From positions 1-59,647 of the forward strand of contig CALVPQ010000007.1 in assembly GCA_944351415.1 (NCBI GenBank): 59,647 nt of DNA, given 5' to 3'. This document shows positions 1-59,647 of this stretch, piece by piece. This DNA is from an uncultured Clostridia bacterium. GTDB taxonomy: Bacteria > Bacillota > Clostridia > Christensenellales > UBA1242. The position numbers were made by a program, and so were the translations under genes. Each line of letters starts with the position of its first letter. Positions within the stretch are counted from its first letter, which is position 1. Below the pieces are notes generated by a model. The model did no database searches. It was not told where the DNA came from and was given only the letters and a program-made list of their open reading frames with translations.

Positions 1-24
1 AATTAACTTCATCTTTAGTGACAT
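1..24 (-). CDS. Start of a minus-strand gene, cut by the window edge
   Basis: Only the first eight codons lie in the window (reading M-S-L-K-M-K-L-I). The start is supported by an AAGGAGAG Shine-Dalgarno on the minus strand at about 29-36, five bases before ATG. The product cannot be named from so little. It would be divergent from the walJ region, and the 330 bases between are AT-rich. Confidence 0.5.
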
Positions 25-354
25 AAATCTCTCCTTATTCTATTTTGCTAAAACTCGCCGTTTTTTATGCAAAAATCAAATTCGACATTTTTTGCAATTT
101 ATAACTTAATTATAATAATTTAGAAAAGTTCTGTCAAAATAATTAAGATACTTGTAGAGAGATAAAACAAATTTTAAAAAAATATTTCTAATACTACTTT
201 TCATCAATAAAAATCTCTATACTGACAACTTTTTTATAAAAACAAATTTGTTAATTTGATATTTTGACATTTTTCTTTTAAAAGTGGCAGTATTTCTATT
301 TTTTTTCTTCTATAAGATTTTTGTATACATTATCTGTGTGATAAAATTAGTTTT

Positions 355-525
355 GTGAAAAATAACCTATTTTTTGTTTTTGGACTTATAATATTTGCAA
401 TTTTAATCTGGCTTTTCACATCTATTTGCATAAATTATAGTTATAAAAACACAGAAAACAATGTTACAATTTCTGAAAAATATGAAAAAGAAACTTTCAT
501 AACATTTTCTATGCATGAAAAATAG
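355..525 (+). CDS. Possible 56-residue single-pass membrane protein
   Basis: A GTG-started frame of 56 codons gives a product with two charged/polar residues at the N-terminus, one strongly hydrophobic segment (about residues 5-27, rich in F, I and L) and a polar, charged tail. That is the layout of a small single-pass membrane protein. There is no Shine-Dalgarno. A TAAAAT box at 342-347 ends seven bases before the GTG, so any transcript would start almost at the start codon, as for several other genes here. I recognise no family. Stretches 1-354 and 526-558 otherwise show only AT-rich sequence. It could be chance coding. Confidence 0.35.
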   Translation: MKNNLFFVFGLIIFAILIWLFTSICINYSYKNTENNVTISEKYEKETFITFSMHEK

Positions 526-558
526 TTTAAATTATTATCCATATAAAACTGCAAAAAC

Positions 559-587
559 TTGCAAAAAAATACAAAATAATATATAAT
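559..587 (+). promoter_or_regulatory. Sigma-70-type promoter of walJ
   Basis: TTGCAA (559-564), a 17-base spacer, then a perfect TATAAT (582-587). The start codon follows nine bases after the -10 box, so the predicted transcript has a leader of only about 0-3 nt and no room for a Shine-Dalgarno. Confidence 0.75.
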
Positions 588-596
588 ATTGTCACT

Positions 597-1379
597 ATGC
601 GAGTTATCAATCTATCATCAGGAAGTGACGGAAATATTACTTATATTGAAGCGGATAACACAAAATTGTTGTTAGACGATGGTTTGTCGTGCCAAGAAAC
701 AATTAAAAGATTGGAACTTATTGGAGTAAAGCCTAGTGAGCTTAATGGAATTATTATATCGCATGAGCATAGCGACCATATCAAAGGTGTTGATATATTC
801 TCAAGTAAATTTAATTTGCCTGTTTATGCACACGAACAAGTTTGGCAAGGACTTGATGATAAGCTGAAAAAAGTTTCATCTCTTAACAGAAAACTATTTG
901 ACGGAGATTTTGAACTTCAAGACCTTACCATCTCTCCTGTCGAAGTTCCACATGATGTTAAATGCTTCGGCTTTAGCTTTTCTCAAGGCAATAAAAAAAT
1001 TTCTGTAGTTACAGACCTAGGGCATACTACTGATAAAATTATACATTCAATTTCTGGAAGCCAAATTGTATACTTAGAGGCAAATTATGATAAAGAAAAG
1101 TTATTTAATGGCACTAAGTATCCCCTTTCACTTAAAAGACGTATTGATGGTCCTAACGGACATCTATCAAACAATGCAAGCGCAATGGCTGTTGAAAGAC
1201 TTGCTATGAGTGGAACAAGGCAAATTATACTTTCACACCTGAGCAAGGAAAATAATAGCCCAGACCTTGCCTATAATTTTGTATGCACTGAGCTTAAAAA
1301 AGATGGAATAATAGAAGGACAAGATGTTAGAATTGATGTTGCAACAACCTCAAATGGTGTTTTCTTTAGGCTTAAGTAG
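597..1379 (+). CDS. walJ: WalJ/YycJ-type metallo-beta-lactamase-fold nuclease
   Basis: A 260-residue metallo-beta-lactamase (MBL) fold protein. The metal-binding HxHxDH motif is HEHSDH at about residues 55-60. A GPNGHLSN motif and a late LSHLSKENN motif are characteristic of the YycJ/WalJ branch, a cytoplasmic nuclease group known as 5'-3' exonucleases linked to mismatch repair in Bacillus. Length and motif order fit the full family. In many Firmicutes it sits at the end of the walRK operon; here it stands alone after its own promoter. The start is fixed by a TTGCAA-N17-TATAAT promoter ending nine bases upstream, which implies a near-leaderless mRNA. Assignment to the family is firm; the repair role is family knowledge. 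Confidence 0.85.
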   Translation: MRVINLSSGSDGNITYIEADNTKLLLDDGLSCQETIKRLELIGVKPSELNGIIISHEHSDHIKGVDIFSSKFNLPVYAHEQVWQGLDDKLKKVSSLNRKLFDGDFELQDLTISPVEVPHDVKCFGFSFSQGNKKISVVTDLGHTTDKIIHSISGSQIVYLEANYDKEKLFNGTKYPLSLKRRIDGPNGHLSNNASAMAVERLAMSGTRQIILSHLSKENNSPDLAYNFVCTELKKDGIIEGQDVRIDVATTSNGVFFRLK

Positions 1380-1452
1380 GCTTAAATTGCTTGATTTGGT
1401 ATGATTATATTAAAATAAATAGCTATTTTGTAAAGTTTTTTAAAATTACCTA

Positions 1453-1481
1453 TTGAAATTACTCATAAAATATGATAAAAT
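1453..1481 (+). promoter_or_regulatory. Promoter of the 654-residue hypothetical gene
   Basis: TTGAAA (1453-1458), a 17-base spacer and TAAAAT (1476-1481). Downstream there is a short leader with a GGAGG Shine-Dalgarno (1498-1502). Confidence 0.55.
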
Positions 1482-1507
1482 AATGATAACAAAATATGGA
1501 GGTAATT

Positions 1508-3472
1508 ATGTCTAAACTTATAAAAGGTATGATAAATGAATTACTTGTCAACAAAGGTAAGGGAATTGATGATGTTATTCTCAGTAATATCGACACTGTT
1601 ACAACTTTTGACCAAAGAATCTTACAGGCGAATTGTTTGACTTCTTTATTTATGCTTGACGTTAATAAAAATCCTAGAGATGGCTTTATTAGATATTGTG
1701 ATGACCAGGAAGGTTATAGCAATAAGAAAAGTGTTAGAGTAGCTTCAATTCTTGCTGATGCACAGGCTTTCAAAAATAACTTTGACAGTAAAGATTTTGA
1801 AAACCGCAATGCTAAAAAATCTTCTATTGTTAAATTTATTGATGCAATAGAAAGCGACCAAGCAGGCTTTAAAGAAAAATACGGCAACGCCCTATTTGTT
1901 AAATCGCTTAAAGAAGTTGCAAGGCAAGTGCCAGATGCTCATTTTGCTGTTCAACTTTTATCTGCTCTTACACGTGCAAAGATAAAAGCTAAAGAAAATG
2001 ATGACTTTGAAAAGATAAATGAAATTGAAAATGATTGTAAACCATTTGTATACTTAGCTTTAAAAGGAAGCAATCCTTTTAAAAAGCAAAAAGATATTCA
2101 AAATGCAGTTTTAAACACATTCAAAGACGAAAAACGTTATGAGGCCGCTGAATATTTTAGATGCCTAAGTATTAATAACATTATCAAAACTAAACTTGCA
2201 AGTGAAAATCAACTTAATACAAATGTTGAAGAAACAAATGCAAGTAACTCACTTTTCTATATTGGCTTAGATGGTTTTCAATTACACTTGATTAATTCAA
2301 AAGACCCTAACATCAAAACAAAAACCTTACATTCTGACAACTTCACAGTGCAAACTGACGAAAAGATTACTGACATAGTTAAAAATTGCGCTCTTATTAA
2401 TGATGAACTGCAACCTACCCATAATTCTAAATACATTCAAAAAGCTCTTATGATGATAAATGATAAGGTTAATGAATTTAATGGGCAAACACAAAAGATT
2501 AAAAAATCTATTCATAATAAAGAAAACTTCCTTCAAAGTGCAATTGTATTCCTTATCCTTCTTGATGTTGAAGAAGTTAAAGATGACTACGACCCTATTG
2601 GTATCGCTCTTGCAAACCCTATTAGTGATATACTTTCTATGATGAAAGGTTCTAAACAACTTGACTCTCTTATCATGAATAGCTATAGAATTGCAAATAA
2701 AATTACAAGAGCAGAGCTTGGACAAACTATTTATGATAGATACTTTAAACAATTACCAGGAGTTGAAACAAATAAAGAAACTACAACTGAAGAACACAAT
2801 ACAACAGAAGTTTTAACTAAAAAAGCAAGAGGAACTGTTGGAACAAGTGTTGTTAAAAAACCTACAAATCAAGTTAAAGCAAACGTTCTCTTCTATAAAA
2901 AAATAACTAAGTCTTTAGTTGCTGTTTTAAGCAAAAAACAAGCAGAACTTAAAAAACTTGAAGAAAAACAACAAGCTTATGATGAAGCAAAAGCTGCAAA
3001 ACAAAAAGCAAAGAAACTTTCAAAAGCTCAGGCTGAAAAACTTGCTGAACTTCAATCTAGATATGGCAGTGCTGATGCCCTATCTAGTATGATTGACGAA
3101 CTTAAGGCTATGAATAGTGATATGGACTTCCTTGCAGACACAATGATAAAATCTATAAAGAAAGGCGAAGAACTATCTCTTGATAAAGTTAAACAATCAA
3201 TGTTCTTGAGTGAAGAACAATATCAAAAGAATGCTGAACGTATTGAAAGTTACACTGAATACTTTGAATTTATAAAAGCTTTTGATAATGCAAGAAGAGT
3301 TCAGATGGCCGACATCTATGCTTATAGAGATTCTCATAAAGGAACAGCCCTTTACAAACTTCTTATACATCTTCCAGAACAAAGAGCAAAACAACTTGTT
3401 CGTGCAATAGCAGAAACTGAAGATGAAAAGACAGCTGAAGAGCATGTTGAAGTTGGTGAATCACACAATTAG
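1508..3472 (+). CDS. Hypothetical 654-residue protein with a coiled-coil segment
   Basis: I do not recognise this protein. The ATG at 1508 is preferred over an in-frame ATG at 1496 because the strong GGAGG at 1498-1502 lies inside the longer form and is correctly placed for 1508. There is no signal peptide or membrane segment, so it is predicted cytoplasmic. The first two thirds look globular and helical. A Lys/Glu/Gln-rich segment at roughly residues 475-525 has coiled-coil character (repeated KKLEEK, KAAKQKAKK). The C-terminus is acidic. It is monocistronic, with its own promoter and a strong terminator at 3491-3520. Codon use resembles its neighbours. No function is proposed. Confidence 0.75.
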   Translation: MSKLIKGMINELLVNKGKGIDDVILSNIDTVTTFDQRILQANCLTSLFMLDVNKNPRDGFIRYCDDQEGYSNKKSVRVASILADAQAFKNNFDSKDFENRNAKKSSIVKFIDAIESDQAGFKEKYGNALFVKSLKEVARQVPDAHFAVQLLSALTRAKIKAKENDDFEKINEIENDCKPFVYLALKGSNPFKKQKDIQNAVLNTFKDEKRYEAAEYFRCLSINNIIKTKLASENQLNTNVEETNASNSLFYIGLDGFQLHLINSKDPNIKTKTLHSDNFTVQTDEKITDIVKNCALINDELQPTHNSKYIQKALMMINDKVNEFNGQTQKIKKSIHNKENFLQSAIVFLILLDVEEVKDDYDPIGIALANPISDILSMMKGSKQLDSLIMNSYRIANKITRAELGQTIYDRYFKQLPGVETNKETTTEEHNTTEVLTKKARGTVGTSVVKKPTNQVKANVLFYKKITKSLVAVLSKKQAELKKLEEKQQAYDEAKAAKQKAKKLSKAQAEKLAELQSRYGSADALSSMIDELKAMNSDMDFLADTMIKSIKKGEELSLDKVKQSMFLSEEQYQKNAERIESYTEYFEFIKAFDNARRVQMADIYAYRDSHKGTALYKLLIHLPEQRAKQLVRAIAETEDEKTAEEHVEVGESHN

Positions 3473-3490
3473 AAATAAAAGCTTAATAGA

Positions 3491-3520
3491 AAAAGATTGC
3501 AATTTAATTTGCAATCTTTT
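3491..3520. terminator. Bidirectional hairpin terminator
   Basis: A 12-bp perfect stem (3491-3502 with 3509-3520) built on AAAAGATTGCAA, with a 6-base loop, followed by a T-run on the plus strand and a shorter T-run on the minus strand. It can end both the gene at 1508-3472 and the convergent XRE regulator. It is the exact reverse complement of the hairpin at 4391-4420. Confidence 0.85.
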
Positions 3521-3629
3521 TTTTAATAATAAATTTTTTTAGAATAATATAAGATAAATTTTATTAAATAAATAAAAATACAGCTAAAAAGTGTTTATTA
3601 TTCCAATAATTTTATTAATCTTTTTTTAT

Positions 3630-3923
3630 TTACTTTTTGTTTATTATATCAATCAAACTGATAACAAGAGCCTTCTCATCATTACTAAGCATATTAAATT
3701 TTCGCATAAGTTCATTATTGCCATCTTTTTCATTATCAAAAAACTGTGACAAAGATATTCCAAAGGCACTACATAATTGTTCTAATGTTGTAAGCGAAGG
3801 CAATGTTCCCCTTGAAAACATATTAGAAAGTGTTGATTGAGAAATTCCAGACTCATCGGCAAGTCTGTAAATCGTCCAATTTCTTTCCCTTCTTAACTCA
3901 TTTATTCTCTTTAAAATATCCAT
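3630..3923 (-). CDS. XRE/Cro-family transcriptional repressor
   Basis: A 97-residue protein with a helix-turn-helix of the XRE/HTH_3 type filling residues 1-62. The recognition region includes LADESGISQSTLSNMFSRG, followed by LPSLTTLEQLCSAFGISLSQFF, both typical of the family. A short helical tail (about 66-97) may dimerise. It reads away from the broken TM2-type gene at 3965 and the two share a 41-base spacer, a usual layout for a repressor controlling its neighbour and itself. A perfect TATAAT on the minus strand (3935-3930) ends six bases before ATG, so the mRNA should start at the start codon; no clear -35 box is visible. The family is firm, the target is inference. Confidence 0.85.
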   Translation of the reverse strand: MDILKRINELRRERNWTIYRLADESGISQSTLSNMFSRGTLPSLTTLEQLCSAFGISLSQFFDNEKDGNNELMRKFNMLSNDEKALVISLIDIINKK

Positions 3924-3964
3924 GCTTTAATTATAATATACATTTTAGAAGTAAGGAGAAAAAT

Positions 3965-4387
3965 ATGGAAATAATTAAAGTTACACCAGAATATGTGTAT
4001 ATCGGAATAGATGATGGACAAGTTCTACAGATGAAAAAAACGATTTAGATTTTGATGCTAAGGTAGAAATGGAAGTAGAAAAATATATTTCTAATGACGA
4101 AATTATTATTGCACCCAAATATCCTAAAGAAGAAAGTAGATTACAAAAAAGTGAGAGTGATACATCTGAAAAAAGTATTGTTGTTAATGTTAATAATTCC
4201 AACGCTCAAAACTATGCACCAAAACCTGCTACAACTGTAAGCAGTGGAAAGGTTGTAAATAAAGTTATATACATTTTTCTGTATTCTTTTTTGTTGGACT
4301 ATAGTTCCCGCTATTATTGGCTTATTTGATGGCATATCTGCTTGCTTTAAACCAGCTGATAGAAGAGGAAATATAATTATTGAATAA
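3965..4387 (+). pseudogene. Decayed TM2-domain membrane protein gene
   Basis: An intact AAGGAG precedes ATG 3965, but the frame ends after 27 codons at TAG 4046. Just before, at 4034-4040, is a run of seven A. Slipping back one base there continues as KNDLDFDAKVEMEVEK and on to about residue 100. After GKVVNKVIYIFL the frame is lost again. A third frame then reads YILFCWTIVPAIIGLFDG and KPADRRGNIII to a stop at 4385-4387, which is the end of a TM2 domain. The middle of the TM2 domain (the GGLGxHKFYxG part of the family) is missing, so there is an internal deletion as well as a frameshift. The N-terminal VYIGIDDGQ resembles the start of Firmicute TM2 proteins. Programmed frameshifting is unlikely given the deletion. 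Confidence 0.7.
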
Positions 4388-4390
4388 GAA

Positions 4391-4420
4391 AAAAGATTGC
4401 AAATTAAATTGCAATCTTTT
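4391..4420. terminator. Bidirectional hairpin terminator after uvrA
   Basis: A 12-bp stem (4391-4402 with 4409-4420), loop ATTAAA, with T-runs on both strands. It serves uvrA on the minus strand and the broken TM2-type gene on the plus strand. The 150 bases from here to the uvrA stop are almost only A and T and contain nothing else I can see. Confidence 0.8.
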
Positions 4421-4570
4421 TTATAAAATTATTTTTATAAAATTATATAATTTATTTAATTTAAAAAATAATTTATCTTATTATATTTTTCTATATTTAA
4501 CTTATTTTTTATTTATTTTTTATTTTAAATTAAAATAATTTTATTTATTTTTTATATTTAATATTTTTTA

Positions 4571-7405
4571 TTATTTAATCAACATATTTTTTAGATATTT
4601 GCCTGTGTATGATTTTTGGCATTTTACAACTTCTTCTGGAGTGCCTTGTGTTACAATTCTGCCTCCACCATCTCCACCTTCTGGCCCTAAATCTATTATA
4701 TAATCAGCCGACTTAATCACATCTAAATTATGTTCTATAACAACAACAGTGTTGCCATTTTCTACAAGTCTATTGAGAATGGCTATAAGTTTTTTGATGT
4801 CATAGATATGCAATCCTGTTGTAGGTTCATCTAAAAGATAGATAGTTTTTCCTGTTGACTTTTTAGACAACTCTGTTGCCAGTTTGACACGCTGAGCCTC
4901 GCCACCTGATAGTGTTGTTGCTGGTTGCCCAAGTTTGATATAATCAAGCCCAACATCGTGAAGTGCTTGCACCTTATTTTTTATAGATGGTATATTTTCA
5001 AAGAACTTAAGAGCTTCTTCTACCGTCATATCAAGAACTTCTGATATTGTTTTCCCTTTATATCTAACTTCAAGTGTTTCTCTATTATATCTATGCCCTT
5101 TACAAGCCTCACACGGCACAACAATATCTGGTAAAAAATACATCTCAATTTCTTTTACACCAGCACCTTCACACGCCTCACAACGACCACCTTTCACATT
5201 AAAACTAAACCTGCCAGCAGTATAGCCCTTTGCTTTTGCATCAGGTGTGCTTGCAAAAAGTTCTCGAATGGCGGAAAACATACCAACATAAGTTGCTGGA
5301 TTTGAGCGTGGTGTTCTTCCTATCGGTGATTGGTCTATATCAATAACTTTATCAAGTAGTTCAACATTTTCAAAACTTTCAAACTTACCAAGTTCTAACC
5401 TGCTATTATTTAATTTATTTGAAAGATACGGATAGACAACTTCATTTAAAAGTGAAGATTTCCCACTTCCTGAAACACCAGTGATACAGGTAAATACACC
5501 AAGAGGAATATCGACGTCTAAATTTTTAAGATTATTTTCTTTTGCTCCCCTTACCTTTAAATAATTCTTTGGTGTTCGTCTACTAGATGGCACTTCAATT
5601 TTTTCTTCACCTGTTAAGAACTTTGCTGTTATTGAGTTTGGTGCTTTTATAATATCGTCATAAGTTCCGTTGGCAACAATCTCTCCGCCATGAACACCTG
5701 CAAGTGGTCCCACATCTACAATCCAATCAGCAGCACGAATTGTATCTTCATCATGTTCAACAACTATTAAAGTGTTGCCTAGGTCACGTAGTTGACGAAG
5801 TGTTTTTATAAGTCTGTCATTATCTCTTTGGTGAAGTCCAATAGATGGTTCATCTAAGATGTATAAAACCCCTGAAAGTCCACTGCCTATTTGAGTTGCA
5901 AGACGAATACGTTGAGATTCACCACCAGACAAGGTCTCTGCAGAGCGAGAAAGGGTTAAATATTCAAGTCCAACATCTGATAAAAATTTAAGACGTGCTT
6001 TTATTTCCTTTAAAATACTATGAGCAATTTCTGTTTTTTCCTTTGACAAACTTAAATCATCAAAAAATGGTAAAAGCTCCCCTACTGACATTTCACATAT
6101 TTGTGCTATATTCTTATCTTTTATTCTTACAGAAAGAGCACTTTCGTTTAGTCTTTGTCCCTTGCATGTTGGGCAAGTTATTTCTCTTACAAACTTACCA
6201 ATTTCAAAACGAACATACTCGCTTTTACTTTCGGCAAGTCGTCTTTTTAAATTATTTATTATACCCTCAAAAGCCAAAGCTTTCTTTCCGTTAAAATGTT
6301 CAAAGGTTTTATTTCTTGCTTCGCTTTCATATAAATCTAGTTTTTCACCATTATTGCCATATAAAAGAAGTTCAATTTGTTTGCGCGGTAGTTTTGAAAC
6401 AGGGCAATCCATATCTATATCATATTTTTTGCAAAGTGCTTTGATATATCGTTCAGCAAGCCCACCACTATCTACTCGCCACCCCGTTGCATTAAATGCT
6501 CCTTGATTAATCGAAAGATTGTCATCTTTTAAAATAACATCTTCCGATACATCAGAATAAACTCCAAGACCTGAGCATGTTGGACATGCACCATAAGGGG
6601 CATTGAACGAAAATAAACGTGGTGTGACTTCTTCAAGCGTCCAGCCACAATATGGGCAGGCATAATTTGTGCTGAAAAGTTGTTCTTTATCTTCATCAGC
6701 AACAATAACAAGCCCTTCTGTAAGTTTTACTGCTGTTTCAATAGAATCGGTTAATCTTGAATTTATTCCATCTTTAAGCACAAGTCTATCTACCACAACC
6801 CTTATATTATGCTTTATATTTTTATCAAGATTTATTTCTTCATCAAGCATGTATATACTGCCATCAACTTGAACACGGGTAAATCCTGATTTTTTTAAAC
6901 TTTCAAATTGCTTGATAAATGTTCCCTTTTGCCCACGAACAATTGGAGCTAAAATTGTTAACTTACTGCCACTATTGTATGTTAAAACCGCATCTACAAT
7001 TTGGTCGATAGTCTGTTGAGAAATAGGTTTTTTACAATGAGGACAATATGGGGTTCCAACACGTGCAAAAAGAAGCCTGAGATAGTCGTATATCTCAGTG
7101 ACTGTTCCAACTGTTGAACGTGGATTATGATTTGTTGTTTTTTGGTCAATTGATATTGCTGGACTTAATCCATCAATAGATTCAACGTCAGGTTTTTGTG
7201 CCTGCCCTAAAAATTGACGTGCATAAGAAGAAAGACTTTCAATATATCGTCTTTGCCCCTCTGCAAAGATTGTGCCAAAAGCAAGGCTTGACTTACCTGA
7301 ACCACTGACACCTGTGAATACCACTAATTTATTTTTAGGAATTTCTAAATCTATATTTTTTAAATTATTTTCTTTTGCACCCTTAATTATAATCTTATCT
7401 TTCAT
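4571..7405 (-). CDS. uvrA: Excinuclease ABC subunit A (UvrA)
   Basis: A 944-residue DNA-damage sensor of nucleotide excision repair, the normal length for the family. It has two ABC ATPase modules: Walker [10 protein letters not shown] at about residues 32-40 and again near 640, each with an LSGGE signature and a downstream DEP(S/T)xGLH Walker B. Zinc-binding CxxC pairs are present near 250-285 and in the CEACEGAG...CEACKGH region. UvrA dimers load UvrB, encoded directly upstream here in the same direction. The start is supported by a near-consensus promoter whose -10 box ends six bases before ATG, leaving no Shine-Dalgarno: the message is predicted to be leaderless. The identification is certain. 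Confidence 0.97.
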
Positions 7406-7411
7406 AAGTAT

Positions 7412-7440
7412 ATTATACCACCTTTAAATTAAAGTAACAA
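7412..7440 (-). promoter_or_regulatory. Promoter of uvrA, predicted leaderless
   Basis: On the minus strand: TTGTTA (7440-7435), 17-base spacer, TATAAT (7417-7412), then six bases to the uvrA ATG at 7405. Expected transcription start is at or within a base of the A of ATG. The rest of the uvrB-uvrA gap (to 7608) is A/T-only-like sequence with no other feature visible and no LexA/DinR box that I could recognise. Confidence 0.75.
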
Positions 7441-7608
7441 TAAAAAATTAAATTGAAAAAATCAAAATAAACATAAAAAAAAATTAAAAATCAGTAAAAT
7501 ATCTAATAATTAAATAATAATTTTATAGATATTTATTTTTTTAATTCAAAAATATTGAATAAAAAATAAAATTATTATTTTAATAATTTTTATATAATTA
7601 TAATAATT

Positions 7609-9579
7609 TTATTTATTCTTACCACGAGTAAGTTTTTCAAGTTGTTTACGAAGTTTTTGAATTTTATTTCGAAGTTCTATTGCTCGTTCAAAATCTAAAG
7701 CTCCTGATGCAACCTTCATCATGGCTGTAAGTTTTTCTATCTGGGCAGGGATTTCTTCTTTTTTAAGTTTTCCGTCATCGACTTTCTTTGTTATCTCAAG
7801 GCTATTTTTTACTTCTTTTATAATTGTTTTAGGTGTTATACCATGTTCTTTATTAAATTTTTCTTGTAGTTCTCTACGTTTTCTTGTTGTTTCAATTGCC
7901 TTTTTCATAGATTCTGTTTCAATATCTGCATACATAATAACCCGTCCATCTGCATTTCTTGCTGCCCTGCCTATAGTTTGAATTAATGCCCCTTCGCTTC
8001 TTAAGAATCCTTCTTTATCGGCATCTAGTATTGCAACAAGTTCTACCTCAGGCATATCAAGCCCTTCTCTTAAAAGATTAATTCCAACAAGAACATCAAA
8101 TTCGCCTAAGCGAAGTCCGTTTACAATCTCTACTCTCTCCATAGTGTCAATTTCAGAGTGCATATACTTAGTTTTAAAATTGTGTTCTTGAAGATAGGTT
8201 GTTAAACTTTCTGCCATCTTTTTTGTAAGGGTGGTCACAAGCACTCGCGCATTGTGTGAAATAACTTTTTGAATTTCTAGCATTAAATCTTCAATTTGGT
8301 TCTTAATAGGTTTAACTTCAATTAATGGGTCAAGAAGCCCTGTTGGTCGTATAACCTGCTCAACAACTTGTCCAGCATGAGAAAGTTCATACTGAGCTGG
8401 TGTTGCTGAAACATACATCACCTGCCCTATTTTGCTTTCAAATTCATTAAATGTGAGAGGTCTGTTGTCTCTTGCTGCTGGCAGGCGAAAGCCATAATCA
8501 ATAAGCGATTGTTTTCTTGCCTTATCACCATTATACATTGCTCGAATCTGCGGAAGTGTCATGTGGCTTTCATCTATAATTGTTAAAAAATCTCTTGGAA
8601 AATAATCAATTAAAGTATAAGGTGGTTCCCCTGGTTGTCTGCCATCAAAATATCGTGAATAATTTTCAATACCACTGCAATAGCCTACTTCTTTCATCAT
8701 TTCAATATCATAAGCAACACGTTGACCTATTCGCTCAGCTTCTATTAGTTTCCCTTGTTTTGTAAACTCATCTATAGCAATTTCCCGGTCTCTTTCAATC
8801 TCATTTATTGCCTGTTCTAGTCTTTTTCTGCCAACCGCATAGTGTGTTGCAGGATAAATTGAAACTATTTTAAGTTCATTGATTAGATTGCCTGATACAG
8901 GCTCAAAATTATATATTTTCTCTATTTCATCACCAAAAAAACGCACTTTTATTGCTAATTCTGATTGGTTTGCAAGAAAAATATCAACTGTATCCCCCTT
9001 AACACGGAATGTTGAACGTTTAAAATCAATATCATTTCTTGTGTATTGAATGTCAATAAGGCGACTTATTAGTTCATCTCTATCTATCATATCTCCTTCA
9101 TGAAGTGATATGTGTAAGTTGTAATATTCATCTGGATTGCCCAAACCATAGATACATGAAACTGATGCAACAATAATCACATCATCTCGCTCAAGAATTG
9201 AAGACGTGGCAGAAGAACGCAGCTTATCTATTTCATCATTAACTGCCATATCCTTTTCAATATAGGTATCTGATGAAACTATGTAAGCCTCTGGCTGATA
9301 ATAATCATAATAAGACACAAAATATTCAACACGATTATGTGGAAAAAACTCTCGAAATTCATTACAAAGTTGAGCTGCTAGAGTTTTATTATGGGCAATA
9401 ACTAAAGTTGGTTTTTTCATCTTTTGAATAAGGTTTGCCATTGTAAACGTCTTACCACTGCCTGTTACACCCAAAAGCACCTGCTCTTTTAATCCATCTT
9501 GAAAACCATTAACAAGTTTTTCTATTGCTTGCGGTTGGTCACCAGCTGGCTGATATTTAGAAATTAATTCAAAATCCAT
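7609..9579 (-). CDS. uvrB: Excinuclease ABC subunit B (UvrB)
   Basis: A 656-residue helicase-like damage-verification subunit of nucleotide excision repair. Walker A is GVTGSGKTF near residue 37; the DESH Walker B is near 336. The beta-hairpin region with [10 protein letters not shown] and the C-terminal UVR motif (about 610-650) for UvrC contact are present. Length is normal. An AAGGA Shine-Dalgarno lies about eight bases before ATG and a TATAAT box a little further upstream, so unlike uvrA it has an ordinary leader. uvrB-uvrA order is standard for Firmicutes, but the 203-base gap and the separate uvrA promoter suggest they are not strictly one transcript. Confidence 0.97.
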
Positions 9580-9676
9580 ACAAAATTCCTTCTTGATATT
9601 TATTATATACCAATATACATAATTTTTAAAGTGATTTAGTGAAAATTTATAGCAAAAAAACTCTATTAGACTTTTA

Positions 9677-10039
9677 TCAACTTTTAAATATTGCTTTTAA
9701 TATCAAACCAAAAACAAAACTGACTGTTGCTAAAAAAATACTTCTTAAGATAAGCATAAGCATCGCCTTTTTTTGTTTTTTTGCATCAGATAGATAGGTT
9801 TGCCCTTTCTTTTTTAATTTTACACAATAAAAATAACCATTTTTACTATCAGATACCACAAAGTCTATATAATTTTGTAGAGATAAACTTGCCATAATTT
9901 CATCTATTTCACTTACAGAAAGCACGATTTTATTACAAATAGCTTTGGCAATTTCATGTGGAGAAATAAGGTATGTTTTCTTACCCAAACAAGTCTTACA
10001 CAAATATTTTAAAACAAGTTTTTCTTTTCTATCTGGCAT
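9677..10039 (-). CDS. Small winged-helix-like protein with a C-terminal membrane anchor
   Basis: A 120-residue product from ATG 10039; a longer form from TTG 10081 is possible because the only AAGGAG lies 13 bases before this ATG. Residues about 1-75 alternate helices with a short beta-hairpin-like [11 protein letters not shown] stretch, resembling a winged helix. A basic linker (KKQKK) follows and then one hydrophobic segment of about 22 residues at the C-terminus, so the DNA-binding-like part would face the cytoplasm. It is clearly a paralogue of the divergent gene at 10186 (shared KLVLKxL start, similar domain order and TM tail). No family name is offered; the DNA-binding idea is inference from pattern. 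Confidence 0.6.
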
Positions 10040-10185
10040 TGTAAAAATAATTCTCCTTATTTTATTTTTGCACAATACCAAAAAATTATTAGACTATGAG
10101 AAAAATTGGCTTAATTAAATCTGAAAAAATTTTATACGAAATAAAAGAAATTGTATAATACAGCATAAAACACTCAAAATAAAAT

Positions 10186-10560
10186 ATGCTTGACATAAAG
10201 TCAAAACTTGTTCTTAAAATTTTGATAAAAGAATGCCCTTATGGTTCTTATAACATCATAGAATCCAAGGACGTTATTTCTTCGCTTCCAAATAAGTATA
10301 AAATTGATATTGAAGGTCTAGAAAACATTCTTATATTTCTTGAAAGACAGGAATTTATTTCTATCAAATATGATGATGATGGTGTTTACTGTTTATGTGT
10401 GCTACCTTTTGGCTATGAAATTTTTGAAAATGAGGCTAACAAAAAACGAGAAGATAATAAAACTTCTCGTCTTTGGGTATATATTGTTTTTAGTTTTCTA
10501 TCAGGTTTTCTTGGCAGTTTTCTAGCAGTAATGATTGCACATATTCTAAACCTTCATTGA
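10186..10560 (+). CDS. Paralogous winged-helix-like protein with C-terminal membrane anchor
   Basis: A 124-residue protein with the same layout as its divergent neighbour: KLVLKILIK start, a mixed helical/beta domain to about residue 85 ending in VYCLCVLPFGYEIF, a charged NKKREDNK linker and a hydrophobic C-terminal helix. A perfect TATAAT at 10154-10159 precedes a leader of about 20 bases that has no Shine-Dalgarno. Its last 71 bases overlap the end of radC on the other strand, so the two genes are convergent and share coding DNA. The duplication around one promoter region suggests an old tandem-inversion event. Function unknown. Confidence 0.65.
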   Translation: MLDIKSKLVLKILIKECPYGSYNIIESKDVISSLPNKYKIDIEGLENILIFLERQEFISIKYDDDGVYCLCVLPFGYEIFENEANKKREDNKTSRLWVYIVFSFLSGFLGSFLAVMIAHILNLH

Positions 10561-11254
10561 ATATTCGCTGGATATTTTTACTCTCCATGCTATATATCCC
10601 ATCTTTGCCTACAATAAGTGAATCAATAAGCTTGCAACCAGAAAACTTAAAAACTCCTTTCATATTTTCATAAGAAATTTCGTCTTGTGTTGAGGCTATA
10701 CAGCTGCCATCTGGGTGATTATGAACTAAAAACACAGCCGGAACTTTATAGGTTGATACAAATAAAGCTATTTCACGCATATCTATGCCAACCATATTAA
10801 TCGTTCCACTTGCAAATTTTCTACCTCTTATAACTTCGCCGGCAGAGTTGACACCAAAAAGGTGCAACTCTTCTTCTTTTTTATAACGAAGTAATTGTTC
10901 AATATAGTCGTAAAAATCACCAATAGTTTTTAACGGCTGGGATTTTAGTTGCTCGTTTGTATAGTATGAGAAAATTTCTAAAAGTGCATGCAATTTTTGA
11001 GCAGCCATCTCTCCAATACCTTTAACTTGTTGCAAATCTTCAACAGATGCTTCTAGAACAGTTGGAATATCGTTAAATCTGTCAAGCAGGCGGTGTGCGA
11101 GAGGATTTACGTCCCCTCGCGGAAATATATAAAAGAGAATATATTCTAGTGCCTGCACTTTACTAAGTCCATCAAGACCAACCTTGTTAACGGTTTCAGT
11201 CAGTCTTTTTCTATGGCCATCATGAATGCACTTTTCTTTAGTTGTCTCTGCCAT
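10490..11254 (-). CDS. radC: RadC-family JAB/MPN-domain protein
   Basis: A 254-residue RadC protein. The N-terminal half contains a helix-hairpin-helix (VKGIGEMAAQKLHAL, about residues 78-92). The C-terminal JAB/MPN metalloprotease-like domain carries the HNHPDG motif near residue 178 with the downstream Asp ten residues after the second His. The gene is named for DNA repair, but its biochemical role is unsettled. An AAAAGGAG Shine-Dalgarno sits across the stop codon of the giant lipoprotein gene only 11 bases downstream in coordinates; the giant frame lies 3' of radC, so the two are co-directional and probably co-transcribed is not implied from radC's own start. Its 3' end overlaps the convergent gene at 10186-10560 by 71 bases. 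Confidence 0.9.
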   Translation of the reverse strand: MAETTKEKCIHDGHRKRLTETVNKVGLDGLSKVQALEYILFYIFPRGDVNPLAHRLLDRFNDIPTVLEASVEDLQQVKGIGEMAAQKLHALLEIFSYYTNEQLKSQPLKTIGDFYDYIEQLLRYKKEEELHLFGVNSAGEVIRGRKFASGTINMVGIDMREIALFVSTYKVPAVFLVHNHPDGSCIASTQDEISYENMKGVFKFSGCKLIDSLIVGKDGIYSMESKNIQRIFNEGLEYVQSLLLENCQENLIEN

Positions 11255-11265
11255 ACAATCTCCTT

Positions 11266-14200
11266 TTAGTATTTAAGTCTGTCATAATCTGCTCCTGTCC
11301 AAGGGCTTCCATTTTCATCAACAGGGAATTGAGTCGCATAAGTACCTGTTAAAGTATAATAAGTAGTAGCATTTTCAAATATGTCATCAAAACCATTTGC
11401 ACTTGTATTTGAACCAGTTGTAGCATCAAATCTTTGAGATTGACCAAAAGTTGTATCTCCTATCGAGGAGTAATTCCACCCGCCAACAGTTGCATATAGA
11501 TTAATTCGCGATAAGCCATATCTACCTCTCGCACCAGATAATCCAATGATTCCAGCTTTTGATAGGTTGTTTTCTTGTCTAACAGTATTATCTTGTTTTG
11601 TTAAATATATATAACCTTTTCCACCTCTGTCTCCACCTCGACCGGCTGAACCTGGAGTAGGTAGAGAATCTGTAATGACATTTAAATTGTCCTCAGCTCT
11701 ATAGCCTGAGCCACCTGCTCCGCCATTTCCACCGTCTCCTGTTTTTAAAATCCCGTTATTGCTCCAAGTTATATTATCTTCTATATTTTCATCAAAAATA
11801 TAAATATTTTTACCACTTGAGCCAGAGCCACCATTACTTCCACTTGCACCATTTGAAGTTCCGCTATCTCCATTGCTGCCATCTCTTCCATTTGTAGCAA
11901 TTATTACACCATTATTTTCAAATATGGCTTTTGAAGAAATTCCTTTAAATAATAATATATCATTACTTATATTAGTGGAATTAGTATTGGAATATATATT
12001 CAAAACAGAAGATATATTTACATAAGAAGTGATATCTACACTGCTATCCGCACTTCCATCATAATTTATAAGTGCACCATTATCTGAGTTAAATAATGCA
12101 ATAGAGCCATAATATTCTATATTTATCAAATCAGCTTCAAAATCTGTAACACCTGACATAAATAATGGGTCTGAATATGTTTCACCGAGGAATTTGACAT
12201 CTTTAATAAAGGTATTTTCCCCTGCCAAACTCTTATAGAAACTGCTTCCAAAATATGATATATAGTATCCATTTCCTATTATATTAACATTATCTTGTTT
12301 TGTAAATCCGCCAGCTATATTAACAAATGAGATGTCTTCCGTCAATATTATTGATAAAGGTTCTAACGGCTCAGTTACATCATTTACTGAACTATCATTT
12401 ATAAATGGACCTTCTTGTGAATAATTGTCTTTTATGGTTATTTGAATGTTTATATTTGTGTAGGCATTATTTCTATTTGCAGTCCTATTTAAGAAGTAAA
12501 TAAATTGAACATAATTATTTTCACCACTTTTAACTGAAGTTATTATATAGTTTTCATTTTCTGTTAATGAAAGTCCTGAATCAGTTTCAAATAAAATATT
12601 AAACTTAAATAAATCTTCATATAATATATTTAATTGATATTCTATTTGACGATAACTTGGCAAATATTTGCTTCCCCATTCATAATTAACAGCTGTTATA
12701 TAATTTTCATATCCTTCTTCATCACTTATAGATTCAATAACCTGATAATCACTTGCAATATATAAATATTTAGTGTTTTCGCCTGTTATTTTAATAAGAT
12801 TTTCCAATTGTATATTATCAATATATGGTAAATAACTGCTATTTAATATATCTCTTGCACTTATACTTTTTGGTGATGTAAAAGTGGAATTAGATAAATA
12901 AATAGTATCATTATTTATCAATCCATCTAACAAATAATCTTCCGAAGAAGGTATAAGTTCATCTAATCCATCAACTTCTGTCGTAAAATGCTCACCATTA
13001 CGCTGATAATATTTAGAATAATTATTATCATTAACATTATAAGAGAATACTAGATTGTTATTTTCATCATAGAAATTATAGGATTTAATAATTTCTACCC
13101 CTATTGCATTACCATCTTCATCATATTGCATTGTTTCAGTTTCTGTATAGTTATAACTTATTTCCTTATCACCATCTACATAGAACGTGATTCTGTCAAT
13201 ATTTACGTCCTGAGTCTCACTTTCATAATCGATAGTTGCATTTACCATAAATTCACTGAAACCACCGTCAGAGTTATTCCTTCTTAATGATAATTGTAAT
13301 GTTTCCGTGTCATCAGAACTTAAAATATAAGCTGAGCATACATTTACACCAAAATATATATCACTATAACCTTCTGTAACAGTTTGTGAGAATAAAGGTT
13401 GTAGATTAATATTACCTTCGCTTGTTACTGTATAAGGTAAAACTCCCGAATATAATATACCATTTTCTACTGATTCTATATAAATTTCAAATACAATTGC
13501 ATCACCTTCTTCAACAAATTGGTCAAAAATTGTTATTCCTTGAGTCCAAGCATTAGTAGAATAACTTTCAGTATAACTAAAACTATAGGAACCATAATAT
13601 ACTCTAATTCCATTCAAAGTATATGATTTTAAGTCCGAATATTCAGCCAACTCTTTAAATGACACCGTATTGCCATTAATTACTAAATAATCATTATTAG
13701 TTATTATATATTGTTTATTTACGGCTGCTTGACCTCTAAATTCCCCTATTGTATCACCATCAAGATTTTTTATAGGTTCGGTGAATACTTTACTTACAAT
13801 ATCAGTAAATAAATCTTCTAATGTTGCCTTTTCATCAAAGTTATTTGTTATTGCATAGTATCCTTTTAAAATTGCACTCAAATCTACATCTAAATTTTCA
13901 ACAGCCTCTATTGTAGTTGTAAATACTAGCTGTCCGTTACTTATTTCAACACTAAATTCATGTCCACCAATATTTATAGTGTTAAAGTCTGAAGATTTAG
14001 CCCAACTTCTAGTTGATTCAGAATATCCTAATAAAACACTTAATATATCTTCAGAATTAGGGTCTCCATTTAAAATTAATGTGTCCGCACTAGGTGTATT
14101 AAGGTCTATTGTGAAAGTGTGGTCAGCGCTAACTAATTCTGTAGAGGAAGAACTTGCTATTGTAGCATAATCAGATATAATTCCATTTTCAATATTTGTT

Positions 14201-17200
14201 ACTAGTTCACTTATCAAAGTTCCTGAAATTGAAAGATTGTTATTTAAAACTGCTCCATCAAAGCTGAGCGTGATTACATCATTAGCTATGCTGATGGTAT
14301 AAGAATAAATTGCACCACCATCTATTGTTATAGAACCTGTAGAACCTGATGTTTCGTTCCAACCAGCATTATTTGTATCTGTGTATGTGTATGTGACAAG
14401 TTTTTGCCCAGCTAACATAAGAGAATATGAAGAGCCAGCTATATATTCTGAAAAATCAAAACTATTAGTCATGTTAATAACATCATTACCTTCTATAGTT
14501 ATATAGTCGCTTACCACTATCTCAGTATCTTCTTGTGCTTCTCCTATTGTCACTGTTAAATTACTTATAATACTTGTGGCATCTATTCCATCAAAAGTAA
14601 ATTGGATTAAATCACCAGCAATATTGGTTGTAGTATATTGATAGCTTATTCCATCTATTGTTATAGAACCTGATGTTTCGCTCCAACCAGGATTATTTGT
14701 ATTTGTGTATGTGGCAAGCTCTTGCTCACCTAACATAAGAGTATAAGAATCACTTACAGAGTCTCCAGTAAAGTCAAATTTGTTTGTTATGTTTATGATT
14801 GCATTGTTACTTATATTTGCATAACTATTGACAGTTCCATTTGTTATTTCCTCTGTATTTTGAGTTATTTGTGTTGCAGAAACTTTAAGATTATCCGCTA
14901 AATATTCGCACAAATTTCCTGCAAGAGTTTCAGTAGCACTACTATTAAGATTTAAATCTGTAAATACAAAATTCATAGTAGAAGAATCTTGCTCTGTTAT
15001 CAAAGTACATTCCTGTCCCTCAATGATTATTGAATCAATATCATTATTAACTGACCAGCAGCCACCCTCAAGTGAATATATTGCAATATCGTTTCCGTCT
15101 AAACTAACTGTATAAGAGTTATTTTCATAGACCACTCCATTTGGTTCAAATATATTTGTCACACTTATGTTTATATCACTTGAGTATTGATGATTGCTTA
15201 CTTCATAAGTGATGTCCCCATACCAAGAATTGCTACTATTACCATAATCTATTGTTCCACTATCACTAACTGAACCACCGCCAGATATTGCTTCTTCTGC
15301 ATTTCCTGATACATTGCTAAATGAAATATCATATTTCAATCTATCTTCCTGAGCACTCACTGAAAAATAGTAACTCTTATCAGCGAACTTTTGATTGATA
15401 ATAGTTGTTATATTATTAACATAAGCTTCTCCTGAGCCAAATCCATTATCATCTGTTATACTATCTTCAATATTAACAGTAATAGGAGCATCTTCACCTT
15501 CTACTTCTAATGTTGCATTTGGTGCATAAACCAAATATCCTTCATCTGTTAAACCAAAATAAACAAATTTTTCACCTTCATCTCCTACAACTTCAATATC
15601 AGGTATATTTTCGCTATCTTCTGTGTAGTAAGCTTTAATAACATTATTGTATACAGTTCCAGACATAGTAGTTAATTGGAATATTCCAACTGGTTGTAAA
15701 CTTGTTACACCGCCTACCTCTATTCCAAATGAATAGTTATCTATATAATAATAATTAACTGAAGATGAATCAAAAGATAATAAATTATCATAATTAAAGA
15801 TAATTGAATATTCAATATCATTTACAAGTTGATACAAACTATTGCATGTAAACGTTATTTCTGTAGAACTCAAGTTTTGGATAGTTACATCTAAACTTGT
15901 ATCTCTTAATGTGCCATCTTCTGTTTGATATTGACTGGTTGCAACTATATCATAATACGTTGTGTCGTTTATATATGGAATATCACCTAATTCAGCTGTT
16001 ATTTCATATACATAAATACCTGAATTAAAAATAGTATTTAGATTATTCGAGTCTGCTAAATAATAGGATTCACCAGCTATTTCCATTGTTCCAGGATTTG
16101 AACTTGAAGAAGCCCTTGTATTACGTTTAATAGACTCTCCGCTCCCAGATTGACAGTTAATATAACTAGAATCTAATGAGGAAATATATCTGCTATTTGT
16201 AGACGGTAAATAATTACTTAAATATGAAGAGTATATATCAGAACAACTTATGAAAGCATATTCATTATTCTCTACTTGTGGATTAACTTCTATCGTAGGA
16301 TTATGCCCCCAGTTTGAACCGCCTATTACCAACCAACCATAGAAATGTGCATCAGTGTACCACCCTGTATAACTTATAGTAGTTCTGATTGGAAGTGATA
16401 TAATAAAACTTACAGGAAGTCCAAAACCATTATATGCATTAACATATACGTTAGCTTGTTCACCATCAGATGGTTCAACTACTGTTGTTGATACCGAAAG
16501 ACTTCTTCTTATTGCTTCATAATAATTATACCATAGATAAAATTTAAAGAGACTAGTTTCTGCACTATCTGACATTTTAGCCTTTGAAACATCTATTTGT
16601 GCTTTAATCTCATTTTCATAGTTCCAAGTTCTGATTGTGCTACCAGAATCAAATATAGTGCCATTCATATAAACTGTTTCTTCATTTGTAGTTCTATATT
16701 GACTACTAATAATCTCGCCTTCATCAATATCGCCAATAGCATAAGCCCAAACATTTCTGTTATTTGTTTGTATCATTTTTAATACTTTATTAGAACCCAT
16801 TTCCCACACAAAGTCGGTTATTGGGCTTGCTCCTAAGGCTTCGATAGAACCTTCGTTATAGCATGTATCAACTGTTACGTTTGCTCCCTCTGCTCCCTTT
16901 GCTATAATACCTGCTGCATAAGATCTTCCTTCTAAACCTTCATCTCCAGCTTCTCCATTATTTTTATTTCCAGACTTGATTGCACCTGAATTGTATGAGC
17001 CTTTTATGTTAAGAGCTGCTGCCTCACTATAGCCTGCAATACCACCAACATAATAGTCGCCCTTTACATTTGACAGTTCAGATGATGAAGCATAATTTGC
17101 CATAACAGACGTTGCATTATAGCTGTATACAATTTCATTATTCTCACCAACAGTATTACCTACTATACCACCAACATAATAGTTTCCTGTTGATTCACTA

Positions 17201-20200
17201 GAACTTCCACCGCAGTTAACATTGATTGGTCCATAATTTGAGCAGTAATTAATAGTTGAATTTTCTATACGACCAACAATACCGCCAACTTCAATATTTT
17301 CTGTAGGCTTATTTGTTACATCTATCTTCACAAGATTTGTAACTGTTGAAATTACTGAGTTATAAGCTTCATTTGCAAGACCACCAAGAACACAATAATT
17401 CACTTCACTTTGATCTTGACCTTCACCAAGTCCTAACACTCCAAGCGATGAAGAACTTGCTGAGCCTGATATTGTCATATTTGTTATATCAGTATTATAT
17501 AAAGTCGCAGCAAGAACACCCTTTCTTGAGACAGTAGAGTCTGTAAGTCTAAGATTTCTTACTTTAACTCTTCCATTATTAACCTCAGTTGTGGTTTCAG
17601 TATTATTTTCTCCACTAGTTATACCTAAATATTCAAACAGTGAATTATTTAGATTCTGAATAGTCTTTTCATTTCCATCGAAGTCAATAAGTGGGTTATT
17701 CATTGTAATGCTTGTCCAGTTTTCACCACTTTCCGCCGAGTAATATGTTTGTGAAATGTCTATATTATTCCACAATACAAAGCGTCCATTATTGTTAGTA
17801 TTTATGCTTGCTATTTTTGCAAGAACACCAGCATTTGGAATGATATAGTAGTAACTATTACTATCGGCAAAATTAGGTCTTGTGTTATTTGGAATTCTCG
17901 TATATTCAGTTGATGTTACATAAGAGTCGTATCCTTCTTCACCTTCAGGTTGAGTTGTTCCTGCAGTTGCATAAGAAGACACCTTCATAAAACCAAATTT
18001 AGTTGTAGGATAACCATAATTAAAGTCATACTCGCCTTTATCGTAGTATTCTGAATCGAGTAAATCTCCTGAAATTGCATTTGACAAATCATCTGTTTTT
18101 TCTTGTCTTTTAGTATCGGCATCAATAGTTAACTCTACATCAAGAGCGTTGCCATCATAATAAGACTCCTCTAAATTATAATCTCTTATATTTTCATCAT
18201 CGCCAAACACTGCTATATTGCCACTAGGTGCATCAGATGATGTATAATCATCTAGTGTCATATCAACGATAGAATATGTATTAGAAATTTTTGTATTGTA
18301 AGCTCCTGCAGTTACTGCGTAGATATTGGCATCAATATAAGATGAAATACTTCCAGTTGTGTATGAATATAGGATAAATTTATCTAATTTATAAGATGAC
18401 GAACTTAATCCTGCTAGTCCATAAACATTTCCATCTGCACCTGCTCTATATGTGATGTCAAGTGATGTTGTTGCAAATATAATCTTACCTGAAGAAACAT
18501 TTTCAACAAGACCGGCAACATCAACTTTAGTTGTTCCGCCAATATTCATTTCACCTTTTACTTGAACAGCAAAAACTGTTGTATTATCAGTCATTGTGTT
18601 AGCAAGTCCTGAAAATACTTTTTCTTCATTTGTTAAATCTTCGTCTCCATTATCATTTTCTGTGTTAATGTCTAGATTTATAACTAAGCCTGAAACGTAA
18701 GAATAACCATTTAATGATTCGATAAATGATTTATGCTCTTCTCTGTTGTTGTTATCTAGCCTATACTCTATCTCTCCACCATTTCCAATAATTGCTACGT
18801 TAGTAAGTGCTGTTTTTACATTTGATGTGTCTGAATCAGTTTCTGTGTTAAATAATCCATCTACTATATTAAGTTGACTTGTGAACGGATTGCTTGAAGA
18901 AATTACATAATAGAGTATTCCATTAAATAATGTTATATTATCTCTATTATTTTCTGCATCTTCTTCTGCTTGGTCAGTATCAGTTGAGGTAGATGTTTTA
19001 TTACCTGTATAGGTGCTTGAATTTAATGTTATAGGATTAAGCTTCGTTCCTATTTCTGCAGAATGGTCTTGTGAATTTGTATAGTTATCGCGCTCATATA
19101 TAGTATAATTTCTAATTAAACTTGCAAGATTACTTTCTCCTCCTGCAATAATATCATTTTGACTATTATCATTAAAACCATAGCCGTCTGAGACATAAGC
19201 AGAAGTATAACCAACATCAATACCTCTGGCATCAACAGTTAAAGTTACTAGAGAACTATAGAAATTGCTGCGAGAGACTGATTCTGCAGATATGTTTGTT
19301 CCAAATAATGCATTATTTGTGCTGTTTTCACTTTCCACATATCTTGCATTATGGCTTGTTGTTAGTGAATAATTGTTGCTTGCAACTATTTTAAACGGAT
19401 TATTATTAGTGCTTCCTGAAGAAATCTCTCCTATAAGGCCACCAAAGGTATAACTTTCAAGTTTTTGTAAAGTATTTTCTCTAGCTGCTTCGCTTAATTC
19501 AACATCGTTTATATTGTCGTATTCTACAAATACATCACCATAGTTATAGTTATTTGAAATGGTTACATTTGTATTAGTTGAATTAAATTCAGCATTCCCT
19601 GTTTGTAATGTTCCTATTGTTCCACCAGCTACAACATCTTTTGACGTTACACCAAATACTTTAAGAACTCCACCAAACACTCCATTTTGAATTGTTATAT
19701 TATCTTCTTCTTTTAAGAAATTTACAGAACCAACTATTCCACCGAAGTTAATATTTTTAACACTTGAGTAAACAGAGCCTATAAAGTTTATTGTGTTTTG
19801 AGTTCCATCTCCAATTTGAATTTGTGATGCAACTGTTGTTGTATCTGCACTTGTTGAGCTATCAGATGAATATATTGAGCCAATAATTCCACCTACATTT
19901 ACAGCATATTCAGTTTGACCTCCAGTAACACTATCACCTTGCAAAACAACTATTCTTGCATTTGAAACAATATTGTTTGTAATTGAAAGTGTAGAAAGAT
20001 TGCTGTTTGCAGCACTAACACCATCAAATAAACCAATTATTGAACCAACGTTAAGTTCTTTATCTATTGGAACTTTAATTCTTATGCTTTCACCATTTTC
20101 ATTAAGGCTTGTGAAAACTGAAGAACTGCCACTGAATACAAATCTAGCATTAGTATGCCCTACAAGAATACCAATATTTGCATTTCCTTTTATACCTACA

Positions 20201-23200
20201 ACATTTTTTCCGTATTGAGCTGGGTCGGACATATAAGAAATAAATTCATCTTCTGATATATCGTCTTCTTCAGTTGTGTTATTGATATTAAGTTCTCTAA
20301 CAGCAGTTGTTGCAATTTCAAAGTTAACTGTGTCTATATTTCTAATATTCGTTGGACTGCCTCTCAATTCTCCTGCAAAGCCACCTGCAAATAGGTCATT
20401 TATATTTGAATCTTCTTGTTCAAAGTAAAGACCACCATCTATAACAGAACTATTTAAGTTTACACTTTCAAGAGTTGATGTGCTTTGTCCAAAGATAAGT
20501 CCGGCATAAAGCGTTCCTGTTACCTTTACGTCTTGGTCTATTATCATATCAATTCCTACTGAGATTGAGGAACCGCGATAATTACTAATACTATTTACAC
20601 TTGCATTATTACCAATAAATCCACCCATATATAGGTTTTCTATTTCCAAGCCTTCACCTATAGAAATAGTTTGATTTCCTGTATTAGTAGAGGTTGCTAG
20701 CTTAGTTATATTGTTTATCGTAAGCTCTGTATCAAGAGCATCTGTAGTTCTTGTTGCCTTTCCAAAATAACCACCAATATTAACCTCAGTTAATGATATA
20801 TTATTGGTTCCTTCTGACACATTATTTTCTTTATTCAAACTTAGTAAATCACTGTTAAATGAATATTCAATACCCTCTACCCTAAGAGTAGATATTGAAC
20901 TGCTTTGATTTAGAGTTCCTGCAAGTAGACCAATGTTTAAATCTATCTCATTATCACCTTCTAAATTAGGAACATCAATGTTTACTAATCTTATTCCAGT
21001 TGTGTTTGTTGATGTTATTAATATATTTGATAATGTTGAACTTGTGATTGTTGGAGCAAGTAGTCCAAAGTTGTAGTCTAATGAACTATTGCTTGCAACA
21101 GTAGACCTAACTGGAGAATTTATTTCAATTTCCAAATTAGATAAAGTTGCCTCTGTTATACCACTAGTAGAGAATAATCCTGAATTATTATTTCCATTTG
21201 TATCAACTTCAATATCTCTGCCATTTCCTGCTTGATAAAGAATACAAACATTATCCATATAGAAACCAGCACCTGTTGATTCAATAAAGCCTTGTGATGA
21301 TACAATTCTTACTCTTTCACCTATTCTGTCTGGGTCAGCTGTTACAACATACTCTTCACTACCCAGTATTGTGCCTGAAAAACCATTTATCTTTTGAATA
21401 GTATTGCTTTCAAGTAATGATGATATATCAATATCTGAATAACTGTCACTGCTTTCAGCTGATGTTCTTCCTCTGACAATAACAGTTATATCACTATTTG
21501 CATCTTGCAATCTTTCAAATACAGATATTATGCTCTCTTCATAGGCATCAAGATAAATGTAGTTTGTTGTGCGTTGATACCTTATTGTTGGGAATAAGTC
21601 TTCGGTTGCATGTTCCCAATGATTACTATCCCAAGCCCCCGAACTTAAGAAAGCTTGTTGTGTGTATGTGTGCCCAACACTTGAATCAACGAAATTGGCT
21701 GGAGATGCTATAGCATATACTCCATTTATTTGTTCCAAACTTATTGAGCCGTCTACATCACCAAATAGATTTAACGTTGTTCTGAAACTATTGAATGAAT
21801 AACTATCATAGAATGCTACAGTTGGAACAATTCCACTTCCATCTTCTGTTGTGAGTTGTATTATTGATATATAAGATGAATAGTCTTCTATAGTTGATAA
21901 TCCATTAATTTGTGAATCAACATCTTCATTTGCTTCTAGTGCTTCTTGTGAATCAAAGGCTGAGCCTAAGATAAGATTAGTTTTATATGAATAAGAGATA
22001 TTCAAAGACTCAGTTACAGGCAAATATGAGTTTGTTTGATAATCATAGTTAGAGATAGCATTAACGGCATTTACTGCAAGTAGTGCAATTCTATTTCCTG
22101 TGCCTATTGACGCACCAATAATTCCACCTGCTGTTATTATGTCGCTATCTCCATCTTGTCTTGCTCTTACATCACCTGAGGCATATACTTCATTAATAAA
22201 GTATTTTGTATATGTGCCTTCTGTAAACAAATCTGTTCTTACTTGATATGACGTTGCATTTGATAAATCAATACCACCAATTACACCACCAGCAAAATCT
22301 GCCACAATACTTGCCACATTTAATTTAGAGTATGAAATTTCAAGCAAGCCCGAGCCTACGTAACCTGCAATACCACCAATATATTTTTGTGAATAGCTGC
22401 TGTTTGCTAGATAGAATAAATCAATAGCACCTCTTTCTGCTGCAGTGTTGCCAGTATAGAATGATTGCAAACTATCTTCTATACTTTCTTGAGTTGCATC
22501 ATCATAAACAGAATATACTCGGCTTAATGCGCCAAATGATTGTCCAACAACACCACCCGCAAAATATTTTGTGGCTATAATGTGAGATTCATTTTCACTT
22601 GACGAGCCAGTTATACTTATTCCAGCATCTCGAACGTTTGTTTGGAAACCTGTAAGTCCGAATATACCACCAGCCACTTGACCTTGAACATATACTGTTC
22701 CACTTACTCTTATATTGTTTATAGAATAGTTTTCTGCTTGGTTTATATTGAAGTTTCTTGCTGAATTTGAGAAGTTATCAACAAATCCTATTACAGAACC
22801 TGCATAAGAATAGTTGGAAAGTTGTGTTACCACAGGAGAATTTATAGATGTGTTATAGTTTAAGCTGTTGCTGATATTATTTCTTGTGTCGTTTAGCTTA
22901 GCAATATCAAAGTATGCATCTTGTGTTGATAGAGAATATCTACTTGCAATTACATAAGGATTTGTTACAACAATATTCTTTATAACACTATTTCCAAACG
23001 AGAATCCTGCTAGTCCACCGGCGAAATTTAAACCTTCGACTTGAGAATTTTCATTAAATGTTATTTCTATGTTAACAATAATTGAATCCTTAATATATCC
23101 AGCAAGTCCACCAACCATTACTGATGAGCCTGCAACCACTTGATTTATTTCAATATTTAAGTTGCTTATAAGAGGAACTGAGTTGTTTCTGCTTTCTATA

Positions 23201-26200
23201 GAGGCAAATAACCCATAAGCTATATTTCTGTCATCTGAAGCTTCCGATGCTATTGATATGTTGGAAATTGTAAATCCGTTTGCATATAATCTTCCAGCAA
23301 ATGCTTTTGTTGTTGATGGAAGAATTATTGATTCATTTACAGTTGAAAGGTCAACATCTGCAACCATTCGGTAACTTCCCCATACAACACTATTGTTATA
23401 ATTTTGTGCAATAGGAGTTGATGTTGAATTTCCCATAACTTCCACGAAATCTTGAGCATCGGTAATCAAAATTGGATTGTTTTCTGAACCAAGTGCAGTA
23501 TCTATTTCACGTGAAGAGTCAGTAAATTGCAAAATTGCATATCTGAAGATATATTCGCCTTCCTCGTTCTCTGCTGTTGCACCTTCATAGCCTGAATCTT
23601 CATCAATATAATATGCATATCTGTGAGAGTATGATTGAAGATTTGCTTCTATTAATGTTACTCCATCTTCTGTTATTCTCCATACACCATCACTTTCACC
23701 ATCTGCAACTGCAAAACCATAGAAGTAAGTTGACATTGAAGGATTTGATATTAGGATTGCACCTGTGCCATATTGTGATTCTACTGTGCTATCTTCCGAT
23801 GTGTCTCCACTATAGCGTTTATTGAAGAAATAACAATTTGTATATGTTCCAAGAGCAAGCAAGTTACCATTTTCATCAACACCAGAGAAGTTCATCTGAG
23901 TTGCTCTTGAATTTGCAATCTGTGATGCCGAATAACAAGCTTCTATTGTGCCTGAGTTTTCATATACAAAGCCTGATGCCAAATATACACGAACTGTGTC
24001 TGTTGAGTTAGCTATCAATATATTTGAATAACTATTTTGAATTGTGCCTTGGTTGTCATTTACAAAACCTGCAATTATACCTAGTCTTGATTTTAATGAA
24101 GAACCTTCATAAGCAAAGGTTGAATAGCCACCTTCTTCTATAAGGCTTTCATCAGTTGGCACACCTTCGATATAACTCGTTATGATTTTACCATTATTTG
24201 TGCCTACAAAACCTGTTGTGTTGTAGGTTGTTGAATTTGATTGATTTTCCATATCAAGGAGTTTGACAAAAGATGCCGCTATTGTTCCTGAGTTTGAAAG
24301 AACAAAACCAGCCATATCGCCTTGACCTATTATATAGAAAGTATCAAGCTCTAAAGTTGATGCATAAGTATAGCCAGTGGCAGAGCCGTTTAATGTTTGC
24401 TCATCTCCTAGTATTGTTATACTTTCGCCACCTACTCTAGAATTTGTTATAGAACCTTCATTATTAATTACAAAACCTGCTATTTGTGGCACAAACGATG
24501 AATTTTGAGTTACATAAATATTTTCTGTTGTGTTTGCACCTCTGATAAATTTAACATTAATTCCTGATGGGTTGTTATGTGCAGTTGTTGCCGGAATATT
24601 AACAATATCGCCCATTGCAACTTGTTCTGTATAGTAAGAAACTACTTCACAGTTTGTGATTATACCTTGATTTGTTATTGCAAGCCCTGCAACATTTATT
24701 GATACATTGCTATTATTTGAGAATGATGCAAGGTCTATTGTAAGCTGTCCACCATTATAAACATTTACCCTAACATTTCTTAATGTTGTTGTTGATAATA
24801 CCGTTTCAAATAATGCGAAATTTACTGAAGAGCCTCCTAAAGAATCAAGGTCAAAGCTCTTTATATAAATTGTATAGCCATTTCCATCAAGACTACTTAT
24901 TAATGATGTTGAGAATGGTGTGTAGTTTTCAAGAACAATATCATTCATTAAGATGTAATCTTCAGCTGAAAGTGTTTCATTGTTATCATAGTTGTCTGGA
25001 TTTAAGTTCTTAAATTCTGTTGCATTTGAAATTGTTACTGGAAGGTCTGGGTCTGAATAAGTTTGAACATTGATTGTGAAGTATGTGTTATATACTGTTG
25101 GCTCACTATTATCACCTAAAGATATATAAGTTTTTAAAACTAATGTTTCACTTCCACCCATTCTTGTTCCTGTGACAAGAACATTTTGTGATGAAATGTT
25201 ATATCTTCCGCCAACCTCACCATCTTCATTATCCACAAATTCAAATCTAACAGCTGCGTCATAGTCATCACTTTCAATAGGAATTTCTTCGCCATCAACA
25301 ACAAACCATAATCTTTGTTGGATTTGCAGTGGGTTCCCATCTTCATCATAATTTATAGCATAAGTGTAGTAATCTAGACTTTCACTTGTATAAGATGCAT
25401 AGTATTGATATTTTTGGAAGTTTGCTCTGGCTTGATTGAGTTCTTGAACTTTGTTTATGCTTGCACTATCGCTGGCATCATAATTGTATGTTTCTGGTAA
25501 AAGATTGTATGTAACATCAAAAGTTCTGCTTACACCATACCAAACTTCTAAAGTATTATTCTCTGCATTGTCTATTTCAATATTTTCTTGGTCTATCTTG
25601 AAATCAACAAGCACAACTGTTGCTTGTGTTGTTTTTGGCTCAAGCACTCCATTCAAGATTCTTGAAACTTGTGCTTGAATATAGAAAGTTTTATTTGCAG
25701 AAGCTACATCTACATTTATGTTTGCAGTAAGCATTGCTGTGTAGGTTTTAATGCCTGTTATTGGGTCAGCCGCATGTTCTGTAAGTGATGAGATATATAT
25801 TCCGCTGATGCCTTCACCATCAAGAACAACACTATCAACAACTTGGTCTTCCCTTACCTGAATTTCAACTTCTGCAGTTGAACCAAGTGCAAGATATGCA
25901 ACTGAACTGCCATCAATAGAGATAGTTGGTTCATTTAAGTAGCTTATTGTTAAATAGTAGTTTACACTTGTTAGAAGGTTGCCTTCACTCTCATAGAATG
26001 ATGCTGTAAATTTAATAGTGCTATCTGAATTTACAGTTGAACTTATTGCAACCCTAACATAAATTATACCCAATTCTTTTTCTTGTGCTGTTGGAGTAAA
26101 TCTGATGTAGTTTCCTTGTTCATAGTAGTTAGAACCAGTTGAAGGAATAAACGTTGTGTTATCCTCACTATTTGACCTTAAAAGTTCAAAGCTTACGGCA

Positions 26201-29200
26201 CTTGCCACAGTTGCCCCACTATAAGATAGAGTCATGTAGTCATAGTATGCAAATGATGGGTTGATATTTATTTGCATAATAGAACTACTTCCCGGAGAAA
26301 CAACCCCTGTTTGGTCTCCCTTTGTGTGTTGAGTTACATAAATTCCTGAACTTTGAGTCCATACTGACCTAGATATTGTGTAATTTGAAACATCAATACC
26401 TGTGAATTGTTGTTTTGTAAGTTTAAGTTCAATACTACCTGCACTGCCATTTTGTGTGTTTTGGCTATCACTTCCACTATTACTTATAAATGACACATTG
26501 AACGTCATATCTTCATCTACTTGAGTTTTATAGTTAGTATGTATAGAGAATGATATATTAAATATATAGCTATATATACCTGTTACATCATCATAAGAAC
26601 TATTTTCTAAACTTACTGTTGCAGTTAAACTATAATTTTCTGTTCCAAAATCCTGTGGAAGAAGATAGTTATATACAATATATACACGTTCTTCAGTCTC
26701 TTGTGAAAGGCTTTCATCACGGACTACTTGAAGTCTATCGCCATTATAGCTTATTGATGGAACAAGACCATATTTATCAGTTTCTGCTGTTGTGTTTAAT
26801 TCAACCCTAACTGCTGCATTTACTGATGGTGTAAGTGGAAGGCTTTCGCCTGTGTATTCATAAGAAATTACTCCATCAACTGGAACGATTGTAAATGTCT
26901 TTGCAAATTCTTCATTGATAGCTGTTTGATATATATTATCTTCTGTAATTACCGGATTAAATGTTACCTGAGTTGAACCATTTTCAACATTATTTGCTGT
27001 TACAGTATAAACAGAATTGCTTATCTTTTCAAGAGTGATGCCCATGTTGTTGCCAAGGATAGCAATTTCTGACGTGAGTTCTATATTATTTTGAACAAGC
27101 TCGAATATTTGTCCAGAATTACCCAAAATAATGGTTGTGTTTTCATAAGTAAATATATAATCTCTTGTTTTTGTTTTTTGAAGGTATGTTGTTGAACCAT
27201 CTTGAACTTGATACGTGTTATTAGCACTATCAGTATAAGAAATAATCATCTGAGAAAAGCTTGGCAATACTTTTATCAAAATCACTTTATTATTTTCTAC
27301 ATCGTGTTTTGATGATATTGTCAATACGACATCACCAGTTCCTACAACATTTAGAGAGCTTCCTATCACTCTAACAATAGCTGTGTTTGATGATGTGATT
27401 ATTATATTGTCTGTTATTTCCTCTCCTACAAGTTCTGAAAGGCTTATAGTATTAAGTTCATTAAGGTCGTTTTCTTCTGAAGAAGTCAGGTCATTTGCAC
27501 CTGAAATAATCTCATAATAGAATAAAATACCATAGCTACTTCCATTTCCATCAACTTGTAATGACTTATAATAGCCATTATCTATAAATGTTTGAACATT
27601 TTTTGATGATACATCTGTGACTTTTTCTTCTTGATAGAGGTTAAGATAGTGTTTATTTCCGCCGTTTACATAAGAATGGAAATTTTCACCAGTTGACACT
27701 AGATTTGGAGAGTTTTCGTTGTTTGTTCCTTCATAATAGTAAGTTGAAATATAACTATCTTGTGCATCATAGTATGAATAATAGAAATCTGAATTTTCTG
27801 ATGCTGAACCAGAGATTGTGTTATCAACATTACCATAGTAGTTTGATACATTATCAATAACTGCAAAAGAGTAGTAAATTGTTGATTCTCCTGAAAGAGT
27901 TCCAACTAAAGCACCCTTAAATCCATTGCCTTGGAATACTGATATATGTGTTGTTGTGAATGAATCTATATTATAGTTATAGACATAGGAATGGTCGATT
28001 AATGAATTTTCACTTGCTTGCCCTACAAGACCACCAACAATATAACCTGTGAATGTGCTGTATACAGTGTTTTCATTGTTGTTTCTATCAGTTAAATTAT
28101 AAAATTCTACTCGAGAATATGATATTGTTCCGCTATTTTGCCCTACAAGACCACCAACCGTTGAATTTGGTGCACTTATTGTAAGCCCAAGCACTGATGA
28201 ATTTGTGATTGTTCCATAGTTTGTTCCAACAAGTCCACCAACAAGTCCTGTTCCGTTTGACGAGAGCAGACTTGAATAAGTTTGATAAACATCAACAGTA
28301 ACATTTGTTAATGTTCCATTATTTTCGTTTGCCACAAAACCAAGACCATTAACATTTCCTGAGAAGATAATATTTCTTATTTCAGCGGAAGAACCAATAG
28401 TATTGGCAAAATTTGAACCATTAAGTGATACAGTTATAGTATCATTATAGCCCTGGAGCCCACCATTAAACTGAGTAATAGGCTGTCTATTCGCACTTCC
28501 TGGGATTTCTATACTATTCATTACAGTGTAGTATAGTTCTGGATTAAGGTTAATAAACCCTTCTTCATCGTAAATTCTATAAGCATAGTCAAAGTTAGAA
28601 CCATCGGCAACTGTTATTTTAATCTTTAATAATATATCACTAAAGTATACAGTTGTTGCATCGCTTTCAAGTGATGTGTTTGAAAGGAAAAATGCTTCTT
28701 GGATTAAATAATCGAACCAAGTTTGACTCCCTTCCCTTATAAGACCAAGGGCACGAACACTTACTTGGCTTTGCTGAGTTTGTCCATCTTCTCCTAAGTA
28801 GTTATATATGATATTTCCGTTATATACAGCATCTTCTGGTAGAATATAAATATAACCTATCATACCTTGAGTTATTCTTTCACTTAAAGAAACTCCAAGC
28901 ATATTTGATGAAATCTGATTATCTACACCAACAAATGAGCTATCATCTATAACACCGCCATTTTCATCAGTTATCAAATAAGAAACATTGTTATTTCTTG
29001 CATTGTTTGGAGATGTTGAAAGAACGATATAGTAAGGTTCGGTATTGCCTACTTCAAAATATATACCATCTTCATCACTATTTTCCCAAGTTACTTCTGT
29101 TAAACGTTGAGCATTTCTTATTGTGATATTAATAGTTGTCCATAGCATATCAATTGTTTGTTCATTGCCTTCAGAGTCAACAATAATTAATTGATAGTGA

Positions 29201-31857
29201 AGTTCAAGCTCATCATAGAAGCTATAAGAACCATAGTTTGAAATAGTTGCAATATCAAAAGTTATATAAGAGTCTGTTATAACTATATTTTCTATAGCAT
29301 ATCTGCCATTTGTCCAAGATACAACATTTCCACTTGTTACCTTATTTGTCATAACTGGATTGCCAGATGCATCTCTTATAGTTGAAACAAAGTTAAAGTT
29401 TTCAAGAGTTGCATAAGTTATGCCTGCATTTGCGAAGTTGATTGTTATTGTTTTTCTTGTTAAAGTTTCATCTCTTGTTGCAACTGTGTTAGCAGCATAT
29501 AGGCTAACATTACGGTCGTTTAATGGATTGATATAGAATCCATCAGGTGAAACATAACTTTCTATTAAAATAATTTTTATAATTGATGTGTTTCCATTTA
29601 TATCGGCACTGCCATCTGCCGCTTTACCTGTGAAGGTTACAACAGCATAAGTTAAGCCCACACCTGTTGTGATGATGTTGTTGTTATTTGCTGAGAAATA
29701 AGCAACATTACTTACTCTATCTGTGTTCTCTCTTGCAGCATTCATAATAGATAAAATGCCTGCAGAATTTAACATTAAATTTCTAAACACATCAGCCGTT
29801 AATGTGTCGCTTTCAACAAAATCATAGTAAGAAACACTTATATCTGCTACTGCCGAATGAGAGCCTGATGTGTTATACCTATAAAGAACTGGAGTTGTTG
29901 TGCCATTTTTAAGCATGATTCGAGAAATACTACTCATACTACTTACAATTTCGTTTCCATCTGAGTCATAAGAAATATTGCTTGTTTCAATACTTGTTAC
30001 TGAATCGGCAACATTGCCAGTATCATAATTTATTGCAACATCTTTAAGTGGAAGGAAAATATCTATATCAAAGACGTCACTTTCAAGCCCATTTTCATGA
30101 AGAATTTGATAAGAATCTAGGCTTGTTACACCAAAACTTGTTCTATTTAAAGTTAAAGTTATTGCAAAGGTAACTGATTCTGCTGTTGATGAAATATAAA
30201 CTGGTTGTGTTAATGTTACGTTTTCACTGTTTGTGATAACATAAAGACCATCAGTTGTGGTTTGTCCTTGAAGAGTGAAAGTTTTTGTTATACTTACATC
30301 TGTTGTGGAAGAGCTTGAGTCAACTCTAAAGTTTGCATCAGCAAAGATAAAGTCATCTTGAGATACTGATTTAACAAGTTCTGCATAGAAAACATTTGTT
30401 ATTTCATCATTATCTATGCTTGTGAATGTTATTTCAATGCCTTCAAAATTCTGCACTGTTAAATCAGTTGCTGCCTTCATATAGATAGTTGATGCACTAA
30501 TGTTATTATTTTCACGAGTTTTGTATACATCTTGAAGTGCATCGTATTCCATTATTACCTGAGTCCAAAAGTTATTGTTATTTACATCTCTATACCAAAA
30601 TTCCACTGGACAGCCTGCAGCAAGTCCACCTTCTGGAATGTTTAGATTTGTTATTCTTAGACTGATTGAATATTCTCTTGTTGCATCTACAACTGTGGTT
30701 GGTGTGATTTGAACATTAAATTCTTCACCGTGTCCGTTTAGATACTCAGAATATAGCACTTGAGTAGTTCCTGCTATATTATCAACTGTATCATTTGAAA
30801 CTATAATATTATTAACCTTTTCTCGAACACTGACATTTATAGGTAAAATCTCAAGTGTTGAGATGCTATAATTATAATCTTGATAGCCAATTGTGAAATA
30901 GATTATAAAATCCTCGTTAATATTTGTGTCATCTTTATTTGCAAAAACTTCAAAAATTGGATTTCCATCATTATCATCGCCTATAGCATTAACAACGAGG
31001 CTATCGCTAACTTGACCATCAGCTGTTACTACTGTATAGCCAACATCTAATGCTTGAGAAAAGTTAAGTTTTATGTATCCTGTGTATTCTTCGTCTGTTG
31101 CAAGGTTTGGAACGATATTAAAAGTATTGTTGGTTTCAGTTATAAGTTCATAGGCTTGATTATCTCTATTATATGACCACGACATTGTTAGGTCTTCTTC
31201 AAGGCGGTCAATCACAGGGAGTTCAATATTGCAAGTTACCCCCCTTTCTGTTGTTGCTACCAAAATAATAGAAGCAACATCTTGTGGAAAAGTTTGGTCA
31301 AGAGTAAGAATGTTACCTTCAATACTTGCCGGAAGTGTGCTGTCAAGAAGTGACCAGGTTATAGTTCTTCTGCTATTTTCACTTGGAGAGAAGGAAATTA
31401 AATTATTCTCAACTAATTCAACACTTCCACCACGAATTGCAAAATTGTTTTTCTTTGTGGTCTCTTCAGTTTTTTGCTCCATTCCGCTAACTTCACTATA
31501 CACATCAACCGTTATAATCTCTGATTCATTACCCTGATGCGTTCTTACAAGCACTTCAGCATAACCTTCAGTATCCTTTCCCGTTATGTATATAAGTGTT
31601 CTGCCATTAGTGGAACTTTCTGTTCTTACATCTATGATTTCTTCATAGCCAAAAGCACTAGCAGAGATACCTGTATCATCTGTGCCAGTTACAGTTGCCA
31701 CTACAATTTGCTCTGGGGTTACGCTTTCATCTTTAATCTGAATAGAAACTGTATTAGTCTCAACTGTCAGTTCAATATTATTACTGCCACAGGCGGTTAA
31801 TATTGATGCACCCAAGAGTAGAAATACACTTAAAAGTCCGACAAAAAACTTTTTCAT
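11266..31857 (-). CDS. Giant 6,863-residue surface lipoprotein with GLUG/beta-helix-like repeats
   Basis: A single open frame of 20.6 kb. The N-terminus is a classic lipoprotein signal (MKKF, hydrophobic core, LTAC lipobox, lipidated Cys about residue 23), so the mature protein should be tethered to the outer face of the membrane. Repeated GGLVG/GGIVG/GGFxG motifs with following TITNS-like strands (about residues 1200-1240, 2900-3200, 3690-4150, 4850-5000) match the GLUG type of beta-helix repeat. An Ig-like (Big_2-like) stretch is near 1430-1510. About four degenerate 100-residue units lie at roughly 5556-6003, and a Gly/Ser/Asn-rich collagen-like stretch at about 6650-6750. The protein is rich in N, S, T, D, poor in Cys, and has no LPXTG or C-terminal membrane segment. 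Start fixed by AAGGAGG four bases before ATG. radC starts 11 bases beyond its stop end in coordinates. Likely an adhesin or surface-fibre protein; ligand unknown. Confidence 0.9.
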   Translation of the reverse strand: MKKFFVGLLSVFLLLGASILTACGSNNIELTVETNTVSIQIKDESVTPEQIVVATVTGTDDTGISASAFGYEEIIDVRTESSTNGRTLIYITGKDTEGYAEVLVRTHQGNESEIITVDVYSEVSGMEQKTEETTKKNNFAIRGGSVELVENNLISFSPSENSRRTITWSLLDSTLPASIEGNILTLDQTFPQDVASIILVATTERGVTCNIELPVIDRLEEDLTMSWSYNRDNQAYELITETNNTFNIVPNLATDEEYTGYIKLNFSQALDVGYTVVTADGQVSDSLVVNAIGDDNDGNPIFEVFANKDDTNINEDFIIYFTIGYQDYNYSISTLEILPINVSVREKVNNIIVSNDTVDNIAGTTQVLYSEYLNGHGEEFNVQITPTTVVDATREYSISLRITNLNIPEGGLAAGCPVEFWYRDVNNNNFWTQVIMEYDALQDVYKTRENNNISASTIYMKAATDLTVQNFEGIEITFTSIDNDEITNVFYAELVKSVSQDDFIFADANFRVDSSSSTTDVSITKTFTLQGQTTTDGLYVITNSENVTLTQPVYISSTAESVTFAITLTLNRTSFGVTSLDSYQILHENGLESDVFDIDIFLPLKDVAINYDTGNVADSVTSIETSNISYDSDGNEIVSSMSSISRIMLKNGTTTPVLYRYNTSGSHSAVADISVSYYDFVESDTLTADVFRNLMLNSAGILSIMNAARENTDRVSNVAYFSANNNNIITTGVGLTYAVVTFTGKAADGSADINGNTSIIKIILIESYVSPDGFYINPLNDRNVSLYAANTVATRDETLTRKTITINFANAGITYATLENFNFVSTIRDASGNPVMTNKVTSGNVVSWTNGRYAIENIVITDSYITFDIATISNYGSYSFYDELELHYQLIIVDSEGNEQTIDMLWTTINITIRNAQRLTEVTWENSDEDGIYFEVGNTEPYYIVLSTSPNNARNNNVSYLITDENGGVIDDSSFVGVDNQISSNMLGVSLSERITQGMIGYIYILPEDAVYNGNIIYNYLGEDGQTQQSQVSVRALGLIREGSQTWFDYLIQEAFFLSNTSLESDATTVYFSDILLKIKITVADGSNFDYAYRIYDEEGFINLNPELYYTVMNSIEIPGSANRQPITQFNGGLQGYNDTITVSLNGSNFANTIGSSAEIRNIIFSGNVNGLGFVANENNGTLTNVTVDVYQTYSSLLSSNGTGLVGGLVGTNYGTITNSSVLGLTISAPNSTVGGLVGQNSGTISYSRVEFYNLTDRNNNENTVYSTFTGYIVGGLVGQASENSLIDHSYVYNYNIDSFTTTHISVFQGNGFKGALVGTLSGESTIYYSFAVIDNVSNYYGNVDNTISGSASENSDFYYSYYDAQDSYISTYYYEGTNNENSPNLVSTGENFHSYVNGGNKHYLNLYQEEKVTDVSSKNVQTFIDNGYYKSLQVDGNGSSYGILFYYEIISGANDLTSSEENDLNELNTISLSELVGEEITDNIIITSSNTAIVRVIGSSLNVVGTGDVVLTISSKHDVENNKVILIKVLPSFSQMIISYTDSANNTYQVQDGSTTYLQKTKTRDYIFTYENTTIILGNSGQIFELVQNNIELTSEIAILGNNMGITLEKISNSVYTVTANNVENGSTQVTFNPVITEDNIYQTAINEEFAKTFTIVPVDGVISYEYTGESLPLTPSVNAAVRVELNTTAETDKYGLVPSISYNGDRLQVVRDESLSQETEERVYIVYNYLLPQDFGTENYSLTATVSLENSSYDDVTGIYSYIFNISFSIHTNYKTQVDEDMTFNVSFISNSGSDSQNTQNGSAGSIELKLTKQQFTGIDVSNYTISRSVWTQSSGIYVTQHTKGDQTGVVSPGSSSIMQININPSFAYYDYMTLSYSGATVASAVSFELLRSNSEDNTTFIPSTGSNYYEQGNYIRFTPTAQEKELGIIYVRVAISSTVNSDSTIKFTASFYESEGNLLTSVNYYLTISYLNEPTISIDGSSVAYLALGSTAEVEIQVREDQVVDSVVLDGEGISGIYISSLTEHAADPITGIKTYTAMLTANINVDVASANKTFYIQAQVSRILNGVLEPKTTQATVVLVDFKIDQENIEIDNAENNTLEVWYGVSRTFDVTYNLLPETYNYDASDSASINKVQELNQARANFQKYQYYASYTSESLDYYTYAINYDEDGNPLQIQQRLWFVVDGEEIPIESDDYDAAVRFEFVDNEDGEVGGRYNISSQNVLVTGTRMGGSETLVLKTYISLGDNSEPTVYNTYFTINVQTYSDPDLPVTISNATEFKNLNPDNYDNNETLSAEDYILMNDIVLENYTPFSTSLISSLDGNGYTIYIKSFDLDSLGGSSVNFALFETVLSTTTLRNVRVNVYNGGQLTIDLASFSNNSNVSINVAGLAITNQGIITNCEVVSYYTEQVAMGDIVNIPATTAHNNPSGINVKFIRGANTTENIYVTQNSSFVPQIAGFVINNEGSITNSRVGGESITILGDEQTLNGSATGYTYASTLELDTFYIIGQGDMAGFVLSNSGTIAASFVKLLDMENQSNSTTYNTTGFVGTNNGKIITSYIEGVPTDESLIEEGGYSTFAYEGSSLKSRLGIIAGFVNDNQGTIQNSYSNILIANSTDTVRVYLASGFVYENSGTIEACYSASQIANSRATQMNFSGVDENGNLLALGTYTNCYFFNKRYSGDTSEDSTVESQYGTGAILISNPSMSTYFYGFAVADGESDGVWRITEDGVTLIEANLQSYSHRYAYYIDEDSGYEGATAENEEGEYIFRYAILQFTDSSREIDTALGSENNPILITDAQDFVEVMGNSTSTPIAQNYNNSVVWGSYRMVADVDLSTVNESIILPSTTKAFAGRLYANGFTISNISIASEASDDRNIAYGLFASIESRNNSVPLISNLNIEINQVVAGSSVMVGGLAGYIKDSIIVNIEITFNENSQVEGLNFAGGLAGFSFGNSVIKNIVVTNPYVIASRYSLSTQDAYFDIAKLNDTRNNISNSLNYNTSINSPVVTQLSNYSYAGSVIGFVDNFSNSARNFNINQAENYSINNIRVSGTVYVQGQVAGGIFGLTGFQTNVRDAGISITGSSSENESHIIATKYFAGGVVGQSFGALSRVYSVYDDATQESIEDSLQSFYTGNTAAERGAIDLFYLANSSYSQKYIGGIAGYVGSGLLEISYSKLNVASIVADFAGGVIGGIDLSNATSYQVRTDLFTEGTYTKYFINEVYASGDVRARQDGDSDIITAGGIIGASIGTGNRIALLAVNAVNAISNYDYQTNSYLPVTESLNISYSYKTNLILGSAFDSQEALEANEDVDSQINGLSTIEDYSSYISIIQLTTEDGSGIVPTVAFYDSYSFNSFRTTLNLFGDVDGSISLEQINGVYAIASPANFVDSSVGHTYTQQAFLSSGAWDSNHWEHATEDLFPTIRYQRTTNYIYLDAYEESIISVFERLQDANSDITVIVRGRTSAESSDSYSDIDISSLLESNTIQKINGFSGTILGSEEYVVTADPDRIGERVRIVSSQGFIESTGAGFYMDNVCILYQAGNGRDIEVDTNGNNNSGLFSTSGITEATLSNLEIEINSPVRSTVASNSSLDYNFGLLAPTITSSTLSNILITSTNTTGIRLVNIDVPNLEGDNEIDLNIGLLAGTLNQSSSISTLRVEGIEYSFNSDLLSLNKENNVSEGTNNISLTEVNIGGYFGKATRTTDALDTELTINNITKLATSTNTGNQTISIGEGLEIENLYMGGFIGNNASVNSISNYRGSSISVGIDMIIDQDVKVTGTLYAGLIFGQSTSTLESVNLNSSVIDGGLYFEQEDSNINDLFAGGFAGELRGSPTNIRNIDTVNFEIATTAVRELNINNTTEEDDISEDEFISYMSDPAQYGKNVVGIKGNANIGILVGHTNARFVFSGSSSVFTSLNENGESIRIKVPIDKELNVGSIIGLFDGVSAANSNLSTLSITNNIVSNARIVVLQGDSVTGGQTEYAVNVGGIIGSIYSSDSSTSADTTTVASQIQIGDGTQNTINFIGSVYSSVKNINFGGIVGSVNFLKEEDNITIQNGVFGGVLKVFGVTSKDVVAGGTIGTLQTGNAEFNSTNTNVTISNNYNYGDVFVEYDNINDVELSEAARENTLQKLESYTFGGLIGEISSGSTNNNPFKIVASNNYSLTTSHNARYVESENSTNNALFGTNISAESVSRSNFYSSLVTLTVDARGIDVGYTSAYVSDGYGFNDNSQNDIIAGGESNLASLIRNYTIYERDNYTNSQDHSAEIGTKLNPITLNSSTYTGNKTSTSTDTDQAEEDAENNRDNITLFNGILYYVISSSNPFTSQLNIVDGLFNTETDSDTSNVKTALTNVAIIGNGGEIEYRLDNNNREEHKSFIESLNGYSYVSGLVINLDINTENDNGDEDLTNEEKVFSGLANTMTDNTTVFAVQVKGEMNIGGTTKVDVAGLVENVSSGKIIFATTSLDITYRAGADGNVYGLAGLSSSSYKLDKFILYSYTTGSISSYIDANIYAVTAGAYNTKISNTYSIVDMTLDDYTSSDAPSGNIAVFGDDENIRDYNLEESYYDGNALDVELTIDADTKRQEKTDDLSNAISGDLLDSEYYDKGEYDFNYGYPTTKFGFMKVSSYATAGTTQPEGEEGYDSYVTSTEYTRIPNNTRPNFADSNSYYYIIPNAGVLAKIASINTNNNGRFVLWNNIDISQTYYSAESGENWTSITMNNPLIDFDGNEKTIQNLNNSLFEYLGITSGENNTETTTEVNNGRVKVRNLRLTDSTVSRKGVLAATLYNTDITNMTISGSASSSSLGVLGLGEGQDQSEVNYCVLGGLANEAYNSVISTVTNLVKIDVTNKPTENIEVGGIVGRIENSTINYCSNYGPINVNCGGSSSESTGNYYVGGIVGNTVGENNEIVYSYNATSVMANYASSSELSNVKGDYYVGGIAGYSEAAALNIKGSYNSGAIKSGNKNNGEAGDEGLEGRSYAAGIIAKGAEGANVTVDTCYNEGSIEALGASPITDFVWEMGSNKVLKMIQTNNRNVWAYAIGDIDEGEIISSQYRTTNEETVYMNGTIFDSGSTIRTWNYENEIKAQIDVSKAKMSDSAETSLFKFYLWYNYYEAIRRSLSVSTTVVEPSDGEQANVYVNAYNGFGLPVSFIISLPIRTTISYTGWYTDAHFYGWLVIGGSNWGHNPTIEVNPQVENNEYAFISCSDIYSSYLSNYLPSTNSRYISSLDSSYINCQSGSGESIKRNTRASSSSNPGTMEIAGESYYLADSNNLNTIFNSGIYVYEITAELGDIPYINDTTYYDIVATSQYQTEDGTLRDTSLDVTIQNLSSTEITFTCNSLYQLVNDIEYSIIFNYDNLLSFDSSSVNYYYIDNYSFGIEVGGVTSLQPVGIFQLTTMSGTVYNNVIKAYYTEDSENIPDIEVVGDEGEKFVYFGLTDEGYLVYAPNATLEVEGEDAPITVNIEDSITDDNGFGSGEAYVNNITTIINQKFADKSYYFSVSAQEDRLKYDISFSNVSGNAEEAISGGGSVSDSGTIDYGNSSNSWYGDITYEVSNHQYSSDINISVTNIFEPNGVVYENNSYTVSLDGNDIAIYSLEGGCWSVNNDIDSIIIEGQECTLITEQDSSTMNFVFTDLNLNSSATETLAGNLCEYLADNLKVSATQITQNTEEITNGTVNSYANISNNAIINITNKFDFTGDSVSDSYTLMLGEQELATYTNTNNPGWSETSGSITIDGISYQYTTTNIAGDLIQFTFDGIDATSIISNLTVTIGEAQEDTEIVVSDYITIEGNDVINMTNSFDFSEYIAGSSYSLMLAGQKLVTYTYTDTNNAGWNETSGSTGSITIDGGAIYSYTISIANDVITLSFDGAVLNNNLSISGTLISELVTNIENGIISDYATIASSSSTELVSADHTFTIDLNTPSADTLILNGDPNSEDILSVLLGYSESTRSWAKSSDFNTINIGGHEFSVEISNGQLVFTTTIEAVENLDVDLSAILKGYYAITNNFDEKATLEDLFTDIVSKVFTEPIKNLDGDTIGEFRGQAAVNKQYIITNNDYLVINGNTVSFKELAEYSDLKSYTLNGIRVYYGSYSFSYTESYSTNAWTQGITIFDQFVEEGDAIVFEIYIESVENGILYSGVLPYTVTSEGNINLQPLFSQTVTEGYSDIYFGVNVCSAYILSSDDTETLQLSLRRNNSDGGFSEFMVNATIDYESETQDVNIDRITFYVDGDKEISYNYTETETMQYDEDGNAIGVEIIKSYNFYDENNNLVFSYNVNDNNYSKYYQRNGEHFTTEVDGLDELIPSSEDYLLDGLINNDTIYLSNSTFTSPKSISARDILNSSYLPYIDNIQLENLIKITGENTKYLYIASDYQVIESISDEEGYENYITAVNYEWGSKYLPSYRQIEYQLNILYEDLFKFNILFETDSGLSLTENENYIITSVKSGENNYVQFIYFLNRTANRNNAYTNINIQITIKDNYSQEGPFINDSSVNDVTEPLEPLSIILTEDISFVNIAGGFTKQDNVNIIGNGYYISYFGSSFYKSLAGENTFIKDVKFLGETYSDPLFMSGVTDFEADLINIEYYGSIALFNSDNGALINYDGSADSSVDITSYVNISSVLNIYSNTNSTNISNDILLFKGISSKAIFENNGVIIATNGRDGSNGDSGTSNGASGSNGGSGSSGKNIYIFDENIEDNITWSNNGILKTGDGGNGGAGGSGYRAEDNLNVITDSLPTPGSAGRGGDRGGKGYIYLTKQDNTVRQENNLSKAGIIGLSGARGRYGLSRINLYATVGGWNYSSIGDTTFGQSQRFDATTGSNTSANGFDDIFENATTYYTLTGTYATQFPVDENGSPWTGADYDRLKY
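13850..15190 (-). repeat. Tandem about 330-bp coding repeats inside the giant gene
   Basis: About four units encode versions of one about 100-residue module. The two middle ones are the closest: sequence around 14338-14430 recurs with few changes at 14668-14755, encoding matching YTLMLGEQELATYT / YSLMLAGQKLVTYT and GWSETSGSITIDG / GWNETSGS segments. The outer units (SYTVSLDGNDIAIYS and DTLILNGDPNSE) are more diverged, indicating stepwise duplication. Confidence 0.75.
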
Positions 31858-31926
31858 AAAACCTCCTTGCTCGTCATCTTAAAAAAATGACATTTACCTT
31901 GCAAACATATATTTCTGTTTACATAG

Positions 31927-31956
31927 ATTATACATTTTTGACATGTTTTTTGTCAA
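31927..31956 (-). promoter_or_regulatory. Promoter of the giant lipoprotein gene with overlapping palindrome
   Basis: On the minus strand: a consensus TTGACA (31956-31951), 18-base spacer and TATAAT (31932-31927). The -35 hexamer is one arm of an inverted repeat TTGACA-N7-TGTCAA (31938-31956), a possible operator. The leader is about 60 nt and ends in AAGGAGG; a small GTCAT...ATGAC hairpin lies just before it. No other feature is visible up to 32077. Confidence 0.75.
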
Positions 31957-32077
31957 ATAAAATAGAAATATTTAATATAAATATTAAATATATCTTTTTT
32001 TGTTACAAACTTATTTTTTTGAAAAATATTATTTTTATGCAAAAAATATATTTTTAATATTTTTAAGACAATTTTAT

Positions 32078-32105
32078 TTGTTTTTTTATTCTTTTTTGTT
32101 ATAAT
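32078..32105 (+). promoter_or_regulatory. Promoter of the TtcA-like gene
   Basis: TTGTTT (32078-32083), 16-base spacer, TATAAT (32100-32105). The leader of about 16 nt contains GGAAGTGAG, a modest Shine-Dalgarno ending seven bases before ATG. Confidence 0.55.
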
Positions 32106-32127
32106 TTTTGATGGAAGTGAGTTTTCT

Positions 32128-32844
32128 ATGCAAAAGATTTTAGGTTTTATAAGAAAAGCTTGTGAAGAATATAATTTGATTGAAGATGGAGATAAACTTG
32201 CTGTGGGTATTTCTGGAGGAAAAGATAGTTTAACTCTTCTTGCATCTCTTAAAAGGTATCAAAGTTTTTGTGGAAAAAATTTTGAACTTATTGCCATAGC
32301 AGTTGATTTAAGTGGCGGGAAAAATGATTATAGTGAAATAGAAAAATTTTGCAAGCAACTTGAAGTTGAACTTCATATAATCCCTTCTAATGTTTTTGAA
32401 ATTATTTTTGATATAAGGAAGGAAAAGAACCCCTGTTCCCTTTGTGCGAATATGAGAAGAGGACTTTTAAATAGTTCGGCAAAAGAACTTGGTTGCAATA
32501 AAGTTGCCTTAGGGCACCATAAGGACGATTTGATAGAAACCTTTTTACTTTCACTATTTTTTGAAGGCAGACTTTCAACTTTTAAACCAAAAACCTATCT
32601 TAGCCGTGTTGATATAACAGTTATAAGGCCTCTTATCTACTGTGATGAGCAAGAAATAATGAGAGTAAGCAAAGATTATCCGATACTATTCAACCCTTGC
32701 CCCGCAGACAAGCATACCGAAAGAGAAAGAGCTAAAAAACTTCTTGCAAGTTTAAAAACTTTTTACCCCGATATTAAAGAAAAAATATTTAGTGCAATTA
32801 TTCACCCTGAAAGATATAATTTATACGATAAATTAAATAAATGA
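32128..32844 (+). CDS. TtcA/TilS-like PP-loop tRNA-modifying ATPase
   Basis: A 238-residue adenine-nucleotide alpha-hydrolase of the PP-loop group. The SGGKDS ATP-binding loop is at about residues 29-34. A CSLC motif at about 102-105 followed by ANMRRG, the GHHKDDLIET motif, and a third Cys in NPCPAD near 190 are the pattern of TtcA, the tRNA 2-thiocytidine synthetase that uses a bound iron-sulfur cluster. It is shorter than proteobacterial TtcA (about 310) and matches the compact Firmicute form. TilS (lysidine synthase) is less likely because of the conserved Cys residues. The 277 bases after it are A/T-rich and hold only the gpmI promoter. Confidence 0.85.
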   Translation: MQKILGFIRKACEEYNLIEDGDKLAVGISGGKDSLTLLASLKRYQSFCGKNFELIAIAVDLSGGKNDYSEIEKFCKQLEVELHIIPSNVFEIIFDIRKEKNPCSLCANMRRGLLNSSAKELGCNKVALGHHKDDLIETFLLSLFFEGRLSTFKPKTYLSRVDITVIRPLIYCDEQEIMRVSKDYPILFNPCPADKHTERERAKKLLASLKTFYPDIKEKIFSAIIHPERYNLYDKLNK

Positions 32845-33072
32845 TAAAAATATTTAATAAAAAAATAAAAAAAATATATACAAAATAAATAAAAAATTTA
32901 AAAAATATTATAAAATAAATAAAATAAAAATATTGTTATTTTTTAATAATTATTGTATTAGAAAAATAAATTAAATAAAATGTAAAAAAATAATTAAATT
33001 AATAAAAAATAAATTTATTTTTATAAAAGATATATGATTTCAAAAATATATTTATTTAATTTTTTTAATTAA

Positions 33073-33101
33073 TTGACAAAAAATAAACAAAAATTTAAAA
33101 T
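33073..33101 (+). promoter_or_regulatory. Promoter of gpmI
   Basis: Consensus TTGACA (33073-33078), 17-base spacer, TAAAAT (33096-33101), followed by a short leader with GGAG at 33112-33115. Confidence 0.75.
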
Positions 33102-33121
33102 AAACATAAATGGAGAAAAAT

Positions 33122-34624
33122 ATGGTAACTTTAATTATTTTAGACGGATTTGGAATTAGGAAAGAAAAATTTGGAAATGCTATTGCAGCCGCTGGAACAC
33201 CCAATCTTGATAAACTTATTAAGCAATTTCCGAACACTACTTTAAAGGCTAGCGGTAATGCTGTAGGGCTTCCAGAAGGTCAGATGGGCAATAGTGAAGT
33301 TGGGCATCTTACTCTTGGTGGTGGTCGAGTTATATTGCAGGACCTTATGAAAATTGATAATGAAATAAAAACAAAATCTTTTTTCAAAAATGAGCATCTT
33401 ATAAAGGCGATGGAACACGCAAAGAATAACCATTCTGCACTTCATATTATGGGGCTTGTTTCAGATGGTGGTGTTCACTCTCATATCAATCATCTTTTTG
33501 CAATTATTGATATGGCAAAGCAATACAATCTAGAAAAAGTTTATTTGCACGCTTTCTTAGATGGACGTGACACCCTTTATAATAGCGGGAGTAAATATAT
33601 TTCAATGCTTCAGGACTATATAAGCGGAACTAATTTTAAAATTGCTTCTCTATCTGGAAGAATATATGCGATGGATAGAGAACAACGTTATGAAAGACTT
33701 GAAAAGGCTTATAATGTTTTGGTCTATGGTGAAAATTATTGCAATATATCGGCAATTGATGCAATAGAAGCAAGCTATAAAAAAGGGGTATACGATGAAT
33801 TTATAGAACCTGTGCTTCTTGAAAAAGAAGGTGTTATAAAGGATAATGATAGTGTTATTTTCTTTAATTACCGCTCTGACAGAGCAAGAGAGATGACTTT
33901 TGCTTTAACAGATGAAAAATTTAATCACTTTAAAACAAAGAAGTTTAAAAATCTGCTCTTCTCTCCAATGGAAGAATACTCCTCTGAATTTTCTTCCTTA
34001 AATGTTATTTTCCCACCAGAGACTATTGAAGATAATCTTTCTGCTATTATTTCACAACATGGCATGAAACAATTTCATATTGCCGAAACAACTAAATATG
34101 CCCACGTTACATTCTTCTTTAATGGTGGAATTGAAAAACCTTATGAAGGAGAAGAACGTAAACTTATTGAAAGTGTTGATACACAAGACTTTTCATACTA
34201 CCCTAAAATGAAGGCTTATGAAATCACAGAAGCCACACTTGATGCAATCGCCTCTGCAAAATATGATTTCGTTCTTGTAAATTATTCTAATCCAGATATG
34301 ATTGGACATACTGGGAACTTTGAAGCAGCAAAAGATGCAATTAAATGTGTAGATAAAAGTGCTTATGCGCTTGCTCTTGCCACACTTATGGCTGGTGGTG
34401 ATTGTATTATAACTGCAGACCATGGTAATGCTGAATACATGATTGATGATAAAGGGAATAAGGTGACATCTCACACAACAAACCCTGTGCCAATTATTTT
34501 GGTAAGTGAAAGATTTAAAAAAGCCAAATTAAAGCGCAATAAATCAATTGCAAATATTGCTCCAACCGTGCTTAAGCTACTCGGGTTAGACATTCCTTCT
34601 AGTATGGAAAGCCCATTATTCTAA
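33122..34624 (+). CDS. gpmI: 2,3-bisphosphoglycerate-independent phosphoglycerate mutase
   Basis: A 500-residue alkaline-phosphatase-superfamily enzyme that interconverts 3- and 2-phosphoglycerate in glycolysis using two Mn ions and a phosphoserine. DGFG near residue 8 supplies a metal ligand; the catalytic Ser lies in MGNSEVGH near 58; NYRSDRAREM, GHTGN and ADHGNAE are the expected later motifs. I start at ATG 33122, not the in-frame ATG 33110, because the GGAG Shine-Dalgarno at 33112-33115 lies inside the longer version and the family begins directly with (M)xxxxILDGFG. It is monocistronic between its own promoter and a strong terminator. Confidence 0.97.
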   Translation: MVTLIILDGFGIRKEKFGNAIAAAGTPNLDKLIKQFPNTTLKASGNAVGLPEGQMGNSEVGHLTLGGGRVILQDLMKIDNEIKTKSFFKNEHLIKAMEHAKNNHSALHIMGLVSDGGVHSHINHLFAIIDMAKQYNLEKVYLHAFLDGRDTLYNSGSKYISMLQDYISGTNFKIASLSGRIYAMDREQRYERLEKAYNVLVYGENYCNISAIDAIEASYKKGVYDEFIEPVLLEKEGVIKDNDSVIFFNYRSDRAREMTFALTDEKFNHFKTKKFKNLLFSPMEEYSSEFSSLNVIFPPETIEDNLSAIISQHGMKQFHIAETTKYAHVTFFFNGGIEKPYEGEERKLIESVDTQDFSYYPKMKAYEITEATLDAIASAKYDFVLVNYSNPDMIGHTGNFEAAKDAIKCVDKSAYALALATLMAGGDCIITADHGNAEYMIDDKGNKVTSHTTNPVPIILVSERFKKAKLKRNKSIANIAPTVLKLLGLDIPSSMESPLF

Positions 34625-34710
34625 GTGAAACTTTTTTAATTATTTTATAAATAACTTATTAAAATAACACTTCAACTAACTTTTCAAAATTTATCTTCAA
34701 TTTAATATAA

Positions 34711-34740
34711 AAAAAAGACTTTTTTCAATAAGTCTTTTTT
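34711..34740 (+). terminator. Rho-independent terminator of gpmI
   Basis: An 11-bp stem (34711-34721 with 34730-34740) of AAAAAAGACTT type, 8-base loop, followed by T-rich sequence. It can also act for the convergent MBL gene. Confidence 0.8.
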
Positions 34741-34785
34741 TAGTTAATTTTTTTGTGTATTTTTGTATATTATAGTCTTTAAAAA

Positions 34786-35400
34786 TTATAAAAATATCTC
34801 ATAATAAAATTTACCATTAAGGGCATCTTTAAACTCTTTTTCATTTTCCTTTGTTCCAACTATTGCATTATAATGGTCTAGAATAACTAGTTTTGGGTTT
34901 ATAATTTTTGTAAGGTTTGCCGCTTCTTTGCCATTCATGGTGTAAGTGCCACCTATAGGAATAATCAAAACATCGCACTTTATCTTTCTATTATCCTCGT
35001 TTTCATCACAGTCACCTAGGATTGCATATTTGATGCCCTTATATTCTATTAAATAACCAAGCCAGCCAAATTCTTTTTTATGAAAATTTTTATTAACATT
35101 ATACGATGGAAAGGCATAAACACTTAATTCCCCTATTGTGACCTTTTGCTCTGGGTGCATTACTATTATTTCATTTTTAAAATTTTTCTTTAAATCTTTA
35201 GCCACATCTGATGGTGCAACAAATATTGTTTGAGCAGTAACAATTTTTTTTATATCTTCAACTGAATAATGGTCATAATGAGCATGAGTTATAAAAATAT
35301 ACTTCGCCTTATATTCCCCTGTTATCTTATATGGGTCAATAAAAATATCATCAATCTTAATTGAGCTATGATATAAAACTTGAGCATTGTGTTTAAACAT
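34786..35400 (-). CDS. UlaG-like metallo-beta-lactamase-fold hydrolase
   Basis: A 204-residue MBL-fold protein. Metal-binding HAHYDH is at about residues 39-44, an LGDCDENED stretch supplies the later Asp, and LDHYNA the final His. This compact form resembles the UlaG/YtnP-like hydrolases with unknown substrate. The start at 35400 is chosen because AAAAAAGGAG lies six bases before it; the longer reading frame to 35457 would overlap the upstream gene. It follows the CrtO-like gene by 13 bases, so the two form an operon. Confidence 0.8.
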   Translation of the reverse strand: MFKHNAQVLYHSSIKIDDIFIDPYKITGEYKAKYIFITHAHYDHYSVEDIKKIVTAQTIFVAPSDVAKDLKKNFKNEIIVMHPEQKVTIGELSVYAFPSYNVNKNFHKKEFGWLGYLIEYKGIKYAILGDCDENEDNRKIKCDVLIIPIGGTYTMNGKEAANLTKIINPKLVILDHYNAIVGTKENEKEFKDALNGKFYYEIFL

Positions 35401-35413
35401 ATTATCTCCTTTT

Positions 35414-36007
35414 TTAACAAATTTCTGTGGATAATTCTTCTTGTTCTTCTTTTTCAATTAGATGTTGATAAATTTTAATAAATTTTGGTCTGATATATCT
35501 CTGTAAAAGAACAGGTAATAGATGTAAAGTTCCATTTATTATAAATACAGGAATAGATATTGTGAAAAGATATTGATTAGGAATAAATAAAAATACTAAA
35601 CCACTTAGTATGATTGAATAGAAATGTAGTGTTTCTGCTATACAAGTTTCAGTTAAAAATCTAAATATGTATTGCGGATTATTTGGCTCATTTATGTGAT
35701 TTTTTGCAAACCCTCCAAGTTTTCCAAGTTCTGGAATTTTATCTTTCCACTTTTTTACCTTTAATTTTGTATACAACCTATTTTCTTTTGGATAAACCTT
35801 AAATCGCCTATAAGGATTAAAAACCTTGTCTGGCAATACTCGTGTTGTTATTGTGACAATCACAGATACTATGCCACAAATTGCTATTGCAAGCAATAAA
35901 TATAAAAACATTTCACCTATTTGATAACTATTTATAAGTGAAACAACTATATTTAATGCAATAATTACTCCTAAAGCTATAGCTATTATTCTTAAATATA
36001 ATTTCAT
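35414..36007 (-). CDS. CrtO-like integral membrane acyltransferase
   Basis: A 197-residue membrane protein with two hydrophobic helices at the N-terminus (about 5-27 and 32-56) and two more near 127-172. Between them, FNPYRRFKVYPKENRLYTKL, KKWKDKIPELG and GGFAKNHI, and later LLQRYIRPK, reproduce the motif order of the CrtO family (glycosyl-4,4'-diaponeurosporenoate acyltransferase, which acylates a carotenoid sugar in staphyloxanthin synthesis). No carotenoid genes are nearby, so the substrate here is probably another membrane lipid. A TAAAAT box (36019-36014) ends six bases before ATG with no Shine-Dalgarno, predicting a leaderless message. Confidence 0.65.
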   Translation of the reverse strand: MKLYLRIIAIALGVIIALNIVVSLINSYQIGEMFLYLLLAIAICGIVSVIVTITTRVLPDKVFNPYRRFKVYPKENRLYTKLKVKKWKDKIPELGKLGGFAKNHINEPNNPQYIFRFLTETCIAETLHFYSIILSGLVFLFIPNQYLFTISIPVFIINGTLHLLPVLLQRYIRPKFIKIYQHLIEKEEQEELSTEIC

Positions 36008-36119
36008 ATCTATATTTTAACACAAAAATTTATAAATTAAAACAAATATGAAAGAGTTTTACAGCTTAATAATAAAATAATGCGAATAAAACTTTAAGAT
36101 TACATTAGGCATATATTAT

Positions 36120-36221
36120 CCACCACAAATATCCGTCGCAAAGTTTTGAGTAAGACCTGCCGGGTTCGCACTGCTTATAGCAGTGGCAAAAATTTGCAAA
36201 TCCCTGGTAGCCACACGTTTA
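36120..36221 (-). ncRNA. Candidate structured RNA next to the tRNA cluster
   Basis: An unusually GC-containing island in AT-rich DNA. A compact fold is visible: CTGCC-GGG (about 36156-36164) pairs with CCC-T-GGTAG (36202-36210), enclosing a perfect 6-bp hairpin CACTGC/GCAGTG (36169-36174 with 36180-36185). Overlapping TATAAT boxes on the minus strand (36239-36229) would start a minus-strand RNA near 36221, directly after the tRNA-Lys terminator; the plus-strand reading, ending at the 36242-36267 hairpin, is also possible. I found no match to tRNA, 5S, SRP (no GGAAG loop), tmRNA, or the riboswitches I know. Strand is uncertain. Confidence 0.45.
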
Positions 36222-36241
36222 TAGAATTATTATATTATAAA

Positions 36242-36267
36242 AAAAATCGCCTTTACAGGCAATTTTT
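36242..36267 (-). terminator. Terminator of the tRNA cluster
   Basis: On the minus strand AAAAATTGCCT (36267-36257) pairs with AGGCGATTTTT (36252-36242) with one U-G wobble, ending in a U-run. It abuts the CCA end of tRNA-Lys. On the plus strand the wobble becomes an A/C mismatch, so minus is favoured. Confidence 0.75.
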
Positions 36268-36342
36268 GGTGGCCTACCCGGGATTCGAACCCGGGACCCC
36301 TTGATTAAAAGTCAAGTGCTCTACCGACTGAGCTAGTAGACC
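36267..36342 (-). tRNA. tRNA-Lys (TTT)
   Basis: A 76-nt cloverleaf with encoded CCA. Acceptor GGTCTAC/GTAGGCC, D-arm with AGCTCAG and GGTAGAGC, anticodon loop CTTTTAA giving anticodon TTT, and a GGTTCGAATCC T-arm. It is separated from the five-gene tRNA run by 186 bases of AT-rich DNA and may have its own promoter. Confidence 0.95.
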
Positions 36343-36528
36343 ATTATTTTTGTTACAAACAAATTTTTTATCCAGTATTGTTTGCTCTCTAGTTTTTTAT
36401 TACATTAAATCTTTCAATATCAAGCAGTTTAAAAAATCTAATTGTTTGATATGTTTTTTATAAAACAACCAATTTTTGCTTTTTTTAATGCAATTTTATT
36501 TGTTTTTAAGGATTTTCTTAAAAACTTT

Positions 36529-36603
36529 TGGCTGGGGTGGCAGGATTTGAACCTACGAATGCAAGAATCAAAATCTTGTGCCTTACCACTTGGCGACACC
36601 CCA
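36529..36603 (-). tRNA. tRNA-Gln (TTG)
   Basis: A 75-nt tRNA with encoded CCA and discriminator G. Acceptor TGGGGTG/CACCCCA, anticodon loop TTTTGAT (anticodon TTG), GGTTCAAATCC T-arm. It shares the acceptor and D-arm with the Gln-CTG gene 16 bases upstream, so the pair arose by duplication. A GTTTTTAAG/CTTAAAAAC hairpin follows but lacks a U-run. Confidence 0.95.
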
Positions 36604-36619
36604 ATGTCAGCTTCTTTTA

Positions 36620-36695
36620 TGGCTGGGGTGGTAGGACTCGAACCTACGCAATGTTGGAATCAGAATCCAATGCCTTACCACTTGGCGACACCCCA
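36620..36695 (-). tRNA. tRNA-Gln (CTG)
   Basis: A 76-nt tRNA with encoded CCA, discriminator G. Acceptor TGGGGTG/CACCCCA, anticodon loop TTCTGAT (anticodon CTG), GGTTCGAGTCC T-arm. A dedicated CTG isoacceptor is notable in such an AT-rich genome, where TTG alone would read both Gln codons. Confidence 0.95.
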
Positions 36696-36710
36696 ATGAA
36701 AAATTAATTA

Positions 36711-36787
36711 TGGGGTGGTCTAAGGGGGTCGAACCCTTGACCTCCAGAGCCACAATCTGGCGTTCTGCCAACTGAACTAAGACCACC
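36711..36787 (-). tRNA. tRNA-His (GTG)
   Basis: A 77-nt tRNA with encoded CCA and the His-specific extra G(-1) opposite C73. Acceptor GTGGTCT/AGACCAC, anticodon GTG, GGTTCGACCCC T-arm. Confidence 0.95.
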
Positions 36788-36800
36788 ATAAAAAGTTATG

Positions 36801-36877
36801 TGGTGCTCCCAGAAGGATTCGAACCTTCGACCTTTGCCTTAGAAGGGCACTGCTCTATCCAGCTGAGCTATGGAAGC
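36801..36877 (-). tRNA. tRNA-Arg (TCT)
   Basis: A 77-nt tRNA with encoded CCA. Acceptor GCTTCCA/TGGGAGC, anticodon loop CTTCTAA giving TCT, GGTTCGAATCC T-arm. It reads AGA/AGG Arg codons, which dominate in AT-rich genomes. Three bases separate it from tRNA-Gly. Confidence 0.95.
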
Positions 36878-36880
36878 CCA

Positions 36881-36954
36881 TGGAGCAGGTGAAGGGAATC
36901 GGACCCTCGCAACCAGCTTGGAAGGCTAGTGTTCTACCACTGAACTACACCTGC
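36881..36954 (-). tRNA. tRNA-Gly (TCC)
   Basis: A 74-nt tRNA with encoded CCA and discriminator T. Acceptor GCAGGTG/CACCTGC, anticodon loop CTTCCAA giving TCC, GGTCCGATTCC T-arm. It is the first gene of the cluster, right after the promoter. Confidence 0.95.
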
Positions 36955-36970
36955 ATACGTTGACTATAAA

Positions 36971-36999
36971 AGAATATCACAATATCCTTAGATTGTCAA
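36971..36999 (-). promoter_or_regulatory. Promoter of the tRNA operon
   Basis: On the minus strand: consensus TTGACA (36999-36994), 17-base spacer, TATTCT (36976-36971), 17 bases before the first base of tRNA-Gly. It drives Gly-Arg-His-Gln-Gln and possibly Lys. Confidence 0.8.
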
Positions 37000-37121
37000 G
37001 AATTTTAGCAAAAATAAAAAAAATTTTTAAGTAAATTTAAAATTATATTTTAATGCCCATTAAACTTTTAAATTTAAGAATTTTATAAAAATTTATTATG
37101 AGAATATATCAGAGATATTTT

Positions 37122-37149
37122 TTGAGATTTCTTCCTATTATGCTATAAT
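37122..37149 (+). promoter_or_regulatory. Promoter of the 420-residue hypothetical gene
   Basis: TTGAGA (37122-37127), 16-base spacer, TATAAT (37144-37149), then an AAAGGAG Shine-Dalgarno six bases before ATG 37167. Confidence 0.7.
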
Positions 37150-37166
37150 AATTAAAGGAGAATTAA

Positions 37167-38429
37167 ATGCTAGAAAGTTTTGACAGGACTTACACCCCAG
37201 CATCATGGGATTGTTTAGGTTTTAGATTTAAAGAAACAGATATGCTTTATAAAATAAATAACATAGCCAAGGCTCACCGACCACTTGTTAAATCACTGCC
37301 TGATGATAAATTTAAGTATCACTTGATATTTAATAATACTTCTCTGCCTGCACTTGTTATGAAGGTTTCACCTAAAGATGGGCAAACCGTTATAATTGAT
37401 GAAATCTATCCATTATGTTTTAGTGGGCGTATACCTATTTATAATGCTGTTTTAAATAAAATAATAGATGATAATCTTAATTTTGTGGTCTATGATAAAA
37501 GTGGTGATAATATTTTATTACAATCTCAGGTTCTCCTGCCACCTGACCAAAGAGACCTTTTATACTTTATTGATAATGACACAAAGATTGAAATTAAAGA
37601 AAATAATAAATATAACTTAATCCTTTATCTGCTTACACCTGTTGTTGACGTATATCATGACCTAAGTAACTTTAAAAAAGCTATGCAAAACATCAGTGAT
37701 ATATATTCTGATATAACAGAAAATATAAATTCTTCTGAAAAAGATTCTTTTAATATTGCTGGAAAAATAAATAGTGTTAAAATTCTTCTTAATCATTACA
37801 CAGGTAGACGCTTTTTAGAAATAGAATTTATATATAAAAATTCTCGATTTATAGCTTATACTTCAACAAAATCAGTAGAAAAATTGCCAAAGCAAAATGA
37901 ATATATAGTTTGCAAACAATGCACTGCACAAGGTGAAATAATTTTAGATAATAACATAACATCTACACCAGAAAAATCATCATTAAAGAAAACTAGCCCT
38001 ATTTTAGAATTTGATATTGAATATCTTTATAGTTATGACAATACGGTAAAATTTAAAAAAGATGAAATATTTGATGGTGATATTAAAATAGAATATATAA
38101 ATGTAAGGCTATATAATAATGCTATAAAATTACAAGCTGCTGTTTTTAAGAATATGCATGATAGACAAGAAATTTTTTTAACAAAAGATGGAAATTTTGA
38201 AAAAGAAATTGAAGAGCTGAAGGAGTTAAATTTCCAAGAAAATAGAGAACAGTCTGAAAATTTAATTGAAGGTAGATACTGGTTTATCCGTTATGGCGAT
38301 ATGTATATCGAAGGATTTGAAAACACCCCTACCATAATTGATGCAGTAAAGAGAATTATAAATTTTGATGAAATTATTGAAGTTATAAAATTAAAATACA
38401 TTCAAAAGCAAGAAAAAGACAACAAATAA
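37167..38429 (+). CDS. Hypothetical 420-residue cytoplasmic protein
   Basis: I do not recognise this protein. It has no signal peptide, membrane segment or repeated motif. An N-terminal region (about 1-150) contains many short beta-strand-like stretches; residues 155-200 are helical (KKAMQNISDIYSDITENI); a second mixed domain spans about 205-270 with GRRFLEIEFIYKNSRFIAYT; and a C-terminal domain follows from about 285, ending in a charged helix. The start is fixed by AAAGGAG and a good promoter. It is monocistronic, divergent from the tRNA operon, and ends at a strong hairpin terminator. Base composition matches the surroundings. Confidence 0.75.
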   Translation: MLESFDRTYTPASWDCLGFRFKETDMLYKINNIAKAHRPLVKSLPDDKFKYHLIFNNTSLPALVMKVSPKDGQTVIIDEIYPLCFSGRIPIYNAVLNKIIDDNLNFVVYDKSGDNILLQSQVLLPPDQRDLLYFIDNDTKIEIKENNKYNLILYLLTPVVDVYHDLSNFKKAMQNISDIYSDITENINSSEKDSFNIAGKINSVKILLNHYTGRRFLEIEFIYKNSRFIAYTSTKSVEKLPKQNEYIVCKQCTAQGEIILDNNITSTPEKSSLKKTSPILEFDIEYLYSYDNTVKFKKDEIFDGDIKIEYINVRLYNNAIKLQAAVFKNMHDRQEIFLTKDGNFEKEIEELKELNFQENREQSENLIEGRYWFIRYGDMYIEGFENTPTIIDAVKRIINFDEIIEVIKLKYIQKQEKDNK

Positions 38430-38538
38430 CAATACAAATTACAAAAAAATAAACTTTATTTAAGAAAATCATTAATACAAAGATAAAATAACTTATCTAT
38501 ATTAATTTTAAATTTGTTAAATAACATGAGAATATACA

Positions 38539-38576
38539 AAAAACACAATTTAGCTGAATTGCTAAATTGTGTTTTT
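38539..38576. terminator. Strong bidirectional terminator
   Basis: A perfect 16-bp stem (38539-38554 with 38561-38576), loop TGAATT, with A/T runs on both sides. It lies 110 bases after the plus-strand gene. A smaller GCTAT/ATAGC hairpin with six T follows near 38762-38780 on the plus strand. The rest of 38430-38795 is AT-rich with no gene I can support. Confidence 0.8.
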
Positions 38577-38795
38577 ATATACTTTAAATATTATCATTCA
38601 AGCTTTATATAATTCTTATTAAGGCATTTATTAAGCAGAGATGACTACACTTTATAGATAAATATTTATTATTTGAACCTTTTTTATCCTGTGAACATGA
38701 ACAAATTTATAAAATTAAAATTTGTTATTTTATTATTTACAAGAAATATGCAAACAAAATTATGCTATTAAATAGCTTTTTTATTTAGAATATCG

Positions 38796-39761
38796 CTAAA
38801 TACTTGTTTTTTCTTCGTGTTTTGTTATTATTTTTTTAATCGTCTCTTTTGTGGCATTTTTTCTTAGACTTTTAAAACTGCCATCTTCGTTTCTATAAAT
38901 TATATCAAAGTCATCTTTCTTATAAACTATTGCTGCACTATATTTTGTTTTTAATATAACGTTTATTGCAAGTCTTGCATAAGAACGCGCATAATCAAGG
39001 TCTATTGATGTTGGGTTCGTTCCCCGTTGAACATAACCTACGACACAACCTCTATATTCCATATCTGGGTCTATTTTTTGTAAATTCTCTATTATAGTTT
39101 GCAACTTTAGTATACGCTCTTTTACTATAATACAACTGCCCTGCCCTAGTTCTTTTTTATTCCTAACAGCTTCTGCCATCTTTTTATAATTTACATCTGC
39201 CTTTTTTAAAACCACGTAATCACAAGGGTAATTTCGGCTTACACATCTTGTTATACGCGAGCAATCTCTTCCCATAATTTCAAAGATACAGCATCTGCCA
39301 AAAGCGTCCATTGTTGGCATGGTATTTTCAATAGTTGTTACACAAGCTTTAACTGCAGTATGATACCCTTGACTATAATCACTTATTATAACATCGTTAT
39401 CTATAGTTGCTGGAATAAAGACTGTTCTTATACCACTTTCACTAAGTTCACAACACCCCTGATAGGAACCATTTCCACCAAGAACAATAACCACATCAAA
39501 TTTTTGGGCATTTTTTAAACCTTTATTAAAGCCCTCTTTTGTTTTAAATTCTGGGCAACGCGAACATTTTATACAACTTCCCGCTTCTTTTGCAAATTTT
39601 AGTGGCTCAAACTCTGAAATAGGAATAATATCATTATTTATAAGCCCCTTGAAACCTGCTCGGCAAGCATAGAGTTCTTTGCCAAATTTCTTGTATAGAG
39701 TGGCTAAAATCATATTCATTCCAGGGGCATCTCCGCCACTTGTTAAAACTAATATTTTCAT
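38796..39761 (-). CDS. pfkA: Divergent ATP-type 6-phosphofructokinase homologue
   Basis: A 321-residue PfkA-fold protein, normal length. TSGGDAPGMN (7-16), TIDND with catalytic Asp121, the EIMGR motif (161-165) and VQRG (244-247) are kept. But several ligand residues differ: the Mg-ATP motif GGDGS is GGNGS with Asn97 replacing Asp; PGTIDND is PATIDND; the Arg of the usual QRGGxPxxxDR motif is Leu255. A Cys triplet (63, 66, 69) lies beside the ATP-binding SR-PEF segment. In Firmicutes PfkA makes fructose 1,6-bisphosphate and sits downstream of dnaE, as here (65-base gap). It may be a working but unusual PFK, use another donor, or be regulatory. AAGGAG precedes ATG. Confidence 0.8.
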   Translation of the reverse strand: MKILVLTSGGDAPGMNMILATLYKKFGKELYACRAGFKGLINNDIIPISEFEPLKFAKEAGSCIKCSRCPEFKTKEGFNKGLKNAQKFDVVIVLGGNGSYQGCCELSESGIRTVFIPATIDNDVIISDYSQGYHTAVKACVTTIENTMPTMDAFGRCCIFEIMGRDCSRITRCVSRNYPCDYVVLKKADVNYKKMAEAVRNKKELGQGSCIIVKERILKLQTIIENLQKIDPDMEYRGCVVGYVQRGTNPTSIDLDYARSYARLAINVILKTKYSAAIVYKKDDFDIIYRNEDGSFKSLRKNATKETIKKIITKHEEKTSI

Positions 39762-39826
39762 TTTTTCTCCTTAATTTATATAAAAAGCTTAAATTTTTAA
39801 TAATTTTTCAAAAAATTATGTATTTT

Positions 39827-42800
39827 TTACTTTATAATAACGTTTTCTTCGCCCAGCAAGCCAACAAGTTCATTAGTTAGATAATTATTTATATCTACTT
39901 TAGTATTAAATGAAAAAGCCTTATTTGTGGAACTACATTTTATTACAACCTGTGATTTGCCTGGGTGACTTGCTGTTATTTTTTTAACACTGCTATAAAT
40001 ATCTGTATTTTGAGTGTCAAATCTCAAATAGACCTTACGGGTATCTTCTGCCTTTGTTTCATCAGTTCGACTCTCAAATGGGAAAATACTATCGGCTATA
40101 ACAATAGGTGACTTTCCTTCTCTTATGGAAAGATGCCCTCTAACTGTTACAAGTTTATCTTCAACAAGAAATTCTTTATAGCGATTATATCCTTTACTAA
40201 AAATCATAACATCATAGCTGCCATATATATCTTCTATTGTTAAAATTGCCATATTGCCAGATTTAGTGTTTTTCTTGGAAACGTGCGTTATAACACCGCC
40301 ACCTGTGACGGGTTGTTTGTCGTAAACCTGTGGTGTTTTTTCTTCTCCAATCTCTTCTTCAAATTCAACATTCATATTATAACTGCCACCCTCTTCATCT
40401 TCATCTTGTTGCAATTCTGAAGGGTCAACTTTAAGGTCGGCAATCATATCAGATGTAAAATTAAAATTATCATATTTATCAAGATAATCATCAAGTGGGT
40501 GTCCTGACAGATATATACCAACATATTCTTTTTCAAATTTTAGAAGTGAATCCTTGTTATATTCCTTGATGTTAGGAGCAGTAATTCTGTTTACAGACTT
40601 AGATGCCTCTTCAAAGGTATCAAACATTGAAAATTGCCCTGAAGCTCTTGTTTTTCTATCACTTGCAATCATATCCATAAGGGCAGGATAAATTGCCATA
40701 AGTTGAGAGCGGTATAATCCAAAACTTGAAAAAGCTCCACTTAAAATTAAACTTTCCAGTGACTTTTTATTAAGAGTATTTGTGTTTATTCTATTTAAAA
40801 AGTCCTCAAAATCCTTGAAAGCACCATTTTTATTACGTTCTTCAACAATTATATCAATAAGACCTGTTCCAACATTACGAAGTGCACCAAGTCCAAAACG
40901 TATGTTGCCATTTTCAACTTTAAATTCTGTGATTGAATTATTTATATCAGGTGGAAGAATCTCAAAGCCTTCTTTTCTTGCATAATTTGTGTATTTCTTT
41001 ACAGCATCAATATTGGTTATTCTATTATTAAGAACTGCAGTTAAATATTCAACTTCGTAATGTGCTTTTAAGTAGCCTGTTTGATAAGATACATAGGCAT
41101 AGGCTGCTGCATGAGATTTATTAAAAGCATAACCAGCAAACTTTGCCATCTGGTCGAACACACGTTCTGCAACTGCTTTATCATGACCTAATGCTAGAGC
41201 CCCTGGAATATCTCTTTTAGGGTCATTAGGGTCTTTTTTGCCATAGATAAACTTTTCCTTTTCTGGTGGAAGTTTCTCTGGCTTCTTCTTGGACATGATA
41301 CGGCGAACATTATCAGCACCACCAAGACTAAATCCAGCCATAACCTGAAATATTTTCATAACCTGTTCTTGATAGATAATACAGCCATAAGTTGTGCTTA
41401 AAATAGGAACCAAGCATGGGTCCTCATACTCTATCTTATCAGGCTCTCGTTTGCCTTTTATAAATTTAGGTATAAAGTCCATTGGACCAGGTCGATATAA
41501 AGAAATTCCAGCTATAATATCTTCAAGAGTTGTTGGTTGCAAGTCCATCATAAACTTCTTCATACCACCGCTTTCAAGTTGGAAAACAGCTTCGGTATTG
41601 CCGGAAGAAATAAGTTCAAAAACAGCTGGGTCATCATAGCTCATCTTTGTGAAATCTATTTCAACACCATGAATTTCTTTTATGTATTTTATGGCTTTAT
41701 GTATATCAGTTAATGTTCTAAGCCCTAAAAAGTCGAACTTTAAAAGTCCTAAGTGCTCAAGTTCAGTCATATCAAATTGTGTTACTTCGTCATCGCCACT
41801 CTTCGCCATTGGAACATGGTCGTAAACAGGGTCTGGAGCAATCAAAACACCCGCTGCATGCATAGACACATTTCTTGGCACACCTTCAAGTTTGATTGCC
41901 ATATCAATAATGCGTTTAACTTCGCTATCTTCATCATACATCGCCCTAAGTTCTGGTATTATATATTGCTTATCTTCTTCTTTTCCTGTTGTTCCAAAAT
42001 AATATCTTAAAACTGGTGGTTTTTTGACAGGTTTATTAGGTATTTCTTTTGTTATTTTATCTACCTCTGAGTATGGATACCTAAGCACACGAGCAACATC
42101 TTTGATAGCATTTTTAGCCTGCATATTACCAAATGTTACAATATTGGAAACATGGTCTGCACCATAACGCCTTTTTGCATACTCTATAACTTCCCTACGC
42201 CTATCCATGCAAAAGTCCACATCAAAGTCTGGCATTGAAACACGTTCTGGATTGATAAAGCGGTCAAAGAACAAATCATACTTCATAGGGTCAACTTGAG
42301 TTATACCAGAGCAATATGCAACTAAACTTCCAGCACCTGAACCACGACCTGGTCCAACTGGTATATCATTCTCACGAGCAAAATTGATATAGTCCCACAC
42401 AATCAAGAAATATTCAACATAGCCAAGTTTGTGAATGGTATCTAGTTCCATCTGAAGTCTATCTTCATATTCTTTAGGTATAGTTTTATAATTTCTTCGC
42501 AAGCCCTCATAGGCAAGTCTTGTTAAAAATTCAAAGGCACTTTCGCCTGTGTCTGGAATATATTTTGGAATAAAATTTTCAGTTGCACCAAGCTGGTCTT
42601 CAACTGGAATATTTTTATTTCCACCTTCCGCTGATTCTCTTAATGATTTAGTTCGTATAAAAACATTGCATTTATCTGCAATCTCTAAAGTTCTATCAAG
42701 TGCTTCCTCATAACCTGGCATTGCCTCGAGCATTTCCTCATAGGTTTTAAGATAAAACTCCTGTGTTTCAAATTTCATACGGTCTGGGTCATCATAGGTT

Positions 42801-43471
42801 CTTCCCATCTGCACACACAATAAAACATCTTGAAGTTCTGCATCTTCCTTATTTAAGTAGTGAACGTCGTTTGTTGCAACTAGTGGAATACCGAGTCTTT
42901 CGCTCATTTCGGTAAGTTTGAGCATAACTTCTTTTTCTTCAGGTAAATTGTGATTTTGTATTTCAAAATAAAAATCATCGCCAAAAATATTCTTAAACCA
43001 AAGCGCAAGCTTATCCGCCTCATCATATTGACGTTTTAATATGTATTGTGGAATATGCCCTGCAAGGCAAGCTGATAAACATATTATACCTTCATGATAC
43101 TCCTCAAGAAGTTTATAATCAATTCTCGGCTTATAATACATTCCTTCAAGGTATGCAAGAGAGGAAAGCTTTAGAAGATTTTGGTAACCAGTATTATTTT
43201 TTGCAAGAAGTATTAAGTGCCCTGTATCTTCACGATTTGTTCTTGATTTTCTATCATGACAGATATAAAACTCTTCCCCAATTATTGGCTTTATTCCATT
43301 CTGAACACAAGCTTCAAAAAATTTGATAACACCATACATATTACCATGGTCTGTTATTGCAACGGATTTCCACCCACGTTCTTTAACTATATCAACAAGT
43401 TTATTTATTCTTGCAAGACCATCAAGTAAACTAAACTCTGTATGCAAATGTAGATGCACAAATTCTTTCAT
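39827..43471 (-). CDS. dnaE: DNA polymerase III alpha subunit (DnaE)
   Basis: A 1,214-residue C-family polymerase. The N-terminal PHP domain begins at HLHTEFSLLDG (about 6-16) with intact His pair. The palm has GPGRGSGAGSLVAY and the catalytic PDFDVDF near residue 415. A helix-hairpin-helix region and an OB-fold (about 1040-1110, with VRGHLSIREGKSP) follow, then a short C-terminal domain. No proofreading exonuclease insertion, so it is DnaE rather than PolC. An acidic linker near 1000 (QQDEDEEGG) is longer than usual. GGGG serves as Shine-Dalgarno. It is followed by the pfkA-like gene, a common Firmicute order. Confidence 0.97.
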   Translation of the reverse strand: MKEFVHLHLHTEFSLLDGLARINKLVDIVKERGWKSVAITDHGNMYGVIKFFEACVQNGIKPIIGEEFYICHDRKSRTNREDTGHLILLAKNNTGYQNLLKLSSLAYLEGMYYKPRIDYKLLEEYHEGIICLSACLAGHIPQYILKRQYDEADKLALWFKNIFGDDFYFEIQNHNLPEEKEVMLKLTEMSERLGIPLVATNDVHYLNKEDAELQDVLLCVQMGRTYDDPDRMKFETQEFYLKTYEEMLEAMPGYEEALDRTLEIADKCNVFIRTKSLRESAEGGNKNIPVEDQLGATENFIPKYIPDTGESAFEFLTRLAYEGLRRNYKTIPKEYEDRLQMELDTIHKLGYVEYFLIVWDYINFARENDIPVGPGRGSGAGSLVAYCSGITQVDPMKYDLFFDRFINPERVSMPDFDVDFCMDRRREVIEYAKRRYGADHVSNIVTFGNMQAKNAIKDVARVLRYPYSEVDKITKEIPNKPVKKPPVLRYYFGTTGKEEDKQYIIPELRAMYDEDSEVKRIIDMAIKLEGVPRNVSMHAAGVLIAPDPVYDHVPMAKSGDDEVTQFDMTELEHLGLLKFDFLGLRTLTDIHKAIKYIKEIHGVEIDFTKMSYDDPAVFELISSGNTEAVFQLESGGMKKFMMDLQPTTLEDIIAGISLYRPGPMDFIPKFIKGKREPDKIEYEDPCLVPILSTTYGCIIYQEQVMKIFQVMAGFSLGGADNVRRIMSKKKPEKLPPEKEKFIYGKKDPNDPKRDIPGALALGHDKAVAERVFDQMAKFAGYAFNKSHAAAYAYVSYQTGYLKAHYEVEYLTAVLNNRITNIDAVKKYTNYARKEGFEILPPDINNSITEFKVENGNIRFGLGALRNVGTGLIDIIVEERNKNGAFKDFEDFLNRINTNTLNKKSLESLILSGAFSSFGLYRSQLMAIYPALMDMIASDRKTRASGQFSMFDTFEEASKSVNRITAPNIKEYNKDSLLKFEKEYVGIYLSGHPLDDYLDKYDNFNFTSDMIADLKVDPSELQQDEDEEGGSYNMNVEFEEEIGEEKTPQVYDKQPVTGGGVITHVSKKNTKSGNMAILTIEDIYGSYDVMIFSKGYNRYKEFLVEDKLVTVRGHLSIREGKSPIVIADSIFPFESRTDETKAEDTRKVYLRFDTQNTDIYSSVKKITASHPGKSQVVIKCSSTNKAFSFNTKVDINNYLTNELVGLLGEENVIIK

Positions 43472-43689
43472 TATTTTCCCCTTTTTTATAGTTGTTTATT
43501 TCTTTTATTATTTAATAAAAGTATTTTAATTGTTTAAATTATTTTTAATTTTTAAATATTATTTTTAAATTAAAATATTATTTATTTCTTAAAAACTTAT
43601 TTTCAATTTAAAATATTTTTTAAAATTAATTTATTTTTTTGATTTTTTTAATTTTTTTTATTATTTTTTATTATTTTTATGTTATAAAG

Positions 43690-43817
43690 ATGATGAATCA
43701 AATCTATTGATTTTTAATTATAAGTCGCTCTTATAATTAACTTGGCTGCAATGCCATGATGCTGAAGTGAGAATGCCCATTTCAGGATATTGAACTCAGG
43801 TGACTGAGTTCTTTTTA
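43690..43817 (+). ncRNA. Candidate small structured RNA between dnaE and whiA
   Basis: After a TATAAA box (43683-43688) a plus-strand RNA of about 125 nt would carry four hairpins: a perfect 11-bp stem (43714-43724 with 43730-43740, loop TCGCT), a TGGC/GCCA stem near 43743-43756, a CTGAAGTG/CATTTCAG stem near 43761-43785, and a terminator at 43792-43811. It runs against whiA and away from dnaE. It matches no RNA family I can name. The 190 bases between it and dnaE are nearly pure A/T. Confidence 0.5.
43792..43817 (+). terminator. Terminator of the small RNA candidate
   Basis: GAACTCAG (43792-43799), loop GTGA, CTGAGTTC (43804-43811), then TTTTTATTTT. The U-run exists only on the plus strand, which gives the direction. 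25 bases later lies the whiA stop on the opposite strand. Confidence 0.85.
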
Positions 43818-43835
43818 TTTTAAAAGTGATTATTT

Positions 43836-44798
43836 CTAGCCTTTTAAAATATCGGCTATTTTTAAAATTCTTCTAAATCTATGGTTTAGTCCGCTTTTTG
43901 TAAGTTTGATTGTTGATAATTTTAATAGTTCGTCCATACTTTCCTGTGGATTTGCAAGACGAAGGACTGCCACTTCTTGTAAATCTTCTGGCAAACTATC
44001 AAGCCCTATCTTTTTATTAATAAAATTTATCGCTTGAATTTGTTTTAGACTTGCTTCAACAGTTTTATTTATATTTGCATTTATACAGTTCACCTGTCTA
44101 TTAACTGTGTTTCTTAAATCTCTCTTTGCCATCTCATCTGAAAGGTCAAGCACACTTTGTTCAGCTCCAACGAGCGCAAGAAGGTCTTTTATTGCTTCGC
44201 TATCTTTTAAATATAAAACATAAATCTTTTTTCTTGTTGCTATCTTGCTTACAATATTAAAATGTTGTAAAAGCCCTTGAACACCCTGCAAAAATTCAAG
44301 TTTATGTGATGAAAATTCAACATGATAGCCTGTTGTTGGCGACTGAGAACCAAGTTCTGAAAGTTTTATACTAGATGTTGCACAGCCAACATAAGCACCT
44401 TTTATAAAGTTTTTCTTTGTTTCGTCATCTGCAACTAAATTATTATCTATTTCGGAAACAAAAGACAGCTCGCCATTTTGTGAAATAAGCGAACAATCTT
44501 TTAGCACTTGCAAAGAAATATCGTAAGGGAATTTTATACGATAGTAAGTTGTTTTGTTTATTATATAGTCGTCGGAAATCTCTAGAGATAGTTTACGTCC
44601 ATACAGCCTATTGATTAGATTGTTCAAAAATTCATAAATCTCTTTGAAATCTGTGACTATATCAAGCCTTATGCCTTCGGCATTTTTTGTGATAGTTCCA
44701 CAAGCATGAAGCAGACCTGATAAAAAAGCCTGACCACAATCTGCATCTTCAATGTCAGTTTCAATTATCTGTAGTTTGCTATCTTTTGCAAAGCTCAT
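43836..44798 (-). CDS. whiA: WhiA-family DNA-binding protein
   Basis: A 320-residue protein with the WhiA layout: an N-terminal LAGLIDADG homing-endonuclease-like fold (about 20-220, beginning CGQAFLSGLLHACGTI and including KNFIKGAYVGCATSSI), and a C-terminal helix-turn-helix (about 235-318, containing LQEVAVLRLANPQESMDELL and SGLNHRFRRI). WhiA controls cell division/sporulation genes in actinobacteria and cell division in Firmicutes. AAGGAG lies five bases before ATG. In Bacillus it follows yvcJ-yvcK; those are not here. Confidence 0.92.
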   Translation of the reverse strand: MSFAKDSKLQIIETDIEDADCGQAFLSGLLHACGTITKNAEGIRLDIVTDFKEIYEFLNNLINRLYGRKLSLEISDDYIINKTTYYRIKFPYDISLQVLKDCSLISQNGELSFVSEIDNNLVADDETKKNFIKGAYVGCATSSIKLSELGSQSPTTGYHVEFSSHKLEFLQGVQGLLQHFNIVSKIATRKKIYVLYLKDSEAIKDLLALVGAEQSVLDLSDEMAKRDLRNTVNRQVNCINANINKTVEASLKQIQAINFINKKIGLDSLPEDLQEVAVLRLANPQESMDELLKLSTIKLTKSGLNHRFRRILKIADILKG

Positions 44799-44888
44799 AA
44801 GACTCCTTCCTTCAAATTTTAAAAATTTAGTATTTTTTTTAAATTAAATTGTAATTTTTACTTTTTATTATTCTTTATTTATTTACTT

Positions 44889-45647
44889 TTAATGTTTTGC
44901 GGAGAATTTTGGAAGTTTGTCAATATTCACTATTTGTGAAATTGGCAGACCTAACCTAAAAATTATATCTAACCCATTATTACACTCACCCACACTCTCT
45001 GGTGAATGCGCATCTGAATTTACAATAAATTTTACCCCTTCGCTTGCCATAATTTCTAATTCTTCATCTGTGAAATTTATTCGCTTGCCATTAAGTTCCA
45101 CATAAGTGCCTTTCTCTTTTGCCATACGGGCAACTGCTAAGGTGTCTGTTGGACAACCATAATTGAGATGTGTTATAACATCTATAGGATATTTGTCTAG
45201 TGCCTTTAAAAAGGCTGTTGTGTTGCGATTTTTTCGCTCTTGGCTAGGCGAGTATGGCGAGCCATACATATTGGCAAGAATTAACTTATTAAAATCTTTC
45301 ATTGTAGGGGTTTTTACCAGTTTATGATGCCCCATAAGCAAGATGTCAAGAAATTCAAAATCAGTTTCTTCAACATCTATTTGGCCATCTAGCGAAATTA
45401 AATTTGCTTCAACCCCAAGCAATATGTCAACACCTGTGACTTCTTTTGCATTTAATATATCTTCTTTTACTGATGGAATATCCTTTCTTCTTACACCATA
45501 AATAAGATGATTAAACCCATGGTCTGTTATTGCAAGTTGTTTTAATCCTTTATTTGCAGCAACAGATGCATTTTCAAGGATAGTGCCTTTTCCATGGTTA
45601 TGACGAGAATATTTTGTGTGTGTATGGTAGTCACCATAAAGAATCAT
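44889..45647 (-). CDS. PHP-domain phosphoesterase (YcdX/histidinol-phosphatase-like)
   Basis: A 252-residue PHP protein. HTHTKYSRHNHGKG (about 8-21) gives the first metal ligands, ITDHGFN near 41 the next, then MGHHK near 104, and NSDAHSPESVG near 212 the last. These are the four motifs of PHP hydrolases such as YcdX and YmdB-type phosphatases; the substrate cannot be inferred. I start at 45647 because GGGAGG at 45657-45652 lies just before it; the longer form from 45659 would bury that site. No his genes are nearby, so histidinol phosphate is unlikely to be its main substrate. Confidence 0.85.
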   Translation of the reverse strand: MILYGDYHTHTKYSRHNHGKGTILENASVAANKGLKQLAITDHGFNHLIYGVRRKDIPSVKEDILNAKEVTGVDILLGVEANLISLDGQIDVEETDFEFLDILLMGHHKLVKTPTMKDFNKLILANMYGSPYSPSQERKNRNTTAFLKALDKYPIDVITHLNYGCPTDTLAVARMAKEKGTYVELNGKRINFTDEELEIMASEGVKFIVNSDAHSPESVGECNNGLDIIFRLGLPISQIVNIDKLPKFSAKH

Positions 45648-45740
45648 ATAACCTCCCAAAAAAGATAAAATCTCATATTAACAATTATATATCATTTTTC
45701 AAAAAAGTCAAATAAGATTAGAAAAATCAGAAAAAATAAA

Positions 45741-45783
45741 AAGCAGGTTAATTTACAATTTTTACGACTGCTTCTTATTAATA
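45741..45783 (-). terminator. Probable terminator of rpe
   Basis: On the minus strand AAGCAG (45783-45778) and CTGCTT (45746-45741) can pair across a long loop and are followed by TTTATTTTTT. The stem is short, so moderate confidence. Confidence 0.45.
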
Positions 45784-45842
45784 ATTTTGTTTTATTATAT
45801 ACTTTTTTAGATTTATAGAATAAATAGTTTGAATTTTTTAGT

Positions 45843-46505
45843 TTAATTTCTCAAAGCTGCAATAGCTGCTAATTTATCGCTGGCTTTATACACATAGGAG
45901 CCACTGACTAACATATCTGCACCTGCATCTATAAGTTCTTTTGCATTCTCAACATTTACACCGCCATCAACTTCTATTTTGTATTTATAGTTGTTATTTA
46001 AACGAAGTTCATTTAATTCTTTAACTTTTGCTAAAGCTTCAGGCATAAATTTCTGTCCGCTTGCCCCTGGCTCTACAGACATTACTAAAATCACATCAAA
46101 ATCATGGATATATACCTTAACTTCATTGACACTAGTTTCTGGTTTTATTGATAGACCTGCAAGCACATTTTCTTGTTTTATTTTATTAACTGCAAGTATT
46201 ATATCATTTTTATCTTTAAAGGCTTCATAATGCACTGTTATTATATTCGCACCCGCTTCAATATAATTGTCTATTGATTTAAGTGGTTCATCACACATAA
46301 GATGCACATCAAGCATGATAAGACTGTGCTGATTTATATTGTAAACAAGTTGGTCATCATAAGTAACATTTTCTACAAACTTTCCGTCCATAATGTCACA
46401 GTGTAAAAAGTCTGCATACCCCTGCATTTCTTGGGCATAATCTGTTATCTTTTGATATTCTTTTATTGGGTCAGTTGAAACTGAAATATAGATATTTTTT
46501 TTCAT
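45843..46505 (-). CDS. rpe: Ribulose-phosphate 3-epimerase
   Basis: A 220-residue TIM-barrel epimerase converting ribulose 5-phosphate to xylulose 5-phosphate. HCDIMDGKFV (about 35-44) supplies metal and acid/base residues, MLDVHLM the next His, and EVDGGV near 178 the second catalytic Asp. The phosphate loop reads SVEPGASGQKF instead of the common TVNPGFGGQ, so it is a divergent member; allulose-6-phosphate epimerase is an alternative. The position after rsgA (33-base gap) is the standard Firmicute order and supports rpe. GAAGGTGAG precedes ATG. Confidence 0.88.
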   Translation of the reverse strand: MKKNIYISVSTDPIKEYQKITDYAQEMQGYADFLHCDIMDGKFVENVTYDDQLVYNINQHSLIMLDVHLMCDEPLKSIDNYIEAGANIITVHYEAFKDKNDIILAVNKIKQENVLAGLSIKPETSVNEVKVYIHDFDVILVMSVEPGASGQKFMPEALAKVKELNELRLNNNYKYKIEVDGGVNVENAKELIDAGADMLVSGSYVYKASDKLAAIAALRN

Positions 46506-46538
46506 AAGCTCACCTTCTTATTTTAAAATTTATTTATT

Positions 46539-47378
46539 TTAATATTTTTTAGCATTTTTCAGCTCTTCAAGAATCTTTAAATAGTTATAATAGCGAAGTT
46601 TGGATATTTTTCCATTTTTAACAGCTTTTATAACGCCACATTCATCGCTACTTTCATGTAGACAAGAACGATATTTACACTCCGCACGTGCCTGCAAGAA
46701 ATCTGGATAATATGCTGAAAGTTCTCGATAATCAAGACTGCTTACGTAAGATAAATCCAGCATTGAAAAACCAGCCGTGTCTGCAAGATAACCTCCATTT
46801 AATTTATAAAGTGTTACAAGCCGTGTGGTTTGTTTCCCTCGTTCTATTTTTTTTGATAAATTGCCTATTTGGGTCAGTTCATCATCATATATTGCATTTA
46901 TTATAGATGATTTTCCAACAGCACTCTGCCCTGCTAATGCACAAATACCTTTTATTTCTTGCTCAATTTCTTTGATTTGTTGACTCTTTGCTGAAATTTT
47001 TATAATTTTTACAATATTTTGATAACTATTATCTATAATATCAAAAAATTCTTGATTTGCTATATCCATTTTATTGATAATCAAAATTGGTTCTATATCA
47101 TTTAAAATGCAGTATATCAAAACTTTATCTACAAGGATAAAATCTGGCTTTGGAGATGGAGCTATAACAATAAAAAGCCTGTCAAGATTTGCAAGAGGCG
47201 GTCTTATAAGTAAATTTTTCCTAGGCAATACCTTTGTGATTGAATCTTGAAATTCAACTTTATCACCAACAAAGATTCCCGAAGTTTTTGTTTTCCCACT
47301 TGGACTGACTTTATATATCTTGCCTTCACTTTCTATTGTGAATAGATTTGCATTTTTTGTTAAAACAATTCCTTGCAT
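46539..47378 (-). CDS. rsgA: Ribosome small-subunit-dependent GTPase RsgA
   Basis: A 279-residue circularly permuted GTPase that checks late 30S maturation. An N-terminal OB-fold (about 1-70) is followed by G4 NKMD (102-105), then G1 GQSAVGKS (150-157) and G3 DTAGF (200-204), the permuted order. The zinc finger ligands are C234, C239, H241 and C247. GGAGAAT precedes ATG. In most Firmicutes prpC-prkC lie between rlmN and rsgA; here they are absent and a cloverleaf repeat occupies the gap. Confidence 0.95.
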   Translation of the reverse strand: MQGIVLTKNANLFTIESEGKIYKVSPSGKTKTSGIFVGDKVEFQDSITKVLPRKNLLIRPPLANLDRLFIVIAPSPKPDFILVDKVLIYCILNDIEPILIINKMDIANQEFFDIIDNSYQNIVKIIKISAKSQQIKEIEQEIKGICALAGQSAVGKSSIINAIYDDELTQIGNLSKKIERGKQTTRLVTLYKLNGGYLADTAGFSMLDLSYVSSLDYRELSAYYPDFLQARAECKYRSCLHESSDECGVIKAVKNGKISKLRYYNYLKILEELKNAKKY

Positions 47379-47427
47379 TTATTCTCCATTTCTTTATTAT
47401 TTTATTTTTGGAATTTTGATTTTAGAT

Positions 47428-47524
47428 GGAGCATGAGCAAGAGCTTTTTGCAAAAAGCTCTTTAAGAAAAGCGATAGCTTTTCTTTAAAATTTTGGAGTC
47501 CCTTCAAAATTTTGCTCATGCTCC
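47428..47524. repeat. Cloverleaf intergenic element A (four-way junction)
   Basis: A 12-bp closing stem GGAGCATGAGCA (47428-47439) with TGCTCATGCTCC (47513-47524) encloses three hairpins: 47440-47449/47452-47461 (AGAGCTTTTT), 47464-47472/47477-47485 (AAGAAAAGC), and 47487-47495/47505-47513 (AAAATTTTG). Only two or three bases are unpaired between helices. Both DNA strands could fold the same way. TTAGAT and ATCTAA flank it as an outer imperfect repeat. It has no U-run and no coding potential. A second element of the same design lies at 50132-50223. Confidence 0.85.
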
Positions 47525-47578
47525 CCAGTATCTAATAATATTATTATACATTATTTTTCATATTAAATGAAACTTTTA

Positions 47579-48607
47579 TTAGTCTTGTGCAGATAAAATC
47601 TTATTTCTTAATTGTCCACAAGCACCTTCTATATCTTCTCCCATAGTTCTTCTTACTGTTGCAGAAATTCCAAGCGATTTAAGTTTATCTGCAAATTTAT
47701 ATGCCATAAGCCGTGTAGTAGCTTTAAGACTACGTTCTTTTACTACATTTAAAGGTATAATATTAACATGGAAATTATAGCCTTTCAAAAGCTTTGCAAG
47801 TCTTTTTACATCATCTTCACCATCATTTATATCTTTTATTAAAGTATATTCAAAATACACTCTTCTACCTGTTTTATTATAATAATCTTTACAAGCCTTT
47901 ATAAGTTCATCAAGTTTATACCTATTTGCAATTGGCATAATTTCCTTACGTTTTTCATCAGTAGTTGCATGAAGAGAAATAGTAAGTGATATATTTAAGT
48001 CTTTTTCAAGCAATTTATATATCTGCGGAACAAGCCCACAAGTTGAAAGTGATATATTTCGTTCACTTATTCCAAGCCCACGATTGGAACTTATTAGTTT
48101 AATAAATTTTACAACATTTTCAAAATTGTCAAGGGGCTCTCCTGAACCCATCAGAACAATATTAGTTATTTGTCTGTTTTTTCTGCTACCACCTAGGTCT
48201 CGATTCACCAAGAAAATTTGTCCAAGCATTTCTCCGGCAGATAAATTTCTTGCAAGTCCATGAAGGGTTGATGCACAAAATTTACAACCCATTCGGCAAC
48301 CTACCTGTGTTGAAACACAAATTGTATAGCCATATTTATATTTCATAAGCACACATTCCACTATATTTTTATCGGCAAATTCTATCACATATTTTCTTGT
48401 TCCATCTTTGCTTTCAAATCTTTTAAAAATTCTATAGTTTGGGTAATCGTCTTTGATTATATCCTTTAATGCCTGAGGTAAGTTTGATATTTCGTCTAGA
48501 GTTTTTCCACTATAAATTGCATCAAAAATTTGCTCCCCCCTAAAGGTGGGTAAGCCTAGAGACTTAACAAAATCTTTAATTTCATCAAAACTTAAATCTG
48601 CAAGCAT
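47579..48607 (-). CDS. rlmN: Dual-specificity rRNA/tRNA methyltransferase RlmN
   Basis: A 342-residue radical-SAM enzyme that makes 2-methyladenosine at 23S rRNA A2503 and in tRNAs. The iron-sulfur CxxxCxxC is C104, C108, C111 (GCRMGCKFC). The second catalytic Cys is C330 in EGACGQLR, paired with the conserved Cys upstream in the methyl-transfer mechanism. VLMGSGEPLDN binds SAM. AAAAAGG precedes ATG. It follows fmt by 67 bases; rsmB, usually between fmt and rlmN, is missing. Confidence 0.96.
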   Translation of the reverse strand: MLADLSFDEIKDFVKSLGLPTFRGEQIFDAIYSGKTLDEISNLPQALKDIIKDDYPNYRIFKRFESKDGTRKYVIEFADKNIVECVLMKYKYGYTICVSTQVGCRMGCKFCASTLHGLARNLSAGEMLGQIFLVNRDLGGSRKNRQITNIVLMGSGEPLDNFENVVKFIKLISSNRGLGISERNISLSTCGLVPQIYKLLEKDLNISLTISLHATTDEKRKEIMPIANRYKLDELIKACKDYYNKTGRRVYFEYTLIKDINDGEDDVKRLAKLLKGYNFHVNIIPLNVVKERSLKATTRLMAYKFADKLKSLGISATVRRTMGEDIEGACGQLRNKILSAQD

Positions 48608-48674
48608 AAATTACCTTTTTAATCAAATTATATTATTTTAAAATGATTGAATATATTTTATTATAAATTTTATT

Positions 48675-49586
48675 TTATAAAATAGTTTTTCCCAAAATAT
48701 CGTTATGACCATTTATATAATCTCTTCCAAATACCATCTTACCTGATGGAGATTGACAAGTTATGACTTCTATAGCACCATTCTTGCAACCAATAATAAA
48801 ATTTTTTTTATTAACCATAACTTTATTTTGCTCAACACTATATTTATTAGAAACATCAATAACTTTATAAATTTTGATAGTTCTATCTTCAAGCATAATG
48901 AAACAGCCTACCTCTTCTGCCAATGCTCTTACTCTATTCACAATTTGCTCTGCACTTTGTGAAAAGTCAAGTTTGCCGTCTTCTTTATTTATTTTTTGAA
49001 CAAGCAAAGCTTTGCTATTGTCTTGTGGAGTAAATTTTACACTTCCATTTTCTATTGCTTTTAGCACCTCAATCGTCATCTCTCCACCCATGATGGCAAG
49101 TTTTTCTTCTAATTCTAGATAATACTCACCACATATTTCATACTCTCTTTGCAGAATAATATCACCTGCATCAACTTCTTTAGCAACTTTCATTATAGTT
49201 ACACCTGTGATTTTATCTCCATTAAGAAGAGCCGATTGTATTGGAGTTGCACCTCTATATTTTGGCAAAAGAGATGGGTGAACATTTATTGCAAGTTTAT
49301 AATCTAAAAACTCCTGAGGCAATATTTGCCCAAACGAAGCAACCACAGCAACATCATAATCTATCTTTTTTATTTCTTCTATATGAAGCTTTACTTTATC
49401 AAAAGTATAAACATCTATGTTTTTTTTTATAGCAAATTCTTTTACTTCAGTAGATTTTAGTTTATGACCACGACCACTTGGCTTGTCTGGTTGAGTTATT
49501 ATTGCTGATATGTTAATTTTATTTGAAAATAATTTTTGCAAAACAATTTTTGAAAATCTTGAGCTTCCTAAAAATAATACTTTCAT
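48675..49586 (-). CDS. fmt: Methionyl-tRNA formyltransferase
   Basis: A 303-residue enzyme that formylates initiator Met-tRNA. Catalytic Asn101, His103 in NVHPSLLPKYRGATP and Asp139 in KEVDAGD are all present; the C-terminal OB-like tRNA-binding domain (about 205-300) is complete. The Shine-Dalgarno (GTGAG) is weak. The stop of def lies 38 bases upstream. With def immediately before, the add/remove formyl pair is linked as usual. Confidence 0.95.
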   Translation of the reverse strand: MKVLFLGSSRFSKIVLQKLFSNKINISAIITQPDKPSGRGHKLKSTEVKEFAIKKNIDVYTFDKVKLHIEEIKKIDYDVAVVASFGQILPQEFLDYKLAINVHPSLLPKYRGATPIQSALLNGDKITGVTIMKVAKEVDAGDIILQREYEICGEYYLELEEKLAIMGGEMTIEVLKAIENGSVKFTPQDNSKALLVQKINKEDGKLDFSQSAEQIVNRVRALAEEVGCFIMLEDRTIKIYKVIDVSNKYSVEQNKVMVNKKNFIIGCKNGAIEVITCQSPSGKMVFGRDYINGHNDILGKTIL

Positions 49587-49624
49587 TTATTTCTCACTTT
49601 TTAATCTATTTTTTATTGTTTTAT

Positions 49625-50098
49625 TTATATTTTTCCACCTTGTTTTAAATATTTATCTTTATCAAGACATTTGTCTATAAAAAGCACACCATTAAGGTGG
49701 TCAACTTCATGGCATATACATCTTGCAAGCCATTTTTCACATTTTACAGTGAAAGGATAACCATATCTGTCACAAGCTTTAACTGTGATTTCATAAGGAC
49801 GTTTCACCCTTCCCCTAAATGTTCCCACTGAAAGACAGCCTTCTTCTTCTATATCTTCGCCTTTCTGTGAAATAATCTCTGGGTTTATTAGTTCTAAAAA
49901 AGCATTGTTAACATCAACAACAATTGCCCTTCTAAGAATTCCAACCTGTGGTGCTGCCAACCCCATTCCATCATTCGCATACATAGTTTCCTTCATATCA
50001 TCAAGAAGTTCCCATAGTGATTCGTCATAGTCTTTGACTGGTTTTGATTTCTTTCGTAGTATATTCTCTCCTACAAAAACTACATTCCTTGTTGCCAT
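49625..50098 (-). CDS. def: Peptide deformylase
   Basis: A 157-residue metalloenzyme removing the N-formyl group from new proteins. All three family motifs are intact: GMGLAAPQVG (44-53), EEGCLS with metal ligand C88, and CHEVDH (H130, E131, H134). AAGGAG lies eight bases before ATG. The gap to priA upstream (154 bases) holds cloverleaf element B. Confidence 0.96.
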   Translation of the reverse strand: MATRNVVFVGENILRKKSKPVKDYDESLWELLDDMKETMYANDGMGLAAPQVGILRRAIVVDVNNAFLELINPEIISQKGEDIEEEGCLSVGTFRGRVKRPYEITVKACDRYGYPFTVKCEKWLARCICHEVDHLNGVLFIDKCLDKDKYLKQGGKI

Positions 50099-50131
50099 AT
50101 TTTTGCTCCTTTTTTTATTACTTTTTTATAT

Positions 50132-50223
50132 GCACACGAGCAAAAAGTGCAAAGCACTTTTTTAAAAAACTGCGGAGCAGTTTTTTCTAGATTTTGAAAA
50201 ATTTTCAAAATCTGCTCGTGTGC
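50132..50223. repeat. Cloverleaf intergenic element B (four-way junction)
   Basis: An 11-bp closing stem GCACACGAGCA (50132-50142) with TGCTCGTGTGC (50213-50223) encloses three hairpins: 50142-50150/50154-50162 (AAAAAGTGC, loop AAA), 50164-50173/50177-50186 (AAAAAACTGC, loop GGA), and 50190-50200/50202-50212 (GATTTTGAAAA). Unpaired junction bases are T and CTA. Architecture equals element A; the primary sequence differs except for GAGCA...TGCTC and the ATTTTG...CAAAAT third arm. Confidence 0.85.
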
Positions 50224-50252
50224 CGTTATTTAACAATTTCTCAATTATAAAT

Positions 50253-52433
50253 TTAAGATAAGTTCTGCGGATTAACCTCAAAAAAAACTGATGTTTTAGC
50301 ATTTTTATCAACAATATTAAAAACATCTTCTTCAATCATGTCTGCCTTCGCAAGTTTGAAACGCATCATAATTTGATAACGATATTTATCTTGAATACGT
50401 TTTATTGGTGATTTCATCGCATCTAGATATATTATATCATCTCCATACTTTTCTTTCAAGCCTTCTAACTCAGTATAGCAAATTTTTAAAAGTTCTCGAA
50501 CATAATTTTCATCATGGTCAACAAAAAGAACTCTTAAAATGCGTGTAAAAGGCGGAAACTGTGCTGTTTGCCTTATATTTTCTTCTTTTCTAAAAAAACC
50601 TTTAAAATCATAATTAGATGCAAACTTATAAACATAGTGTCGAGGCGAATATGTTTGCAAGACAACTTTGCCTTCATTTTCACTTCTTCCTGCCCTGCCT
50701 GAAACCTGAGTTATAAGTTGAAAAGTTCTTTCTGTGCTTCGATAATCTGCATGATATAAACTTTGGTCTGCATCAACTATGCCAACTAAAACAACGTTTT
50801 CAAAGTCATGCCCCTTTGCTATCATCTGTGTTCCAACAAGTATACAAGGCAAGGTGTTTTTAAATTCACTAAGTATCTTCTGGTGTGCATTTTTTGTTGA
50901 TGTGGTATCATTATCCATACGAAGAATTTTTACGTCAGGAAAATATTCTTTCAGCTTTGCCACAACCTGTTCAGTTCCAACAGCACCATTTTTTATATTT
51001 TCGCTGCCGCATTTTGGACATTTAGTAAGCACTTTATATTGTTTTCCACAATAATGACATTTAAGGCGGTTATCTTCTCTGTGATAAACTAGACTGACAT
51101 CACAATCCATACATTTTGCAATATAACCACAGTCACGACAACGCATAAATGACGAATATCCTCGTCTATTTATAAAAATCATTGCTTGTTTTTTATTGTT
51201 AATAACATTTGCAAGGTCTGCAAGCAATTGATTTGAAAAAATACCACTATTACCAGTTCTTATTTCATTCATCATATCTATAATCTGAATTTTAGGAAGT
51301 TCTTTCCCATTCGCTCTTGTAGCTAGTTCAATAAGTTGATATATCCCCTGTTTTGCCTTCTCGTAACTTTCAATAGAGGGAGTGGCACTTCCAAGAACAA
51401 GCGGACAATGGTTAAATCTTGCCCTAAATTCTGCAATATCGTGAGTATCAAACCGCGGGTTTGATTCTGAAATATAACTTTGTTCATGTTCTTCATCAAT
51501 TATAATCATACCTAAATTTTCTATCGGTGCAAAAATTGCAGAACGGGCACCTATCGCTATTCTTGCCTGTCCACTAAAAATTCGCTTCCACTCGTCAAAA
51601 CGTTCACCTGCAGAAAGCCCACTATGCAACAGTGCAACGTTGTTTCCAAAACGCGCTTTGAAGTTAGACATTATTTGTGGTGTCAGTGAAATTTCTGGCA
51701 CAAGCATAATTGCATTCTTTCCTTCAGAAAGTGCCCTTTCTATAAGATGCATATATACTTCAGTTTTTCCGCTTCCGGTTACACCATGCAAAAGATAGGT
51801 TTTATCTTCCTTGATTGTTTTTATAGCATTTTCTTGCCCATAATTTAATTTTACCTTTTTTGCATCAATAGATAAAACAAAAGGTGTGCGCTTTATTTCT
51901 CTTTTTTCTTTCTGCAAAATACCTTTATCACATAAAGCTTTTATAGCACCATATCCATACTGAGAAATTTCATTTGAGCTTGCACGTGAATTATGAATTT
52001 TTAAATATTCAACGATTTCTTGCTGTTTTTTAGCATTTTTTTGCAATTTTTCCACATTTTCTTCATTTAATAAATAAATTGTTTCAAAGAGCTCTTTAAC
52101 CTTTCCTTCTCTCATCTCAGCAGGAATAAAAAGTCTTAAAATAGAAGCAAGTTTAAGGTGATTTTTTTTCGCCATAAATTTCATAAGTTCAAGCATTTCT
52201 TTTTTTATAGCAGAAAAATCTTCTATCATTGATATAATTGCTTTAAGTTTACTTTCATCATAATCACAACTATCACTTAACCCAACAACAAATCCCTGCA
52301 ACACGCGTTTGCCAAATGGCACATAAACACGCATGCCAACTTCAATTGACATTTCTTGTGGCACAATATATTCAAATACTTTATCAAGAGCCTTTGCATC
52401 TTGGTCTATAATAACTTTTGCAAACTTTGCCAT
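50253..52433 (-). CDS. priA: Primosomal replication restart helicase PriA
   Basis: A 726-residue superfamily-2 helicase that reloads the replisome at stalled forks. The N-terminal DNA-binding domain (about 1-110) is followed by Walker [12 protein letters not shown] near 220, DEEH near 315, a zinc region with CxxC pairs (CRDCGYIAKCMDC...CHYCG...CPKC, about 438-478) and the C-terminal helicase lobe with QVSGRAGR. Length is normal. A TTGAGA-N17-TATAAT promoter ends eight bases before ATG with no Shine-Dalgarno, so the mRNA is predicted near-leaderless. It lies 140 bases from rpoZ; coaBC, which usually separates them, is absent. Confidence 0.96.
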   Translation of the reverse strand: MAKFAKVIIDQDAKALDKVFEYIVPQEMSIEVGMRVYVPFGKRVLQGFVVGLSDSCDYDESKLKAIISMIEDFSAIKKEMLELMKFMAKKNHLKLASILRLFIPAEMREGKVKELFETIYLLNEENVEKLQKNAKKQQEIVEYLKIHNSRASSNEISQYGYGAIKALCDKGILQKEKREIKRTPFVLSIDAKKVKLNYGQENAIKTIKEDKTYLLHGVTGSGKTEVYMHLIERALSEGKNAIMLVPEISLTPQIMSNFKARFGNNVALLHSGLSAGERFDEWKRIFSGQARIAIGARSAIFAPIENLGMIIIDEEHEQSYISESNPRFDTHDIAEFRARFNHCPLVLGSATPSIESYEKAKQGIYQLIELATRANGKELPKIQIIDMMNEIRTGNSGIFSNQLLADLANVINNKKQAMIFINRRGYSSFMRCRDCGYIAKCMDCDVSLVYHREDNRLKCHYCGKQYKVLTKCPKCGSENIKNGAVGTEQVVAKLKEYFPDVKILRMDNDTTSTKNAHQKILSEFKNTLPCILVGTQMIAKGHDFENVVLVGIVDADQSLYHADYRSTERTFQLITQVSGRAGRSENEGKVVLQTYSPRHYVYKFASNYDFKGFFRKEENIRQTAQFPPFTRILRVLFVDHDENYVRELLKICYTELEGLKEKYGDDIIYLDAMKSPIKRIQDKYRYQIMMRFKLAKADMIEEDVFNIVDKNAKTSVFFEVNPQNLS

Positions 52434-52441
52434 ATAGCAAG

Positions 52442-52470
52442 ATTATATCATATTTGATAAAATTTCTCAA
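52442..52470 (-). promoter_or_regulatory. Promoter of priA
   Basis: On the minus strand: TTGAGA (52470-52465), 17-base spacer, TATAAT (52447-52442), then eight bases to ATG 52433. It makes priA-def-fmt-rlmN a unit separate from rpoZ. Confidence 0.75.
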
Positions 52471-52531
52471 CTTGCTTAAACAAAAACAAGTTAAATTATT
52501 AAGAGATTTTTCAGCAAACTTGTTACATAAA

Positions 52532-52560
52532 AAAACATCTAACAAAATATTAGATGTTTT
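52532..52560 (-). terminator. Terminator of rpoZ
   Basis: An 11-bp stem AAAACATCTAA/TTAGATGTTTT (52532-52542 with 52550-52560) followed on the minus strand by a run of seven T. It separates rpoZ from priA. Confidence 0.85.
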
Positions 52561-52575
52561 CATTTAAAAATTATT

Positions 52576-52791
52576 TTAGCCATTATTTACTTCTGAAATA
52601 TTACTTGGAACAACCTTTCCACTTGCTATTTCTTCACAAGCAATACTAATTGCTTTTTTATCTTTATCGGCAAGTTCAAGTCTGCTTACACTTTCAATTT
52701 CTTTTGCACGTTTTGTTATGACTGTGCAAAGCACATATTTATTATTTTTTGTTTTACTTAAAAGCACATCTATTGATGGTTCAATCATCAT
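52576..52791 (-). CDS. rpoZ: RNA polymerase omega subunit
   Basis: A 71-residue omega subunit that helps assemble RNA polymerase. It carries the family signature IEPSIDVLLSKT, then YVLCTVITKRAKEI and KKAISIACEEIASGK (the ALxEI region). I start at ATG 52791; a GTG at 52800 would overlap the AGAGGTGA Shine-Dalgarno. A second ATG at 52788 is also possible. Placement beside priA supports the call. Confidence 0.88.
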   Translation of the reverse strand: MMIEPSIDVLLSKTKNNKYVLCTVITKRAKEIESVSRLELADKDKKAISIACEEIASGKVVPSNISEVNNG

Positions 52792-52912
52792 AATAATCAC
52801 CTCTAAAAATTATTTCTATGTTAGATTATAACACAAGATTAATATTTTGTAAAGCAGAAAAGGAATTTTTTTTGTAAATTAACCTTTATAAACAACGTTT
52901 TTGTATAAAGTT

Positions 52913-53608
52913 TTATTCATTTTCTAACTGTTGTTTACAATATTTTATTAGCATTTCTTCCATCGCATCTAGCAGTTTAAAAGAATTTTTTGTCATCTTA
53001 GGATTTTGAGCACTGCTATCTGCTCTGCCGACTTTTAAAAGATATTCCATAATTTTTGTGCCATCATCAACTTTATTAAATTCATTAACGTAACTTTCAA
53101 ACAATTTCATCGTTAAAACTTTATGAAATTTATTGCCATCATCTGTTTGTTTTATAAACATAAAAATATCATGATTTTCAACTAGTAAATTTATCACTTG
53201 TTGTTGTTTCTCATTAAAATTAAATTGCGGCAAAACTCTTTTTGCTATCTTCTCACTCTCTAAATTATGGTTGAAAAAACTATCCACTTCCCTTCCATAC
53301 AACTTTGAATAACGCCTTATATAACATTTTGGTTTACCAATATCATGCAAAAACATAGTATAGGCAAGCTCACGGCGAACCTCTTTGTCATAATCTTTAT
53401 CAAGTTTATTTATTGTTTCGACAGAGTGCAAAATATGGTCTAGGCAATTATAAATATGCCAAGGATTATCTTGTTGCTGTTTTGCACAATCTTCAATCTC
53501 TGGCAAGATAGATAAAAGCCAAGTTTTAAATTCCTTGTTTTCGTAATTTTTATAAAATTCATCTTTTACATTATCACTTAGCAAAATTTTATCTAATAAT
53601 TCTATCAT
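52913..53608 (-). CDS. HD-domain phosphohydrolase related to CCA-adding enzyme HD region
   Basis: A 231-residue HD-superfamily protein: His58 in LDHILHS, then H88-D89 in FLHDIGKP, then a later NHNLES and ENHD. The order and the WHIYNCLDH lead-in match the HD region found at the C-terminus of some tRNA nucleotidyltransferases, but no nucleotidyltransferase domain is present, so this is a free-standing HD protein. The substrate is unknown; nucleotide or cyclic phosphate hydrolysis is typical of the group. AAGGAATAA lies before ATG. Confidence 0.8.
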   Translation of the reverse strand: MIELLDKILLSDNVKDEFYKNYENKEFKTWLLSILPEIEDCAKQQQDNPWHIYNCLDHILHSVETINKLDKDYDKEVRRELAYTMFLHDIGKPKCYIRRYSKLYGREVDSFFNHNLESEKIAKRVLPQFNFNEKQQQVINLLVENHDIFMFIKQTDDGNKFHKVLTMKLFESYVNEFNKVDDGTKIMEYLLKVGRADSSAQNPKMTKNSFKLLDAMEEMLIKYCKQQLENE

Positions 53609-53741
53609 AATTTATTCCTTATTTATTCCTTTTAATATTTTAATCCTTTTTGTATAAAATTTCAATAAAAACATAAAATTTTACCTATTTTTAATAAAAT
53701 ATAGCAAAAAAATTGCATTTCTCTTTTAGAATGAATATAAA

Positions 53742-53764
53742 AAAGACCACGACTTGTGGCCTTT
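53742..53764 (-). terminator. Terminator of ppdK
   Basis: On the minus strand AAAGGCCAC pairs with GTGGTCTTT (one G-U wobble) followed by a T-run, 12 bases after the ppdK stop. On the plus strand the wobble is an A/C mismatch, so minus is the working direction. Confidence 0.85.
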
Positions 53765-53775
53765 TATCTGTAAAT

Positions 53776-56403
53776 TTATTTTCTTGGATTTTTGATGTTT
53801 GCTTGAGCTGCTGCAAGTCTTGCAATAGGAACTCTGTAAGGAGAGCAAGAAACATAGGTAAGTCCACAATTATGACAGAACTCTATTGATGATGGGTCTC
53901 CACCATGCTCACCACAAATACCAAGCTTAATGTCTGGTCTTGTAGATTTTCCAAGGTCAGCTGCCATTTTTACAAGTTTACCAACACCCTGTTGGTCAAG
54001 ACGAGCAAATGGGTCAGATTCAAATATTTTCTTTGCATAATAAACATCAAGGAATTTACCAGCATCATCACGAGAGAATCCGTAAGTCATCTGAGTTAAA
54101 TCGTTTGTTCCAAATGAGAAAAATTCTGCATATTTTGCAATTTCATCAGCTGTGAGAGCTGCACGTGGGATTTCAATCATTGTTCCAATCTTATATGTCA
54201 TCTTAACATTATTTGCCGCAATTACTTCGTCAGCCTTGTTTGCAACAATATCACGAACATACTTAAATTCTTTCCAATCACAAGTGAGTGGAATCATAAT
54301 TTCAGGAACAATATTATAGCCTTTTTCTTTATTTACTGTGATTGCAGCTTCGATAACTGCTTGTGTTTGCATTTCAGCAATTTCTGGATATGTTACTGCA
54401 AGACGAAGTCCACGATGACCCATCATTGGGTTAAATTCGTGAAGGTCTGCAACAGTTGCTTTAAGTCTATCAAAAGAAATACCCATATCTTTTGCAAGAG
54501 CAGCAATTTCGCTATCTTCGTGTGGAAGGAATTCATGAAGTGGTGGGTCAAGGAAACGAATTGTTACTGGGTGGCCTTCCATTGCAGAATAGATTCCAAT
54601 AAAGTCTTTTCTTTGCATTGGAAGAAGTTTTGCAAGAGCTTTCTTACGTTCTTCAACGGTTGTAGAAACAATCATTTCTCTTACTGCTGGGATTCTATCA
54701 GCTTCAAAGAACATGTGTTCTGTTCTGCAAAGTCCAACACCTTCTGCACCAAAGTTAAATGCATTTTTAGCATCTCTTGGGTTATCTGCATTAGTTCTAA
54801 CCTGAAGAGCACGGTGCTTATCTGCCCATTCCATGATAGTTGCAAATTCACCTACAATCTTAGCAGGTTCTGTTTTGATTTCACCATCATAAACTTTTCC
54901 TGTTGAACCATCAAATGAGATAACATCGCCTTCTTTGTATTGCTTGCCATTGATTGTGAAAGACTTTTCGTCTTCTGCAAATTTAAGTGCTGAGCAACCT
55001 GCAACACAGGCAGTTCCCATTCCACGAGCAACAACGGCTGCATGAGATGTCATACCGCCACGAGCAGTTAAAATACCTTGGCTTGCTGCCATACCTTCAA
55101 TATCTTCTGGAGATGTTTCAAGACGAACAAGAACAACCTTTTCTTTGTTTGCTCCCATCTCTTTTGCTTTTTCTGCAGTAAAACAGATTTTTCCACAAGC
55201 TGCACCAGGAGATGCTGGAAGACCTTCTGTAATTGGAGTTGCTTTCTTTAATGCCTCTTCATCAAATTGAGGGTGAAGGAGTGCATCAAGTTGTTTTGGG
55301 TCAATCATCATAAGAGCTTCTTCTTCGGTGATAAGCCCTTCTTTAACAAGGTCTACGGCAACCTTTAAAGCTGCTTTAGCTGTTCTCTTACCATTTCTTG
55401 TTTGAAGCATATAGAGTTTACCTTTTTCAATAGTAAATTCCATATCTTGCATATCTTTGTTGTGTTTTTCAAGTGTTTTTGCAATAGTTGCAAATTGTTT
55501 ATATACCTCTGGATTTTTCTCTTCAAGAGTAGAAATTGGAAGTGGAGTTCTAATTCCAGCAACAACATCTTCCCCTTGTGCATTCATAAGGTATTCCCCA
55601 TAGAGTTTATTTTCACCAGTAGCTGGGTTACGTGAGAAAGCAACACCAGTGCCTGAATCTTCGCCCATGTTACCAAATACCATTGATTGAACGTTAACGG
55701 CGGTTCCCCATTCATAAGGAATATCATGCATTCTTCTGTAAACGTTTGCTCTATCATTATCCCAAGAGCGGAATACTGCCTTTACAGCTTCAATAAGTTG
55801 AACTTGTGGGTCTTGTGGGAATTCTTCCCCTTGTGACTTCTTATATAAATCCTTAAATAATTTAACAATTTCTTTAAGGTCATCAGCTGTTAAGTCCTTA
55901 TCGTATTGAACACCCTTTTCTTCTTTAACTTTGTCAAGAATACGTTCATATTTAGATTTTTCTTGTTGCATAACAACATCACTGAACATCTGTATAAATC
56001 TTCTGTATGAGTCATAAGCAAAACGTGGGTTGTTTGTTAAGGCAGCAAGCCCTTCAACAACTTCATCGTTAAGACCAAGATTCAAAATTGTGTCCATCAT
56101 ACCAGGCATTGATACTCTTGCACCTGAACGAACAGACACAAGAAGTGGATTATTTTTATCACCAAACTTCTTCCCTGTCATTTTCTCAAGTTCTTTAAGT
56201 TTTTCTTCAATTTGAGCTAAAATTTCATCGTTGATTTTTCTGCCATCAGCATAATACTGAGTGCAGGCTTCAGTTGTAACTGTGAATCCCTGAGGAACAG
56301 GCATTCCAAGATTTGTCATTTCAGCAAGATTTGCACCTTTTCCACCAAAGAGTGCTTTATTTTTGCCATCAGCTTCTTTAAATAAGTAAACAAATTTTTT
56401 CAT
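53776..56403 (-). CDS. ppdK: Pyruvate, phosphate dikinase
   Basis: An 875-residue enzyme interconverting pyruvate + ATP + Pi with phosphoenolpyruvate + AMP + PPi, full family length. The N-terminal ATP-grasp domain (GGKGANLAEM at about 21-30) is followed by the swivelling phosphohistidine domain with GGMTSHAAVVARG near residue 450, and the TIM-barrel PEP domain ending in the catalytic Cys region (SCSPYRVP near 852). In anaerobes it often replaces pyruvate kinase. AAGGAG precedes ATG; a TTGGTA-N18-TATAAT promoter lies upstream. The usual regulator (PPDK regulatory kinase/phosphatase) is not in the window. Confidence 0.97.
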   Translation of the reverse strand: MKKFVYLFKEADGKNKALFGGKGANLAEMTNLGMPVPQGFTVTTEACTQYYADGRKINDEILAQIEEKLKELEKMTGKKFGDKNNPLLVSVRSGARVSMPGMMDTILNLGLNDEVVEGLAALTNNPRFAYDSYRRFIQMFSDVVMQQEKSKYERILDKVKEEKGVQYDKDLTADDLKEIVKLFKDLYKKSQGEEFPQDPQVQLIEAVKAVFRSWDNDRANVYRRMHDIPYEWGTAVNVQSMVFGNMGEDSGTGVAFSRNPATGENKLYGEYLMNAQGEDVVAGIRTPLPISTLEEKNPEVYKQFATIAKTLEKHNKDMQDMEFTIEKGKLYMLQTRNGKRTAKAALKVAVDLVKEGLITEEEALMMIDPKQLDALLHPQFDEEALKKATPITEGLPASPGAACGKICFTAEKAKEMGANKEKVVLVRLETSPEDIEGMAASQGILTARGGMTSHAAVVARGMGTACVAGCSALKFAEDEKSFTINGKQYKEGDVISFDGSTGKVYDGEIKTEPAKIVGEFATIMEWADKHRALQVRTNADNPRDAKNAFNFGAEGVGLCRTEHMFFEADRIPAVREMIVSTTVEERKKALAKLLPMQRKDFIGIYSAMEGHPVTIRFLDPPLHEFLPHEDSEIAALAKDMGISFDRLKATVADLHEFNPMMGHRGLRLAVTYPEIAEMQTQAVIEAAITVNKEKGYNIVPEIMIPLTCDWKEFKYVRDIVANKADEVIAANNVKMTYKIGTMIEIPRAALTADEIAKYAEFFSFGTNDLTQMTYGFSRDDAGKFLDVYYAKKIFESDPFARLDQQGVGKLVKMAADLGKSTRPDIKLGICGEHGGDPSSIEFCHNCGLTYVSCSPYRVPIARLAAAQANIKNPRK

Positions 56404-56427
56404 AAACTCTCCTTTTTCACAAAATTA

Positions 56428-56457
56428 ATTATATAACAAAGTTAGCTTTTTTACCAA
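56428..56457 (-). promoter_or_regulatory. Promoter of ppdK
   Basis: On the minus strand: TTGGTA (56457-56452), 18-base spacer, TATAAT (56433-56428); leader about 20 nt with AAGGAG. Confidence 0.65.
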
Positions 56458-56627
56458 GCGATTTAAAAAGATTTTTATAAACAAATAGAAACTTGTTTTA
56501 AACATTTAGTCAATTAACAAACAATATTTTTATAAAATAATAGAATTATAAAATTTAATAAATAATTTGTTTTTAATTAAAATAAAAATATAAAATGATA
56601 TAAAAGAGCAAATAATTTAAAATTTAT

Positions 56628-56656
56628 TTGCAAAAAATATTAAAAATTTATAAAAT
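56628..56656 (+). promoter_or_regulatory. Promoter of the 189-residue gene
   Basis: TTGCAA (56628-56633), 17-base spacer, TAAAAT (56651-56656), then CGGAG as Shine-Dalgarno six bases before ATG 56675. The stretch 56458-56627 is AT-rich with nothing else visible. Confidence 0.6.
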
Positions 56657-56674
56657 TAAATTAACGGAGCATTT

Positions 56675-57244
56675 ATGATTGTAATAAAGAATAAAAAAGA
56701 TAGCATAAACAAAATGAAGGAACTTAGACTAAATTATTTTCAACTTGATGTTTTTAATGTTGATGATATTGATGGAATAAAAGCTTTCTTTGAAAATAAT
56801 CCATCTGAAGAGTATGTTATGAGAAGTCCAAATAAAACAAATGGTAATTTTTTCTATGTTAAAAACTTTGAAGAAGCACAAGAAAAACTTAAATATTTTT
56901 CAGATGAAGTGACAATAGATGTTTCGTATAGACCATATAAAGATTTTATTATTCTTGTTGGAGATATAAAGGTTCATAAAGGCTATGGCGCTGATATTGT
57001 TGACTTAACAGCAAGAACAGATAGCGAGGCAACCCAAAGAAACATCTATGAAGAGCCACAATACAACCTTCACACCACACTTGAAGATGATAAATTATGG
57101 AACATTCCAGGGTTTTCTAAAATTATGAGATATATAACCGAACATGAACTTTATGATGTTATTGTTGAGTTTTTAGTTTATGACTGCAAAATCGGAGTAA
57201 ATAAAGAAAATGTTGTTATATCCGAACTTAGAACTGGATATTAA
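56675..57244 (+). CDS. Conserved hypothetical protein divergent from ppdK
   Basis: A 189-residue soluble protein. Segments such as EEYVMRSPNKTNGNFFYVKNFEEA and the closing VVISELRTGY remind me of Firmicute conserved proteins with ATP-grasp-like sequence related to the nucleotide-binding part of PEP-utilising enzymes, which would fit its place beside ppdK. This is a resemblance, not an assignment; no complete catalytic motif is visible. Start fixed by GGAG. A strong bidirectional terminator follows. Confidence 0.6.
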   Translation: MIVIKNKKDSINKMKELRLNYFQLDVFNVDDIDGIKAFFENNPSEEYVMRSPNKTNGNFFYVKNFEEAQEKLKYFSDEVTIDVSYRPYKDFIILVGDIKVHKGYGADIVDLTARTDSEATQRNIYEEPQYNLHTTLEDDKLWNIPGFSKIMRYITEHELYDVIVEFLVYDCKIGVNKENVVISELRTGY

Positions 57245-57313
57245 AAAATTTAATAATAAGATTAATAAAAATAACGTTAATAAGATTAATAAGATTAATA
57301 AAAATAACATAAA

Positions 57314-57340
57314 AAAAATCACCCGCTGGGTGATTTTTTT
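57314..57340. terminator. Bidirectional terminator between convergent genes
   Basis: A perfect 12-bp stem AAAAAATCACCC/GGGTGATTTTTT (57314-57325 with 57329-57340) with loop GCT. It ends the 189-residue gene and the BspA-like gene. Just before it, 57250-57305 is a short array of AATAAGATTAAT-like units. Confidence 0.9.
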
Positions 57341-57349
57341 GTTTATAAG

Positions 57350-59065
57350 TTAAGCTTTTATATATTTGACATAGCCATCAACTTGACCACTGCCTTCTGA
57401 ATCAACAATCCAGCCATTTGGTGCTGTTGTGACTGTGATTGTATCTTTGATATATAATGTTGTGGCATTTGCCATTAAATATATATAAGACCATGGACTT
57501 GTTATTCCATTTGCTATTGTCGAGCTATCTATATAAATTGTTGCTAAGTTAGTGCAACCATAAAAAGCATAATCACTGATACTTGTTACTCCTTCTGAAA
57601 TTGTTATACTTGTAAGGCTGTTGCAATCTTGAAAAGTCCCAGAACCGATACTTGTTACTCCTTCTGGAATTGTTATATTTGTAAGTCCGCTGCAACCATT
57701 GAAAGCATAATTACCTATACTTGTTACTCCTTCTGGGATTACTAAATCCCCTGTAAGTCCGCTGCACTCAGAAAAAGCAGAATCACCTATACTTGTTACT
57801 CCTTCTGGGATTGTTATATTTGTTAAATTACTACAACTAGAGAAAGCATGTTGATTAATTTCTGTTGTCCTGCTATCTAATATTAAAGTTGTTAAGAAAT
57901 CTCTTGCTACTGATGGTGCTAATGCTATAAAATCACCGCTCTCTAAATCCGTGTAGTATTGAACATTATCTATAACTTGGATTTTACTTGCTGGCTTTTC
58001 TGTTTCCAAGTCGCTTGCATTATATATAGCTTTTGCATAATAGCCTACCCAGCCATTTGATGTATCTGAACTTACTGTAATACTACTTGAATAGTTATAC
58101 ACTTCTGCTAAGGCATAGCAATATTGGAAAGCCCAACCCCCAATACCTGTTACACTTGATGGTATTGTTATACTTGTAAGTCTTCCGCACCATCGGAAAG
58201 CACATTCACCTATAGTTATTAAGGTGCTTGGCAAAGTTACACTTATAAGGTTGCTACAATTTTGAAAAACATAAGACCCATCAATATTTGTTACTCCTTC
58301 CGAAATTGTTATATTTGTAAGTCCGCTGCAACCATTGAAAGCATAATTACCTATACTTGTTACATTTGATGGTATTATTATATTTGAAAGTCCGATACAA
58401 TCATAAAAAGCATAATTACCTATACTTGTTATTCCTTCTGGGATTGTTATACTTGTTAAACTATCACAATCTTCAAAAGCATGTTGATTAATTTCTGTTG
58501 TCCTGCTATCTAGTGTTAAAGTTGTTAAAGAATTTCTTGCTACTTCTGGGGCCAGTGCTATAAAGTCTTCACCATCTACATAATATTGAACATCACCTAT
58601 AACTTGGATTTTACTTGCCGGCTTTTCTCCTGATAGGTCACTTGCATTATATATAACTTTTGCATAATAGCCTACATACCCATTTGATGAGTCTGAACCA
58701 ACTGTAATACTACTTGAATAGTTATATACTTCTGCTAAGGCATAACAACCAGAAAAAGATTGAGAACTTATACTTGTCAAACTATTTGGTAAAATTATAC
58801 TTGTAAGTTCACTGCAGCTTTGGAAAGTATAATTACTAATACTTGTTACACTTGATGGTATTGTTATACTTTTAAGCACTCTACAATATCGGAAAGCAGA
58901 ATTTCCGATACTTGTTACACTTGATGGTATTGCTATACTTTCAAGTTCACTGCAGCCGTAAAAAGCATAAGAACCTATATTTGTTAAAGTATCTGGAAGT
59001 AAAACACTTTGAAGAGTTGGGCGAGCTTGATTGAATACTCCACTATTATAAGTTCCATCATGCAT
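57350..59065 (-). CDS. BspA-like leucine-rich-repeat surface protein, C-terminal part
   Basis: At least 571 residues of TpLRR/LRR_5 repeats, each about 23 residues of the form ITIPEGVTSIGxYAFxGCSxLT, a fold used by cell-surface adhesins. About 18 copies are visible. It ends with a short non-repeat tail (TVTTAPNGWIVDSEGSGQ) and no LPXTG or membrane anchor. The frame stays open upstream to about 59315, where translation continues in another frame (see the next entry), so ATG 59065 is not the true start. Upstream residues in this frame (WKTSKETTEF, TLPDYTFIFEENSPTTYYAVF) form part of an InlB-B-like repeat. The gene is either a one-base frameshift mutant or an assembly error. Confidence 0.8.
   Translation of the reverse strand: MHDGTYNSGVFNQARPTLQSVLLPDTLTNIGSYAFYGCSELESIAIPSSVTSIGNSAFRYCRVLKSITIPSSVTSISNYTFQSCSELTSIILPNSLTSISSQSFSGCYALAEVYNYSSSITVGSDSSNGYVGYYAKVIYNASDLSGEKPASKIQVIGDVQYYVDGEDFIALAPEVARNSLTTLTLDSRTTEINQHAFEDCDSLTSITIPEGITSIGNYAFYDCIGLSNIIIPSNVTSIGNYAFNGCSGLTNITISEGVTNIDGSYVFQNCSNLISVTLPSTLITIGECAFRWCGRLTSITIPSSVTGIGGWAFQYCYALAEVYNYSSSITVSSDTSNGWVGYYAKAIYNASDLETEKPASKIQVIDNVQYYTDLESGDFIALAPSVARDFLTTLILDSRTTEINQHAFSSCSNLTNITIPEGVTSIGDSAFSECSGLTGDLVIPEGVTSIGNYAFNGCSGLTNITIPEGVTSIGSGTFQDCNSLTSITISEGVTSISDYAFYGCTNLATIYIDSSTIANGITSPWSYIYLMANATTLYIKDTITVTTAPNGWIVDSEGSGQVDGYVKYIKA
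57812..58744 (-). repeat. Internal duplication in the BspA-like gene
   Basis: A segment of about 100 codons occurs twice, at 58744-58442 and 58120-57812, 627 bases apart. It encodes CYALAEVYNYSSSITV, then VGYYAKxIYNASDL, KPASKIQVI and SRTTEINQHAF. The two copies differ at scattered positions, so the whole about 209-residue LRR unit was duplicated. Confidence 0.8.
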
Positions 59066-59193
59066 AGATGTGACTATGTATTCCGATAGAGTTTCAGTTG
59101 TTCTATAAATTGCTGATGGAATTGTTATATTAAATACTCTTGCAGAGCAACTGACAAGCTCAGCTTCGCCTGTGGCTGGAGTGTAGTTATAAG

Positions 59194-59647
59194 TTAAATA
59201 TGTGTTTGGCTCTGTGAATACTGCATAATATGTTGTTGGAGAATTTTCTTCAAATATAAAAGTGTAGTCTGGAAGTGTGGAAACAAATTCTGTTGTTTCT
59301 TTGCTTGTTTTCCAACTAAGAAGTCTGCATCTTCATTACCTGTAAAACTTGCCGATAATGTGACCTCTCTCCCAATCTCAACTTCTCCACCACCTGTTAC
59401 CAATCCTAAACCTGTTTCTGTTTCAGTCTGTCCAATTGCTATTGCTGTTACTACTGGAAATTCATGGCTTGCATCATATAAGTTAATATTATAGCCAAAG
59501 TTTACATCTGTAAGAGAATTGTCTTTTGATGAAAGTGAAAAGGTTATTGTAAAGGTTGTTGTGCTTGTCTCTTCTCCTGTGCTTGCACTTAGCACTACAT
59601 TTGAACCGGTATACTCACCTTCGCTCTTATCATTAACTATTTCCTTT
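59194..59647 (-). CDS. BspA-like surface protein, N-terminal part in a different frame, cut by window edge
   Basis: This frame is open from the window end and encodes TFTITFSLSSKDNSLTDVNF and VTGGGEVEIGREVTLSASFT, then GNEDADFL, which is the front half of an InlB-B/Flg_new-like repeat. At about 59314-59317 (minus strand CTTAGTTGG) one base seems missing: restoring TTAAGT would join GNEDADFL-SWKTSKE and run into the LRR frame. After the shift this frame reads low-complexity nonsense to a stop at 59194. The signal peptide should lie beyond the window. Confidence 0.65.
   Translation of the reverse strand, partial: KEIVNDKSEGEYTGSNVVLSASTGEETSTTTFTITFSLSSKDNSLTDVNFGYNINLYDASHEFPVVTAIAIGQTETETGLGLVTGGGEVEIGREVTLSASFTGNEDADFLVGKQAKKQQNLFPHFQTTLLYLKKILQQHIMQYSQSQTHI

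Follow-up and report, generated by a model that had tools for sequence, protein, structure and literature searches.

The window analysed here, the whole stretch of 59,647 nucleotides, carries a minus-strand operon, priA-def-fmt-rlmN-rsgA-rpe, two spacers of which contain the elements designated A and B. Element A (47428..47524, 97 nt) occupies the rlmN-rsgA spacer, between an rlmN-like radical SAM gene upstream (47579..48607, minus strand; Radical_SAM match, with RlmN_N below the cut-off) and rsgA downstream (46539..47378, minus strand; RsgA_GTPase). Element B (50132..50223, 92 nt) occupies the priA-def spacer, with the primosomal helicase gene priA upstream (50253..52433, minus strand) and the peptide deformylase gene def downstream (49625..50098, minus strand). 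Each is a complete cloverleaf, to which no strand is assigned. In A, the left side of the closing stem (47428..47438) pairs over 11 bp with the right side (47514..47524) and encloses arm 1 (47439..47462, 10 bp, of the GAGC type), arm 2 (47464..47485, 9 bp, the AAGAAAAGC arm) and arm 3 (47487..47513, the AAAATTTT arm, of 12 bp including one G-T pair when read as the plus strand). In B, the two sides of the closing stem (50132..50141 and 50214..50223) pair over 10 bp around arm 1 (50142..50162, 9 bp), arm 2 (50164..50186, 10 bp) and arm 3 (50189..50213, 11 bp). A previous sequence-only reading had placed both elements at these positions and inside a co-directional operon, which is confirmed; its closing stems of 11-12 bp hold for A and not for B, and its hairpins of 9-11 bp for every arm other than the third of A.

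Both RNA and DNA folding predict the four-way cloverleaf for A and B on either strand, the strands of A differing only at the tip of the third arm, and the fold is stable (z from -7.7 to -9.9; none of 200 shuffles folds equally well). The unpaired junction bases number 0/1/1/0 in A and 0/1/2/0 in B, that is 0-2 per position, so that the near-perfect four-way junctions described earlier are borne out by folding. A custom strict four-way-junction finder returned exactly two hits in the window, A and B, whereas shuffles of it that preserve dinucleotides gave none over 2,385,880 bases. No Rfam family was assigned to either element by covariance models at gathering scores, six tRNAs being the only matches in the window. 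Likewise, a search for intrinsic terminators (a GC-containing stem followed by a U run) detected none at A or B on the sense, minus strand, in agreement with the earlier view that these are not ordinary terminators; the single terminator-like site between 46500 and 50500 lies on the plus strand, opposite to the genes, inside arm 2 of B.

Further copies, the absence of which had been named beforehand as speaking against the sequence-only reading, were found in the genome itself and in relatives. The family occupies 20 distinct places in its own genome (G000) and 19 in the relative G068, and it is matched in 30 of 112 genomes of the genus and in 5 of 396 genomes sampled across the order, own genome included in both cases; these copy numbers and presences are lower bounds, as only part of the first-look candidates were scored. 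What the copies have in common is architecture rather than sequence: strict copies measure 74-122 bp and, within one genome, share almost no sequence. A DNA BLAST of the 201-bp A region against 41 genomes gave, beyond A itself, pieces of 24-54 nt only, and A was absent from the phage records, and B from the plasmid records, of one collection each. The GAGC...GCTC junction and the ATTTTG/CAAAAT third arm proposed as shared features are indeed common to A and B, but GAGC is not a constant, nor a signature, of the family, since of 28 forward GAGCA...TGCTC matches in the own genome, two of which fall inside A, none but those of A and B resembled a cloverleaf by eye. Across 80 related loci (904 kb), the strict finder gave no hit and the family model two with E no higher than 0.01; these come from a single locus (L171) and are of the type of a sister repeat presented below. 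A further match in locus L235 (E 0.016) was rejected as a family member, being two separate hairpins, and one in genome G013 (E 0.63) was judged unconvincing.

The insertion of A and B at their sites is probable from sequence comparison, as most of the relatives measured have short spacers there: in this measurement, to which 18 of the 80 related loci were submitted, 9-23 nt separate the matches in 14 of 16 priA-def loci, and 11-38 nt in 6 of 7 rlmN-rsgA loci. The family is short, dispersed, present in many copies and without a coding gene, as expected of miniature inverted-repeat transposable elements (MITEs), and the closing stems of A (11 bp) and B (10 bp) are terminal inverted repeats; for the other strict copies a closing stem of 8 bp or more was demanded by the finder itself, and its sequence is not common to the copies. 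The target-site duplication of a MITE was not found, direct repeats of at least 3 abutting the element being absent from all 104 copies, while repeats with end offsets of up to 3 occur in numbers close to those of shuffled partners, and the flanks contain no strong shared motif. The earlier suggestion of a dispersed non-autonomous mobile element is thus upheld as regards dispersal and short spacers in most relatives, but neither by a target-site duplication nor, in a search for the Y1 family, by a mobilising enzyme in G000 or G068. Moreover, when 97 strict copies were compared, the 40 closest pairs listed included no pair internal to G000 and thus give no sign of current mobility in this genome. 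Two near-identical copies in G068 (L090 and L092) were considered as a transposition event and rejected, because what they share extends 21 bp into the left flank and 118 bp into the right, which indicates that a longer segment was moved or duplicated.

By gene context, the 105 copies divide into 62 flanked by co-directional genes, 16 by convergent and 5 by divergent ones, with 19 more that run into predicted open frames of at least 80 aa, most of them short, and 3 at contig edges. Contig ends near elements gave at most a suggestive impression. This range of gene contexts, together with the spacing of tandem-spacer copies, whose median distance is 58.5 nt to the upstream stop and 115.5 nt to the downstream start, the stable RNA fold of A and B, and the frequent location of the bcr1-bcr3 repeats of Bacillus cereus in UTRs or operon spacers (excerpts of PMC3446304), would be consistent with a cloverleaf that acts in RNA, on mRNA stability, processing or termination, the paired stem changes then reflecting selection on that RNA. 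Nevertheless, tandem-context copies are oriented either way (40 opposite to the genes, 22 along them), A and B have no sense-strand terminator, and pair composition points elsewhere. The 4058 pair cells of 103 distinct elements comprise 3865 Watson-Crick, 51 G-T, 21 A-C and 121 others; each element was read on whichever strand scored better, a choice biased towards G-T over A-C. These counts derive from the 105 distinct elements in the best 150 of 188 rows, two of identical sequence being dropped, in a search of 94 sources (the window and 93 loci) from which mainly duplicates of the same places were omitted. G-T thus makes up 1.3% of the cells, compared to 6.3% in 12 tRNAs from the same loci (16 G-U in 255 pairs). 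On the sense strand of 60 tandem-context elements, G-U amounts to 15 and A-C to 26 (p 0.12, not significant), although only G-U pairs in RNA, and copies oriented like the genes have 6 of each; the tolerance of G-U and rejection of A-C that mark a functional RNA were not observed on the predicted transcribed strand. With G-T rare and sense-strand G-U not favoured over A-C, the constraint on the stems looks DNA-level, as judged from these sequences, which weakens the RNA processing or decay signal put forward earlier and makes a role in RNA unlikely. A low G-T share could, however, also arise from template switching in an RNA-selected element.

Concerning the stem changes themselves, 10 orthologous pairs between G000 and G068 have 312 Watson-Crick pairs unchanged and 57 changed yet still Watson-Crick, along with 10 one-sided G-T, 18 uncompensated and 23 gapped positions. 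The changes in relatives are therefore mostly paired (57 against 28 one-sided), contrary to the unpaired changes that had been named beforehand as the other observation against the sequence-only reading. The figure of 57 is an upper one, as shifts of register in the model alignment account for some of it; B, for instance, has 9 paired changes there and unchanged stems in a direct alignment. The covariation table of the family likewise overstates the signal, since some elements enter it on both strands and its alignment was fitted to the structure. The conclusion previously drawn, that paired changes imply selection on structure, is moreover unsafe, because multi-base compensatory changes, and thereby the same pattern, are known from the literature to arise by mutation as well, through template switching between hairpin arms (PMC8794818 and PMC8604942, in excerpt).

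The loops evolve faster than the flanks: G000 and G068 have 1 identical loop in 27, against an expectation of about 12.7. The loop expectations use preset flank identities of 0.82 and 0.95. Exact inversions were recorded in 3 of 45 loops (1 of 27 in G000/G068, 2 of 18 in G063/G092), from 15 pairs forming a subset of the 21 compared. In the wider comparison of 63 arms from 21 of 22 pairs, 22 arms are the same, 3 inverted, 37 different (some by trimmed ends only) and 1 has an inverted centre with a changed stem; the remaining pair (L103/L110) failed the strict finder and was omitted from both comparisons. According to the excerpted reports, template switching between hairpin arms homogenises the arms of inverted repeats and inverts their spacers, and the compensatory multi-base changes and inversions described there resemble those found here, although the reported cases are rRNA, microRNA and coding palindromes rather than a repeat family built of hairpins (PMC8604942, PMC8794818). 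The loop inversions, of which only three exact ones were seen, may be read as a footprint of that mechanism. Together with the rarity of G-T, they support the cruciform part of the earlier suggestion of a protein-bound DNA cruciform. Overall, the observation made by the sequence-only reading is confirmed and its interpretation partly supported.

It is also conceivable that the family is an active mobile element, its cloverleaf serving as substrate of an HUH-like single-strand transposase and its fold being kept by selection for transposition. Besides dispersal and the short spacers of relatives, this explanation draws on a sequence-conserved sister repeat of the same cloverleaf plan, which occurs in 51 of 112 genomes, is dispersed and tandemly arrayed, is present or absent between G063 and G092, and has an exact pattern that was not found in viral contigs. 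In addition, the family is present in 10 of 13 genomes with a Y1 transposase, the sole enzyme family searched, versus 20 of 99 others, and at locus L261 a sister-repeat cloverleaf lies about 140 nt downstream of a Y1 gene. Against this, Y1 matches are absent from G000 and G068, the genomes with the most copies, no strict cloverleaf occurs in any of the four Y1 loci fetched, the L261 gene has flanking hairpins of its own with the sister repeat outside them (read by eye), and the enrichment may merely reflect mobile-rich genomes. Given also the missing target-site duplication and the pairing still kept by orthologous copies long after insertion, this explanation seems quite unlikely. Very unlikely is a host-used cruciform, such as a putative binding site or supercoil sink, under purifying selection at each site: the sites of different genomes do correspond one-to-one in 20 of 22 neighbour-defined clusters, with complete replacement of arms in some, and arms are retained in 18 of 23 cases versus 4 of 12 for other hairpins, but no match was found in 82 of the 112 genus genomes (presence being a lower bound), for which reason the family seems dispensable.

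The reading we prefer, and consider about evenly balanced between right and wrong, is that A and B go back to old, MITE-like insertions with a fold formed in DNA, the complementarity of which is kept by arm-to-arm template switching. Each arm would fold back on itself in DNA that is single-stranded or has been extruded as a cruciform, and a polymerase would occasionally jump from one arm to the other. Such a switch would re-match the arms, a point mutation being turned into a paired change or erased and the loop sometimes inverted. This re-matching, probably along with some selection against breakage of the fold, would keep the cloverleaf while the sequence drifts; the more frequent retention of arms than of other hairpins indeed indicates selection, or something element-specific, beyond a general mutational process. 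The founders would have been spread by a putative enzyme reading folded DNA rather than sequence. A stronger version, in which the fold is the heritable identity of a repeat family, its four-way junction being re-perfected by arm-to-arm copying and read by machinery seeing only folded DNA, is possible though on balance rather unlikely. A host function of the elements, for instance as a supercoil sink, is also possible.

Families of bcr repeats in the Bacillus cereus group are recognised by sequence, unlike the cloverleaf family, which is recognisable by architecture. The two are otherwise alike in being intergenic, some bcr repeats being MITE-like, some structure-conserved and many situated in UTRs or operon spacers (excerpts of PMC3446304). 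Another resemblance is with the double-hairpin and repetitive hairpin-forming elements of mitochondria (Allomyces, sponges) and the GC clusters of yeast, described in sections of PMC2800124 and PMC4478555 as small, dispersed, mostly intergenic, sporadic palindromes with conserved or complementarily changing stems and variable loops. Those mitochondrial elements consist of one to three hairpins, whereas the present ones lie on a bacterial chromosome, have three hairpins inside a closing stem and, within one genome, are almost without common sequence; identity with them is ruled out by the bacterial operon, the closest named relatives being uncultured Clostridia MAGs. REP elements are likewise small palindromes, thought to be moved on single-stranded DNA by tyrosine transposases (RAYT) (PMC3733652, in part), but they measure 20-40 bp and bear a GTAG or CGTC tag at one end, whereas the cloverleafs have neither a shared tag nor a linked transposase; their size, the differing stems and the lack of a shared flank motif rule out REP identity, as already proposed. 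The intergenic stem-loop repeats of Borrelia plasmids also accumulate many paired stem changes between orthologues and were interpreted as RNA motifs (abstract of PMC2674063), whereas G-T rarity points to DNA here. The cloverleaf family itself, or relatives of it, was not found in a search of part of the literature, preprints excluded: the structure terms looked for are absent from a MITE review (PMC10969869), and the accessible portions of PMC2267715 and PMC13155455 contain no cloverleaf.

Paired changes in stems commonly count as strong evidence that an RNA is under selection, while this family displays very strong covariation that seemingly acts at the level of DNA, which calls for caution in covariation-based discovery of noncoding RNAs. 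The family lends itself naturally to testing how far palindromes can be kept perfect by template switching and, should an enzyme that reads structure be spreading the element, that enzyme may be new.

The two intergenic elements of the window, A (47428-47524) and B (50132-50223), each fold into a closing stem with three hairpins around a junction nearly devoid of unpaired bases, on either strand and with DNA or RNA folding. The cloverleaf architecture proposed by the sequence-only reading therefore stands, while the stem lengths are slightly corrected, to 11, 10, 9 and 12 bp for A and to 10, 9, 10 and 11 bp for B. A strict finder of four-way junctions retrieved only A and B from the window and no cloverleaf from 2.39 Mb of shuffled window. 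Both elements are hosted by a minus-strand operon, A in the rlmN-rsgA spacer (200 nt) and B in the priA-def spacer (154 nt). The window also holds, at 11266-31857 on the minus strand, one 6863-aa open frame whose first and last 2000 residues gave no Pfam match at E 0.001.

A and B are members of a family. A model of A alone found more copies in the own genome (G000) and, among 24 other genomes, in G008; a weak match in G013 was dismissed. A second model, with 17 rows of which some are both strands of a single element, matched 30 of the 112 genomes of the genus; the own genome accounts for 20 separate places and the relative G068 for 19, and copy numbers are lower bounds. Order-wide, matches were obtained in 5 of 396 sampled genomes, the sole one outside the genus being G351, from the same family, in which eight cloverleaf-model matches were noted. 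In the window and the fetched loci, the strict finder delineated 97 distinct structures of 74-122 bp; it returned none from the 904 kb of 80 loci that surround priA relatives; the records of these loci mostly name Clostridia or Christensenella, and the nearest may belong to the same genus. The first-model copies are similar in length and differ in letters, and their arm order is constant in either direction: a GC-containing arm, a middle arm and a AAAATTTT-type arm, the latter not being universal, as some strict copies deviate. Three G068 copies (L090:2507-2599, L092:2503-2595 and L095:2506-2594) are near-identical cloverleafs with some flank in common, each having a second cloverleaf less than 1 kb away, in neighbourhoods with partly similar repeats.

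Orthologous copies retain the fold. Synteny holds between G000 and G068, and in ten orthologous pairs, with a flank identity of 71-91%, 312 of 397 comparable base pairs are unchanged Watson-Crick pairs, 57 are altered but still Watson-Crick (an upper figure, because a few, especially in B, are register shifts), 10 gain or lose G-T pairing and 18 lack a compensating change. Neighbour-gene clusters show one-to-one links between different genomes in 20 of 22 cases. In a control, arms were kept in 18 of 23 cases versus 4 of 12 for hairpins outside the elements, and therefore something element-specific seems to be at work besides a general mutational process.

This constraint looks to be on DNA rather than RNA. 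For a selected RNA, a clear G-U preference is expected. Among 4058 paired cells from 103 elements, 3865 are Watson-Crick, 51 G-T, 21 A-C and 121 other, compared to 16 G-U in 255 pairs for 12 tRNAs of the same loci. When 60 tandem-context elements are read on the sense strand, 15 G-U stand against 26 A-C (p 0.12), so that no preference is shown in either direction. Orientation relative to neighbouring genes is mixed (opposite in 40, same in 22).

The A/B elements were probably inserted at their sites, judging from the corresponding spacers of relatives. Spacers were measured in 18 of the 80 priA-relative loci, counting those where both genes matched: the priA-def gap between matches is 9-23 nt in 14 of 16 loci, the L181 and L187 loci having a gap of about 150 nt yet lacking a cloverleaf, and the rlmN-rsgA gap is 11-38 nt in six of seven, the seventh spacer (L171) containing a sister-type cloverleaf. 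No target-site duplication was found among 104 copies, and flank profiles revealed no strong motif. Between G063 and G092 (L103:2601 against L110:2597), a homology of 98.4% over 2.6 kb reaches the outer end of a cloverleaf and none was detected past that point, which resembles a rearrangement breakpoint. At L077:2509, L083:2503 and L073:7842, the flanks outside the closing stem seem by eye to make more inverted repeats, and these are not the same at L077 as at its orthologous site L083.

A sister repeat, which starts with ACTATGTGATG, closes with CATCACATAGT and has behind it a tail of about 50 nt, is sequence-conserved, unlike the A/B class. It is represented by L105:8302-8436 (G063) and loci L141-L170; its DNA matches, dispersed and locally tandem, occur in 51 of the 112 genus genomes, including 23 of the 30 that carry the A/B family, and 23 of 30 fetched loci show the same cloverleaf plan with relaxed finder settings. 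One copy is present in G063 and missing in G092. The sister repeat resembles a small mobile repeat of the ordinary kind, and it may be related to the A/B class. Y1 transposase matches, some with internal stop codons, occur in 13 of the 112 genomes, 10 of which carry the A/B family, and none was found in the copy-rich G000 and G068. One such IS200-like gene (L261:1357-2192, G053) has ACCACGGG-type hairpins on both sides; a sister-repeat cloverleaf lies about 140 nt downstream, outside the gene's apparent own end hairpins.

The literature searched yielded no description of the A/B family. Mitochondrial hairpin elements and GC clusters behave most similarly (PMC2800124, PMC4478555), followed by bcr repeats (PMC3446304), REPs (PMC3733652) and Borrelia repeats (PMC2674063). 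The family does not have the tags that define REPs or those that define terminators, nor the target duplication that a typical MITE would be expected to carry.

Between G000 and G068, 1 of 27 loops is identical, against about 12.7 expected at the assumed flank identity, and 1 of 27 is an exact inversion. The closely related G063 and G092 have 11 of 18 loops in common, where 14.5 would be expected; another 2 of the 18 are exact inversions, and in one more arm several pairs are altered together with the centre. Template switching between the arms of an inverted repeat is described in published work as leaving such marks, namely spacer inversion and arm homogenisation (PMC8604942, PMC8794818). 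Most likely, the A/B elements are old insertions that would fold as DNA, and in which arm-to-arm copying would re-pair the stems and invert the loops, so that the shape would outlast the sequence.
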